Source: Sporisorium sorghi (taxonomy: Eukaryota; Basidiomycota; Ustilaginomycetes; Ustilaginales; Ustilaginaceae). From it: a DNA stretch of 61,037 nt. Location of the stretch: NCBI GenBank assembly GCA_023212695.1, contig JALCCG010000120.1, positions 1 through 61,037 of the forward strand. The letters run 5' to 3'. Of the stretch, positions 1-61,037 are shown one piece after another. Each line of letters starts with the position of its first letter. Position 1 is the first letter of the stretch. The notes under the pieces were generated by a model. The model was not told the origin of the DNA. It searched no databases and saw only the letters and a program-made list of their open reading frames with translations. A program made the position numbers and the translations under genes.

Positions 1-69
1 AGTCGGTGCTTTCCCCCTCCTTTTTTTTTGGGTTGGGGGGGGGCGGGTTCTCCCCCCCCCGAACTTTTT

Positions 70-122
<53 letters not shown>

Positions 123-870
123 TTGTTGTTGTTGTTTGCCCTTGCCTGCCATGCCATGGCCTCCTGACAGCCGATTCCGCGGTCGCCTCGAACGTCGCCT
201 GCTCGGTTCGACACACGTATGCGGCGAAACCGCCCCCCGGTTCGAGTCTGCTGAAACCATGGCAAACTTCGCTTGATACACAAACAAAGCTTGCGATCAG
301 AGGAGACCACCTAACCTCCGGTTTAGCTAGCTAGGCGAGAGACCAAAACTTTTTTTCTTGCTCTGTTCTTTTTTCGTCTCTCGTCCGCCGTCCCAGTATC
401 GAGGCTTGTTAGCCATCGCATGCCTTTTGGTGCCTCTAAACAAGGGCTTCTCGCCGCTGCTCACATGCCCGCAGCGCTGCCCTGCTTTCTGTCTCTGTCG
501 CCTGTCACACACAGCTTTATCCGTTTCTGTCAGTGAACCCTTCGCCTCCTCTGCTCCCAAGATCGCCGTTCGCTTTTGATCGCCCCTCATCATCAGTCCT
601 GCTCACGTCGAGCTCCCTTTCCCTCCCCTCTCCTCTTCACCAACCATCACCTTCGACTACCCCCCCGTCACCGCCTTCACCAAAGAGCATACGCAAGAGC
701 TCTGAAGCGCACCCTCCCTTCTTCCTTCCTAAGCGCACTCTCTCTCGTCGCTGCATTTCGCACATCGGTGTTCGTTGTGGGATCGTGGCTAGCGTGTAGT
801 CTCAGCGCACACTCTTTTCCTTGCTCGTGCTTGCAAGTTCTGCGCCTTTTGGAGAGCACGAATCGCAAAC
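1..870. other. Gene-free leader with homopolymers
   Basis: No convincing gene. The first 65 bases carry C and G runs, 65-121 is an almost pure T tract followed by TTG units to about 136. From about 340 to 870 the plus strand is pyrimidine-rich (CTTC, TCTC), which fits a fungal promoter and 5' UTR for the gene starting at 871. The short ORFs here are low in complexity. Confidence 0.6.
65..136. repeat. Poly-T tract plus (TTG)n
   Basis: T run from 65 to 121, interrupted by one A at 71, continuing into about five TTG units. Simple low-complexity sequence; the exact length is doubtful in any assembly. Confidence 0.9.
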
Positions 871-3800
871 ATGTCGTCGCCTATGCTCAAGCAACAAGAA
901 AAGCGCAAGAGCGAGAGCTCCAGCGACCGTCCGCATTTGTCTTCGAACGAGAATGACGACGAAATCCGACCCGTCGGTCGCATGCCGTACAACCATTTTC
1001 CCAGCTACCACAGTCGTAAGTCTCGCAATCCGCTTTCTGGGATAGAGAATTCACATGTACGGGCACGCTGAAGAGGACGATCACACTGACGCTCTGATTG
1101 GTTTGCTGCTTTGCGCCTTGCAGGTTCAAGCACATTGACGCCCAACGGCGAGCTTACTTCGTTGCCTTACACGCCTGGTTCTCAAAGCCCCTACGACCGA
1201 ACCGCTGCGGGAACTCCCGTCGACGAGAAGAAGCGTGCCAGCGTCGCCGAGTTCCAGGCGGCCAAGGACTCGGCCGGCGCCGTTGGCTCTGGTGTGGTCG
1301 AGGAGGAAAAGAAACCGCGAGCCGATCAGCCTGTCAAGAACGCGGCCAACGGCTACCTCGACTATGCCGACGGTCTTCGTGGTATCGCCATGATCCTGGT
1401 GTTCAACGGCCACTTTATCGACAACACGTTTGTCGGAACCCACCCTGACACCATTGCCAACGGTACCCCCGTCGGAATCCTGCGAAGCCCCATCGGTCTG
1501 GTGCTCTTCTACATGCTTTCGGGACGTCTCAACGTCACGTCGTACTTCCGCAACAAGTCTCTCGGTCGCCCTATCATCTGGAGCGTCGTTCCGGAGGCCA
1601 TGATCCGCCGTGCTCTGCGTCTGTTGATCGTCAGTGGTGTCTGGCTGATCATCCAGAAGGTCGAGTGTGGAACCCACGCTTTTGACCAGACCGTCATCGC
1701 AGAGGGTTGGCTCCAGAGCGGTAACCTCGGCTACCCGCTCTGGTGCAAGGTCGATTACACCAACCCTTCGCCTTTCCCCAGGGACTGGAAGATCTCGACC
1801 AGCGTCGGCGATATCCTCGAGGGCATCCTTCGCCTGGCTACCAACCGTGACTACCTGCAGCAGCTGCTCAACACGTCGATGCTCTGGTCGATCGTGCCGC
1901 AGCTCTGGGGAATGCTTTCCGTGCTCATGATGCTGCCCATCGTCATGTACCTGGATGCCTCGCGTCGCTTTGTGCTCTACGCCCTGCTGCTCATCTTCCA
2001 GGGTTACACGTACAACCAGAACATCCCGTTCACCATTGGTGCCATTGCTGCCGATCTCAAGGCGTCGGGCTACATCAAGATGTTCAACCAGAAGTCGCGC
2101 ATCGCTTTCTTGGCTTCGGAAACCGCTATGGCTGCCATTTTTGTCGCGGCGTTCTGCTACAATCCGATTTTCACTGGAATCGACTCGGGGCTGCAGAGGA
2201 TCACCGACCGTGATGGTACGCTGGGCTACAGCATCACCGAGTTTACGGCCGGTCGTATGCCGAGCTACCTGATCATGGCTGGTCTGCTGTACTACTGGCT
2301 CGAGATGAGTGTGGTGCTGCAGTGGCTGGTGGGTAACTGGGCGTTCAAGGCGCTCGGCCGTGTTGCGCTGGGTTTCTACGTGTGTCAGATGTCGATCATC
2401 TACGGCATTATGCCGTACCTGGTGATCCACTTCCGTGACCGTGGGTACACGTTCTGGAGCAACATGTGGAGCACGTGGCTCATCACGTTCTTCTCGGCGT
2501 ACGTGGCGGCGTGGATCATCTCGCACACGCTCGACAAGTGGGCCATGATCTTCTCGGACTGGTTTGCCAAGACCATCGTCCGCGAGGACACGTGGGCGAC
2601 GCTGCGCGCGTCGGCGGTCAACACGGCGCGCTTTGTGGTGTTTGGGCCTCCGGCTGCGGCGAGGGCTACGCCGGGGTGGTGTAGGGACAAGTGGGCGAAG
2701 ACGAAGCACTTTTTCTGGGTCATGTTCCACTGGAGGACTATGGTGGATGCGCCTGCGCCGCCGTCGCACCCGATGGAGGTGGGGCTGCAGATGAACGAGC
2801 TGCACTCGACGCTGTTTGATGCCGATATTTCGGACGACGAGCAGGCGGTGAGGACAAGGTGGATGCTGCGTGCGCTGTCGTTCTTGGGGCCTTTGCAGGT
2901 GGGCATCATTTTGGGATTGGGTTTCATTTGGATGTGGTTCAACCCCTGGTCGAGTTACATCCTGGATGGGTTTGCCGACTTTTCGACCATCTGGCGTCTG
3001 CTGTGGGCGTTGGCGCTGCCGTACTGCATCATTACGACGCTGGGCTTTGCCACGCCGGACATTACGAGGACTACGGAGGAGCTCAAGAAGAAGCCTGTGG
3101 TGCGCGAGCACATTCACCGTCTGTTTATCGTGTCCGTCACGCGCGGATCCAACCCGGAGACGACGAGGCGTGCGCATCTGCACCTCAAGAAGCTCGAAAA
3201 GTACCACCCCGCGGTGCGTTCGATCGTGCTCACCGACGAGCCGTACTCGTACCCGGATCTGGACAACGTCATGACGCCCAAGGCGTACAAGTCGCCGCAG
3301 GGCAAGGCGAAGCACAAGGCCAAGGCGCTCGACTACTTCCGCTCGCACATGAACCTCACTCCGTACGACTGGGTGCTGCACATGGACGAGGAGTCGACGA
3401 TGGACGCCGAGTCGCTGCGTGGATGCTTTGACTTCATTCGCTACAATACGGCGCACATTGGTCAGGGTATCATCATCTACAACGGTAAGAGGGAGACGTA
3501 CTGGAAGAACTGGTTCTTTGCCGTTGCCGACTGCATCCGTGTCGGTGACGAGCTGGCTAGGTTTTCGTTGCAGGGCAACATTATCAAGCGGCCGGTGTTT
3601 GGTGTTCATGGGTCGTTCTTGATGATCAACGGCGATGTCGAGAACAAGGTGACTTGGGACTTTGGCTCGCTGGCCGAAGACTTTGAGTTTTCGCAGGCTG
3701 CGTGGGCGAAAGGTTTCACGTTGGGTCGTATCCACGGTGTGGTGCGAGAGCAGTCGCCTGAGGGATGGGCGGATTTCATCAAGCAGCGTCGTCGTTGGTA

Positions 3801-4182
3801 CATGGGTATTCGTGGTATCGATGGCTTGTTCTTCCTGCCCCAGATCGCGATCAAGCTGTGGACGGCAGGTATCTTCTGTCTGGTGGCTACGTTGATCAAC
3901 ATCCCCTTTTCGCTGCTCTTGGAGTGGTCCGGTCCCACGCCCAGGTGGCTCTACGTCATCTCGTGCTTCTGCTTCGGTAACTTCTACTGGCTCTACTACT
4001 CGGGTCTCTTCTTTTCCGAGATCGACTACGGCTACAAGTGGCATCAGATGTGGCAGGTCCCTGTGCATGCGGTGGCGCTGTTGATCATTCAGCCCATCAT
4101 GGCGTTTGTGGAGGGTATGGCGGTGGTGTATGCCATGTCGACCGCGGATGGAGAGGTTGGCTTCCAGGTTATTAAGAAGTAG
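871..4182 (+). CDS. Fused acyltransferase-3 / GT2 glycosyltransferase, membrane protein
   Basis: Two exons, 871-1015 and 1124-4182, give 1067 residues. The 108-nt intron has donor GTAAGT, a CTGAC branch-like site at 1086 and a CAG acceptor, and the join restores one frame (..YHSR|SSTLTP..). After a hydrophilic N-terminus, an acyltransferase-3-type multi-pass domain starts near residue 127 (YLDYADGLRGIAM) and runs to about 550. Further membrane segments lead to a GT2 domain from about 690. This has the GT-A signatures expected of egghead-like processive enzymes: an acidic HMDEEST motif near 801, an ED pair in LAEDFEF, and QRRRW near 936, then C-terminal membrane spans. I infer that it makes and acylates a surface or secreted polysaccharide or glycolipid; the substrate cannot be read from sequence. 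The long minus-strand ORF over the same bases is an antisense shadow. Confidence 0.85.
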
Positions 4183-4790
4183 AGGCGGGGATGGGTTAGT
4201 TTTTTTCACTCTCTTTTTTGTTTGTTGTTGTGGACAATGTATGTTTCTTACTTGATCTTGGTTGTGTCGTTTGCAGAATGTGTGTGAGAGCAGCGGAAGG
4301 GTGAGACACCTGCGAGTCAATGTGGTGTGTACGAAGTGAAAGAGTGGCGCTGGAAGTTGCCGAGGACGACGTGCGTAACACCTCGCGGTGCTGCTGCTGC
4401 TTTGTCGATAGACGGAATCTTTCTTTCAAGGATTCAGGGCTCGCTACAGTGATTCGCGGGCTGGTCGAAAGCTTCGCTGGCAACATCATCGTTGGCACTG
4501 CCTGCTGCCTCATCGTCATCATCCTCGTCGTCCAAGGCACCTGCATATCGTCCGCCGTAACAATGCGGAAGGGACTGACGGTAATCAGCGACAGCAACGT
4601 CAACGTCTCAACTGGCCACTCAAGCTTCGACTATGACGCTTCGATCCTTCACACTTCAGCATCCAGGACGGCCTTCGACTCGAGTTGTTCGAGGTTTTTC
4701 CGGTCGTCCGCACTTTACTTGCTCGTCGCTCTCTCCGCGCCGACCTACTCCTTCTGCCTCCATCGCAGCGGGTGCAGATCTCGCCCGATA
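4183..4790. other. Region downstream of the AT3/GT2 gene, no intact gene
   Basis: A T-rich 3' flank is followed from about 4320 by sequence with coding-like composition on both strands. On the plus strand one frame stays open from 4320 to 4799 but its product is odd (runs of Cys, Val, Ile). The aligned minus frames give a hydrophilic peptide with an acidic run (DDEDDDDEAAGS) ending at 4434, but only after frame changes and in-frame stops. I cannot assign a gene; it may be a decayed C-terminus. Confidence 0.4.
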
Positions 4791-4791
4791 G

Positions 4792-5624
4792 CAAGTTGAC
4801 ACGATCATCCCATGTGCTTCCCCACCATCACATTCACAGGAGGCGTCTCGTCAAGCTTGCTACGACGTGCTTGCTCGCGAGCCGTGCCCACATTTGGAGT
4901 GTGCCGACAGAGCCACATTCGTTCCTCAGGAGAAGGACTTCTTCGACAAGCATCTGTTCCGCCATCGCACCCATCAGCTGCAGAAGCTGCGTAACCTGGC
5001 CACACGCAAGCTGACCTCGTACACTTGCTGGTTTCTGCGTCTGGATGGCACTCGATCTGAATGGACGCTAGCTGCCTTGGCGCAGGGCGACTTCGAGGTG
5101 CACTCTCTCCTGGTCCATCCGGAAGAGTGCCATGCCTTTCCCTGCCTCACTGTAGACGCCGTACAGCTGTGCTTTGCCCACAACCAGCAGCACTTTGGCG
5201 TCGCCGACATCGGAGCCTTTGTTGCATATGGTCGACCCGCAGCGATTCGACCTCTTCGCCTTCCGCCTCTGTCCCCGGTGCCTGAAGGACGAGACGCTGC
5301 CCTGGTCGATTCGTGGAAGCACATACCCGATCCGAATCCAACAGAGCCACATCGTCATGCAGCACTTATGTATGGCCGTATCATCAGCCAAGCATTGAAT
5401 GCGCCATCTGCTCCCTGGAGATGCTCACCTACGATCTTCCGGGGCACCTGTTCAGCCAGCAGTCGATCAAATTCTGCGGTGACACCGTCACCATACGTCG
5501 TGCTGACGCGCAGGACAACGTCTGCGCTCGTCATAGCCACAGAATTGGCTTGAGTGGATCCAGGCACACTCAAGCACTCGGTCGCAACATGCGCGCACAC
5601 AGACGGTCACACCTTGTTCAATGA
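4792..5624 (+). pseudogene. C2H2 zinc-finger coding region with two frame changes
   Basis: Strong GC3 codon bias runs through this stretch but moves between three frames. The first frame (to about 5220) has CPHLEC..HLFRHRTH and ECHAFPC..AHNQQHF, both C-x4-C...H-x3/4-H. The second (about 5225-5395) has LCPRCLK..SHIVMQH. The third (about 5390-5624) has IECAICSLEML..GH and ends at 5624. Each change is what one extra base would produce, and no stretch between them is long enough for an intron. It is either a decayed zinc-finger gene or an intact one carrying assembly indels. The 5' end is unclear: ATGs at 4812 (another frame) and upstream are possible. Codon-aligned antisense frames are also partly open, so strand rests mainly on the finger motifs. 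Confidence 0.5.
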
Positions 5625-5685
5625 AGCAAGCACGACCGACATTCATTCTTCGATGGAAGCACGATGAGAAAAGGTACAATGAACA

Positions 5686-8600
5686 TTACGCTTGGCGCTG
5701 GACCGCATCAATCCATCTCTGAGTCACAGGCTGCCAGACGCCTCTCGTCCTGTACACTCCAACGACGGCGCCTGTCATGATACCAACGACAGTGGTCAGC
5801 ACGACATTGCCGATGATGCTCTGCTGGCGCTTCTCGGTCTTGACGACGGTCGAGTACGGCAGGTTGCTGAACGTGGTCATGGCGTAGAGGCTGCTCCACA
5901 TGCTCGAAGGCAGGATGGTCATGAGCAGACCGTCGAGCTTCTTACGCAGCAGGTAGGGCCAGGACACGACCGAGTGGGCCATCTCGCGGTAGTTCTGCTC
6001 CGCCAACTGCAGGATCGCCACCAGGTCCGGATGACGTTGCTTGGTGTACGTGTCGAGAGCCTCTTCGAGCGTCTCCTTGCCATCGATGATGTCGAACAGA
6101 ACGCGGACGTCTTCGAAGCCGCAGTTGAGACCTTGACCGTAGAAGGGAAGCATCGCATGGGCCGCATCGCCGATCAAGACGGCTCGGTCCTTGTAGTGGT
6201 ACGGGTCGCATTGGACGCTTCCCAACGCGCTGGCTCTGCGAGTGGTGAGACATTCGACCAGCGTGTCCTCGCCGATCAGAGGCAGCGCATCCGGGAAGTG
6301 CGCCTGGAACAGAGCCAGAATGCCTTCCTTCGTCGACATCTCCGAGGCAAACATCTTGAATGGCGCAAACAGCGTGCACGTGAAGCTGCCGTCCAGGTTG
6401 GGCAGCGCGATGAGCATGAACGAGTGTCGCGGCCAGATGTGGAGGTGGTTGGGGTCGAGGTGAAAGGCGTCGTGTCCGCCAGGCTTGCCATCGGCTCCGC
6501 CCGAGCCGCGGATGCGCGAGCCCGATGACAACGAGGTGCGAGCAGGGATCGAGAGCTCGACATAGCCAGTGTCGATGTAGTTGTGAGTGTAGTGCATGCG
6601 AATGAGGCTGCCCATGGCGGAGCGGATCGAAGAGTGCGCACCATCGCAGCCGACGACAAACGAGGCAAAGTGCGTGTTGGACGTCTTCGGGATGCGCTGG
6701 TTGGTGCTGTGCACGTCAAAGTCGAGACGCACACGGTCAACATTAGAGCCTTGGCTCGGCTGTTGAGCGGGGTTTCGTTTCGTGGCCGCATGTTTGTTCT
6801 TGCCGCTGCGACGGAAGAGCTCGTCAGCAGAAGACTCCCCGCCCGACTTCTTTGCGGCAACGCCGTTGGCGGCTGGCAAGGCAGCTCGCTTTGCGGCCGT
6901 TCGGGTGTCATTGTCAAAGTCGACGCTCTGCAGCTTGTGCTCAAAGTGCACGTCAACGTTGGGGTGCATAAGAGCATGGTCGAGCAGGATGTTGTTGAGC
7001 CTGCCGCGGTCCACCGAGTGGATGCTTTCGCCCTTGGTGCTGTACAGCTGGCTCAACTCCTTGACCTCTGCCTTTCGGTCGTCTGTCGCACGCTTGGTTA
7101 CCACGTGAATCATTCTGGCCCTCATGGGCACCGAGTCTTGCAGAACGAGATCGGCGAGATCCTTGCCGGTGTGAGCGTACTTGCCAAGACCGACGAGGCT
7201 GACACTGCGCAGGCCAGTGATGCCGCGAGTGGAGAGAGCGAGGTTGATGCTGCGCTGCGAAGCACGTGCGACTGCCTCGTGCGTGCGCGGGTCAGGTCGC
7301 GATTCGAAGATGTCGACCTTGCATCCTCGTTGAGCAAAGGCAAGAGCAGCCAGGCAGCCAACAGGGCCAGCGCCAATCACAGCAACGCGTTCAGGCAAGC
7401 GGCACTTGGTCGGAAGCTGAGCCGGCGCCAGGGCTGCGTCTCTGCGAGTCGTGCTGCTCGCCGAATCACGGGCCTTGACGGCCGGTGCAGCCTCGACTTT
7501 GGACAGCTCATCCGCCGAGCCAGGTCGAGGGGCGCCATTTGCCTTGGTCGCGATGCGAGAAGCATCGCCGCTTCTGAGCTCGATACTCTTGTTGGCTGGG
7601 CGAGTGTTGAGGTCCTTGACTTGCTCCAAGACTTCAAGGACTTGACTCTGGATCGCCTTGACCGCCTTTTCCGTCTCGTTGAATGAGTCGGTTTGCTCGG
7701 CAATCAATGTCTTCCTGACGTTGGTGATCTCCGAGACGATAGCGCGCTCGACTCGTTCAGAGACCGACATCATCACGTCTTCAAAGTGAGGCGCAAGGAC
7801 GCGGCTGACGACCTCCATGGCCGTGCGCTGGACAGCAGGCAGGATGGCCTGTGCGATGTTGCGTGTGAGCTCGGCCTTGAGTTCCGTCGAGGTGATGAGT
7901 CGCTCGACTTGCTGCGGGATGGAGCCCTCGATAGACTGCTGGAAGCCCGAAGCAATGTTGGCCGAGACGGCGTCGTGAACAGCCGAAGTGATGGTGTCCG
8001 TTAGCGCAGCGGTGATAGCATCGGCAGAGAGGGGCGTAGCTTCAGCGGCGGGTGACTGCGAGGGGGCAGCGGGCGTGACCTGAGACGTGGGCGCTTTTGA
8101 AACCGTTGCTGCAGTCAAGGTCTGCTTGGGCGTAGGCGTCGGAGCCTCTTCCTGGCTTTGCTGAGCCTCGGGTGCGGCAGCTGCGACTCCAGTCTTGGAA
8201 GCGGGCTCGAGGCTCTGCATGGGCGCCTCTAAGCCGTCGGCCTTACTGGAAGCCGCCTCCTCAGCCTGCGGCTTGGCAGTAAGAGCCTTCTTCTTCTTGC
8301 TCTTCTTCTTGCTAGATTTGCTCGGGCTTGTCTGCCAGTCGACAACGGATGCGTGAGGTGTCGGCTCGGGAGCTGGCGAGGAGACAGCCGCAGCCTGATC
8401 TGAGGCAGGCTCGGTTGTCTTGTTGCCATCCTCTGCGGCGGTCGCCTCTTCCGCCTCCTCTGCAGACGGCTCAGTCTTGTGAAGCTGAGCAACGCTGACG
8501 CCCTCTGGGAAGGCAACAAACAGCCTCGAAGGCTCGCCGGCGTCCTTGGCACTCGCGCTGATGGTCAGGGATGTGCATGGATCCTGCAAAGCAAACTCGT

Positions 8601-10956
8601 GAATCGGGTAGGACAGCTGAATGCTCCAGGGCAGCAGGCCTTTTTCGAGGCGGGCTGAAAGCGAGTCAATGTCCGCCGATGGAAGCGGCTGGAACTCGAG
8701 CGGCACGGCAAAGATGGACGAGCGGAAGCTGTTGCAAACCAATAGCGTGTTGCTCTTCGAGTCCAACTGAACGAGGTTGAAGTGTTCTTCTCCGTCGGCA
8801 GATGCGTGCAGAGGCACTTGGAATTTCCAAACGTGCTTGAATGATCGCGAGGCAAGATCGTAGAGAGCCAGAATGGTGTTGCACTTGAAGCCAACGAGTA
8901 CACCGCGAATGACTTTTGCGTCTCCGTCTTGAGCCCTGGTCTTGCTGTCGTTTTTGGCGCCAGTAACGAAGGAGAGATGGCTGATGGTCATTGGCTCTTG
9001 CAGAGGCGACTCCATGGGGAAAGTCAGGTTTTCTGCATTGCCACCGAGGGACTTGAAAGTCAAAGTCCATGAAACATCGCCGTCTGGCGGCGCCGAGAGG
9101 GTAGCCAGCATGGAGCCATCTGGAGAGAAAGCGAAGGCAGCCAAGAACTCGTTGTTGGGCACATCCTTGCTCTGCGAGTCAACGTCCGACTCGGAAAGCG
9201 ATCGAGACTCCTTTGGTGACGAAGAAAGCTGCTGTGCAACGTCGACAACGATGACGTTGCTGTCGCTGGTGGAGATGGCGAGCCTTGGCTCGGTAGGATG
9301 CCAGACAATAGCAGTGAAGCGATGGACAAAAGAGCCTTTGGCGGGATCGGCGGTGATGCGACGGATCAAGGCAGGATCCGAAGCTTCCTTGCCTTGCAAT
9401 ACAAAGGGAGAAGGCACCTTCCAGAGGACGACACCTTCGTCCGAGCCGTTCTTGGACGCTTCGACGAGAGCAGCCAGCAGGAACGTGCCGCCGTTGTGCG
9501 AGGACTGATATGCGGCGATGGAGCGGATGGAAGCTTTGCTTGGCGCCTGTACGAGCAGCCTGGCTCCGGTGCCGAGGTGAATGAGTCTGACCTTGCCCTT
9601 GGACATGGCGTAGCAGGCAACGTTGTGTCCCAGGTTGGCGATGCGAGAAGCTGGAAGAAGACCTGCAGCAGAGACGCTGCAGGGGAAGTGGAAGGGTGAA
9701 GAGATGAGGGCGACACCCGAGGTCTCGACGTGGGTGTTGCGCAAGCTTGAAAGGCCACCTGGCTGCTGAGCGCTGAGATCAAGGGTGGTGATGCCGGGAG
9801 CACTAGAGGAGCGCGATGGCGAGAGGACCGACAGACCAGAGGATTTGGGATCGTCGAAAGCGTCATTGTGTTTGAGCACGGCGGCGTGACGAGAAGCATG
9901 GTGCTGCTTGTCTGGGGATTCGAGCGGCACAGGATGCGACGGAAGCTTGCGGAAGGCTGGACGCGTAGAAGCGGAGTCCACCGGGCTGGCTGAAGCTTCT
10001 GCAGTTGACTGAGCTGCGTCCTGAGGTTTCTCCGCAGACGCTGTTGGCACAGCTTGGTGGACCGGGGCATTAGTCTTGATGGATGCAGGTGGACTGGGCT
10101 TCTGTGACGACTTGTTTGCGGCTGCGGACGCGGAAAGCTTTTGCAGCAAGCTGGAAATGCCTGCATTGGCCGCCTCGTAGCCATTTGTCGGCTCGACAGG
10201 TTGCTGAGAGGTCGAGGTCGAAGGTGCCGGCTGAGCCTGCGCATAAGCTGGCTGTGGTGTGGGCTCATCGTCGCGCTTGGAGAGCATGTCAAAGGGGCTG
10301 ACAAAGTCGAAGGGTGTCTCGAGCGAAGGCGAAGGTGCAGCGGGCGCGGCCTCGTCCGACGATGCTTTCATGGCAGAGGAAGAAGAAGCATGATGAGACT
10401 TGAAGAGATCTCCATCGAGAGATGCGGGTGTGTGGATGACGGGCGAGCGAGAGCCAGACGAGGACTGGCGTTGCTTGCTGCCCGTGAGACTGCTGACAGA
10501 GCTAGGAGGCGAAGGAGGCAGCTGAAGCGCTTTGTTGAGGAGGACGGGTCGTGACTGCCTTTGCTCATCGTTGGACGATTGCTGGTTGGGAACTTTGTTG
10601 TCGGCGTTGGGCGACAGGACAAAGGAGGGCGCAGGAGCCATGAATTGCTGCATGAGGGAATTGACATCCTTGGGAGGCTGCTGCTGCTGTTGCGAGGGGC
10701 CGGGCATGATCCTCGATGATGCTCGTGTGTTTTGCGAGTCCTGTTCGGCTGCGGATGAAGGTGAAGCGGGGGATGTCGAGTCCTTGGAGAGTGAAGCTGC
10801 CAGCGGGTTTGCGGCGGCAGCGGTGGAAGAAGGGGGAGAAGTGACACGACCAGGCGCACCAGCGAGCAGATCCAGAAGGGAGTTGGACGCGGTCATGGAT
10901 GTCGAAGCACTCTGAGCTTTGGAGGAGCTCTCCAAGTGAGCAGATGGATTTGACAT
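5686..10956 (-). CDS. EDC4-like decapping scaffold fused to kynurenine 3-monooxygenase
   Basis: One uninterrupted 1756-residue ORF. The start is the ATG at 10956 (A at -3, CACCATCATG); upstream in-frame codons have no ATG. Residues 1-400 are disordered Ser/Pro/Gln-rich sequence. About 415-820 is a WD40-like propeller region, then comes a Lys-rich low-complexity linker and a helical segment at about 970-1120 (from ITAALTDTITSAVHD to EVLEQVKDL) as in EDC4 scaffolds. From about 1188 the chain continues in frame into a complete FAD monooxygenase of the KMO family: GAGPVG near 1195, a DG motif in FVVGCDGAHSS near 1435, and GDAAHAMLPFYGQGLN near 1600. A hydrophobic anchor (NVVLTTVVGIMTGAVVGVY, about 1715-1735) precedes the end. 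KMO hydroxylates L-kynurenine with NADPH and O2 on the mitochondrial outer membrane, toward NAD+. EDC4 supports DCP2-dependent decapping in P-bodies. No in-frame Met lies in the linker or before the dinucleotide-binding fold. Confidence 0.88.
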   Translation of the reverse strand: MSNPSAHLESSSKAQSASTSMTASNSLLDLLAGAPGRVTSPPSSTAAAANPLAASLSKDSTSPASPSSAAEQDSQNTRASSRIMPGPSQQQQQPPKDVNSLMQQFMAPAPSFVLSPNADNKVPNQQSSNDEQRQSRPVLLNKALQLPPSPPSSVSSLTGSKQRQSSSGSRSPVIHTPASLDGDLFKSHHASSSSAMKASSDEAAPAAPSPSLETPFDFVSPFDMLSKRDDEPTPQPAYAQAQPAPSTSTSQQPVEPTNGYEAANAGISSLLQKLSASAAANKSSQKPSPPASIKTNAPVHQAVPTASAEKPQDAAQSTAEASASPVDSASTRPAFRKLPSHPVPLESPDKQHHASRHAAVLKHNDAFDDPKSSGLSVLSPSRSSSAPGITTLDLSAQQPGGLSSLRNTHVETSGVALISSPFHFPCSVSAAGLLPASRIANLGHNVACYAMSKGKVRLIHLGTGARLLVQAPSKASIRSIAAYQSSHNGGTFLLAALVEASKNGSDEGVVLWKVPSPFVLQGKEASDPALIRRITADPAKGSFVHRFTAIVWHPTEPRLAISTSDSNVIVVDVAQQLSSSPKESRSLSESDVDSQSKDVPNNEFLAAFAFSPDGSMLATLSAPPDGDVSWTLTFKSLGGNAENLTFPMESPLQEPMTISHLSFVTGAKNDSKTRAQDGDAKVIRGVLVGFKCNTILALYDLASRSFKHVWKFQVPLHASADGEEHFNLVQLDSKSNTLLVCNSFRSSIFAVPLEFQPLPSADIDSLSARLEKGLLPWSIQLSYPIHEFALQDPCTSLTISASAKDAGEPSRLFVAFPEGVSVAQLHKTEPSAEEAEEATAAEDGNKTTEPASDQAAAVSSPAPEPTPHASVVDWQTSPSKSSKKKSKKKKALTAKPQAEEAASSKADGLEAPMQSLEPASKTGVAAAAPEAQQSQEEAPTPTPKQTLTAATVSKAPTSQVTPAAPSQSPAAEATPLSADAITAALTDTITSAVHDAVSANIASGFQQSIEGSIPQQVERLITSTELKAELTRNIAQAILPAVQRTAMEVVSRVLAPHFEDVMMSVSERVERAIVSEITNVRKTLIAEQTDSFNETEKAVKAIQSQVLEVLEQVKDLNTRPANKSIELRSGDASRIATKANGAPRPGSADELSKVEAAPAVKARDSASSTTRRDAALAPAQLPTKCRLPERVAVIGAGPVGCLAALAFAQRGCKVDIFESRPDPRTHEAVARASQRSINLALSTRGITGLRSVSLVGLGKYAHTGKDLADLVLQDSVPMRARMIHVVTKRATDDRKAEVKELSQLYSTKGESIHSVDRGRLNNILLDHALMHPNVDVHFEHKLQSVDFDNDTRTAAKRAALPAANGVAAKKSGGESSADELFRRSGKNKHAATKRNPAQQPSQGSNVDRVRLDFDVHSTNQRIPKTSNTHFASFVVGCDGAHSSIRSAMGSLIRMHYTHNYIDTGYVELSIPARTSLSSGSRIRGSGGADGKPGGHDAFHLDPNHLHIWPRHSFMLIALPNLDGSFTCTLFAPFKMFASEMSTKEGILALFQAHFPDALPLIGEDTLVECLTTRRASALGSVQCDPYHYKDRAVLIGDAAHAMLPFYGQGLNCGFEDVRVLFDIIDGKETLEEALDTYTKQRHPDLVAILQLAEQNYREMAHSVVSWPYLLRKKLDGLLMTILPSSMWSSLYAMTTFSNLPYSTVVKTEKRQQSIIGNVVLTTVVGIMTGAVVGVYRTRGVWQPVTQRWIDAVQRQA

Positions 10957-11370
10957 GATGGTGAGCAAGCGGGTCCGTCGTCGAGTCAAGTGCGGAAGGT
11001 CCAATCGATTCCTCCACGATCTAAGGGGAGCTTGTTAGTGTTTCGTGACGAGGAGCCAGTGATAGCTTGATGCCGGTGACGACCAGGGTGGAAGCGTGGA
11101 GTGGGGGAAGGAAGGAAGGATCGGATGTCAATTTGACAGCTGAGCAAAGTTGCTTTGCGCATCGAAAGCGCTCAGTCTGAGTTAATAATCAACTTCTTGC
11201 TTCCTCTCTCAAAGTCACACTTTTTTTTGGTGTGACGTTGGCAAAGTGGAGATTCGAACGATCCCGCGGCGGTGGGAAAAAAAGTGAAATTTCAATTTCT
11301 TCTAGCTCTTCTCCTGCCTCTTCCAAACAAATCGAAAGTTCGCTAGCCTGCCGCATTGATCCGAGTCAGA

Positions 11371-11393
11371 CGCTCGCTCGCTCGCTCGCTCGC
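11371..11393. repeat. (CGCT)n microsatellite
   Basis: Nearly six perfect CGCT units in the upstream region of the EDC4-KMO gene. No function inferred. Confidence 0.9.
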
Positions 11394-12051
11394 AGAAAAT
11401 CTCTGTTGCCGAGCAGCGTGGCCTTCCTGTGCGCGCGATCTCACACTCAATATATTTAAAATTCGAAATTGTTACATCGGCACAGCTGCTCAGATGGTGT
11501 CTCGACAAAGTCAAAAGGATGTTGTGGATGTCGACAAGAGCGACAGTGAGATCGTTGCTGCAGCCAATTGTGTCTCAAACGATGCATAGTAGTTGAAGCT
11601 CGACAGCAGTTGTCAAGACCGTGGGGGCGGATGATCGGGACAATTTAACAATCTCGCCAACGGTCGAGGCGGAAGTCAACCTCGGCGTAAAGAGGTCTGC
11701 AGCGTCCAGGCAGATGATCCAAGACGCTTTTGTGCACCCATGCTCTCAGCTTGGTCTCTGTTGTGCAATCTGAGAATGGTAATCAGCGCCGTTTGCGGCT
11801 TGACTCAAATTGTCGACGCCAAAGGTGAGCGCGATCAGCCCGCTGGTAGATGATCTCGAGCTGCTCGTCTGCGTCATTCTGATCTCGATCGACGTCGAGG
11901 CGGTGGACAAGAGGCGCAAGCTTGGACTGACCTAGGTAGACTTGCCTAAAGCTACCAGCCGCTGTTACGAGGTGCTAGTAGACGATGAAGGCGAACTGCA
12001 AGATCTGAAAGCGCCCTCGTCGCTCCTCCTCATCGAGAAGGGACTGCAACG

Positions 12052-12089
12052 CAACGACAACAACAACGACAACGACAACGACAACGACG
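12052..12089. repeat. (CAACGA)n microsatellite
   Basis: About six units of CAACGA/CAACAA in otherwise non-repetitive, possibly relic coding sequence. Confidence 0.85.
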
Positions 12090-13059
12090 AGGGAAGAGCA
12101 GGGCGACGCAATCCCCGCACGAATCGACGCGCAGGTTGACTTCTCGTCTCAGGGAGGGTCCTAAGCCTCGAAGAAAGAGGCACGCAGAGTCAAACCCTTC
12201 ACGGCCGGTTACCGCAGTCACAAACGACAGCCCTTCACGCTTCCGACCAGGGTCTCTCAAGATGGACTACGACGCACACGTCTCACTACCTTGCTTCTCG
12301 GCAACAGAGAACCTGATGAGGTTGGTGCGTCGCGTTGTGCTCCGGGTCGCAATCACGCTCAACCCTGATCCCGAAGTCCACTCGCTGCCTCACAAAACGA
12401 TTCGGCGTAATCTCTGTAACATAGAAACATGGCTGCGGTATGGCCGCTTCGCCCCGCGCCACTCTCCTAAGTGTCGTTCACAGGTCGCTTGTCTGTGCTA
12501 CGCGCTTGATCTGGGATCACTCCAACAGCGAAACGACCGTGGAGGTCTTTCCCTGACAACCTGTTGATCCATCACGAGGTCCATCCCGCTTCGCCCAACC
12601 ATTTGACCGGTATCGGGGTCGCTCGCACGCTGGAGCAGTGAGGCACTCCAGCATGTATGCTCCTCCACCACATCCACAGTCACAGAGACAGCAACATCCA
12701 GAGCAGCAGCGAGCGTTCAACCCGCTCATCTGGCGAATCAAAGCACCGTCATTTCGCTCATCTTTCCTTGCTAAGCTCTGCCTCCTCCAACATAAGGCAG
12801 ACAGACTGCGTGCTGTCCAATCTTCCGATGTATCGACTTGAGTATCTTGATTTCGTCTTGCGGCGATGAGGGCTCCTTGAAGGCAATGTAGGTAGGCAAT
12901 TCATCTGAATGCGACGTCAACTGCAACCCTAGTCTAGTCTTAATGTCCAAATTGACGTTGCCTAAGTTGAAGTCACATTGGTGCATGGCAATCGATGTGT
13001 GTGGTACAACCAACTGCAAGAGTGTGTGGCAGAGGCGTCCCAACCAATGCTTGGTCTTG

Positions 13060-13150
13060 TTGGACAGGGGCCACTGACCACTCCTACCAGCTGAGTGGGT
13101 TGCAGGCCAACAGGGCCTCATCTACAATTGTGCACACTTTCATTCATTGT
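13060..13150 (+). repeat. Left outer inverted-repeat arm
   Basis: Matches the reverse complement of about 14805-14895, including an exact 32-base core at 13071-13102. Similarity continues at a lower level on both sides. Confidence 0.8.
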
Positions 13151-13403
13151 TTTTGTCAGGACACAAAACCTTTTGCTTCTCAATGCATGTGCTGATAATT
13201 ACTTAGCTGAATGGCAACAATTTTTTTTACCATGACCTCTATGGCCATTGCTCTGCTGCACTCAATCCTGTCCGACCTCTCCATTCCTAACCAATCCCTC
13301 TTTGCTGTGGCTGCACATTAGTACTCAGACCCAACAAATTTACTGGTGATATGCAGAACAGAAGCGACCAAAGCAGAGGAGGCAAGACCAGGAAGCAGCA
13401 AGT

Positions 13404-13453
13404 CAATAGCAACTAGTTGTAGTCCTTGCAATAGCAACTAGTTGTAGTCCTTG
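13404..13453 (+). repeat. 25-bp tandem duplication
   Basis: Two exact, adjacent 25-base units (13404-13428 and 13429-13453) with the palindrome AACTAGTT in each, followed by a partial third copy (TAGTCCTT). Lies inside the AT-rich island. Confidence 0.9.
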
Positions 13454-13533
13454 TAGTCCTTCTTGTTGTGGATGGCTATCTGGTGGGAGGTTGTCATTTT
13501 AGATGTGTCTATGCTTAGGGCTAGTTAAGTTGG

Positions 13534-13555
13534 TTAGGGTTAGGGTTAGGGTTAG
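13534..13555 (+). repeat. Interstitial telomeric repeat (TTAGGG)3.7
   Basis: Three perfect TTAGGG hexamers at 13534-13551 and a TTAG remnant to 13555, with a further TTAGGG 20 bases upstream. TTAGGG is the telomere unit of most filamentous and basidiomycete fungi. Its place inside an inverted-repeat island far from a chromosome end points to past telomere-end joining, break repair with telomere sequence, or element-borne sequence. Confidence 0.85.
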
Positions 13556-13674
13556 CAACCATATGTATGTCTTCTGATGCCATCAAACATCATATTGGAG
13601 GAGTTGTGATGGTTTGAAGAAAATGATGATCAAAATTTGAGAATATCTTAGAGAATTTAGAAAATCTTTTGGGT

Positions 13675-13812
13675 GTTCTTAGAACACCCCACATGCTACT
13701 TGACAAACCTGGACCCCCACATAGTCTCAGGACCCCATCACCTCAAGCCTTGCCCTGACCAACACTGCTCAACATCACCTCACAAGGTCATCAGACCCTT
13801 GAGGCTTAACAA
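13675..13812 (+). repeat. Left inner inverted-repeat arm
   Basis: Reverse-complement partner of 14516-14655 at roughly 80% identity by eye. Shared blocks include GAACACCCCACATG and CCACATAGTC. Confidence 0.75.
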
Positions 13813-14515
13813 TTCTCTTCTTTCACCTCTCCTTCTGGGCCTCCTTCTCTTCATCCATCATTCTGGCCTTCCTCTTGCAGTACTTTTGGGCCGACCGTGC
13901 CTTTTCCCTCTCCTTCTCTTCCCGCTCTTTCTTTCTCCTTTTCCTTTCCACCGGTGGCAGTTGCGCTGAGTGCTGAAGTGACTTATGGCCTTGTTCAGCT
14001 CATGTGCGAAGGGATATCATAGGACTGCCAGATGTAGAAGCCGTCAAAGCTAGCGTCAGGATGTCGCTAATGGTGCTGACAACACCACTGTCACTGGTAT
14101 GTATGATCGGAAGCTTGTCTGCCAAGTTGTGGTTCCATTGGCCAGTACATGGAACTTCCTTTTATCCATCATCCTCAACAATGGTGGTCTCGAAGAAGTG
14201 TGCAGCAAGGTGGTCGGAAAGTTTGACAATGTCATAGTAGACATGGAGCTTGCCGCCACCCAGCTCTGGTCCATGCCCACAACGCGATGGGTGCTTGATG
14301 GTGTCAGTGCCCATCAAGTTGGCATCTGCATCAGGCTTTGTGTGCCAGTTGTCATCGACACAAGAGGCAACTGGGCACACAAAGGTGTTAACCTGCTTCC
14401 ATTGCTGGAAGCTGCTGCTGCTCAGGACACAGCTGATGTCAAAATCCAGACCGTTGGCTGCAACTGCATCCAAGTGCTGCTGGAAGCACTACATCACACC
14501 AACCATCTCCCTGTT

Positions 14516-14655
14516 AAGCCTCAAGAGTCTGGTGACCTCACGAGGTGTTGTCGAGTGGTGTTGGAGTAGCGAGGCTTGAGGCAAGGGGGTCCTGGGACTA
14601 TGTGGAGGTCCAGGTCCGTCAAGTGCATGTGGGGTGTTCTAGGAATGGTCTGATA
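14516..14655 (-). repeat. Right inner inverted-repeat arm
   Basis: Partner of 13675-13812. Starts at the TAAGCCTCAAGAG block and ends at the CATGTGGGGTGTTCTAGG block. Confidence 0.75.
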
Positions 14656-14804
14656 TTTCCACCTACAGGTGTGAGTAGAGAAAATACAATCAACAAGCTA
14701 AGGCAAGGCTCATCCTGGCACCAGGATGGGTTTTGTATCCTTCGAGGAAACCCCCAAGGCAGTGACTCGTAACAAGCAGAAGGTACCCTGTCCCAAGCAA
14801 AACC

Positions 14805-14895
14805 AGAAACAAAAGTGTATGCAGTTGTAGATCAGACCCATTTTGCATCCAACCCACTCAGCTGGTAGGAGTGGTCAGTGGTCACTGTCCAGAGG
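14805..14895 (-). repeat. Right outer inverted-repeat arm
   Basis: Partner of the arm at 13060-13150; the shared core is at 14850-14881. The two arms would pair in a single strand. Confidence 0.8.
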
Positions 14896-15133
14896 TGAGG
14901 CAATATTTGGAAGTGCTCAAAGCTGCTTGGATGTGCTCAAGCTGTTGAACGAATTTGATCAGAGAAAGCACAGGGATAGGCCTAGTCCCACGCTCTAGGA
15001 GGCTGAACAACTACAATTGTGCGTCTCTGCATTCACCGTGCCGCTGCCCATGTGTTCCTCATGTGACTGCGGCACGGTCAACAGGCTACAGTGCAACACA
15101 TTGACAAGGATTGTTTCGCTGCCGGTGCCCCCA

Positions 15134-15583
15134 TTAGTGCTTGCTGTCTGTTGCACAGACCCATCTCATCGAGCAGTCCTGTATGGCTTGGGTGTCTGTT
15201 TGAAGGAGTGACTGACTGCACCTGCACCGAGCATCGACATGCACTTTCAGCACGACAGTGTCCACACGCTGGGTTCTGCCGGCCTCGGCGGCGTCGTCCA
15301 TCTCTTCGTCCAAAGCATCGTCGAGCCTGGGCTCCGACCGGTTGAGGCGGTCCAGCAGACTAGGATGAGCAGATGTGGGAGCGGCGATTCCAGCGGAGGG
15401 AGCACCAGCGGAAGAAGGGGCGTTTGCGAGCTGGGCGAAGAGCCCGTCGAAACTGAGGGTAGCGTTGATGAAAACGTCGAAGCGCTTGGGCTCGCGTTTG
15501 AGTAGCCTGGTCTGCTCGTTATCGACGGTGATATTGCAGTCGGGAATCGCCTTGATGACCTCTTCCGGGACGTGGAGTGGCAT
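15134..15583 (-). CDS. Small hypothetical protein at the edge of the island
   Basis: 149 residues from an ATG at 15583. The first 110 or so residues have normal high-GC3 codon use and begin MPLHVPEEVIKAIPDCNIT, with a conserved-looking KREPKRFDVFINATLSFDG segment and an acidic patch (LDDALDEEMDDAAEAG). The last 40 residues are Cys/Gln-rich and look less like protein, so the real 3' end may be an exon junction near 15240 or may have been altered by the neighbouring inverted-repeat island, whose right end is about 180 bases away. I do not recognise the family and assign no function. Confidence 0.5.
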   Translation of the reverse strand: MPLHVPEEVIKAIPDCNITVDNEQTRLLKREPKRFDVFINATLSFDGLFAQLANAPSSAGAPSAGIAAPTSAHPSLLDRLNRSEPRLDDALDEEMDDAAEAGRTQRVDTVVLKVHVDARCRCSQSLLQTDTQAIQDCSMRWVCATDSKH

Positions 15584-16147
15584 GATGTAGTGCGGGATGG
15601 TGGTGCGAGGATGGAAGCTGCGTGACCGCGACGGTGTATACGAGGGACAAAGTTGATAGCGACGACGAGCGAGTAATTGAGCGCATGTTATGCGTGGGTA
15701 GAGGAGCGGAGATGTGCTGCGAAGGTCTTAGACTGGCTTGACATCTGTTGCGATTCCTTGTAGCTCCGACAGGAACTTACAGCAGATACGATGTCAGCCC
15801 GCCCCTTCGCCATCGGCAGCAGAAACCAACTCAACCAATCCTTTCGTTTGCGATGACGCTTTCGCTGACCTTGCATCGCATTGCTCGCAGCACTGTGCGA
15901 GAACACTTTGGTCGATGTGAACGCAACAGCATCATAAGCCGATTCAGGTGCGAGAGTCTGTTCACTGCCGTTGATAAGCATGTACACCTTTCAATCAAGA
16001 AACGAAAAGGGGAAGAAAACTTTGAAGCATTGCAAACGACAACAAAAAGACCACCAGTGTCGATCGTATGGTGCTACAAAGTGTTTTGAAGTGAAAGAAA
16101 AGAGGGTGTGATGAAAGGAAAGATAAAGAGCAAGCCGTCGGAAGCGA
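15584..16147. other. Intergenic, nothing recognised
   Basis: Short random-looking ORFs only. It holds the 5' flank of the small minus-strand gene at 15134-15583 and the 3' flank of the GH45 gene at 16148. Confidence 0.6.
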
Positions 16148-16433
16148 TCAGTGCTTCTTGTTGCGGCAGACCTTGTGCATCTTGGGGGTGGTGGGCTGGT
16201 AGCCTTCCTGCTCGTTGCCGCCGTCAGTACCAGGGGCAGGATTGCTGGCGTCGCCACCTTTGGTCTGGTCAGCGGGGTTGTAGCTTTCCTGCGAGTCGTC
16301 ATGGGTGCCGTCCTGAGTGCCGTCCTGAGTGCCGTCCTTAGAACCGTCCTGAGAACCGCCTTGAGAACCGTCTTGAGAACCGTCCTGAGAGCCGTCTTTG
16401 GAGCCAGTGCCAGCACCAGCACCAGCACCAGCG

Positions 16434-16464
<31 letters not shown>

Positions 16465-17517
16465 CAGCGCCAGCACCAGCACCAGTACCAGCTCCGTCAG
16501 CGCCGTCACCACCCTCGGTACCGGCACCGGCGTCGTAGCTCTCCTTCTTGCCGCCGGCCAAGCAGACGCTGCGGTCGCGCTTGTACTGAGGAGGAGCGGG
16601 CAAGTTCGCCTTATCAACCTTGCCCGAGTACGGGCTGACGGTATTATCGTCCTTGCGCTGGCATCCTGAGCGGTCGATGAGGCTCTTGGGGCACTTGACG
16701 CGTTTAGGCGATCCCTTCATGACCGGGTTGTCGCCCCAGTTGGTGAAGCGCCACTTGCAGCCGTCCTGGAGGGGTTTGGGCAGCTTGGCGCACGCCGAGG
16801 CGGTCTGTACACCGCCGTACGTCTCGCCCCAATCCGAGGCGCTGTCCTTCCACTGCTTGGGGCAGCCTTGGGTGAAGGCACCGAGTCCGCCGCCGGGGAT
16901 CTGGAAGTCGAAGTTCTGGCTCTGAACGTCGCCGCCGACGTTGGTCACCTGGAAGATGAGCTTGTTGCGCTTCATCGGCTTGCCCTGGGCATCGTGGGCG
17001 AAGTCGGCGACGAAACAGGCACAGTCGGTGTCCTCCTCCTTGCCAGTGGTGAAGGCGCCGAAGCCAAAGGCAAGGGTGGGGTCCGTCTCGTCGTTGAAAG
17101 GCTGCATGCAGGTGCACATGTACATGTCGCCACCATTGCAGCCGCTCTGGCGACCCGAGTTGGCCTCCTTGGGATCAATGAGCGTTACGCCGTCGGCCTC
17201 GCAGACGTCGACGGGAGCGTAGACCGGGGCTTTGCCGACTGTGACCACAAAGGATCAGTACGAACAGACAACCGGAAAGAGAGGGAGCAGAAAAGTCAGA
17301 GGGAGAAAAAAACGTCAGCTCGTGATCGTCCAAATCGTCTCAGTCCTACGATCGCCCAAACGATCGTGATAACGTGAGCCTTGTACGTACTCCACGAGGC
17401 TGATGCAACGCAGCAATCATAATATCGGGAGGCCATTCCGGCACTAGCGCCATCGATGTTGACGAGGGACAGCGAAAGAGAGAGGGCCAAAATACCGATG
17501 TTGAGCTTGAAGGCCAT
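16148..17517 (-). CDS. egl1: Secreted GH45 endoglucanase (egl1-type)
   Basis: Two exons, 17391-17517 and 16148-17238, with a 152-nt intron (donor GTACGT, acceptor CAG) joining ..ASW|IGKAP.. in frame; 405 residues. A signal peptide covers residues 1-26 (hydrophobic core, cleavage after ASA). The mature chain opens with the GH45 signature MASRYYDCC, where Asp34 matches the catalytic base. Asp153 in QNFDFQIPGGGLG matches the catalytic acid and Asp146 the nearby conserved Asp. Many Cys residues fit the family's disulfide-rich fold. GH45 enzymes cleave beta-1,4-glucan in plant walls with inversion; the Ustilago maydis homologue egl1 is known as a filament-stage cellulase. Residues from about 270 form a low-complexity tail of Gly/Ala/Ser and D-G-S/T-Q repeats without a cellulose-binding module. 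Confidence 0.9.
16300..16490 (-). repeat. Coding minisatellite in the GH45 tail
   Basis: Short in-frame repeats encode about ten DGSQ/DGTQ-type units (around 16300-16400) followed by alternating Gly-Ala/Gly-Ser codons (around 16405-16490). Such arrays usually vary in copy number between strains. Confidence 0.8.
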
Positions 17518-18901
17518 TTTTGATGATCGCGACGAGATGAAGGAACAATTTAAAGAGAAAAGAAGAAAGTCCTTCGAGGAGCTAAGAGGTGGAGAAGAGC
17601 AATGAGAGTGGGTCTTGACCAGCAAGACGATGTGCGAAGAAGCAGAACGAGAGAGGATCAAGAGAAGGGGAGGGTGGTGGTGGTGAGGGATCGGCAGAGG
17701 AGGGGGCGACGATGCTCGCCTTTTGTACCTTTGCCGGCACAACCAGCTGATCGAGCTTCACGCTAGCTAGTCGCTGCCTTATCGCTGGACAAGGGTCGGT
17801 AGGAGACATCTCACACGAGGAAGAGCTCGAGGGGCACTCTTGGCAGTGGCGAGCGCGACCACGAGTGTGGGCGCAACCCACCTGCCTCTTACGCCGTCCG
17901 CACTGTAGTCTGCTATCGGATCAATGAAGTCTGCCATCCTCTCCGCCACCTGTGCTCACGAAGCAGACCAGATCCTTCACCGCTTGTGCTCGCCTAACTG
18001 ACCGACAAGAGGCAGAGACGACGCCGTACAACCGTGCATCGCCAAGGCACGACCATGCTGCGAAATGAAGCTCGAGTCTGCCCAACGCACACTTCATCCT
18101 CCCACATCGTTGGCGGGCAGATCACCCGAGGGGCGTCTGCATCGTTCACCACCACTTCCTGCACTACCGTATTGTCGTCGTCGCGACAACCGGCGTTCAG
18201 TGACGCCCAGGTGCAGTGTCAGCTGCGGGTGCCACCAGCCGGCTCGCAGTCGCATGCACCCACACAACCAATCGCCGGATGCTGACGCTCAGCAACCGTC
18301 GACAAGACAAAAGGACTGCGATGAAACTTGTGCAGGAGAGTGTGCGAGCAAGTGGTGACTGACAAAGCAAGTGGCAGGCGACCGTTGGACAATGGCTGTT
18401 GTGGACTTTGGTCGCCGGTGGTGTCTGTGGCACACAAAAGGAGAATTCGTCTGCTCGTCGTAGAGGAGAGCAGCCCCTGCATCGACCCACTTCTCTCGCA
18501 GCATCTCACTTCGCAAATTTTGTAGGCCAGCGAAGCGTGTCGACACAACGGCGTTTCTTGACAACCAAAAAAAAAAAAAAAAAAAAAAAAAAGATTCGGA
18601 AGCAGACTCTCCGATGCATCTCGAAGGCCTTGCAGAAGTCAACGAAGGTCGGGCTCGTCACACACGAGGTCCAAATCTTGAGTCAAGAGATGATTTTAGA
18701 TCAAGCTTCGAAGATGAGGCCATCACGGATCTCGCCGAAGAGTCAATCACTTGCATTGCTGAACTCTGAAACGGACCTCGACAGTCGCACAATCGACTCA
18801 GCATTTGAAGCAGAAACGAAATGCAATGCGTTGATTCAAATGCGAGCTCAACAAGAATGCAGCAACCATGCATCAGTAAGGAAAGGCGCCTCGCCCACCT
18901 G
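17518..18901. other. Intergenic, poly-A only
   Basis: Upstream flank of the GH45 gene (CTC/TCT-rich near 17580-17720) followed by sequence with no supportable gene. A 26-base A run lies at 18567-18592. Confidence 0.6.
18567..18592. repeat. A26 homopolymer
   Basis: Uninterrupted run of 26 A residues in intergenic DNA; could be a retroposed poly-A tail or simple slippage. Confidence 0.9.
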
Positions 18902-20473
18902 CTATTCGACGTCGTCCTTGCCCTCCTCTGCCCCGTCCTCGTCCTCGTCATCCTCGTCATCGTCATCGTATGCAATGGTATCGATCCAGCCATTGGTCAA
19001 CTTGCGACCGAGCTCGTCATGCTTGCCTCCGTAGTATTGGCAGGTCTCTGCATTGACTGGGCCGGTATCGTCGCAAAAATCAAAGACGGGACAGTGTCCG
19101 CAGGGAGTTTCGGTCCATCCGACCTTGACGGCGTGTGGGCGAATGGCTCTGTAGACGAAGGGAACAATGCCACCGCCGCCGCCCGCTGCTGAGCCGCGGT
19201 GGGATGCAGAGGATTTACCGTTGGAGCGCTTCTTCTTGCGTCTGCGACCGTGATCGGAAGAGGAAGCTGACGAGGCATCGGACTCGGATGCGCTGTCATC
19301 ATCCGAGGAAGCGGCGTGCGATCGAGAGCGGGAGCGTGACCGAGATCGAGACCGTGATCGGCTGCTGTGCTTGTCCTTCTTGCCGCGTTTCGAGGATGAC
19401 TTGCTGGATTTGCTCTTTTTGCGGGAGGACGACTTGGCGGATGATCGCTTGCGCTTGCTGCTCGAGATAGGCCCGTCATCTTTGTCGTCGCTGTCCTCGT
19501 CGCCCTTACGTTCCTTTTTGACCTTTCTTTTGCCGCGCTCGTTATCCGATCCAGTCTCCTCGGCTGATGACTCGCTGTCAGAGCCGCTAGCGCTGCCACT
19601 ATCCGATCCACTTCCGTCCGTAGAGCGACCCGAGTCTGAGTAGTCTTGGTCGTCCTCATCGAATCCGTTCATGCCTCCGCCCATGCCGCCGAACGAAAAC
19701 GGAAGAACTGGAATCTTCTCGATCTGTTCGTCATACACAAGAATGTCGAGCAGCGACACGACGTGTTCGACTTCGAGCTCTGTCTCTGTAAGACCTGAGC
19801 TTTGCAGATACGAGTGGATCGAGGTGGCGGAAGGAAGCTGCGAGGTGTGGCTGGTGGGGAACAAGGCCCTTGACTGGCCGTTCTTTGGGAACGACTTGGA
19901 TCGAATAAAGTTGAGAATGGCCATGGAGAGCTCGTTGATAAAGCCAGTATCGAGCTCGTTGTCTGTATACCAGGGCCCGCCTGAAAGCTCGATGGAAGGG
20001 GTAAGACCAAAGAGCATGTAAATCTTCCTCGTGGGATACTTGACCGACTTGACCGCCTTGACGAGCTGCTTCTGCTCGAGCGACTTGAGGCATCGGTTGA
20101 TGATGGTCTGATGCAACCCAGTCCTAGCTTTGAGCTGCTTGGTCCAGATACCTTCGTTGCGTGCATCCTTGATGTGCGAGTAGACGAGCGTCTCGTTTTC
20201 GTCGAGCTTGCCCATCATGCTCGCCTCTGCCTTGGCAGTGGCCGCATACTGGATGTGACCGTTGAGGGTTTGGAAAGTGAAGAGGCTCTTTTTGAGCAGA
20301 CCATTGATGGCACTTAGCTGATCGTCGAGTATCTCATGCTTGAACTGCTCTGAGATTTGGTCTTGGGTGATGATGCCGCCAGGTGAGGATTGAGCTGCTC
20401 GGTACAGCGCCGACTCGAGCTTGGTCAGCTTGGAGCCACCCACCGCCGACGACGAAGCCTTGGCGCTAGGCAT
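18902..20473 (-). CDS. RPC34: RNA polymerase III subunit RPC34/RPC6 with large charged insert
   Basis: 523 residues from an ATG at 20473. It is the homologue of yeast Rpc34 and human POLR3F, a winged-helix subunit that helps Pol III open the promoter with TFIIIB. Winged helices are recognisable at about 15-80, 85-150 (TKQLKARTGLHQTIINRCLK) and 170-250 (SYLQSSGLTETELEVEHVV). The C-terminal Cys set C458, C461, C467, C478 (CGHCPVFDFC..ETC) matches the iron-sulfur motif present in the human subunit. Between the third winged helix and that motif lies about 170 residues of acidic, Lys-rich and Arg-Ser dipeptide sequence, absent from the usual 300-residue family member. It also ends in an acidic tail. 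Divergent from DUG2, 610 bases apart. Confidence 0.92.
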   Translation of the reverse strand: MPSAKASSSAVGGSKLTKLESALYRAAQSSPGGIITQDQISEQFKHEILDDQLSAINGLLKKSLFTFQTLNGHIQYAATAKAEASMMGKLDENETLVYSHIKDARNEGIWTKQLKARTGLHQTIINRCLKSLEQKQLVKAVKSVKYPTRKIYMLFGLTPSIELSGGPWYTDNELDTGFINELSMAILNFIRSKSFPKNGQSRALFPTSHTSQLPSATSIHSYLQSSGLTETELEVEHVVSLLDILVYDEQIEKIPVLPFSFGGMGGGMNGFDEDDQDYSDSGRSTDGSGSDSGSASGSDSESSAEETGSDNERGKRKVKKERKGDEDSDDKDDGPISSSKRKRSSAKSSSRKKSKSSKSSSKRGKKDKHSSRSRSRSRSRSRSRSHAASSDDDSASESDASSASSSDHGRRRKKKRSNGKSSASHRGSAAGGGGGIVPFVYRAIRPHAVKVGWTETPCGHCPVFDFCDDTGPVNAETCQYYGGKHDELGRKLTNGWIDTIAYDDDDEDDEDEDGAEEGKDDVE

Positions 20474-21083
20474 GTTGGCTGAGTCAATGACCTTTGAAGC
20501 TGGTCAAAGCCCGCTCGCAGTGTCAAAGTGTCTGCTGTGTGAAGATCATGTGGTTGAAGGAAGATCCGATGAGGAGAGAGGAGAGGCGCAAATGCAATTT
20601 CGGCAAGGCCGAACCCACTTTTTTTCTGATTCAAAATCAATCTTTTCCTTTGCCCGCAACCCGAAATTTAGCGAATCGGGCGGGCTACCTTCCCTTTGTA
20701 GATTACGTGTGACTGAATCGGGTGTGATTTCCGGCTTATCGTGTGACAGAAATGAGGTCCTTGACAGCTCAAATGACACCATGACGCCGTAGCTTGACTC
20801 GCTCTCGTACACCAGCCCAACGACCACGACACTCTCAAACAAGTCCTCATTCCTTCCTTGGCTGCACATTCCAATCCCCCGACGTCCACTCCGAAGAGAG
20901 CTCTATCCTCGTTGTACAGCGAGCCTCAGTCATTGTTATCCGCGGGGCTCCTCTTCCACGTATCCCTCCATAACGATCCGGTGGTCGGTTCTTCTCCCCT
21001 ACATAAGCAGCTCCCGGTTGCTACTCGACTGCTCCGTCTCACCCTCTTTGGCACTCGAGGACAAATGATAATGCCAAGCCAGC
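20474..21083. promoter_or_regulatory. Divergent promoter region RPC34 / DUG2
   Basis: 610 bases between two start codons facing away from each other; no other gene. It contains a 14-codon uORF (21065-21109) that overlaps the DUG2 start in another frame. Confidence 0.5.
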
Positions 21084-24000
21084 ATGTGCTCGCCCAATGT
21101 TCACTATGAGCACTTTCTCAACAACCGTCCCTCCTCCTCGTCATCCCGACCGCTCACGGACAACATCTCCAGCCTAGCACAGGCCAGGCTAGCTGGAGTC
21201 TCGTCGCTTTCTTCAGCTTCAACCGCAAATGGCTCAGCAGTCGCATCAACGAGTGCACTGTTGGGTCATACGATCAACCACCACTCATCCGTCCTCTCCC
21301 TGGTTGTAGACGAACGCCGCAACCTGCTCTACTCGGGCTCTCAGGAGGGTTGTATCAGTGTATGGGATCTCGGTACCTTTCAGTCCACCGCGCGACTTCA
21401 AGGTCACTCGGCAAGCGTACTTGCCCTCGAACTTGCCCCCGAAAAAAGCTGGCTGTTTAGCTCCTCCGGCGACAACACGGTCCGCGTGTGGGACACCCTC
21501 ACCAACTCGCCACTCTTCGTCATTATCCCAGCCGAAGACAGCGTCGGCGACATCTTTGCGCTCAAGTGGTGCTCTGTCCTCGAGACACTGTATATCGGAT
21601 GTCAGTCGACGTCGATACAGTGGATCTGCCTTGCTGGCTTCGACAAGCGAAAGCGCTACAGTAGCGGGATCCAAGGAGTCGGCGGCCAGCCTGATGGACA
21701 TGATGCTGAATCTGCACCTAGTGCGGTAACAGGCGACCAGTTCCGTGCCGACAGCCCCATCATCTCGACACCGGACCTCCTTTCTCGACCCCACAAGTTC
21801 TTCGACTCGGTGCCCGTAGCACTCAGCAGATCAGGCATGGGCAGCGCAGGCACATCAACCCCTACACGCCGCCCAAACGCAAGACCTGCTGCCATCTCGG
21901 CTCTCGGCAGTGCCGACGTTGCTACGCAGCGAAAGTTCCCACCCATCACAGAATCCGAGCATCAACCTCACACCAATGACAATGGCGCCCTTGCAACCGC
22001 AGCAACGACAGAAAAGGTCCTTCATGCTGCATCGCAGCGTCTCGACAATGCGGCTCTTCCCTCGGCTGGCTTGGATAGCAGCGTAGCTTCCATCGATCCT
22101 GCCTCTGACTCGATCCGCACGCTGCTCATCCCTCCGACGTCGTCCGTGCCCTCGGCGCACTTTGGCTACGTCTACTGCCTCGCTCTCCTCACGCTCGAAG
22201 GCGATACAGAGCACCCGACCGTGCTTGCATCGGGCTCGGGCGACGAGTCCATCAAGCTCTGGCACGCCACTCGATCTGGTCTCTCGCTCCTCGCTACGCT
22301 CGAAAGTCCCAACGCCGATGGCAACGCCGTCCTCGCGCTTGCTTCGTGGAAGACGACGCTCTTCTCGGGCCTGCAAGGCGGAGAAGTCGAGGTGTGGGAT
22401 CTCGAGACTTGCACTCTGGTCCGCACCATTCGCGCACACACCGACGACGTCATCTGCCTCGAGACGTGTCCAGAGTCCGGACTCCTCTTTACCGCTGGCG
22501 CCGACGGCAAGGTGCACACGTGGGATCGCTCCTTTAGATGCATCAGCCGGGTGCAGGCGCATGACGGCATCGCGCTGTCGCTGGCAAAGGTTAGAAGCGC
22601 GGCTGACATCGCATCAGATGCTGTGGACGACACTTCACACCGACATACACCCAAGGTCTCGCAGCTCATCACGGGCTCGAGCGACAACCTCATCAAGATC
22701 TGGGACATGGTGCCAGCTCGATCTTCAGCAGCATCGTCGTCAGGCAGGAAAACAGCGACGGCTGCACTCCGACGAGAGGCAGAACGGCTTTCGCTCGACA
22801 ACGCAACACCATCTTTTGGCACTACGCCTACCGCCACCGCCACCGCCAACGCGAACGCGCCTACCAACGTCGTCGGCGTGGAAGCCGCATCCATCCTCGC
22901 TGCCACTACAAACGGTAGCAGCAGCAGCGGGGAGATCGCCTCGGCGCAATGGCCGCTCCTCCGCTCGCTGCTGCGCAAGTTCATCTCCTACCCCAGTATC
23001 AGCTCGAGCGAAGAGCACAGAGAGGACTGCCGCCAAGCCGCACACTTCCTCAAGACGTGTTTCCAGGAACTCGGTGCAGAAGCTCGCGTGCTGCCCAATC
23101 CGGTCGGCACCAACCCGTTGGTGCTGGCGACGTTCAAGGCGAACGCCTATCGATCACGAAGACGCCGCACTGCCGCTGCCAACTACGAACGCTCGAGGAG
23201 CACTTCGACTTCCACCTCTGCCTCGGCGTCCACTGCTGCGTCGACCACCTCGTCCGAGTCGTTCCTGAGCGTCGAAAGGGATGCACTCGATGAAGAAGAT
23301 GAGGACGAGAGTGAGGGCTTGAGCGGGTCCATCATGTTTGACCGTTTGCAGGATCCGAACGAGCAAGGAGGCGAGGGCGACGATGAAGAGGGCCGCGCGT
23401 CTCGACCTGGGCGCAAGCGACGCTGCCTATTTTACGGCCACTACGACTGCATCGACGCCGAGGGAAGCTGGGCATCGGACCCGTTTACGCTGGATGGCCG
23501 CGATGGATATCTTTACGGAAGAGGAGTGTCGGACAACAAGGGCCCCATTCTGGCCGCTGCGTGTGCGGTGCACCATCTGCTCTCGACGCGTCGACTCTAC
23601 TCTGATGTCGTGTTCCTCATCGAGGGCGAGGAGGAAAACGGCTCGGTGGGCTTTGTCGAGGCTGTGAGGCGGTACAAGAGCGAGATTGGCGAGATCGACG
23701 TGGTGCTGCTCTCCAACTCGTACTGGTTGGACGAAGAGACGCCCTGTCTCACCATTGGTTTGCGCGGAGTGGTGCGGGCGACGGTGAGCGTGGCCAGCGG
23801 CGACCGTGATGTGCACTCGGGTGTCGAGGGAGGCGCGATCCGCGAGCCCATGGTGGACATGGTCAAGCTTCTAGCACGGTTAACAGGGTCAGGCGAGCAA
23901 GTGGCTCTACCTGGATTCTACGACTCTGTGCGTCCCGTCACCGAGACGGAGATCCAGGGATACAAAGACATCGTGCGTATCAAACAGTCGCTCCAGTCCA

Positions 24001-24575
24001 CCACCGCAGGCGACCACAGCCACAACACGGACAGCGAGACAGTCGAATCACTCATGGCGAAATGGCGCAACCCGTCGCTGTCGGTGCACAACATCCGCGT
24101 CTCTGGGCCGGGCAACTCGACCGTGATCCCCTCCACCGTCTCCGCACAAGTCTCGCTCCGTCTCGTACCGGACCAAGACCTGCCCACAATCGAGGCCTCG
24201 CTGATCGAGCATGTACATACGACATTCAACGAGCTCTACCCCTCACAGGCACGGCCGGGGAGCAAGAACAAGGTGTGCGTCAGCGTCGACCACCGCGCCG
24301 ACTGGTGGCTCGGCTGCGCCTCGAGCAGCTTCTTCCAGCTCCTCCGTCGTGCGGTCAAGGAGGAGTGGGACGCCGAGCCGATTTCGATCAGGGAGGGCGG
24401 CAGTATCCCGGCGATCGCGATTCTCGAGAAGGAGCTCGCGGCGTGCGCGGTACATCTGCCGATGGGTCAGAGCAGCGACAATGCGCATCTGCCGAATGAG
24501 AGGCTGAGGCAGAGGAACTTGGTCAAGGGGCAGAACGTGGTTAGGCGGTTCATTCAGGGGTTGGCGGCGATGTAG
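21084..24575 (+). CDS. DUG2: Glutathione degradosome subunit Dug2 (WD40 + M20 peptidase)
   Basis: 1163 residues, intronless. About 60-560 is a WD40 propeller with clear repeat ends (CISVWDL, VRVWDT, IKLWHA, VEVWDL, VHTWD, IKIWDM). About 640-1163 is an M20-family metallopeptidase with the expected metal ligands: His and Asp in FYGHYDCIDA near 785, Asp in GRGVSDNKGP near 818, Glu-Glu in EGEEENGS near 848, Asp/Glu near 876 and a C-terminal His in NAHLPNER near 1134. This architecture is that of yeast Dug2, which with Dug3 starts cytosolic glutathione breakdown. An acidic, Ser-rich insert sits near 700-780. A minimal uORF overlaps the start codon. Confidence 0.93.
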   Translation: MCSPNVHYEHFLNNRPSSSSSRPLTDNISSLAQARLAGVSSLSSASTANGSAVASTSALLGHTINHHSSVLSLVVDERRNLLYSGSQEGCISVWDLGTFQSTARLQGHSASVLALELAPEKSWLFSSSGDNTVRVWDTLTNSPLFVIIPAEDSVGDIFALKWCSVLETLYIGCQSTSIQWICLAGFDKRKRYSSGIQGVGGQPDGHDAESAPSAVTGDQFRADSPIISTPDLLSRPHKFFDSVPVALSRSGMGSAGTSTPTRRPNARPAAISALGSADVATQRKFPPITESEHQPHTNDNGALATAATTEKVLHAASQRLDNAALPSAGLDSSVASIDPASDSIRTLLIPPTSSVPSAHFGYVYCLALLTLEGDTEHPTVLASGSGDESIKLWHATRSGLSLLATLESPNADGNAVLALASWKTTLFSGLQGGEVEVWDLETCTLVRTIRAHTDDVICLETCPESGLLFTAGADGKVHTWDRSFRCISRVQAHDGIALSLAKVRSAADIASDAVDDTSHRHTPKVSQLITGSSDNLIKIWDMVPARSSAASSSGRKTATAALRREAERLSLDNATPSFGTTPTATATANANAPTNVVGVEAASILAATTNGSSSSGEIASAQWPLLRSLLRKFISYPSISSSEEHREDCRQAAHFLKTCFQELGAEARVLPNPVGTNPLVLATFKANAYRSRRRRTAAANYERSRSTSTSTSASASTAASTTSSESFLSVERDALDEEDEDESEGLSGSIMFDRLQDPNEQGGEGDDEEGRASRPGRKRRCLFYGHYDCIDAEGSWASDPFTLDGRDGYLYGRGVSDNKGPILAAACAVHHLLSTRRLYSDVVFLIEGEEENGSVGFVEAVRRYKSEIGEIDVVLLSNSYWLDEETPCLTIGLRGVVRATVSVASGDRDVHSGVEGGAIREPMVDMVKLLARLTGSGEQVALPGFYDSVRPVTETEIQGYKDIVRIKQSLQSTTAGDHSHNTDSETVESLMAKWRNPSLSVHNIRVSGPGNSTVIPSTVSAQVSLRLVPDQDLPTIEASLIEHVHTTFNELYPSQARPGSKNKVCVSVDHRADWWLGCASSSFFQLLRRAVKEEWDAEPISIREGGSIPAIAILEKELAACAVHLPMGQSSDNAHLPNERLRQRNLVKGQNVVRRFIQGLAAM

Positions 24576-24949
24576 ATGCCGGCGGTCGTGGAAGCAATGT
24601 ATCACAGTCGTCTAGACACCGAAGCGGGTTTTGGAAGTGTGTTTAGGAGGCGTGAGAGGGTTCAGATCTTTGCGTCGTTGCGTCTGTAAAAGGAGAGTGT
24701 GATGATTAGTTGAGGGTCTGTTCTCGGAGACCTCTGTCACCCGTGCCACCGCTCCTCCTCCGGCTCATGGAACCTTGCTCCCTCGTCACAGCGTGTGCTC
24801 ACTCGGAGACTTCTCACTGGACAGCACCGGCATCGAGAACACTCACGTCGTGCAGCACACGCCACAGTCGGGAGCAATTTCCCCGGCTCAGAGGAGACGG
24901 CGTAGAAGGTTGGTCTGACATTCGAGGAACATTCGAAGAAGAGGTGAGC
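24576..24949. other. Convergent 3' flanks of DUG2 and glyoxalase I
   Basis: 374 bases between two stop codons. No coding signal; shared terminator region. Confidence 0.6.
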
Positions 24950-25706
24950 TTACTGCGGCTTTCCCGTAGCAATGACCTCAACCCAGTACTCGTCCGGGTC
25001 CAAAATAAACGCGATGTTCCTCATCTTGCCATCCGTCAACTTCTTCTGAAACTTGACTCCCAACTTTTCAAACCTATCGCAGGCCTTTTGGATATCGTCG
25101 ACGCTGACGCACAGGTGTCCGAAACCGCGCGGCTCCTTGTTGCCATTGTGGTAGCTGAAGCTGGGGTCGTTTTCGGTGCCGTGGTTGTGGGTGAGTTCGA
25201 GCACGGCTTCGCGTTCGCCGCGGCTGACACCCTTTTGGTGCTGGTAGGCGAGGAAGTAGAGCGTGAAGTCGCCGCCGTCGTGCTGGTCGATCAGGTCCAT
25301 GCCCAGGACGTTCTCGTAGAAGTCGAGAGAGGCTTTGGGGTCTTTCACCCGGAGCATGACGCTGTGCAGGAGTGGAGGGGGAGGGCAAGGGGGTTAGTAT
25401 GAAGTGTAAAAGGGGGAGAGTGGGGAGAAGCGGTGGGGAGGCTTACTGGTTGAGGCGGTAGCTAGCGGTCTCTGCGGTTGGCGGCAGCAAGCGTACGGTC
25501 GAGGTGCACAGCGTCCGAGTCAAAGGAGACGTGCGGAGAGTTGGAGGCAAGTGTAAGCCAGACTGCTTGTGCGTCGGGAGGCCGCGGCGCAGGATGGACG
25601 TGGTCGTCAGTGCCGCCGGCGACGGGCCAGCTCCGACCACCTGCGACAGGGAAGTTCGAGGAATAGATCGGAGGAGTAGGGCATACGAACCTGCGGTGGC
25701 TGGCAT
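24950..25706 (-). CDS. GLO1: Glyoxalase I (lactoylglutathione lyase), presequence-bearing
   Basis: Exons 25447-25706 and 24950-25361 flank an 85-nt intron (donor GTAAGC, acceptor CAG), giving 223 residues and the join SYRLN|HVMLRVKDP, which is the usual start of the glyoxalase fold. Metal-ligand positions are all present: His87, Glu142 (LELTHNHG), His169 (GFGHLCVSVDD) and Glu215 (YWVEVI). The enzyme isomerises the methylglyoxal-glutathione hemithioacetal to S-lactoylglutathione. The first 80 residues are Arg/Ser/Thr/Leu-rich with almost no acidic residues, like a mitochondrial targeting sequence. No second in-frame Met precedes the fold, so a cytosolic form would need another transcript. Divergent from DPM1 and tail-to-tail with DUG2. 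Confidence 0.92.
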
Positions 25707-26269
25707 TTTGGGCGAAGTAATACCGTTGGATGGTGGTGGTAGGAAGAAGAAGGGGTGATCGTCACAGCGGCCCGACTCTTATACTCTCAGGAAGGTGCGG
25801 CGTTAAGTGCTAACTTACATGGCCGCTCCGCCTCTTTCTCTGTGCCGTCGCAGCATCGTCATCGAGGGCAGCGAGCGCCTTCTCTCAGCTCTCTCAGCTT
25901 TGAGTCATCGCTCAGGTGTCGTGTGTCAGAACAGCGGCGGATCAGCCGGGCACGCTTTTTTATTTTTATTATTTTTATTTTTTTATTTTTTTTTTGATGC
26001 GCACGGACTCTCCATCTGTTTGCAATAACGGCATAACATGTATGGACGCGAAAAAAAATCGCACAGACCCACAACTTCGCCCTCGCTCGGCCACGCTGGT
26101 CGGAACTCGAAACGGCGCGTGTGTCACTTTTTTTTTTTTTTTCCTCTCTCGCTTCCAACACCTAACCTCTTCTCCTCGCCATCATCAGCATCATCGTCAA
26201 GTGTTCAGCACCATTCGAACCCATTTCGTTCAGCAAGGCTCCCCAACTCCATCCCCTGCACACCGCCAA
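25707..26269. promoter_or_regulatory. Divergent promoter region GLO1 / DPM1
   Basis: 563 bases between opposing start codons, with an AT-rich T/A tract at 25960-25996 and a T run near 26130-26145 just before the DPM1 leader. The DPM1 frame is open upstream to 25916, including an ATG at 25997, but that extension is low complexity. Confidence 0.45.
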
Positions 26270-27163
26270 ATGTCAATAGCACTCGATATGGACGCCACCA
26301 AGAACCGCAAGCCGCTCGCCTCCTCTTCCTCCACCTCAACATCATCCTCAACGTCGTGTTCGGTGATCGTGCCGGCGTTTCGGGAGAACGGCAACATCCG
26401 GCCGCTCGTCACCCGCCTATTCAGCGCGATTTCCTCGCAAAATCCTGCCGCGTCGACGGAGTTCAAGGACGTTGAGGTGATTATCGTGGACGACAACTCG
26501 CGCGATGGGTCGGTTGAGACCGTCTCGCAGCTGCAGTCTGAGGGGTACAATGTGCGCATTGTCGTGCGCACCAGCGAACGGGGACTGAGCAGTGCCGTCG
26601 TACGCGGGTTCCGGGAAGCGCAGGGCGAGCGCATGCTGTGCATGGATGCGGATCTGCAGCACCCGCCCGAAGCTGTGCCCGCGCTGCTGTTGGCAATGTC
26701 CGAGAGGCAGCCGTTCGTGCTCGGCACACGCTACGGCGCGGGAGTGAGCATGGACAAGGACTGGCCACTGCATCGGCAGATTATCTCGGCGGGTGCACGC
26801 ATGCTCGCCCGCCCCCTGACGAGCGCCAGCGACCCAATGAGCGGGTTCTTCGGCATCACAAAGCGCGCGTTCGCCCACGCCGACCGCGACATCAACGCAC
26901 AGGGCTTCAAGATCGCACTCGATCTACTGGTCAAGTCAGGTGTCCCGAATGGAGCCATCGCAGAAGTGCCGTTCAGCTTCGGGTTGAGGCAGGAGGGCGA
27001 GAGCAAGTTGGACGGCAAGGTCATGCTCAAGTACGTCGAGCAGCTGGTCGAGTTGTACAGGTTCAAGTTCGGCACGGCGCCGCTGGTGTTTGTGTTGGTG
27101 ATGCTGCTGGTGCTGGCGCTGTATCTCTGGTCGAATGTCGTGGGTCCCGCGCTGTTGGGTTAG
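26270..27163 (+). CDS. DPM1: Dolichol-phosphate mannosyltransferase
   Basis: 297 residues from the ATG at 26270; a second Met follows six codons later. GT2 fold with VIVPAFREN, VIIVDDNSRDGS and the DAD-type metal motif in MDADLQHPPEA. A single C-terminal membrane span (LVFVLVMLLVLALYLW, about 270-292) makes it the yeast-like anchored class, which does not need DPM3 for retention. It makes Dol-P-Man on the ER face for N-glycosylation, O-mannosylation and GPI anchors. The frame is open upstream, but the extension is not family-like. It ends 188 bases from the convergent TOG gene. Confidence 0.93.
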   Translation: MSIALDMDATKNRKPLASSSSTSTSSSTSCSVIVPAFRENGNIRPLVTRLFSAISSQNPAASTEFKDVEVIIVDDNSRDGSVETVSQLQSEGYNVRIVVRTSERGLSSAVVRGFREAQGERMLCMDADLQHPPEAVPALLLAMSERQPFVLGTRYGAGVSMDKDWPLHRQIISAGARMLARPLTSASDPMSGFFGITKRAFAHADRDINAQGFKIALDLLVKSGVPNGAIAEVPFSFGLRQEGESKLDGKVMLKYVEQLVELYRFKFGTAPLVFVLVMLLVLALYLWSNVVGPALLG

Positions 27164-27351
27164 GTGGTAAGGGGTGGTCAATGCAGATTCGAACGTGTGG
27201 AAACTTCTTCGTCGTGTGTCGAATGTGTACCGAACGTGTCTGTCCTCACCAGCTCAACTTTGATCACCCTCGCTCACTGCAGCAGACGAGCAAAGTCAAC
27301 AAGAACAATAAAGAAACGTCAACATTACTGGCAACGCACAACACAGCTCCT

Positions 27352-30300
27352 CTAGGAAGAAAACTTGGCCCTCAACTGTGCCAGTCGATCGTCGGTTGCC
27401 GAGCTTCGGATCGACGATCCCTTTGGCGACTGCGTGGCAGACGACGTGGTCGGGCTGCCCATCGACCCATCGGCCGCATTTGCGCCAGCACCTCCAGTCG
27501 AAGCCGAGAAGCGCGCCGACCTGGGCGTACCCGGCGTGCCGCCGCTGCCATTTGCACTACCCGCCGACGGGGTGCTGGTGCGCTTGATCGCCTCCACACC
27601 CGCCGCCGCAGCACTGTTCGCAGCAACAGGACCAGCCGCAGCCGCAGCCGCATCCGTGGCATTCACCACATCCGGATCCTCAGCAGCGTGGTTGGCGAGC
27701 GCCCGCTTGATGAAACGCTGGAAGATGGGCCCTGTCTTTTGCAGCGAGTTCTCCACGTGCTTCTCCAGATGCGGATTGCGTTTCTGGAACTCGTACAGCT
27801 CCCGAATTCCCTGTCGCGACTCGGACTTGTTCGAGATGCGTTGGAAGATGTCCCTCAGCTCGGCGTGGTGTGTGCTGCTCGCCTCGTCACCAGCACTGTT
27901 GCCGTTGAGACTGCCGTTTCGCTGGTGACCACCACCTCCGTTGCCCGCAGCAGCACCGTTGGTAGACCCCGACTTGGCAGCACCGCCAACCGCATCCGCG
28001 TCGACGTCGGCCACCGCCGCCTTGTCCGCAGCACCTCCCTCGGCAGCACTGTTGAGCATCCGGATCAGATACTTGTACACGTAGCTGTTCTCGGGCTGCG
28101 GGATCATATCCAGCATACCCAACGCCTCTTCGCCAAAGTGGTTCGACGTGTGCGACAGGATGATCTTGACCGTTCGCAGCGGCAAGTCGGCCAGTGGCAC
28201 GCCGTCTTGAGCGCGCTGTCGCCACTCGGACGGCGCGATCGCCTGGAGGAAGCTCTCGACATCCGCAAACAGCTGCTGCGGCTCCACCTGGTGCTGCGCC
28301 AGACTGTCTTCGAGCCGCTTGGCGATCTTCCACAGACACTTGACCAGCAGCTCCGAAAACTTGGATCGCGTCTCGAGCACCTCGCCCTCCAACTCGCGCA
28401 GGTCCTCGGTGGCTTCGGTGAGCATCTGCAGGCACGCGCCGTACAGCAGGTTGAGGTTGCACGCCGAAAAGCAGCGAAGCACAATCACGTTGAGGAACTT
28501 GGACTCGTTCTGCGCCGTCGCGTCGTCCGTGCGGGACGTCGACTGGATCAGCTGCTGCAGCAGCACCGTCAGCAGCGGGATCAGCGCCGAGCGCGACAGG
28601 TACGAACCCAGCGTGCGTCCGTCTTCCCAAACACGATTCTTGTCGAACAGCGACGTGCTGACGACGAGCAAATGCTTCTTGAGCCGCTCGTTGCCAAACT
28701 CGCCTGTCTCGGGTGCAAAGGCGCGCTGCATCTGCTTGCTCAGCACAATGGCGAGCTGGTCGACGTGCAGGATCAGCTGAGGCTCTTCTTCTCGGATGAA
28801 GGCCTCGACATGCTTGAGCGCGAGCACGCTCTGCTCGACATTGTTGCTGACCACCAGGTTGATCGCCTGATCGACCGACAGCTCGTCGTCCCCTTCCTCG
28901 GGCAACTCGTCGGCCAGCAGCTCGTCACGCTCGGGCGCGGCGGCTACGCTCGTGGGACGAGCAACGGCAGCAGCAGCTGCCTCACTTGGCGCCCGCAACA
29001 TGGACGTTCGAGGCGAGGAAACACCTGTAGACGACCTCGTGGCTCGTGGCAGGCCGATGGCGGATTCACGGCGAGCAGCACCGGGCGCGGGCAGACGGCT
29101 TCTGACACCAGCAGAAGGAGCCGCCGCTGGCAAAGTGGAGCCGGGTCGTGCAAGACGCGATGATGGTGCCCCGGCAGACAGTCGACCAGGCGACAAGGAG
29201 CCTGCTGCCGCAGGTGGGACCACAGAGGCGCGTGGACCAGCACGACCAGTAGCACTCGCAGCAGATGCCGGCTTTGCAGTTGGTGCGGCTGCAGCTGACG
29301 CTGACGCTGGGGGCGCCGTCGTTCGCTTGAGCCTCTCTTCCAGCATCGACATTTCCTTGCCCGGCAGCGCGCCGACCAGCTTATAGACCTCGTCACCGAT
29401 GATCTTGTACGCCTCGCCGATCGCCGAAAGAGCCGCAGTGCGCACGTTGGCATCTCGATCGCTGATTTGCTTGGCAATGACCGGCAGCGTCCGCGAGGGA
29501 GAACACACTTGAAGACCATTCTTCGAAAAGAGGTAGCCGACTTCGCTGAGACACTCGGTGCGCACCCGCGCGTTCTTGGACGGCAGTCCGTTCTCGAGGT
29601 AGCTCGTGAGCAGCTTGCTTGGCGGGTAGATGAACGTCATCTTGCGGAAGATCTCGCGGATCCGGTCGCGGAAGGCCACCTTGGCATCGCCAAATTTGGC
29701 AGTGAGGCACGGCAGGATGCAGGCCGCTTCGTAGTCGCTCATGTGGTACTGCTGCGTGCTGAGCAGCGCCACGAGATGCTCGAGGATGTCGAGACATTTG
29801 AGCGACAGACTCGTGTTGTTGTCCGTGAGTCGGATCGAAACGTATTTGAAGATCAAATCCGAGTTGGCCAACGTCCGCCCGATTGTTTCTTCTGGCGAGA
29901 GCCCGTACTGCTCCTCTGCAAACGTCGGGCTCGAGATGAAGTCGGAGAGCAGCGTCAACGCGGCGTAAAAGTCTTTTTCCGATGAGTGGCTCTTGCTGAA
30001 CATCGAGTCCGTGATACCGCGGCTGAGCTGGCCATCACATTGCTGACGGAGCACCTCGACGAGCTCAGGTCGTGGCGCACCGTCGGCACCGATCCAGTTG
30101 GCAGCTTTGCCTTCGCGCTTTTCACGCAACGCCTTGGCCTTGATATCGCCCGAGATCAACGGAGCGGAACGATCCATGGCCGCGCCTGCGCCTTGACCTG
30201 CTGCACCATTGGCAGAGGCAGGGGCATTGCGGGAAGAGGCAGCTCCATCGCTGCCGTCGGAAGCAAGGCGAGACTGGCGCGCGATAGTCGAAGACGGCGC

Positions 30301-33300
30301 CTTGAGCGATCGACCCACTGCCGAGGGTGGCTTCATGCCGCCAGCAGGGCGGGCAATGACAGATGAGCGCGGAGAAGACGTGGAGGGTGCCGCAGCCGAG
30401 CTAGCACCAGCACCGGCGCCGGCAGCTCTTGCGGGCGAAGGCGCGGCACCTCGTGCACTTGCTGCGACTGCACGAGCAACAGGCGCAGGGGCTGCCGCTG
30501 CTGCTGCTGGAGCGGCTGCCGCAGTGGCACCAGAGGCACGAGCAGCAGCCTGTGCCTGCGCTTTGGCAGCGTCGATGAGCGGAATGGCGGTGTTCTTGGA
30601 GGCCGTCTTGAGCTGGTTGGCCTGCTCCAGGACGTGCTTGTAGCCAGCTCGCATGATGATGAACGGCAAGCATGCCTGTGAAGCTTTGCGCACCGCCGCG
30701 AGCTTGTCGTCGAGGCACTGTACGCACGGCAATGCGAGCGGCGCGAGGTCCATGCCTTTCTCTGGAGGATGCGACTCGAACCAGTTGGCGAGCCAGCCGA
30801 ACAGCTCCTGCTTGAGCATTGGATTGGCCGCTTTGCCCTCGACGACAGTGGCGATGCCGGGCAGCAAAGGACCCGCTCCCGCCTGCTCGGCGATGGCAGT
30901 CAGCGCCGTCGTTGCAGAAGCTCGAACAGGTGCCTTGGCGTCGGCGAGCACTTGGGTGATGGGACCAGCGAGGATGCGCGCCTGGGGCTCGAAATGCTTG
31001 TTCATGGCAGTGGCGATCTTGGCAATTGCGTCGAGCGCCATCGACTTGCACATGATGTTGCTATCGGAGCATCGCATCTTGAGCGCATTGGCAAGCTCGG
31101 CCATGTTGCCCTTCAGACGGCTGTTCGCGTTGACGACGGCGAGCACCTCTTCGAGACCTTCCTTGCGTTCCTTCCAGTTGGCGTCGCCCATGCGTGCGAT
31201 GGCAGTGGCGGGCACCAGACGGTCGAGATCAACGCGTGGAACCAGTTCGTCGAGCATGTCCTCATCGACGCCATTGTCCTGCGCTGCAGATGCCGATGCG
31301 CCTCCCGCTCCACCTGCCGCAGCTGCCTTGCCCGCAGGTGCTTTGGTCTCGTCACTGAAGCGGACGGGCGCCGGCGGTGGGTTGGAGGCAGCCTTTTCGA
31401 TCTCTGCTTCGATGGTGGTGCGGAGCTGTGGATTGAGGTCGGCGACGAACGAGTTGAGCGCTGTGCCCAAGAAGCGGGCGAGCGTGCCAATGGCCTTGGT
31501 GGCATTCGTTCGCACGGCCGCGTTGGCCGACTTGAGACAGGTGACGAGGTAGTCGATCAAAGAGCGCACGTCAACGCCAGCAGTGCCAAACTCAAGCAAC
31601 GTCTGGTCGACCCAGAGAATCGAGTCAGCAATCGCCTTGGGTGCCTTCAGCGCGCCCAGCGGTCCCAGCGCTTGTGCGAGAAGGAATCCGAACGACGTCT
31701 TTTCAGCAAAAGTGACGAGAGTCTCGCCCGCAGGTGTCTTGAGCTTGATGTCGCCGAGCTTGTCGCAGAGTGGCTGGACGGAGAGCGCAACTGAGGGGCG
31801 ACCGAAAGTGGGACAGTCGTTGGCAAGCAGCTGGAGTGCCTTGTACACTTCGGCCATGACTTGGAAGTTGCTCTCCTTCCAGCCTGGCTTCTTGCCTAGC
31901 GCACGCACGATGATCTCGGACTCGACGGTCTCGGCCTCGACCTTGAGCCAGTCGTTGAACTCGGTCATGCCTGCGAGACGCTCCTTCCATGCACTGCTGG
32001 CGAGCTGTGTGGCGATGCCAGCGGGGATGAGGTCGGCTGCGCGTGCTTCGGCATCGTCCGGATGGAAGCGGTACTTGACCGGCTCGGTTGCAGAAGCAGC
32101 TCCCTTGCTGCCACCCGCTGCAGCTGCCGCAGGACGAGCAGCGGACGATGCTGTTGGTGCTGGTCTCCTTGCGGGAGCGCTCGAAGAGGCTGCTGGTGCG
32201 GCAGCGGCGGGTCGTGCGCCTCCCAGCCTTGCTGCCATCCCTGGTGGTGGACGGGCAACAGGTCTTGGTGCTTGGTTCTCCTTGCCCTCGGCGGCTGTCG
32301 ACGCAGCCGGTGCTGGCTTGGCCCGAACCACGGCAGGCGGCGCTGCACGGTTGACGGCCGCGGAAGCAGCTGCAGCTGCTGGTGGTCTCCTTGCCGGAGC
32401 GCCTGACGATGACGCGCCCGCACCTGCACCTGCAGCTGAACCCATCTTGACTTTGACCTCTGCTGTCTTGTACTCGTCCTGGACTTTGCCCTTCTTGATA
32501 TCGTCGAGACCATCGAGGAAGACGTTCATGGGGCGCTCGCCGATGAGCTTCATGAGCGTACCGAGACCCGCTGCACCGGCGTCACGTACGTCTGGGGAAC
32601 CGTCTGCCATTGCAGTAACCAGGGCATCGCCGATGGGTTTGATGTCGGCTTTCGCGGGGGCCACTCTTGTGGTGCGGAGACAGCGGACGAGGAAGCGGAT
32701 TGACTCGGTCTTGACGGCAGGGTTCTTGTGCTTGATGCCGGTAAAGATATGCTCGAGGATGTCGGAAAAGGAGACGGTTTGGAAGATGGCGTCCAACGCC
32801 TTGGCAAGCACCTCGACGGTTGCCGGCTTCTTTTCCTTGAGCTTTTCGATGATGGGCGGCACGACCTTGTCCTTATAGCGCGCAAAGTTATCGCGCAAGC
32901 CTTTGGCCATGGCTTCGAGACACTGGCACGAGACGAGGACGACGTTGATGTTGGCGTCCTTCTGGATCTTGAGCGCAAGGTGGTCGACGAGGCCATCGAA
33001 GCGACTGTCGGGCTGGACCTTGGGCGAGGAGGTGAGGATCTTGAGGATGGTCTCGAGCGTCTCTTTGCGCTCCTGCCACTTCTTGGAGACGATCATTTCC
33101 TCGAAATCGGCGGGGAAGTCGCGGCTGCCAAACACAATGACGGGCTCGGCGAGGTCGTAAGGGTCCACGTCGTCTTCCTCCGGTTGTGCGTCAGCCAACG
33201 AGCCGCCAGCGGCTTGTGAGTCGGCGGCATCTGCGCCGGACTGCGAGACGGGAGCCGCGGCAGCTTGCATCTTTTCGCGCTGACTGAGGAGGAAGCGTGT

Positions 33301-34041
33301 GGGGACGGGTTTGGACGGCGATGCTGCGTCAATGTCGGCGAACTGCTGTCGAAGCTCTTTGGCCTGGATATCTTTGAGGGTGTCAATGGTGGGTTCGAGA
33401 GCAGCGCCAATGTATCGGTGGAGCTCGTGCGCCAAGAGCGACGCCTCGGCGCGGACGTTCTTGTCCGAGTGTGCAAACATGTCTGGTAGGCGCTTGAGGA
33501 TGGGTTTGGGCGAGACTTGCTTGTGACCAAAGTCGCGAACGAGATCCTTGATGGCGGTGATGCAGCCGGCTACGACTTTGGGTTGCTTGGCTTTGAGACC
33601 GTCGAGGAGGTCTGCGAGTAGTGTTTCGCATCCGATGACATCCTCCATCTCTGCATAGAACGAGATGAGCTCTAGCGCGTTCTTTTTGGTGCCTGCGCGC
33701 GTAGATCCAAGACACTTTTCGATGAGGGCGGGCACGACAAACTCTCTTGTCTTGCCGGCTGGCTGACCGCCGAACTCGACAAAGGCGCGGACGGCATCGA
33801 CGCCCTTTTCCTGTGCAACGGCGTTGGTATCGACGACGATGGATTTCAAGACGTCGGGATTGCGGGTATATTGGCGGAAGATGGGGTCGTTCTCGGAGGA
33901 AGTTTTGGGGAAAGCTTTGGAGAGGTCTTCGTATGCGGAGACGCGCGCTTTCCAGAGTTTGGACGAGAGACGTTCCTCTATTGACATTTTGGTGAAGTCG
34001 ACCTCTGCCGGGGCGGCGCCGGCCATCATGTCCATGCTCAT
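27352..34041 (-). CDS. XMAP215/Dis1-family microtubule polymerase, five TOG domains
   Basis: A single 2229-residue ORF from the ATG at 34041. HEAT-like TOG arrays begin near residues 19 (SIEERLSSKLWKARVSAYE), 297 (DFEEMIVSKKWQERKETLE), 654 (TQLASSAWKERLAGMTEFN), 934 (ARMGDANWKERKEGLEEVL) and 1298 (divergent TOG5-type). Ala/Pro/Ser-rich basic linkers at about 545-650, 1170-1295 and 1565-1700 fit lattice-binding segments. A conserved helical C-terminal region (about 1718-2060) and a disordered tail follow. The family adds tubulin to microtubule plus ends and acts at spindle poles. Budding and fission yeast members have two TOGs in under 900 residues; this one matches the animal layout. Head-to-head with NudE. 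Confidence 0.92.
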   Translation of the reverse strand: MSMDMMAGAAPAEVDFTKMSIEERLSSKLWKARVSAYEDLSKAFPKTSSENDPIFRQYTRNPDVLKSIVVDTNAVAQEKGVDAVRAFVEFGGQPAGKTREFVVPALIEKCLGSTRAGTKKNALELISFYAEMEDVIGCETLLADLLDGLKAKQPKVVAGCITAIKDLVRDFGHKQVSPKPILKRLPDMFAHSDKNVRAEASLLAHELHRYIGAALEPTIDTLKDIQAKELRQQFADIDAASPSKPVPTRFLLSQREKMQAAAAPVSQSGADAADSQAAGGSLADAQPEEDDVDPYDLAEPVIVFGSRDFPADFEEMIVSKKWQERKETLETILKILTSSPKVQPDSRFDGLVDHLALKIQKDANINVVLVSCQCLEAMAKGLRDNFARYKDKVVPPIIEKLKEKKPATVEVLAKALDAIFQTVSFSDILEHIFTGIKHKNPAVKTESIRFLVRCLRTTRVAPAKADIKPIGDALVTAMADGSPDVRDAGAAGLGTLMKLIGERPMNVFLDGLDDIKKGKVQDEYKTAEVKVKMGSAAGAGAGASSSGAPARRPPAAAAASAAVNRAAPPAVVRAKPAPAASTAAEGKENQAPRPVARPPPGMAARLGGARPAAAAPAASSSAPARRPAPTASSAARPAAAAAGGSKGAASATEPVKYRFHPDDAEARAADLIPAGIATQLASSAWKERLAGMTEFNDWLKVEAETVESEIIVRALGKKPGWKESNFQVMAEVYKALQLLANDCPTFGRPSVALSVQPLCDKLGDIKLKTPAGETLVTFAEKTSFGFLLAQALGPLGALKAPKAIADSILWVDQTLLEFGTAGVDVRSLIDYLVTCLKSANAAVRTNATKAIGTLARFLGTALNSFVADLNPQLRTTIEAEIEKAASNPPPAPVRFSDETKAPAGKAAAAGGAGGASASAAQDNGVDEDMLDELVPRVDLDRLVPATAIARMGDANWKERKEGLEEVLAVVNANSRLKGNMAELANALKMRCSDSNIMCKSMALDAIAKIATAMNKHFEPQARILAGPITQVLADAKAPVRASATTALTAIAEQAGAGPLLPGIATVVEGKAANPMLKQELFGWLANWFESHPPEKGMDLAPLALPCVQCLDDKLAAVRKASQACLPFIIMRAGYKHVLEQANQLKTASKNTAIPLIDAAKAQAQAAARASGATAAAAPAAAAAAPAPVARAVAASARGAAPSPARAAGAGAGASSAAAPSTSSPRSSVIARPAGGMKPPSAVGRSLKAPSSTIARQSRLASDGSDGAASSRNAPASANGAAGQGAGAAMDRSAPLISGDIKAKALREKREGKAANWIGADGAPRPELVEVLRQQCDGQLSRGITDSMFSKSHSSEKDFYAALTLLSDFISSPTFAEEQYGLSPEETIGRTLANSDLIFKYVSIRLTDNNTSLSLKCLDILEHLVALLSTQQYHMSDYEAACILPCLTAKFGDAKVAFRDRIREIFRKMTFIYPPSKLLTSYLENGLPSKNARVRTECLSEVGYLFSKNGLQVCSPSRTLPVIAKQISDRDANVRTAALSAIGEAYKIIGDEVYKLVGALPGKEMSMLEERLKRTTAPPASASAAAAPTAKPASAASATGRAGPRASVVPPAAAGSLSPGRLSAGAPSSRLARPGSTLPAAAPSAGVRSRLPAPGAARRESAIGLPRATRSSTGVSSPRTSMLRAPSEAAAAAVARPTSVAAAPERDELLADELPEEGDDELSVDQAINLVVSNNVEQSVLALKHVEAFIREEEPQLILHVDQLAIVLSKQMQRAFAPETGEFGNERLKKHLLVVSTSLFDKNRVWEDGRTLGSYLSRSALIPLLTVLLQQLIQSTSRTDDATAQNESKFLNVIVLRCFSACNLNLLYGACLQMLTEATEDLRELEGEVLETRSKFSELLVKCLWKIAKRLEDSLAQHQVEPQQLFADVESFLQAIAPSEWRQRAQDGVPLADLPLRTVKIILSHTSNHFGEEALGMLDMIPQPENSYVYKYLIRMLNSAAEGGAADKAAVADVDADAVGGAAKSGSTNGAAAGNGGGGHQRNGSLNGNSAGDEASSTHHAELRDIFQRISNKSESRQGIRELYEFQKRNPHLEKHVENSLQKTGPIFQRFIKRALANHAAEDPDVVNATDAAAAAAGPVAANSAAAAGVEAIKRTSTPSAGSANGSGGTPGTPRSARFSASTGGAGANAADGSMGSPTTSSATQSPKGSSIRSSATDDRLAQLRAKFSS

Positions 34042-35372
34042 GGTTGGAGAGGACAGCGAGTTGTGAGACCGCGGGCCGAGGTGGTAGGAAAGTAGCTAGT
34101 CCAGCTGTGCGTCCGGGGTGGTTCGATTCCTAGTCGAAGGCGCAGAGCGGCGTCGTATACGTAGGAAAGAGAGTATGGACCGGGACGACTTGAATGAAGA
34201 TGTTCGTACGATCAACGGCTTCGTGAATTTAGGGGACCCGCGTTTGAAGTGATGAAGTGTGGGCGGGAGAGCTGAAGTTCGTGGCCGCCGAACAGGTTTG
34301 GCTGGTATGGAAGGACGCCTTGAACGAGCGTGATGGGTTTCTTGAGGATGGTGGCGGAGATGCTGATGATGGTGACAGACGCGAAAGCTGAGCAGAGCCG
34401 ATCCGAGTCGAATCGACTTTGAACGAGTGTGTGTGACTTTTGCGTGTGTAAGTTAGCTGATTGATCGCGTGCGAATTGCTGCTTCGATGCTCGCTGCAGC
34501 ACAGGCTCGACAAAGTGATCTGCTGTGCAGTTTTTTCCCTCCGCATGTCTCTCTGGGTCTCGTGCCTTGAAGTGCGCTCAAAGGAAGTGTTGCTCTCTCT
34601 CTTCTCTGCCTCAAAACAAGCTTTCTCTCTGCTAGACGCGCTCCCGGAAAGCAACACACCGATTTTTGTGCAAATTTGTTGCCTGACCAGATCTCACATC
34701 CTTTTTTTTTTTTTTTGGCGCGTGCTCCTGCTGAGCTTTGTTTACGCCTTCTCTTGAAAGCAACACAGACACGCGTGTCACCTTTGCGCGCGTGTTGCTT
34801 CTGTCTTGCTCTCTCCCTCTTTGCGGTTCGATGGTGCCAATCCGCACGACCTTGTCTCGAAGCCTGATTGGCTTATGAAGAGGAGCGCTTCTCGCACTGT
34901 GACGAACGCAGCTTTCGGTTCGGCTGCTTTCCGAAGGTGTTTCTTTCGCTGAGCTCCCTGTGCGCGAGCTGTTTACTTCTGAGTGATCCTGAGCTTATCG
35001 ACTGGATGATCCGATGGTTGCAAGTACAAGAATGCAAGTCCTATATGGCGGCGCTCAAAGCGGTCTTTCCGAATGCTGAAAGCCAGAGGCTCAAAGTGTT
35101 GGTCTCACGAGCGAATCTCGTTGAGCTCTTTTTTCTCTGCAAAAAAAAAAATGCACGCTGCAGTCAGTTTAGCTCAATCGGACCTTTTCCCGATTCACCC
35201 TGTTGCTCCACTCTCTGAGTGAAATGAGACAGCGACTGAGCAGACACTCTTCATCGTCCTTGCCTCGCAACCACCACCACCATCAAGAACTCTCCTCGCG
35301 AACCCGACTCTGGATCGGCGCAGCAGCATCAGCCTCAACGGGCAAGGAGCACGCGCTCCAACATCCGTCAAC
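34042..35372. promoter_or_regulatory. Divergent intergenic region, XMAP215 gene / NudE
   Basis: 1331 bases with no supportable gene. T-rich and CTCTCT-rich stretches (34570-34830) are typical of promoter and leader DNA. Short T and A runs lie at 34701-34716 and 35140-35150. Confidence 0.5.
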
Positions 35373-37386
35373 ATGAGCGAAGATGGCGCAGACCTGTAAG
35401 TGACCGGCCTCTCACCACCCAACAGCTCGCCCGATACATGACATATGCTGACCAGACGACTTGAATAACCACATCGACAGCCGCTTCGACTCTCCGGAGA
35501 AGGAGATCAAACACTGGAAATCCAAAGTCGCCGACATGCAAGATGCACTCCGCGAAACCGAATCCAGCTTGCAAGACTTTATGGAGAGCAGCAAGGAGCT
35601 CGAAATGGAGATGGAAAAGGAGCTCTCCACCTCCAACAAGACCATCTCAGACCTGAAACGACGCAACGAACAGCTCACCGGTGATCTCGACGATTGGAAG
35701 AGCAAGTACTCGCGCGCGCTCTCCGAACACAACTCGACGCTGACCAACTTGCAGAAAGAGCTGGCTATCCTACGCGAATCCGTCGACGTCTACAAGGCAA
35801 AGTTGCGTGACACCGAGCTCACCAACGACGAGCTTGAGAATGCGGAACGTATGATTGCCTCCTCCCTCGCCGACATGGAGGGCAGATACAACAAGACCAT
35901 CGAAAAGACCGCATTGCTAGAGGAGGAGCTCATCGAAAAGACTCGTCTTGAGGAAGAGAATCAGCGTCTCAAGGACGAACTCCGCGAAATGACCGAAGAG
36001 ATGACCGTCCTCCGCGATGTCGTCACCCGCAGCAGGGCCGTCTCTCGCGCAGAGACACTAGCAAGCTCCACCTTTGACGACGCACACGTTCCTCGCTCCG
36101 ATCAGAGCTTCGACAGCTCACCACGCAAGCTGAGTGTCGCATCAACATCGTCAGCAGCAGCATCAGAACGACCCTCGTCCAGGCAGGCACTTGGTTCGCC
36201 CAGCATCAACCGCGTGCCCATCTCACGCCGTCTCGGTGCGATGGGCCACAATCGCAGACTCAGCCGCGACGTCCGAGCCGCCGAGGCCTCCAACCTTGCC
36301 GCCGTGCAGGACTCGAGCCCGGCTGATCGCACAGCCTCTACAGCTGCTGCATCCACACGAGCCTCGACGCTTTCTCGAAGGGATACACTCTCAGGCACAC
36401 CTTCGCATCACGGCCACTCGAGCAGCAGCCACGCGCATGGTCTCACGTCTTCGCCTTCTGCCCGAGCACAGCTGCGCGCCTCTGCTCGCGCGGCAGCACG
36501 CATGGGCGGCGGTGTTCCCTCGACTCCTCGCTCCGCCATGCCTGCCAACGGCGCAGCTGGCTCGAAACGCATGATGGCAGAGATGATTTCCAAGATGAAG
36601 GCGCTCGAGACACGTATTAACTCGGCCAAAGATCTCTCGCGGGTCGTGGGACCGGGGGACGAGAGTGCCATCCCACGCCCGAGTTCGCGCATGGCGACAT
36701 TGGGCTCGCCCAGCGCCAGCGGCTTCAACTCGATTCCCATGCCCGTCTCCACTCCACGCGCGCCTCGCGCCAGCATGGACGGCGATCGGACCATCGGCTC
36801 GTCCATCCCCGTGCCCTCTCGCGTGCAAAGGCCCAGCTCGAGGATGTCGGAACGCGGCACACCGCCCATGCCCAGTCTCGGCCTACCACGTTCGCAGACG
36901 CCCAGCGGTCTGCACGCGCGCGGCTCGAGCCGCGGAGGATCTTCCCCGCTCCCACCACATGAGTTTATGGACCACGACCCGGCGAGCACGCTGCCTCACG
37001 TCGCGCGCTACGCCGCCGCCCAAGCCGCGCTCAACTCTTCCGCAACTGCAAAACGGCGCAGCAGCACGTCGGGTATGACGCACTCGGCGTCGTATGGCTC
37101 ACTGGCCAAAGTTCGCTCGGGGTCGACGCTGCCACGCTCGACGACACCATCGACGGTCGCTGCGCCCAGAGTCACGCAAAGTACGATGACGCATTATGCG
37201 GATACGACGTCGTCGACCAGGACGCCGCTGTCGACAAGGCTGGCGTCGTCGCATAGGACGGGCTCGAGTATGAGGGGCAGCGGCAATGGGCCGCCGAGCT
37301 CGTGGAAGAGTTCTTCGACGGTGGGGGCGGCGTCGACGTTGGCGAGGAGCAGGTCGGGGAGTTTAGGGTCTCAGCCTGATGCGTAG
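35373..37386 (+). CDS. nudE: NudE-type dynein/Lis1 adaptor
   Basis: A 23-nt first exon (35373-35395, MSEDGADL) is followed by an 85-nt intron with donor GTAAGT, CTGAC near 35449 and CAG at 35480, then exon 35481-37386; 642 residues. Other acceptors (35455) break the frame from this start. Residues about 10-205 are a long coiled coil (SPEKEIKHWKSKVADMQDA onward) with the family's SLQDFMESSKELEMEMEKEL segment, the Lis1/dynein-binding part of NudE. The rest is Ser/Arg/Pro-rich and disordered, probably a phospho-regulated microtubule-associated tail. NudE supports dynein-driven nuclear movement. The neighbouring divergent gene is also a microtubule regulator. Confidence 0.85.
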
Positions 37387-37577
37387 GGATGAAGGTGAAG
37401 AAGTGTAATGATAATCATGACGTGAAGGCGATCAGTGTTTGTGTGAGAAGGTGATGCTGAGGGGAGAGGAGGAGATTTCTGAGTGCTTTTCTGAGCCTCA
37501 TTTTTGCGTCGGCTTTTTTTGGCGCGATCCTCATCTCAAAGACACGAACGTAGAAACGCTCTTTATTGACATCCCAT

Positions 37578-38535
37578 CTACAGCTTAGCCTTGAACACCG
37601 GCACCGGCCGCTCGTCACCCCTGCCCTGCGCCCTGACGCCATTGATCAAACTACCCAGCCCACCGCTGCCCCACAAATGCACCGTATCGCCATCCTTCAA
37701 CCACACCTTGGGCGACCTCTTGAGGCCCTCGCCGGGGGGGGGGGGGGGGGTGCCCATGCTCACCAGACTGCCTGCCTCGAGCGTCGTGCCCCTACTCAGC
37801 TCCACGAGGGTCTCTGCGGTCTTCCAGAGCATATCGCTCGTATTTCCGTCCTGCATGGTGCTGTTGTTGAGCTTGGTCGTGAGATGTACGCTGTCCGGAT
37901 CTTGGATGCCGCGGGGGTTGGAGGCGGAGACGAGGCAGGGGCCGATGGGGAGCCATCCGTCGAACGACTTGCCGAGTCCCCATTGCGGTACGGCGAACAT
38001 GCGTGTGCGGGCGGAGACGTCGTTCGACAGCGTGTAGCCCAGCACTGCGTCCATGGCCTCCTGGGGGGTGGCGTCCTTGATAGTGCGCCCGAGCACGACG
38101 ACGAGCTCGACCTCGTAGTCCGCCTCCTCGTCCGCACAGGGAGGGATGACAATGTCCTGACCCGGTCCTGAGAGCGCAGTGGCCGGCTTGTAGAACACAA
38201 TCGGCAGCACGGGCCGCTTGCGCACCGCGTCAAAGGCGTTTTGATCAGGCTGCACAAAGTTGGCCCCCAGCCCGCGAATCGCGGGGACTTCGGACGGCAG
38301 CAAAGGCGACAGCAGCGTCGAGACTGTTCGGATCACCCCAGAGAGTGGGGGCGCTGCCGGAAAGTGGGTGCGTGTACAGCACGTTCGCCCGGATCGGCGC
38401 ACCGCCGTTGGCATAGGCGACACCGATATCCAGCGCATCGTCGACGGGTTGCCCGAAGTACGTCTGCCCGTCTTCGCGCGCCACGAAGCGGATCAGCCGC
38501 CACCACGATGTTGGCCAAGGTGGGGAGGGAGTCAT
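37578..38535 (-). CDS. Fumarylacetoacetate hydrolase-family protein, frameshifted
   Basis: The family start is in one frame from the ATG at 38535 (WRLIRFVAREDGQTYFGQPV) and continues to about 38350. The catalytic part continues in the next frame (LLSPLLPSEVPAIRGLGANF to the stop at 37578). Removing one base from the five-base G run at 38347-38351 joins them as ..GSAPLSGVIRTVS.., so this is a one-base insertion, real or an assembly error. Family motifs follow: EVELVVVLGRTIKD, GYTLSNDVSART, KSFDGWLPIGPCLV, WLKDGDTVHLWGSGGLG. A 17-base G run at 37734-37750 encodes extra Pro in the normally short GTP-P-G loop. FAH-type enzymes cut C-C bonds in 2-oxo or diketo acids; the substrate is unknown. Tail-to-tail with NudE. 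Confidence 0.8.
37734..37750. repeat. G17 run inside FAH-family gene
   Basis: Seventeen consecutive G on the plus strand, read as Pro codons on the minus strand. The frame is kept on both sides, but length is uncertain. Confidence 0.9.
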
Positions 38536-39433
38536 TGTGAAAAAAAAGAGTCGGCGATAGCGAGACTGTGATGGAATGAATGTGATGGGGTATTGACTGG
38601 TAAAGATGAAAGAGGAGCGAAGACGTTGATGGTGTCTGTCAAACGTGGTGTGGTCCGTGGTGACCTCCTGCGGGGGAAAACGCCTGCGAATCTGGACTCA
38701 CGCGCCATTCCTGCCTGCTCCGTTGGGCCGAACTCAACGTCGGCTCCTCTTCCTCTTGTTGCTGCTGTTGCAATCTCTGCGAGATTCTCGCGTCTTGCTC
38801 TTGGTCTGCCTACGACCCGTTTGAACGTCTGCGATGGTCTGCACGCAGATCGTGCACCTGTTGCTTGCTGCTATCGTATCGAGCGGAAGCTTCATGATCA
38901 TGCGACGCCAGCGTCGATCTTACGTCTTTCACTTTGAGCAACAACGTGTCCCGAATCGCCCAGCTTCTCAGCGCCCCAAGCTGGCTGCTCTCTGCCCAGC
39001 CCTACTGCTAACCCCCGACGAGCTCGCAGCGTGTCAGTGCCCGATCCAGCTAAATTTACTGTATGCCAAACTGTGCACCATCTGCAAGAATCCGCACTCG
39101 CCGCGCTGTGTGACCATTTTTATTTTTTTTTTTCCGTATTTCCGCCTCCACTTGCGTTTTGGCCAACGCCGCGGCTTCGGCGTTTAAGCCATGATGCTGC
39201 TCGACAGGTTCGCTGACAAGATCTCCCTCAGGGCTCGGCCTGGAGGACGCTCTTTGACGCTGGGTTCGCAAACGGGAAAATTCTGTCTTCTGTAGCAGAA
39301 TCGAAGGTTAACGCCGTCATCGAGACGAAGCTGACTGTGAACAAAGTCTGTGGTGTGTGTTGATCCTTGGTGGTCGGCCATATATAATAAGCTTGGCCGC
39401 CTCTTGCTTGCACTTCTCTTTCTTGAAACATCA
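38536..39433. promoter_or_regulatory. Divergent intergenic region, FAH gene / GST
   Basis: 898 bases, no supportable gene. A TATA-like sequence (TATATAATAA) sits at 39381-39390, about 45 bases before the GST start codon. Confidence 0.5.
39381..39390 (+). promoter_or_regulatory. TATA-like box upstream of GST
   Basis: TATATAATAA, 44 bases before the ATG at 39434. Position and sequence suit a core promoter with a very short leader, but this is inference from sequence alone. Confidence 0.45.
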
Positions 39434-39925
39434 ATGGCCGCACTACTCGCTCGCATCGCTCCATCTCTGCGAACCACCCGTCTAGCCCCACTTCGAACTT
39501 TCACCTCATCCAGCATCACTGCCAACATGAAGCCCGTCCAGCTCTACACCGCAGGCACGCCCAACGGCCAGAAGGTCTCGATCATGCTCGAGGAGATCAA
39601 GGCGCTCAACCCGTCGTTTGAGTACGAAACCCATGCGATCAACATGGGCAAGAACGAGCAGAAGGAAGAGTGGTTCCTCAAGATGAACCCCAACGGCAGG
39701 ATCCCGACCATCTTGGACCCGAACAACACCGCAACTTCGCCCGATGGCTTTGCGGTCATGGAGAGCATGGCCATCCTGCTCTACCTCGAAAAGAAGTACA
39801 ATGACAAGCACGTCTTCTCGTGGAGCGACTCGGATCCTAAGGGCGAGAACTTTAGGAATCAGGTGCTTCAGTTCAGCTCCTCTTCACCAAGACGCACTGT
39901 GTCGACATCTGGACCTTTCAATTGA
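39434..39925 (+). pseudogene. Glutathione S-transferase N-terminal half, truncated
   Basis: 163 residues. Residues 1-31 are Arg/Ser/Thr-rich like a mitochondrial presequence; a second Met at 32 ([17 protein letters not shown]) starts the thioredoxin fold directly, as in Ure2/YfcG-type GSTs. The fold is complete through [13 protein letters not shown], the glutathione-contacting [13 protein letters not shown] and [13 protein letters not shown]. The sequence then changes to [17 protein letters not shown] and stops. The usual 110-120-residue helical C-terminal domain is missing. Neither other frame supplies it, and only 197 bases remain before the end of the ATP5 gene. Codon use is normal, so the loss is probably recent. 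It may still make a short protein, but a normal GST dimer is unlikely. Confidence 0.75.
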
Positions 39926-40122
39926 CACCGCTCCGATCATCACGCTGGAACAGCCCTAGCGGTCCCCACTGTCCTCTCTCTGCCCGCTCTACTCACACTC
40001 TGCCTTGTACGCTCGACACACCATCATCGAGGATTCTAAAACAAGATTCAAGCTTCTTCTTTTACACGCGTCGTACCACCGGCAAGCGTATGGAACGGCG
40101 CTGCTTCAAGCGGCCAAACCGC

Positions 40123-41752
40123 TCAAATGCCCTGCTCGAGCAAGGCGTTGAGCTTGTTGACCTTGCTTGCAACAGACAGATCGACCGTGTTGCCGGCAAA
40201 GTCGACAACAAGTCCACCCTGGATGGCCGGGTTGACCTTCTGCACAATCTTGAGCGTCTTGCCGTTGCCCTTGGCGGCGATCTGCGAGCCCTTGAGCGCC
40301 GACTCGATGCGCGAGACCAGCGACTTGTCCAGAGGAGTGGCAGAGGTGACGGTCACCTCGACCTCACCACGGTATGCGGTCATGAGGTCTTGGAAGCCCT
40401 CGATCACCTTTTCGGTCTCGGCGAGACGGCCGTTCTCGGCGAGCACGGTGAAGAGGTTGCTGTGCGAATGGGAAGCGGGTAAGGAATGGTCAGTTTGAGA
40501 CTTTCTTTCGTTAAAGTGTGGTGGCAGGCAGCAGCATGGAGGGCTGCTCTTCGCATCACAGGCAGCAGCTTTGTCCAGGTTCCACCAATGTGCGGGGAAT
40601 GATCCGACGAGCTTAGAGCTTGGCGCCAAGTCGACATCCAAACCTTCCTGCGTGATACCTTAAGGGGCAAGGACGCAGAGCCGTAAGCTGATCTCAAAGC
40701 TTCCGAGCGCAGGCGTTGCTTTGGTCGTGGGTGGGAGCCATACAATCCCCAACTTTTGGCCATCCATGGTACGATTCTGGACTCTGTCCATGGGTTGGGA
40801 TGCTCCTGGTCATTTTCCCTCCTCTGAGTGCCGATGTCTGTTCGAAGGTGTCCTGCCTTTGCGTTGCTGCTGTTATGCACTTCCATGCTGCTGCGATCCC
40901 TGCTATGTGCATTCGAACTTACTGAGTGATGGGGTCAGCCTTGCCCTTGCCGGTGGAGAGGAGCTGCTCGAGGCCCTTGGTGCGGTCGGCACCGCTGAGG
41001 GTGGGGTTGGAGATGAAGGTCTGCAGCTTGGCACCCTCGGCACCGGTGAGAGCAGCCTGAACGGCCTTGAGGTCGGCCTCGACCTTCTCGAGGGTCTTGC
41101 TGTCCTTGGAGAGGGCAGCAACGTACGCGGAGGAAGCGTACTTGCCTGTGAGGTGGTGCAAGATGCGCAAGTGTCAATGTGTCGGGTGAAGATTAGATGT
41201 CGGGACGTTGGAGCGTGTGCGAGGGTCGACAATAGAAAGCTATACAGTCAGCGAGATGTATCGTAGGGTGAACCGAGCTGTAGAGCTGATAAACATACCG
41301 GCAAGGCCATCGAGCTGACGGGGAGCTCGGACGGCAGCCTGCGAGGCGTAACCTCGGGTAGCCTGCTGTTTGAAGCGGTGCGAAAGTGTGCGATGCGACG
41401 CCGATGTAGTGGTACGCAGCAGTAGAGGTTGGCATGGAAGCACGTTGGGACAAGGAACGGCGAAAGTGTGGTGAAGGTCAGTGAATGTTGTTGCGGGTGT
41501 ATGGCAAGTGTCGATAGTTGCTGCGTTCATCTGGCTCGTGCAAGTCGACGATGCTATGAAGTTCGAGGTCAACAGCATCGCCGACATGCAGTTGATTCCA
41601 GCATGACTGTGTGCGAGAGCTATGTATCGATATGCAGTGGAACCGTGATGGAACGCCTAAAGACGTTGTTTGGTCGAATGTCGATGTTGAATGCAGCAGC
41701 AGTTAGATGAGATACCTACCTGGAAGAGACGGGGGGTGAATCGGGCGGCCAT
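40123..41752 (-). CDS. ATP5: ATP synthase subunit 5 (OSCP), four exons
   Basis: Exons 41720-41752, 41299-41365, 40923-41145 and 40123-40459 join without frame conflict to 219 residues. Introns of 354, 153 and 463 nt have donors GTAGGT, GTATGT and GTAAGT and CAG acceptors; an equally good second CAG at 41363-41365 would drop one Gln. The start MAARFTPRLFQ.. with RGYASQAAV is a mitochondrial presequence. The OSCP fold follows: GKYASSAYVAALSKDSKTL, FISNPTLSGADRTKGLEQL, NLFTVLAENGRLAETEKV and the C-terminal GGLVVDFAGNTVDLSVASKV. OSCP links the F1 head to the peripheral stalk of ATP synthase. This is the most intron-rich gene in the window. Confidence 0.93.
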
Positions 41753-42958
41753 GACTGCTGAAAGTGTGTTTCGTGTGATGAGGATGGAGGAGGGTGTGGA
41801 GAAGAATAGCAAGTGACGCTGTCAACGACGACGGCGACGATGATGATCTCGAATCGCTTCACAGCAGCAGCAGCAAACAGCGATGGAAAAGCAGCAATTT
41901 CTCGGCCCAGTTGGCTCGAGTTCTCTCAAAGCGCTGCGACGAAGCGCACGTCCAAGCTTCAAAGCTCTGCTTTTCTTCTTGCGCCTCAATTTTCGCCACC
42001 TCACCCGTCAGCGTCTCTGCTCTCTCTCTCTGCAGCCAGAACCGATCGGTTCCGCGAGAGAGGGCGTTGAAATTCTATCGGGCGATAAAAAAAGGACGAT
42101 TATTCAAGAAAGTTTGGTGGTTGTGTCGCTCTAACAAGTCGAAAATTGCTGCCTGCTTAGACCGTCGCCATCAGGTAGCTCATGGTGCCTCACATCTGGC
42201 CTCTTCAGTGTTCTGGCTTCTCTGCAGCTCAGCAAGCAAGCCAAATCGGCAATGCCGGCATGGTGTTGAGTATGGTTGTGATGGTGGATTGCTAGGAGAA
42301 GAGAGGTCCCTTTGTGAGCGATAGCAGGCAGCATGTCGCGTTGCCAGCTGCGGCGCCAATCAAAAGAGCCAGGCGACTTCACGCCAGACACGAAAATCTG
42401 TATTCCTTGCTTTCCAAATCGAAGCGCTCGAATACAAAATTTCTGAAACCAACCTTTGAGCGCGACTTGCACTTTGTGAGAAGAAGCTGAAGAAGAAGAA
42501 GAGCAAATTCAAGAAGAAAAAGAGCGCGAGACAGACAGACAGAGCAAGCCAAGGTGAAGAAGGGTCGAGTGAGCGAGTCGAGTTCTCCTTTTGAGCTGTT
42601 CTGCGCTTCTGCTGCGCTTCTGCTGCGCTAAAATTTGTTGCTGCTCAGTGAAGCTATCCAGCCTGTCTTCGCCATCACGCTTGGCCATCAATCTTCCATC
42701 CTCCATCACCCTCTCTCATCCTCTCCTTGCAAGTCCTGGCTTCTGATCACCCCCCGGAGCGCATCACTTCCTGGACACCTTACTGTCGACGGAAAAGCGG
42801 TACCTTTTACACCTTCCTTTTCCTCACAGCTTCTTCATCAACCTACCCCAATTCAGCCGCACCAGCAGCAACAGCATCAGCGACACCAGCTTCAGCTCCA
42901 CCAATCGCAGAGAAAGCATCGACATCGCTTCTCTGCCCATTTCAATCAGCGAAACAAC
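41753..42958. promoter_or_regulatory. Divergent intergenic region, ATP5 / eIF3c
   Basis: 1206 bases, no supportable gene. The last 470 bases include purine-rich GAAGAAGAAG (near 42480-42530) and CAG/CAA-rich leader sequence before the eIF3c ATG. Confidence 0.5.
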
Positions 42959-45643
42959 ATGTCTGGCTTCTTCCGCAAGGTCGGTGATTCCGACTCTGAA
43001 TCCGACATCTCTTCCTCGGAGGAGGAGCTTTCTGAGCTCGAGTCGGGAGATGAGCAGCCAAAGACCACTCAGCCCGCCGCCAGTCGTTCGCGCTTCTTGA
43101 AGGGCAGCGACTCGGACTCGGACTCGGACGACGATGACTCGGACGAAGAGTCTCTCGACTCGGACGATGACGACGACGACGACGAGCCACGCAACGACGG
43201 CAAAAAGGCGCCCACCTCTCGTTTCATGAAGGGCGCTGCCGACAGCGACGACAGCGACTCGGAGGAGGAGGTGAAGAAGGTCGTCAAGTCCGCCAAGGAC
43301 AAGCGTATCGACGACATGCAGACCATCGTCAACCACATCGAGTCCGCCCAAAAGTCGAGCGACTGGACCTCGATCAACAAGGACTTTGACAACCTCATGC
43401 GTTCCATCGAGCGCCAGCGCACCTTGAACGAGCAGATCCCCGCCTTCTTCTACAAGGCCATCTCCCAGCTCGACCAGTTCCTCAACGAGTCCGCCGCCAA
43501 GGAAAAAGATGCCAAGAAGAAAATGAAGGCTCCCGTCGCCAAGGCCATGAACGGCATGAAGCAAAAGCTCAAAAAAGTCATCAAAGAGAACGACGAGACC
43601 ATCGCCAGGTACCGTGCCGACCCCGAGGGCTTCGAGGCTGCTGCCGAGGCCGCCACCTCCGCTGCCGCTGCCCCCGCCGATGCAGAGACCGCCATCTCCA
43701 AGGGCAAGAAGGAGCGTCTCGCCGCTGCCCTCGACCCTGAGGCCAACGACGACTTCCAGACTGTCGGCCGCGGTGGCCGCACCGAGATTTTCACCTCCGA
43801 AGGTCTCTTCAAGAGCCTCGCTGCCATCATGGAGGCTCGTGGTAAGAAGAGCACCGACAAGAACGAGCAGATCCGCAAGCTCCACGACCTCTCGGGCGTC
43901 GCCGACTCTCCTTACAAAAAGATCCGCGTCATCCTCGCCCTCGTCGCCGCCCGCTTCGACTACAACGCCTCGGCCACCGCCTACATGCCCGTCGAGATGT
44001 GGGACTCGGCCCGCAAGGAGATCAACGAGATCCTTGCGCTGCTCAGCAAGAACCGCGGCTACGTCGTGCGCGAAGAGACCGAGGACTACGACGACGAGGT
44101 CGAGCGTCTCCCCGGCCAGAACGGCGAGAAGGACATCGTCGCCGTGCGAGGCAGCATCATCAGCTTTGTCGACCGTCTCGATGACGAATTCACCAAGAGC
44201 TTGCAGAACATCGACCCGCACACCACCGAATACGTCGACCGACTCTGCGACGAGAAGAAGCTCTACGAGACCATCGTGCTCGCCCAGGCCTACTTTGAGA
44301 GCCAGTCCGAGACCGAGGCGCTCTCGCGTTGCACCATGCGCCGCCTCGACCACGTCTACGCAAAGCAGGACGTTATCATCAAGGCGCTCGAGTCGACGCT
44401 CGGCGAGACCGCCAAGTCGTTCCAGTCCAAGCTCTTCCCCTCGGCTGCGCGTGTTGCCGAGCAGGATGGGCCCGCTGTGCTTGTGCGTGCTCTGTGCACC
44501 TACCTCTACCAGGCTCGCGGTGTGCAGGCCGAGCGTCCACGAACGCGCGCCGTGCTCTGCCACATTTACTTCCACGCACTTCACGCCAACTACCACGTGG
44601 CGCGCGACATGTTCCTCATGTCGCACCTCCAGGACTCGATCCAGCTCGCCGACGTAGCCACGCAGATTCTGTACAACCGTGTCGTGGTGCAGATCGGCAT
44701 CTGCGCCTTCCGCAACGGCCTTATCAAGGAGTCGCAGGTGGCGCTCCAGGAGATTTTCGCGACTGGCCGTGTCAAGGAGCTGCTGGCGCAGGGCGTGCAG
44801 AAGCAGAACCAGTTTAGCACCATCACGCCGGAGCAGGAGAAGCTCGAGCGTCAGCGTCAGCTGCCGTTCCACATGCACATCAACCTCGAGCTGCTCGAGT
44901 GCATCTACTTGATTTCGTCGATGCTGCTCGAGGTGCCCAACATGGCGCTGGCGGGCAACGATCCGGAGCTGCGCAAGCGTGTCATCTCGCGACCTTTCCG
45001 TCGCATGCTCGACTACACGGACCGCCAGGTGTTTTCCGGACCGCCCGAGAACACGCGCGACCACATCATGCAGGCGTGCAAGGCGCTGCAGAACGGCGAC
45101 TGCAAGGCGTGCATCGAGCTCATCGCCGATATCAAGATCTGGAAGCTCATGCCTGGCTCGGACGACGTCAAGGCGATGCTGGCCAAGCGCATCCAGGAGG
45201 TGGGTCTGCGCACCTATCTCTTCTCATACTCGGCCTACTACGAGTCGGTGTCGCTCTCGCACCTCGCGGCGACGTTTGACGTCGAGGAGAAGGTGGTCAA
45301 GGCGATGGTGAGCAAGATGATCTACAACGACGAGCTGGCGGCGTCGCTCGATCCTTCGGCGAACGTGATTTCGTTCCACCGCCTCGAGTTGACCAAGGTG
45401 CAGCAGCTGGCGGCGACGTTGGCGGAGAAGGCCAACTCGATGCTCGAGCAGAACGAGCGTTTGCTGGATGCCAAGCTGGGCGAGGGCAAGGAGCAGAGGA
45501 GCGGTGCTGGTGGCGAGCGCGGCGACCGCGAGGGTGGCCAGGCGGGCGGCAGGAGGGAGAGGAGAGGCGGCTCGGCAGCGCGTGGTCGTGGACGTGGCCG
45601 TGGACGTGCGCAACAGTTCCAGGCGCTCGGGCAAAAGGTGTAG
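42959..45643 (+). CDS. NIP1: Translation initiation factor eIF3 subunit c
   Basis: 894 residues from the ATG at 42959 (CAACATGTC); the frame is open upstream but that part is leader-like. Residues 1-110 are strongly acidic and Ser-rich (SDSDSDSDDDDSDEESLDS), which in Nip1 binds eIF1 and eIF5. The middle carries the eIF3c core (WTSINKDFDNLMRSIERQR; RFDYNASATAYMPVEMW). The PCI domain is near 640-830 (LRTYLFSYSAYYESVSLSHL; EKVVKAMVSKMIYNDELAA). The C-terminus is an RGG-rich tail (RRGGSAARGRGRGRGRAQQ), a likely RNA contact. The protein is a core of eIF3 in the 43S preinitiation complex. Strong codon bias fits high expression. Confidence 0.95.
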   Translation: MSGFFRKVGDSDSESDISSSEEELSELESGDEQPKTTQPAASRSRFLKGSDSDSDSDDDDSDEESLDSDDDDDDDEPRNDGKKAPTSRFMKGAADSDDSDSEEEVKKVVKSAKDKRIDDMQTIVNHIESAQKSSDWTSINKDFDNLMRSIERQRTLNEQIPAFFYKAISQLDQFLNESAAKEKDAKKKMKAPVAKAMNGMKQKLKKVIKENDETIARYRADPEGFEAAAEAATSAAAAPADAETAISKGKKERLAAALDPEANDDFQTVGRGGRTEIFTSEGLFKSLAAIMEARGKKSTDKNEQIRKLHDLSGVADSPYKKIRVILALVAARFDYNASATAYMPVEMWDSARKEINEILALLSKNRGYVVREETEDYDDEVERLPGQNGEKDIVAVRGSIISFVDRLDDEFTKSLQNIDPHTTEYVDRLCDEKKLYETIVLAQAYFESQSETEALSRCTMRRLDHVYAKQDVIIKALESTLGETAKSFQSKLFPSAARVAEQDGPAVLVRALCTYLYQARGVQAERPRTRAVLCHIYFHALHANYHVARDMFLMSHLQDSIQLADVATQILYNRVVVQIGICAFRNGLIKESQVALQEIFATGRVKELLAQGVQKQNQFSTITPEQEKLERQRQLPFHMHINLELLECIYLISSMLLEVPNMALAGNDPELRKRVISRPFRRMLDYTDRQVFSGPPENTRDHIMQACKALQNGDCKACIELIADIKIWKLMPGSDDVKAMLAKRIQEVGLRTYLFSYSAYYESVSLSHLAATFDVEEKVVKAMVSKMIYNDELAASLDPSANVISFHRLELTKVQQLAATLAEKANSMLEQNERLLDAKLGEGKEQRSGAGGERGDREGGQAGGRRERRGGSAARGRGRGRGRAQQFQALGQKV

Positions 45644-46238
45644 AGATGGTGCTGCCTCCCTTACCTCATTCCTGTTTCTCGTTTTCCCCCCAAAAAAGGC
45701 TCCTGCTTCTTGTTCAGCAGCCTCCGCAAAAGTATATGTATCACGTTCACAGGAGCCAAGTGTTCTCATGCTTTGTTCGTGCAATCTCTCGGCTGCTGTT
45801 GGTGGGTGTGGTCGTTGAGCGATGCCACTGTGAAGAGGTGCCGTAGAAGTCGAGAACCGCGAGAGAAAAAAAGGCTCCGAGATGAAAAAAATGTTAAGAT
45901 TCGAGGGGAAAGTGGCCGCGGAGACAAAAAAAAAAAGTCGCCGGGAGTGGCATAAGCGTGCAGCTGTGCTTGTGTGGAGTGATAGAGCTTTCCTGCTTTC
46001 ATACCATCTTCCAACACTATCCTCAACCAACACATATTTGAGAGGTCAAGGTGGACGGTTATCAGCGCTGATCCACATAGAAGCATGTGCCGAAGCGTCT
46101 CATTCGAGTAGCGGTATCTGCAACTTCGATTGCGTCTAGAGCCACTTAACGTAGGACGACCACCAGTCACGACTGGACCGCACATCAAGACTAACACCGA
46201 CAGATGCACTCGACGGCATCGCAGGGACTGTGATAACA
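45644..46238. other. Intergenic, eIF3c to J-protein
   Basis: 595 bases, no gene recognised: 3' flank of eIF3c with short A runs (45868-45940) and the promoter side of the J-protein gene. Confidence 0.55.
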
Positions 46239-47318
46239 ATGTCGGTCTCGACAGCAGCAAGTAGCTGTTCGCGGAGCATCGTCGCTGCTGCTGCTTCGAC
46301 GTCCAGCCGCGCACCGAGGCTGGGTGCCGCGGGATCGGCTTCGTGGATAAGACGTGCATTCGAGCGTCCGTCGGCGGAGCAAGTGAGCCTTCCGCCGAGC
46401 TGGCTGCTTCCATCGCAACCACCACTTCTCCTTCTCCGCAGCAGCACGGAATCACGGCGAGCCTATTCGTCCACAGCAACACCGCACGCACGTATACGCA
46501 CGTCATCATCCACACCACCGTCGGGCAGCTCCTCCCCCTCCTCGTCGTCGTCGTCATCGTCGTCGTCGTCGCGGCCGGACCTGTCGTTCCCGACGCACCT
46601 CCGCAATCCCACGCCGTACGACATCTTCCACTTCTCTGACCGCCAAGTGACACCTGCGCAGATCAAAGCGCGGTACTACGACCTGGTGCGCACTTTGCAT
46701 CCGGACCGCTTCGCCCCTACTCCCACAAAAACCAAGACGCAGGCTGCGGAGGAGTTCAAATCGGTCATTGCGGCGTACAACCTGCTCAAGGATGTGGGGC
46801 GGAAGCGGATGTACGACCGGGCTGGCGTCGGGTGGGGCTCTTCTGCCTCTTCTTCACTCGCGGGCAGTGATCCGTGGCGCGGATTTCAAGATCGCAGGTA
46901 TACACGGCGCTATGATGCCTCGTACGCGGGCGTCGGGCACGATAGGTTCGGCTGGCAGCACGGCGACTTTTACTCTTCCCACTTCTCCGGTGCAAGCGGG
47001 GGCAAGGCAGGGCGGCAGGGCGGCAACGGGCAGTACGCCTCGAACGGCGTGTTCATCAGCTCGCTGTTCGTGCTCACCTGGTTGCTCGCCGGATTGCAGT
47101 ATTCGCGGTTGAGTCTGCAGAGCGCAAAGGCGGTAGAGCGCGCGGATAGGCAGCATCTGGACGCAGCGCGGAGTCTGAGTGAGGCGAGGGAGCAGGCAAG
47201 GAGCCAGGAGGGGAGGCAGAGGTGGTTGGCGTTCAGAAGGCGGGCGAGGGAGCAGAAGTTCTTGGAGGATGTGGCGGGGCGGGGTGAGGGGGAGGGAGAG
47301 GGGGGAGGGAGAAGGTGA
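46239..47318 (+). CDS. Membrane-anchored mitochondrial J-domain protein
   Basis: 359 residues as read from the ATG at 46239. The Ser/Ala/Arg-rich start suggests mitochondrial import. A J-domain follows at about 128-195 (TPYDIFHFSDRQVTPAQIK; LHPDRF with the HPD triad at 154-156; YDRAGVGW), so it should stimulate an Hsp70 ATPase. One membrane span (FISSLFVLTWLLAGL) lies near 271-286, then a charged coiled segment. The frame ends in a G-rich run at 47318. One base fewer in the G run near 47301-47305 would continue the protein through TESPYGVGHGGPSGKQAAQ to a stop at 47442, which has good coding composition. A one-base insertion or assembly error is therefore likely. The J-domain with following anchor resembles fungal mitochondrial DnaJ-like proteins; the exact orthologue is unknown. 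Confidence 0.82.
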   Translation: MSVSTAASSCSRSIVAAAASTSSRAPRLGAAGSASWIRRAFERPSAEQVSLPPSWLLPSQPPLLLLRSSTESRRAYSSTATPHARIRTSSSTPPSGSSSPSSSSSSSSSSSRPDLSFPTHLRNPTPYDIFHFSDRQVTPAQIKARYYDLVRTLHPDRFAPTPTKTKTQAAEEFKSVIAAYNLLKDVGRKRMYDRAGVGWGSSASSSLAGSDPWRGFQDRRYTRRYDASYAGVGHDRFGWQHGDFYSSHFSGASGGKAGRQGGNGQYASNGVFISSLFVLTWLLAGLQYSRLSLQSAKAVERADRQHLDAARSLSEAREQARSQEGRQRWLAFRRRAREQKFLEDVAGRGEGEGEGGGRR

Positions 47319-47602
47319 AGGGTATACGGAGAGCCCGTACGGCGTGGGGCACGGCGGGCCGAGTGGGAAACAGGCTGCGCAGGTGCGGTTTGCCAAGGCG
47401 CAGGCGCAGCAGGCGAAACAGGCCGACGTTACCGCATCGTAGCATCCCAATACCACGCTCAAAGTCATGCTCGTACACAGTCGATTCACCCACCACACGT
47501 CAATTCCAGACCGCTTTGAGCCACATACAAGCAAGTGATGCGTGAACGAACTCGACATTCCGCATCTGCATCTTCAGCGAGGATGAGCTCGTAGACCCAG
47601 CT

Positions 47603-50533
47603 TCACAGCGCACGCAACCTAGCCTCCTCCTTCTCCTTCTTGAGCTGTTCCAGCCTCAACCTCCTCTCGTTCCGCTTCCTCTCCAGTTCCGCTTTCCTCT
47701 CTTCTTTCGACATCGGCGCTGCCGCCGCCGCAGCTGCTGGAGAAGCGCTCCTACTTCGCTTCTCATCCTCGTCCTCCTCGGCATTATCGTCAAACGACGC
47801 CCACGTTTCATCGACAGGCGTAGCACTCCCCGAATTCGGATCCGCAGCCATAGCTTTGGGTACCGGTGCTTCGAACGCTTGTGCTGTGAGCTCCTGCGAT
47901 GTCGCCATGTCATCCTTGAGTGACGACGTCGCCGAGTGGGACGCCGACATTTGCTCTGCTGCTGGCGTTTGTTCAGCTGCTTCTTCACCGGCATCCCATC
48001 CATCCTCGCCCCAGGCTTCCTCGACCGGAGCAGCGACGACTTTGAGACTGCTCCGACTGATGGCTTGGGCCGGATCTGCCTGCACTGGCGGCACCACCGC
48101 CGCTGCTCTTGCCGCCGCCGCCGCTGCTGCTGCTGCAGTGGCAGCATTGTTACTGGCAGTGCGCCTAGGACCGAGCTTGGCTTTGGCCATCTTGGTACGA
48201 CCCACAATGGGCGGCTTCTTCTTGGGCTGCCCGACCTCGAAGCTGGACCAGTCGGCGCTGTCGTCGTGGACGTCCATCAGATCCGCATCCGTCTGCTGCA
48301 TCTGGAAGGCCGATGCAGTAGATGCGGATGGCGCGTCATCGTCCAGGTCGTAGTCGAGCGGCGACTTTGCTGCTGCTGCTCCTCCGCTTGCCCAGCTCGT
48401 CGACGATTCAGCAGCGTCGCTTGCAGACGCAGGACCGGAACCGAGACGAAGGCTAGCCAATCCAGACGAGGGCGGCGGAGCTTGCGATCCTGGAGTCGTT
48501 GCGGGAGAGCCCGCCGAGTTGCTTGGAGTGCCGCGTCCATCCATCTGCGATTGCAGTTCTGCAGCGGAAGAAAGCGGCTTGCCGTCGGGCACGGATGGTG
48601 CTGACGCCGAATTGGAAAGCGAAGACAGCGCCGAAGACATGGCCCAGCCTGCCAAGGCGGTCGCTGCACTGCCCGCCGATGCCGCCATTGCAGTTGCATA
48701 TCCAGCACCGTTGGCTGCTGCATCGGCCGAGGCGCCTGTTCCGCTGAACGACGTCGAACCGTTGAGCTGCTCCGGGGTGAGCACGGTATCAGGCATGCCG
48801 ACTCTTCCGGACTCGACCTTTTCGAAAAACATCTTGACCGCTTTGTCAGCTTGATCGCGGACGAGCTTCTCCTTGTCCACCATGCACGGCGTCACCGCAG
48901 GCAGCACGTGTCGAGCGCAGTCCTCGTGGTCGAACGAGTCGCCGGTCGCCATCAATGCCATGAGTCCAGCGACACGGGCATGTACAAATTGATCCTTGAG
49001 ACTTCGGGAAAAGGCGGGGATGAGCACCTTTTTGCGCGTCGACACCGAGAGATGAGGCACAAGTCGACCAAGCAAGATGGTGGTATTGGTGCGGATACCG
49101 GGTTCAGGATCGACCTGCGTGCGTGCGAGGACTCGCAGCAGGTCATTGTTGAGGATGCGGTCCGAGAGTTTGGGCGCGAGGGGAAGAATGGCTTTGAGCG
49201 TCGCTTCTCGGATGACGGGCACTGAGTCGTTGAAGCCGGTGATGAGGTTGGGCCAGAGCTTGTCGACGACGACACGATTGTCCATGCGCTCTGCGTAGAG
49301 CGACAAGTTTTCGAGCAGAGCCATTCTCGTGGATCGATCTGGCGATGCAAACGCTTTGAGTAGAGGTGGCACCACGTTGGCGTTCCATTCGTCCTTGGGC
49401 AGCGGTTGGCCGAGACGGAGGACAAGTGGAAGCAAGAGGGAAGGCTGGGTGCTGGCCGAGGGGAGGGTGCCTGGTGGCGGAACAGCAGCGAGAGCGGCGA
49501 CGAGTGCTGGCAGCACCTTGTACATGAGAAAGTCGGGGGTGAACGAGTCGGGCTTCTCCTGGAGCAGCTTGACGATGGAAGCCTTTTCGTTTTCGGTGGC
49601 CAGGAGGAAGCCGTCAAGACCTCTTGCTACCTTGACAAGTGTGCTCTCCTTGAAGAAGCCGCCTTCCGCCTCACCCGCTTCCCACACTTTCGCGACGCTG
49701 CTTCGCGTCTTTGCGTTGGGCACGAGCATGCGTTGCAGCGCTGAGTAGAGCGCCTGTGGCACATGACCTCTTGGCGGTGCGGCGGCGGTGCCTGTCTGAG
49801 GTGGCAGAGGGCCGTTGAATGCCTCGATGGCGACGAGGGCGAGCGAATAGCTGTCGAATAAGGTCGAGTCCATGTTGCTCAAAACATTCCAGCCATTCTG
49901 CTTGACCTCTGGCGGCGCATATCGATTGCCGTCGGGTATCAAGGAACCTTGACTGAAGAGAAGGCCGTGCGGAGACTCGGCGTTCGGGGTGAGGATCTCG
50001 AAGCCGCCGAGCTTCCATTCGCCGGACGCGCTGATGAAGATGGACTCGGGGCGCAGGTTGCCGTGTGTGGAAGCAGCGTCGACGTTGAGAAACTTGACGG
50101 CATTGACGATGGAGGAGAGGCCCCATACGATCCAATCCTGGCGCTGAGGGGTGGCGCGCTTGTCGTCGGAGAGTGCAAGAGCCTTGTAGAGCGGCGTCGC
50201 CTTTTCGACGGCAATGTAGACGGACGAAGCAGTCTCGGCGCTGTCGAGCAGCTTGAGCACGTCCGGATGACGAGTGGTGCGCAGCTTCCTAGCAGCGTTT
50301 TTGGCTAGAGGTAGCAAGTTGGCGCGGCTGGCATTGTGAGGATGAGAGAGGTCAAAGGCGAGCACGGTGCACTGGGTGTTGTCGTCTCGCTTCACGGCTG
50401 AATAGAGAGACCAGAGTGTCTGCTGACGATACTCGCCGATCTCGCTGCCGATGGTGAAGTTGGGCAGCGGACCTGATCGTGCTGAAGAGAGCACGGACGA
50501 GGCGGCCGAGCTGAGCGATTTGAAGTAGTCCAT
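47603..50533 (-). CDS. CEX1: SCY1-like pseudokinase (Cex1/SCYL1)
   Basis: 976 residues from the ATG at 50533; an upstream in-frame extension has no ATG. Residues 1-300 form a degenerate kinase domain: the usual HRD catalytic loop is replaced by THGNLRPESIFI and the metal-binding DFG by LGGFEIL, so it is not expected to phosphorylate. About 330-580 are HEAT repeats (YAERMDNRVVVDKLWPNLI; IREATLKAILPLAPKLSDRI; DQFVHARVAGLMALMATG). The second half is Ala/Ser-rich and disordered, ending in a basic coiled tail (ERKRNERRLRLEQLKKEKEE). Yeast Cex1 and animal SCYL1 act in tRNA export and Golgi-to-ER COPI traffic. Head-to-head with MED14. Confidence 0.92.
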   Translation of the reverse strand: MDYFKSLSSAASSVLSSARSGPLPNFTIGSEIGEYRQQTLWSLYSAVKRDDNTQCTVLAFDLSHPHNASRANLLPLAKNAARKLRTTRHPDVLKLLDSAETASSVYIAVEKATPLYKALALSDDKRATPQRQDWIVWGLSSIVNAVKFLNVDAASTHGNLRPESIFISASGEWKLGGFEILTPNAESPHGLLFSQGSLIPDGNRYAPPEVKQNGWNVLSNMDSTLFDSYSLALVAIEAFNGPLPPQTGTAAAPPRGHVPQALYSALQRMLVPNAKTRSSVAKVWEAGEAEGGFFKESTLVKVARGLDGFLLATENEKASIVKLLQEKPDSFTPDFLMYKVLPALVAALAAVPPPGTLPSASTQPSLLLPLVLRLGQPLPKDEWNANVVPPLLKAFASPDRSTRMALLENLSLYAERMDNRVVVDKLWPNLITGFNDSVPVIREATLKAILPLAPKLSDRILNNDLLRVLARTQVDPEPGIRTNTTILLGRLVPHLSVSTRKKVLIPAFSRSLKDQFVHARVAGLMALMATGDSFDHEDCARHVLPAVTPCMVDKEKLVRDQADKAVKMFFEKVESGRVGMPDTVLTPEQLNGSTSFSGTGASADAAANGAGYATAMAASAGSAATALAGWAMSSALSSLSNSASAPSVPDGKPLSSAAELQSQMDGRGTPSNSAGSPATTPGSQAPPPSSGLASLRLGSGPASASDAAESSTSWASGGAAAAKSPLDYDLDDDAPSASTASAFQMQQTDADLMDVHDDSADWSSFEVGQPKKKPPIVGRTKMAKAKLGPRRTASNNAATAAAAAAAAARAAAVVPPVQADPAQAISRSSLKVVAAPVEEAWGEDGWDAGEEAAEQTPAAEQMSASHSATSSLKDDMATSQELTAQAFEAPVPKAMAADPNSGSATPVDETWASFDDNAEEDEDEKRSRSASPAAAAAAAPMSKEERKAELERKRNERRLRLEQLKKEKEEARLRAL

Positions 50534-51301
50534 GGCTCGAACCACGTCAGCTCACGAGTTGGAGCTCTAACTGCTTGCAGCGCCTTGCTGAGTCGAAATC
50601 GAAAAGCGATGCCGAGGAAAGAGGTGAGAGTCGGCAAGGAAGCCGAAGCAAGAAGAGTCTCGAATCAAGGTCTCAGTCTGACAGCCCAGCCGATTCAGCG
50701 TGTTGGGCTGAGCGCCCTGAGGTTGTTGCGTTGCGCAGTCATGTGCGTTGGCGTGGGCTGAATCACAAAAGTTGAGTCTTCTCCCCGATACAATTCGGAT
50801 GCCCGATAGGATTCTCACGGCTCTAGAAAAGCGCGTCGGCGACTCCGCTTTCACCTCTTCCGACTCGCTTGCAGGAGGTATGACCGCTTCGGAGAAAGCA
50901 TCTCGGTTGACAAACGCAGCTTAAATTACTGTAGAAGGCAGCACCGACCATCTTTGGCTTCGAATCAGTCATCCAAACGGCGAGAGGGTCAAGGTTGGCG
51001 GACAGTACTTGACCTGAGCTAAAGAGTAGCCAGATCATCTTTGGACCGAGACCGCTGGAGACCAAAGGTGACCGACCGACCGCCCACCTCTGATTTGTGG
51101 AGGACGCTTAGGCACGTTCTTGCAACCAATTCAAGGTTCCTCTCAACCAACCTTCCTTTCTCGCTTGCATCGGAAGAGGCTCGAGGCTTCTAGAGGCAAG
51201 TCTACGCAAGACCATGTCCAACTCTCATGTTGCAAAGTACCTCGTCAACCCTCGGTGTGGTAGACGAAAGAGAGAAGGATCAATGGATTGAGCAAAAACA
51301 T

Positions 51302-51324
51302 AAAATAAATAAATAAATAAATAA
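51302..51324. repeat. (AAAT)n microsatellite
   Basis: About six AAAT units in the CEX1-MED14 intergenic region. Confidence 0.9.
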
Positions 51325-51468
51325 ACCCAGAATGCAGGATCTCAGTCCTTGTTGCTTGCTTCTCGGTACGCCCGACGCAAGCAGAGAGAAGCGAGAGGGC
51401 ATTCCAGCAGCAGAGAGAAAGCGGTCTTTACCTTTTTTTTTTTGTCGAGAGACTGGAACTCCAACTGC

Positions 51469-51488
51469 TTTTTTTTTTTTTTTTTTTT
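51469..51488. repeat. T20 run
   Basis: Twenty T residues; a shorter T run lies 26 bases upstream with a similar GTC(G/A)AGA sequence after it. Confidence 0.85.
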
Positions 51489-52067
51489 GTCAAGACACAC
51501 TCTCGACTCTGCTGAGTTGCCGCTTCTGTTGCTGCTTTTGCGATCGAGTTGGAAGACTTTTTGGACGACTGCTTTGTGCTTTTGCTCCTGCATCGCATCG
51601 CATCCTTCCCCTGCTTCCATCATCACCTCCTTTGCTTCTCTTCCGACCACTTCTCTCTCTCTCTCTCTCTCTCATCACCTTCCTTCGCACGAATCGAGCC
51701 GACTCGACACGACACGCTTCGGTTGTCAGTTCTGCCTTTCGCTGTGGAACTTACGACATCTTCATTTTTGGATTGCACGCATTGGGTTGCTGTGCATCGA
51801 AACCTCATTTCGATTGTCATTCTTTCGCCCGACGAGAGCTCGCATCACTCACAACGGCAACCATCCCGAATCCGCGCGCAATCGTCGGCGCTCCTGTAAA
51901 AGCTCCATCATACGGAGCACCGCCATCTCTCTAATCAAGCGCTGCCTAGCCCGGCACAGTCCCTCTAATACGCCTTGTTACGCTCGACTGTCTCTGTCTG
52001 CCTCAGCTCCGTCTGTGTGATCGTTGCTACAACCACCAACACCATCCATCACCGCTTGCAGTAGCGT

Positions 52068-55000
52068 ATGCCATCACCCTCGCATGGCGTCAACGCTTCC
52101 ACTTCGCACCATCATGTAAACCAGAACGGCCATCCCAGTTTACACGCTTCTCGGCTTCCATCCTCCTCACCAACAAAGCCCATCATGGCCACCAACGGCC
52201 ATGGAAACGGCAACGGTGCCCACTACCACGCAGCATCACAGTCTGCAGCACTCTCACCCGCCGCCCTCGACAAGTCCAAACACTTGGCATCCTCCCCTCA
52301 CAAGCTCATGATGGGCGTCCCACCAGCAGCCACCCCAAGCCTTCCTTCAGCTCCCAACGGCACGTCTTCCCACCTGGATCAGCCACCACACGATGCTCAT
52401 CATGCCAACGGAAACGCAAATGGCAGCAGTGCCGTCGTCGCTGCCGATGCGAAAGGCAAGCAAAAGCAGCTCGACCCCATCGATACAGTTCCACTGGCAC
52501 AGCTCGAGCAGGAACTGCCCCTCGAAGAGTCCGATCTCGTCTCTCTCGCTGCTCTCGTCGAGAGACTCGCCAACTACGGCTATGAATCCCTCCAAAACCT
52601 CGCAGAAACGCTTCCATCCTTGCCTTCCTCCTCCAAACGTGCCAAGATCTTCAACACTGCCCTCGACGTTCGCAAACAGTTCGTCAAGCTCCTCGTCCTC
52701 TCGCGCTGGTCCAAAGACGTCGCTGACCTCCAAAAGTCGAGAAACATCATTGCCCTCCTCTCAGAACAGCAATGGCAGCACGAAGACGTCTTTGCCGGCC
52801 TCACCGACATCCGCAAGATCTTGCCCAATGCCCGCATGAGGAATGCAGACCTCCCCACCGCCATTGATGTCCTCCAAACTGGCACCTATCGAAGGCTTCC
52901 CTCCAGCATCAAGGACATGGCCGTCGCAACCAAGCCCTTCACAGATCAACAAGCGCTTTCCATCGTCACTCGTCTCGAAGATGCGCTCCGTACCCGCATG
53001 GCCTGCCGCGAGCTTGTCCCTGCTCCACTTTCCAATTACTCAATACGTGACGGCAAGGTTCACTTCAATGTCCCTGGTCTGTTTGGCGCTCAGCTCACCG
53101 CCAGCAGTGGAGGTCAGGATTCAACAGTCGATGGCACCGACAATGATACGGCGTCCTCTACAGATGACCGATGGTGGCTCCTCGATCTCAGCTTCGACGT
53201 CTCTGCAACGGGTTCGTGCGCAGAGTCGAGCACTCGTGCCTTCCCACGCAAGCCCAAGAAGGCGTATCGCGAACGTCTGCGTGTTTGGGGAGATCAAGAG
53301 CTCGCGCCGAGATCGCAAAGCGCGCAAAGCGATGCCGCCGACGACGCCAAGCCGGACTCGCTCCAAAGCGCGACAGGCAAACAGGTTGCGGATGAGAAGC
53401 CTACAGACGAAGCAGATTCAAAGGAGACGGGTCAACCAGCAGAAATCGCAGAACAGAACGAGTCAGCAACGGTCAAGGGACCAGCCGAGCGAGATGCACC
53501 CTTATCGAGGCTGTTTGCATTCTTGCAAGAGCGCTCCTTGCACTATCAGATGGACATCCTCCAGCACCAGGCCTACGAGCTCTGCCGACTCAATTGGGGC
53601 TCCAACCTTCGTGTCGAAACCGCAGAGCGCCCGAGAAGGCTCACTCTCCACTACTGGACCCAAGCCCAAGGAGCCGCTGGCGCATCTCAACGTGCACAGA
53701 GCCCTGCGGCTGGAGGCAGCGTCCAAATCACCATCGTTGATCTGCCCGACCGCCCAGGCGCTTCCAAAACGCTCGCCATGTTGCTCGATGACGACAGCAA
53801 TGCGACCAGTCAGACAGAGGCGCGAACGAGCCCCGTCGCGGTCAAGCGGAGAGGGCTGCAGGTCACCTGGGATGCTCACGCAAGCATCCTTGCAGACGCG
53901 GATACTTCCAACCTCGCCGTATCTCCACATAGTCTCGACGTCGAGTCTCTGCTCAGCTTGGTCATCAAGCGACACACTTCGGCCTTGCTGCGCAACTTGC
54001 AGCGTCGCATCCTCGTCAGCGATCACGCCGTCTCTCGTTTGCTTCGCCCCGAGGACTGCACCCTTTGCGTGGAGCATGCGCAGCGACAGGGCGACGAGTT
54101 CTCAACCGCCACCGAGGCGACCAGCTTCAGCTTCCTCCAGATCGAGCTTCGCAGAAGCAGTCGTCCACGCAGCGCAAACGCCAAGCAGGGCTCTACGTCT
54201 GGCGTGCCTCCTCTTCGCCTCAGCGTCGATGCCGTCAGCGGACGTTTGTTGCTCGACTCGGAGACGACGCAGGCCGCGACGACCGATTTGGCCTCTGCCT
54301 CCTCGGCTCAACAAGCGGCAACGTTCACAGCTTCAATTCTCACCACACGTCCCACAAATGCTCGTCTCACCGAAGCATCCGACCGCATCAACGAGTCGAT
54401 GGAAGCCATCTTCGACGTGCTGTACAGGCTCGAGGTGTTTGCCCGCGTTGAAGAATGGGAGCGCATGGCATCCTACCTTGGTCTTCGCGCCGTCCGCAAG
54501 CTCAATCTACGAGCCCAGGACTTGGTCAAGTTTGGCCCTTCGACATCCGCCTCACCAGAAGCGGCTCCTCAACTCTTCATCCCGCTTCGCAACAGCTTTC
54601 CCGGGTACTTTTTGGCTCTGCAGCCATCGGAGCTGGCCGGCGCTACGATTGCTTTGGTCTACATAGTGCAAGTGATGGAAGCTACGGGTGCACCCACCTT
54701 GACCGTCCAGTCCATCGAATGGCTTGACAGGGCCAAAATTGCCGCTGCGTCGAAAGCCGGCAGCGGTGGTCACGATGATGTTGAAGTGCTCGGTGCTGCT
54801 GAAGCCGGGCAGAAGAGGAAAGACGCACCAGGCGGACTGCAAGGCAGCGAGGCCGACGCCAACTTTGGCAAGAGAGACTTGACCATGGAAGAGCTTGGCG
54901 ACGTCCACTCGTACTGCATCGCTCTCGTGTCCTACTTCCGCGTCGAGCAGCAGTTGCGTATGCGAGGCATTCCCTATCTGCACGTCGGCAGCAACACTTC

Positions 55001-56777
55001 TCGGTCGTCTCCTCCGGCCAAGCGACTGAAGCGATTGCAAAGTGCTGGCAGCGGCCCTCCGTCCACCGATGCACGCGACGACGGTCTATTCGACGAGGAA
55101 GAGAATGGCGGTGCCGCTGCGGTTCCCGAGCATGGCACGGATGCACTCGAGGATGAAGCCACTCAAGTAGCAGCAGCTGCAGACACGGGCGTCGCTGCCC
55201 TTGTACCATCGCTGTGCCTTCGCGCTACCGATCTGCTCGGCCCGGCCAGGTCGCATCTCACCAAGCCCAACGTCTCTCTACGCATCCGCAACTGGGACGA
55301 CAGCGACAAGTGCTGCGTTCAGATGCGCATCAAGCTACGCATGAAATCGCGCCGCTTCCGCGCATTGCACGAGGTCGTGTCCGTTGCGCCCACCTCGGAC
55401 AAGCATACCACATCGCCACTGACATGGATTGATTTCGACAACGAGACGTCGCTGCTGACGCTCTCGACGCGCGATCTCGACAACTGCATCCCGACGTTCT
55501 ACACGCAGTGGGAGCGCGTGATGCGTATGGTGCAGCTCACGCGTGAGGTGCTCAACGCCAGCCGAGCATGGCAGCAGCGTGCTTTGCGCTCGCGGATCAG
55601 CTGCAAGAAGCCGGCTGGGCTGGTGGAGTTGAGACGATTCGACTTTGACACGGTGATTTTCTCGTATGGAAGCATTGCGGAGGTGGATGGGAGCGAGCGC
55701 AAGCTGTTGGTGCGCGTGCGCTGGCAGGACGCCAAGATGGAGACGCAGCCCTACACCAACATGCCCGTGACGCAGAGCGGGGGATACATTCTCGAGTTTG
55801 GATCGATTCCGACTGCAGATGTAGGGAGTCTGGACAGCCACGTTGTCGCCGATGCTGGCGTGACCGACGGAACACCGCCGGGCGCAGCTGCCGCTCGCAA
55901 GGACGACGAAGCAGTCTCGAAATGGTTCGACGACGTGCACGCCTCCGCCAACCCGCACAACGCCATGGCCTTCGAGCTGAGACGCACCGTCAACGTAGCA
56001 GCGCGCACAGCAGCGATGCACTCGTCCGTGCAACCGCACTCGGAACGCATGGTGTGGAGAGGATTCTTCAAGCTGCTGCAGGACACGCTGGCGCTAGTCC
56101 GCGAGATGGCGCCATTGGCGGACAAGTGTCTGTCGGAACCGGACGTGCCCGAGGTAGAGATCAAAAGCGCTACATGGTTCCGACTGCGCTTTCAGGATCG
56201 ATATGCGCTGGATCTGCGGTTGGCGACGCGATCGAGGTTGATTGTGTCGGATGCCTCGCGGGCGCTGTTTCGCAGCGAGGGGCAGTCAGAACAGCAGCAG
56301 CCGGAGAGCGCATCGAGTGCGGATATGACGGATGGGGAGCTTTTCGGCGGCTCTGAACTGCTCAACAGTCTTATGGCGGGCAAAGTTCCGTCTGTGGACG
56401 GCGCTGCGAAGGCCAAGAACCGCACCGCTGCCACCGCGGCGTCCAGCCAAGTTGCGTCGACAGCAGCAGCAGCGATGCAGTTCCAGCCCATACCCAACAT
56501 CGACTCGGTGCTGCGCAAAGCTCAAGCTGCGCTCCAGCAGCATTTCACCATCACTTCTGACGGCGCAGACGCTGCTGACACCACCACGACCACCAAGTCG
56601 GCGATGCACAGTCACACGGCTGACGACGGCGTGTGCAACTTGCGTCGGGCGCTGTTGATCTCGCTTGCGCCGTTTGCGTCGAGCTCTCTCAAAGGCGGGC
56701 AATCTGGAGCGTCGCTGCTGAGTACGCTGGTTCCGCTGCTTGTTGAGCTTGTACAGAGAGGGATTGGCAAAGCTTGA
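52068..56777 (+). CDS. MED14: Mediator complex subunit 14
   Basis: 1569 residues, intronless, starting MPSPSHGVNAST. A His/Asn/Ser-rich disordered start is followed at about 140-330 by the conserved Med14 N-terminal region (PLAQLEQELPLEESDLVSLA; ALDVRKQFVKLLVLSRWSKD; FNVPGLFGAQLTASS). More divergent repeats follow, including KRLKRLQSAG, a putative basic nuclear signal near 985, and conserved blocks such as FYTQWERVMRMVQLTREVL. Med14/Rgr1 is the backbone joining Mediator head, middle and tail, needed for Pol II transcription. Length is in the usual range for basidiomycete Med14 as far as I can judge. Confidence 0.9.
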   Translation: MPSPSHGVNASTSHHHVNQNGHPSLHASRLPSSSPTKPIMATNGHGNGNGAHYHAASQSAALSPAALDKSKHLASSPHKLMMGVPPAATPSLPSAPNGTSSHLDQPPHDAHHANGNANGSSAVVAADAKGKQKQLDPIDTVPLAQLEQELPLEESDLVSLAALVERLANYGYESLQNLAETLPSLPSSSKRAKIFNTALDVRKQFVKLLVLSRWSKDVADLQKSRNIIALLSEQQWQHEDVFAGLTDIRKILPNARMRNADLPTAIDVLQTGTYRRLPSSIKDMAVATKPFTDQQALSIVTRLEDALRTRMACRELVPAPLSNYSIRDGKVHFNVPGLFGAQLTASSGGQDSTVDGTDNDTASSTDDRWWLLDLSFDVSATGSCAESSTRAFPRKPKKAYRERLRVWGDQELAPRSQSAQSDAADDAKPDSLQSATGKQVADEKPTDEADSKETGQPAEIAEQNESATVKGPAERDAPLSRLFAFLQERSLHYQMDILQHQAYELCRLNWGSNLRVETAERPRRLTLHYWTQAQGAAGASQRAQSPAAGGSVQITIVDLPDRPGASKTLAMLLDDDSNATSQTEARTSPVAVKRRGLQVTWDAHASILADADTSNLAVSPHSLDVESLLSLVIKRHTSALLRNLQRRILVSDHAVSRLLRPEDCTLCVEHAQRQGDEFSTATEATSFSFLQIELRRSSRPRSANAKQGSTSGVPPLRLSVDAVSGRLLLDSETTQAATTDLASASSAQQAATFTASILTTRPTNARLTEASDRINESMEAIFDVLYRLEVFARVEEWERMASYLGLRAVRKLNLRAQDLVKFGPSTSASPEAAPQLFIPLRNSFPGYFLALQPSELAGATIALVYIVQVMEATGAPTLTVQSIEWLDRAKIAAASKAGSGGHDDVEVLGAAEAGQKRKDAPGGLQGSEADANFGKRDLTMEELGDVHSYCIALVSYFRVEQQLRMRGIPYLHVGSNTSRSSPPAKRLKRLQSAGSGPPSTDARDDGLFDEEENGGAAAVPEHGTDALEDEATQVAAAADTGVAALVPSLCLRATDLLGPARSHLTKPNVSLRIRNWDDSDKCCVQMRIKLRMKSRRFRALHEVVSVAPTSDKHTTSPLTWIDFDNETSLLTLSTRDLDNCIPTFYTQWERVMRMVQLTREVLNASRAWQQRALRSRISCKKPAGLVELRRFDFDTVIFSYGSIAEVDGSERKLLVRVRWQDAKMETQPYTNMPVTQSGGYILEFGSIPTADVGSLDSHVVADAGVTDGTPPGAAAARKDDEAVSKWFDDVHASANPHNAMAFELRRTVNVAARTAAMHSSVQPHSERMVWRGFFKLLQDTLALVREMAPLADKCLSEPDVPEVEIKSATWFRLRFQDRYALDLRLATRSRLIVSDASRALFRSEGQSEQQQPESASSADMTDGELFGGSELLNSLMAGKVPSVDGAAKAKNRTAATAASSQVASTAAAAMQFQPIPNIDSVLRKAQAALQQHFTITSDGADAADTTTTTKSAMHSHTADDGVCNLRRALLISLAPFASSSLKGGQSGASLLSTLVPLLVELVQRGIGKA

Positions 56778-57244
56778 AAGAGACAGTCTTTCATCTAGCA
56801 GTATCATGTCGTCGCGGTGTTGCTCAATGCTGATGTTGTTCTTAATCGAAGAGAAGATTTCAGGTGGAGAGAGTCTACACTGCGTGTGGTGTTGTGCGTT
56901 GTGAGCGAGTTCGAAGTGTCCGACGGTGAGGAGGTTGTGGTGCGCCAGAGCATGCCCATGCTCTGAACGGTGGGCAGACCCTTCCACGTTGCGGGAGAGA
57001 GGAAAGAGCTCGTGTGCAAGACCACCACCACCGCCGCCTGCACATGCCTCCGTCTCCAACTCGACCAATCCCCAATCGCCCAGTCGCTCATCACACGCAC
57101 TCACCACCTCACTCACCCCATCCGCACACACACGCATCTCCGTCCTCACCACTTCACTCACACCACTCACACCACCACGCACACACATTGTAAAACAACA
57201 AAAGAACCATTGCTATCACAACTGCGTACAAACGAGTGAGAAAT
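56778..57244. other. Convergent 3' flanks with CA-rich sequence
   Basis: 467 bases between the MED14 and MHYT stop codons. CAC/ACA-rich sequence (about 57090-57190) dominates; no gene. Confidence 0.6.
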
Positions 57245-60200
57245 CTAAAAATCGACGCCCAACAGCGCGGTGCCGGCGGGGCTGCGCTCGAGGCTCTGGA
57301 TCTGCCTCGTGTGCCAGCCGTCGCTCTGCAACCTCGCCAAGAGACTGCCCTCGTCGTGCGGGTTAGCAGCTACGGCGGTGCGGTTGCGCCTCTGCCTGTG
57401 CGAGGGCGGATTGGCGCGCTGTTGCCCGTTAGCCCCATTGCCGCTGGACGAGGGCCTCAAGAAGTTGAGCTCGCGGCGGACCACGTTAGCAGGGGCGGTG
57501 GAGGGGCGCGATGCGGCCTGGCGCGCCGAGAACTGGCCAAACGCCGACGCGGACGCCTCGTTGAGCGCTGTGCGCACGCTGCCAGCGGGGACGGGGAACG
57601 ACGTCTCCTTCTCCGCGACTTCAGCGGACGAGATCGAGCGCGCGTCGCCATCGCGCCCCTCCTCCGTGATCGCATCGTCGTACGCGCCCTCCTGCTGACC
57701 GCCGATAAACCTCCTAATCCCCAACGATCCATTCCCAGCCGCAGGCGCAGGCTTACGCGATACACTCGGCGCACGCTCCACCCCAGACTCGAGCTGCTTC
57801 ATCTCGTGATCCTCGTTCGTCTGCCTCGACCGCGACGACGTCACCGACTGCCTCCTCGCCGGCGTCAGCCCCTGTTCAAACTCGCCCTCCTCGCGCGACC
57901 CGCGTCGCCCGCCCCACCGCTTCCCGCTCGGCAGCAGGCTCACCTTGTTCGTCACCGGCGACGTCGGATGGTCGTCGCTAAACTTGCTCGCCGTCTCGAG
58001 CTTATCGTCATCATCGCTCCCCGCATAGCCGCCCTTACCAAATCGACCAGGCGACGAGACGATAAACGACTCTTTATGGCTCATCCTATTGCCGGCATCG
58101 ACGAGGCCTTTCTCCTCAGCCTCGGACTGCAGCGACGACGGGTAGCGCCTGCGCATCTCGAGAATCACCTCGTGCTCGAAATCGTCCGCTTGACGGCCTC
58201 GGAGCAGCATCATCTGCGACTTGGAGAAAAGAGTGTAGGGTACGAAGACGAACGGCGTTGCCGAGCTGGGTTTGTCCGTGGGCACAATGTCGGCGACGAC
58301 GTGCTGGCCGTCGCTGGCCGAGTAGGACGTGGGCGGGCCGGCGCGTGCTTCGGGCAGCACGGCCTGGACGAGGATCATCTCGGCGGGCGCGGTCGAGTCG
58401 TCCAGGCTGCTGGGCACCTCGAGCACCTCGGCGCTGATGCGCGCACTTTGGCAGATTTTCGGGTAGAAACGCACCGAGTTGTGCAGCGCATCGAGCGCGA
58501 TAAACAGCGCGGTCTGGAACTGGATCATGAGTTCAACCGCCTCCTGCTCCGCCTCGTTCTCGTGGTTGTCCGCCACGTTGACCGACGAGATGGACTGGAG
58601 GTACTTGCGTCGCTCGCCCGAGCGGATCGACTCGCGCTCGCACACCTTCATGGCATCCTCCATCGTCGCCTGGTCGAGCGAGCCGAGGAACGTCTTCATC
58701 TCGGGCGTAATGCACTGCACGTCCGGCAAGCGGTACGCGGGGATCTGGTGGCGCGCAAAGTTGTACACCAGCACATCCAGCCCGCCTTCCTTGCTGGTCG
58801 AGGCACGCACGCCGAATAGACCGCAGTACACTCCGCCTGGCTGCACCACGGGCCGCGTGCCGCGCTTGGCGTATACCTTGAGCGAGTCGAGCAAAGGCTC
58901 CATCTCCTCCTTCTGCACGGCGACGCGGTCGGCGAGCACACCAGCAAGGAAACGCGTCTCGGTCATGCGGTAGCCCATCTGGCGGAACCGTTCCGTCGAC
59001 GCCGCCGAGTTGGGCAGCTCGCGCACGAGGAACAGCATCGCACCTTCCTCCTGGTCGTTGCCCTCACCAAAGATGCTGGGCACAGGACCGTTGATGGAGC
59101 TCTCGTCATCGGCAAACTGGCGCGAGGGGGTAAACTTGTCGGCGACGGCGTTGTTGTTGGCCGAGTTGCCGTTCCTACGCGTGCCCGTCGGCAGCACATG
59201 GTCGTAGAGCACACCAATCTCTTCAAACGGAATGTCGAGCTCGCCAGCCAGGTGGTAAGCCGCATCGATGAAGCGATCCCTGAAATCCGCCAGACTCTGC
59301 GGGCCTTTGCGACGGTCCTCGCTGATGTCGAGCGACCTGCGCCCCTGCGCAATCATCTTCTTGCCGCGGCTCTTCCAGATGGCCTCGTTGCGCTGCGCAT
59401 GCTGCGTCTCGGCGGCAAAGCGCAAAGTGATGGCGCGCAACCAGGGCGCAATGATGGCCCAGTCCCACGAGAGCGAGTAGAGCCACTGGAAGGTGGGCTG
59501 CCTGTTGTCGAGCGCATCCAGAATGTCGCGCGTGTTGACGTCCGTCTCGATGATCATGAGCGGCATAGTGCCGTCGGGCTTGACGAGCAGACGCCCCTGC
59601 TTGTCAAACGTCGCCGAGCACACGACGACCTTTTTGGACTTGCGACGCGCATCGCGCACCAGCAGCGCATCCGACACGGCAATGAAGATCGAGAGGCAGA
59701 TGATAACGAAGCACATGCAGCCAATGGCGATGACGAGCACGTTGTTGCGCTGACGGCCAGTGAGCAGGCTGATCTCGTTGGCGCCGCTGATGGTGGATGC
59801 CTTGACCTTGTAGCTGGTGCCCCACACACCAATGTAGTGCATGCCCGACACGGCAGCGGCGAGAATGAAGGCACACAGCATGCGCTTCCACCACGAGTCC
59901 TCCCACTGCGATCGGAACTTGAAGAAGCCGGTCAAGGCGACAGTGGCGGCACAGCAGGCCACAACGATCAAGATGGTGACGAGCGTCGGGCTGTAGCTGA
60001 CGGCGTAGTTGGTCTTGAGCGAGGCAGAGTAGTGCATGAGACTGACGATGAGACCGGTCAAGATACCACTGATGGTGGTGCGGATGATGCTGAACGAGAC
60101 AGCGGCGTCGACGATGAAGAAGGCGGCGTGGAGCGCAATGACGGGGACGAAGAGACTGAGCACAGTGAAACCGGGGTCGACCTTGATGTACCAATTGACA

Positions 60201-60614
60201 CCGGCGACGGGACGGAGGCTCATGTGCATGCCGATGAAATGCATGCCCCAGATACCGACGGCGGCCATGGTGGTGGCGGCAAACGAGAGGAGGAAGATGT
60301 TGCGCTTGCCCTTGTTCGAGGTGCGCTTGCCGAGGAGGAGGAGCGTCGAGTACGAGCCGAGCGCCGAGACGGCGATCGAGGCGACGACAATGCCCGGGTT
60401 GAAGCGTTGCGGGATGCGGTGGGCGACGTAGTATTCAGCCACGGCTGTGAGGTCTGTTTGGTGTAGCGAAAGCAACAGAAGAGGGTGAGTATGCGTGTGT
60501 ACCAAGAGGGCGAGGCGGCTGAAGGATGCAAAACTCACTGCCAGCGTGGATGCCCTGAGGCAGAACGGGCTCACTGTAGAGGCCACGAGGCACGAGCTGG
60601 TGAAGGCTGTCCAT
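57245..60614 (-). CDS. MHYT-domain multi-pass membrane sensor protein
   Basis: Exons 60539-60614 and 57245-60444, with a 94-nt intron (donor GTGAGT, acceptor CAG) giving ..GIHAG|TVAEYY.. in frame; 1091 residues. The first 300 residues hold seven or so membrane spans with the repeated MHYT-type motifs GMHFIGM near 91, MHYSAS near 162 and GMHYIG near 226. These His/Met clusters are proposed to bind copper and sense O2, CO or NO in bacterial MHYT proteins. The remaining 750 residues are cytosolic and without GGDEF/EAL output domains. There is a conserved-looking part (about 330-800; FRDRFIDAAYHLAGELDIPF; VRELPNSAASTERFRQMGYR) and a disordered, basic, Ser-rich tail. A sensory role is inferred from the domain only. 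Confidence 0.88.
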
Positions 60615-61037
60615 GATGTCGGCTTTGTGTGTGTGTATGCGGACTAGGGCGGGGAAGGCGCTGCTAGCTTGAAGGAAAGGAGCGCTTGACGAAGCGAGAG
60701 ATGACCTCGCACTCGAAAGCCGCGGTAAAGGGCTCGCAACGATATAAAATGCTGTGCAGCTAGCAGATGGCGATGCAATGATATAGAAAAGGCAAATGTA
60801 GTAGAGGCCAACGAAGAGCGTACCAGTCGAAGAGCGAGAGTGTTGCAACGAGAAAAGGCAGTGTCGTGGATAAAAATAATAATAATACTGGGATCTTGAG
60901 ATGGAGGGAGTTGGAGAAGACGAAGGAGATGGTGGTACAAGAAGGGGGGGGGGGGGGGGGAAAGGGTCCGTCTCTGTTTTGCTAAAAGGGGGGGGGGGGG
61001 GGGGGGGGAAGAAAAAGGAAGAGGGAAGAGAGAGAAG
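60615..61037. other. MHYT gene 5' flank with G homopolymers
   Basis: Promoter side of the MHYT gene, no other gene. It includes AATAATAAT near 60876 and two very long G runs, 60944-60960 (17) and 60988-61008 (21). Confidence 0.6.
60944..61008. repeat. Paired G homopolymers
   Basis: G17 at 60944-60960 and G21 at 60988-61008, 27 bases apart. G-quadruplex formation is possible on the plus strand; run lengths are unreliable in assemblies. Confidence 0.85.

Follow-up and report, generated by a model that had tools for sequence, protein, structure and literature searches.

The window analysed here, a 61,037-nucleotide stretch of the Sporisorium sorghi genome, carries an open reading frame (ORF) in which a β-propeller scaffold is followed by kynurenine 3-monooxygenase (KMO). 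The frame was taken straight from the window DNA, without any gene model. This direct reading bears out the earlier note, which had described a single in-frame ORF of 1756 residues with the scaffold in front and KMO behind. The two folds (by prediction), the frame, its recurrence in relatives and one detectable copy are established here. Our full reading is of a genuine fusion gene of Ustilaginomycetes, inherited vertically, that encodes one polypeptide. In that polypeptide, a short linker would join an EDC4/Pdc1-type scaffold minus the Ge-1C domain to a complete KMO that is probably anchored by its tail, and the scaffold would be held on mitochondria. Taken together, these elements form a reading that we consider evenly balanced. 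Its parts are graded separately below.

Table 1. Features of the fusion ORF, with nucleotide positions in the window and residue numbers in the ORF
Feature	Position	Strand	Residues and remarks
Whole fusion ORF	5686..10956	(-)	1756 aa + stop, about 187 kDa; frame read directly from DNA
Candidate Edc3-binding helical leucine motif NSLLDLLAGAPG	10849..10884	(-)	25-36; LLx[MIL]L pattern
Conserved leucine/phenylalanine motif, possible second interaction motif	10633..10662	(-)	99-108; function by analogy only
Conserved short motif TPFDFVSPFDML	10282..10317	(-)	214-225
Conserved leucine motif GISSLLQKLSA, possible further interaction motif	10129..10161	(-)	266-276; function by analogy only
WD40-type β-propeller	8407..9729	(-)	410-850; structure prediction; weak EDC4L profile match at 8707-8907
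Low-complexity, lysine-bearing spacer	8032..8406	(-)	851-975; presumed disordered; least conserved of ten segments compared
Helical region, candidate coiled coil	7606..8031	(-)	976-1117; core around LPAVQRTAMEVVSRVLAPHFEDV nearly invariant
Linker	7399..7605	(-)	1118-1186; coding-like, no Met in window sequence
KMO catalytic domain	5812..7398	(-)	1187-1715; R1281 and Y1305 opposite yeast R83 and Y97 in the alignment
Low-complexity insert within KMO	6733..6906	(-)	1351-1408; varies among smuts
Hydrophobic stretch near C-terminus with basic flanks, candidate tail anchor	5749..5817	(-)	1714-1736; within part aligned to full-length rat KMO

Recurrence of the join in smut fungi

A search with the KMO part, in which 7993 candidates of 0.55-1.75 times the whole-protein length were scored, returned 23 proteins. 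The same scaffold precedes KMO in 14 of them, so the architecture that the earlier note proposed to look for in related smuts is indeed found there. Ten are from named species: Sporisorium reilianum, S. graminicola, Kalmanozyma brasiliensis, Melanopsichium pennsylvanicum, Ustilago tritici, U. nuda, U. loliicola, Moesziomyces antarcticus, Thecaphora frezii and Violaceomyces palustris. The other four come from metagenomes. Orders were looked up for three of the ten species and are Violaceomycetales, Urocystidales and Ustilaginales. The architecture of the homologues is known from protein sequences, and introns at the junction are possible at their loci. Among the fifteen models, P0003, P0005, P0006, P0009 and P0012 have an incomplete N-terminus. 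Ustilago maydis, though expected, is not named among the 23 matches; presumably it has a separate KMO entry. The fused proteins are named in databases as KMO/BNA4, hypothetical or uncharacterized, which indicates that the decapping half has been overlooked.

The remaining nine matches have other partners. The five that were read (P0016-P0020) have partners that all differ and that each occur in a single genus, a pattern that merged gene models would give; P0020 represents 12 member sequences of Wallemia. P0021 is a fern record, and the bacterial matches P0022-P0024 have a condensation-domain partner in common. One of P0016-P0020 is from Malassezia, which belongs to another class within the same subphylum, and its partner is not the scaffold. 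Judging from this single Malassezia protein, the scaffold-KMO join is probably an invention of the Ustilaginomycetes.

Pairwise distances correlate at 0.93 between the two halves (the pairs are not independent), the scaffold being about twice as divergent. Trees of both halves share the main split, which separates P0014 and P0015 from the rest, and the position of Moesziomyces differs between them (96/95 vs 93/98).

The KMO half

Yeast KMO (4j2w) matches the C-terminal half at E 5.5e-82. The predicted fold of this half is that of KMO, nearer than other flavin monooxygenases. The FAD motif GAGPVG is located at residues 1195-1200, and R1281 and Y1305 are invariant in all 15 fusion proteins. The aligned yeast residues, R83 and Y97 after subtracting the 21-residue tag of the structure chain, belong to the substrate site. 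The C-terminal hydrophobic stretch exceeds the hydropathy threshold in 13 of the 15 proteins, at moderate values of 1.82-2.09. No tail stretch over the threshold is found in the Thecaphora (P0014) or Violaceomyces (P0015) proteins, and that of P0011 is unlike the others. KMO similarity and predicted fold uphold the full KMO with FAD motifs described in the earlier note; the C-terminal membrane anchor named there corresponds to the hydrophobic stretch, a candidate tail anchor. The fusion shares with KMO/Bna4 the full predicted fold, the FAD motif, the R83/Y97 equivalents and the C-terminal hydrophobic stretch. It differs in the 1186-residue N-terminal part, the insert and, in the window gene, the missing start codon of KMO itself.

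No second KMO was found in the genome; the sole match covers 33 residues of a frame that is COQ6-like (by eye) and includes COQ7. For the scaffold (query residues 335-1184), the only other match is 27% identical with E 0.014, contains three stops and is located on contig C240. These searches covered a 469-contig assembly, ignored introns and scored the best candidates only, so that the copy counts are lower bounds. A match to 3-HAO is present in the genome. This enzyme acts two steps downstream of KMO.

The scaffold half and its relation to EDC4 and Pdc1

Structure prediction places a β-propeller in the scaffold half. Its top structural neighbours are generic (Nup214, RbBP5 and coronin), and EDC4 is absent from the 50 neighbours listed in either of two structure comparisons. 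The helical region contains four predicted helices of low model confidence (block pLDDT 38-61). A PDB profile search with it gave three matches, all at chance level (E 0.48 or worse).

Several observations indicate that the scaffold is probably of the EDC4/Pdc1 type. Across the six frames of the 23.2 Mb genome, the Pdc1 propeller profile PF24106 (EDC4L) finds a single candidate, located at 8707-8907 in the fusion ORF (E 0.32, 13.3 bits vs a cut-off of 27). Thecaphora P0014 is matched by Ge1_WD40 (PF16529; E 0.04, 13.3 bits vs a cut-off of 29.5) and, below cut-off, by EDC4L (E 0.17). The latter match spans residues aligned with 608-754 of the window ORF, so that the EDC4L matches of the two sequences coincide in position. 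No EDC4 profile attains its cut-off in any search made, and none is listed for the window ORF (P0001) in its own profile search. PF16529 matched nothing in the genome, nor any of its 14 controls. Two consensus propeller sequences matched generic WD40 profiles, not EDC4. In a search for unfused EDC4 relatives, residues 400-1115 retrieved 12 proteins of 7990 candidates, all fused smut proteins, and missed P0014 and P0015. Residues 1012-1092 of P0015 retrieved only itself and P0014 of 24 candidates. As known fused relatives were missed, the lack of unfused matches points to the word filter and not to absence.

The order of parts is also informative. Pdc1 is reported to consist of leucine motifs, a propeller and a coiled coil (PMC4320757). 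The fusion shares the propeller, spacer and predicted helical region with S. pombe Pdc1 and metazoan EDC4 (Ge-1, Hedls), and its candidate N-terminal leucine motifs resemble the published description of Pdc1 (PMC4320757, PMC8984151). It differs from both in having no detectable Ge-1C, a whole KMO after the helices and only below-cut-off similarity to EDC4 profiles. EDC4 is termed metazoan-specific in a recent paper (PMC13103063), and another describes Pdc1 as related to EDC4 (PMC8984151).

Ten members of the alignment, the window ORF included, reach the N-terminus, and nine of them keep the NSLLDLLAGAPG motif. The tenth, P0014, reads VLDLL at this position, and five gene models begin too late to show the region. 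The pattern LLx[MIL]L occurs in 0.7% of shuffles of fusion residues 1-366. The genome's own Dcp2 (L016 1387-3279 (+), G000:C117) contains four such motifs after residue 300, compared to a mean of 0.03 and a maximum of 3 in 5000 shuffles. Both frequencies refer to a pattern picked post hoc, with the fusion and Dcp2 sequences already known. S. pombe Dcp2 is likewise reported to have several leucine-rich motifs (PMC4320757).

Pdc1 Ge-1C was solved as residues 932-1076 (145 residues) and is reported to contact Dcp1:Dcp2 (PMC4320757). For P-body localisation in Drosophila, an invariant arginine in the C-terminus of EDC4 is described as required (PMC8984151). In the fusion, the helices and KMO are only some 70 residues apart, a stretch modelled as disordered, vs 145 residues for Pdc1 Ge-1C. 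The Ge-1C profile PF21289 has no match in the genome and its controls are equally silent, so its absence is likely rather than established. KMO likely occupies its position. The protein therefore looks like a truncated scaffold with KMO, not a complete EDC4 with KMO. Of the EDC4 scaffold named in the earlier note, the EDC4/Pdc1-like character probably stands, but not its completeness. The reported roles of Ge-1C in Dcp1:Dcp2 contact and P-bodies suggest that decapping function may be weakened.

The junction

The linker scores as coding in its own frame only, by a codon score trained on the remainder of the same ORF. An open frame of 77 codons by itself is weak evidence: such frames make up 31% of those drawn from across the window, real genes among them, 13.6% of shuffled linkers and 1.6% of 258 frames drawn from 11005-12135. 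Across 13 proteins, P0014 and P0015 being left out, the linker ranks second lowest in conservation among ten segments, with 57% mean majority identity vs 82% for the preceding helices and 92% for the KMO after it. The 14 residues immediately ahead of KMO are conserved (84%).

Two ways of producing KMO separately were considered and rejected. The stretch aligned to residues 1083-1189 has no Met in eight of the 15 proteins and no Met column common to more than three, which speaks against a separate KMO start. The exceptions are P0006 and P0009, where a Met 21 and 28 residues, respectively, ahead of the FAD motif GAGPVGC could start a short KMO. Ribosomal skipping of the 2A type is not expected, as NPGP is absent from all 15 proteins.

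Alternative explanations

An assembly or gene-model artefact joining two neighbouring genes is highly improbable. Probable merges do occur among the same KMO matches (P0016-P0020), with partners that differ and are each restricted to one genus, and a bacterial contig is seemingly present in the assembly. However, the window frame involves no gene model, and the artefact reading is rejected because the identical join recurs in 14 other proteins, ten of them from named species. Conservation of the architecture in distant relatives makes an accident of assembly unlikely. Less likely than the main reading, but appreciable, is the prospect that the gene is fused and its product is not. A protease could cut the disordered linker, or an internal promoter with a spliced-on start could yield a KMO-only transcript, and the fusion would then serve co-expression only. 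The variable, disordered linker, the Met residues of P0006 and P0009, and seven YAG acceptor-like sites within residues 1081-1200 of the window gene are consistent with this. No strict donor or branch motif is found in the same residues, however, and the lack of NPGP, the lack of a widely shared Met near KMO and the conserved 14 residues also argue for one chain. We consider it probable that the fusion chain is unbroken inside the cell.

It is improbable that the N-terminal half is a propeller scaffold from another family with no link to EDC4/Pdc1 or decapping. The generic structural neighbours, the EDC4 matches under cut-off and the failure to recover an unfused relative, in searches that also missed known fused ones, would fit such an origin. 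It would leave unexplained that the fusion ORF is the sole EDC4L candidate in 23.2 Mb, that two EDC4-type profiles touch the Thecaphora protein, one at the aligned place, that the leucine motif is common to the fusion and the genome's Dcp2, and that motif, propeller and helices follow the order reported for Pdc1 (PMC4320757). It is also unlikely that the whole protein is cytosolic or in P-bodies, with KMO carried along and concentrated in a condensate and the scaffold not on mitochondria. S. pombe Pdc1 is reported to phase-separate with Edc3 by means of N-terminal leucine motifs and a multimerising coiled coil (PMC4320757), and the tail hydropathy is moderate and under threshold in two proteins. 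Against this location, 13 of the 15 proteins have a tail stretch above the threshold, it is located inside the region aligned to full-length rat KMO, and the C-terminal domain tied to P-body targeting in Drosophila is not detected here, although the PF21289 controls were silent as well.

Proposed working at mitochondria

KMO is held in the outer mitochondrial membrane by its C-terminus, and its catalytic part is cytosolic. An N-terminal scaffold would be cytosolic as well, so that the topology of both activities is compatible. In the mechanism that we consider most likely, KMO would carry out its normal step of NAD synthesis within the fusion, and its tail anchor would keep the scaffold at the outer membrane of mitochondria. 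Edc3 may be bound by the N-terminal leucine motif, in the manner of S. pombe Pdc1, Dcp1 may be contacted by the propeller, and the helical region may multimerise the scaffold. Part of the decapping machinery would thereby be retained at mitochondria. The human EDC4 propeller is reported to touch Dcp1 (PMC8984151). The proximal helical region of EDC4 is described as forming tetramers, measured for a C. elegans fragment, and as binding the Dcp2 tail (PMC13103063), so a route to Dcp2 would remain without Ge-1C. The genome contains Dcp2, one LSM14 match and two FDF matches.

That decapping is held at mitochondria is plausible, if a little short of evenly balanced. More tentatively, and on the unlikely side, smuts may have moved a decapping scaffold to the mitochondrial outer membrane, with the tail-anchored KMO replacing Ge-1C. 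This would create a permanent mRNA-decay platform present in a 1:1 amount with an enzyme of NAD synthesis, and physically couple mRNA turnover near mitochondria to NAD supply. None of the findings touches on NAD-capped RNA, a link that the earlier note raised as speculative.

Other frames in the window and genome

An 842-residue frame on another contig (L011 946-3474 (-), G000:C199) combines an LSm-like start (judged by eye) with an FDF domain, and has no YjeF_N match. Its C-terminal part has an HELLH motif and no Pfam family at E 1. It is possibly Edc3 with an exchanged C-terminal domain; the two YjeF_N matches of the genome are located on other contigs.

The COQ6-like/COQ7 frame (L002; G000:C100, around 79914-80012; ORF 58-2721) is a second in-frame fusion in the genome, apparently within a single pathway. 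Its 887 residues comprise a flavin monooxygenase (FAD_binding_3, E 1.6e-13; COQ6-like by eye) and COQ7 (PF03232, E 2.6e-61). Like the scaffold-KMO fusion, it is a single ORF with a flavin monooxygenase and a second protein. Its partners would share one pathway, whereas the scaffold and KMO serve different processes.

Within the window, positions 1111-4182 (+) encode acyltransferase 3 and group 2 glycosyltransferase domains in one 1023-residue frame. Antisense to it, 1126-4320 (-) is open for 1064 residues, probably as a by-product of codon composition. The frame at 21084-24572 (+) contains WD40 repeats and then an M20 peptidase, the architecture of Dug2, and is therefore probably ordinary. Two frames on G000:C30 (L014) look bacterial by eye, one of them NnrD/NnrE-like, which suggests that part of the 23.2 Mb may be contamination.

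Implications

Among the matches listed in open-licence PMC full-text searches, a scaffold-KMO fusion is described nowhere. Both families are known. What appears to be new is their join, the occurrence of this join throughout the class and the apparent replacement of Ge-1C by KMO. Should the chain stay intact in cells, it would constitute a natural tether experiment on where decapping must happen. It would test whether an EDC4-type scaffold can do without Ge-1C, and whether cells tolerate, or benefit from, mRNA decay at the surface of mitochondria. Deletion of the KMO gene in smuts would also remove the scaffold, and the phenotype could therefore be misread as purely metabolic.
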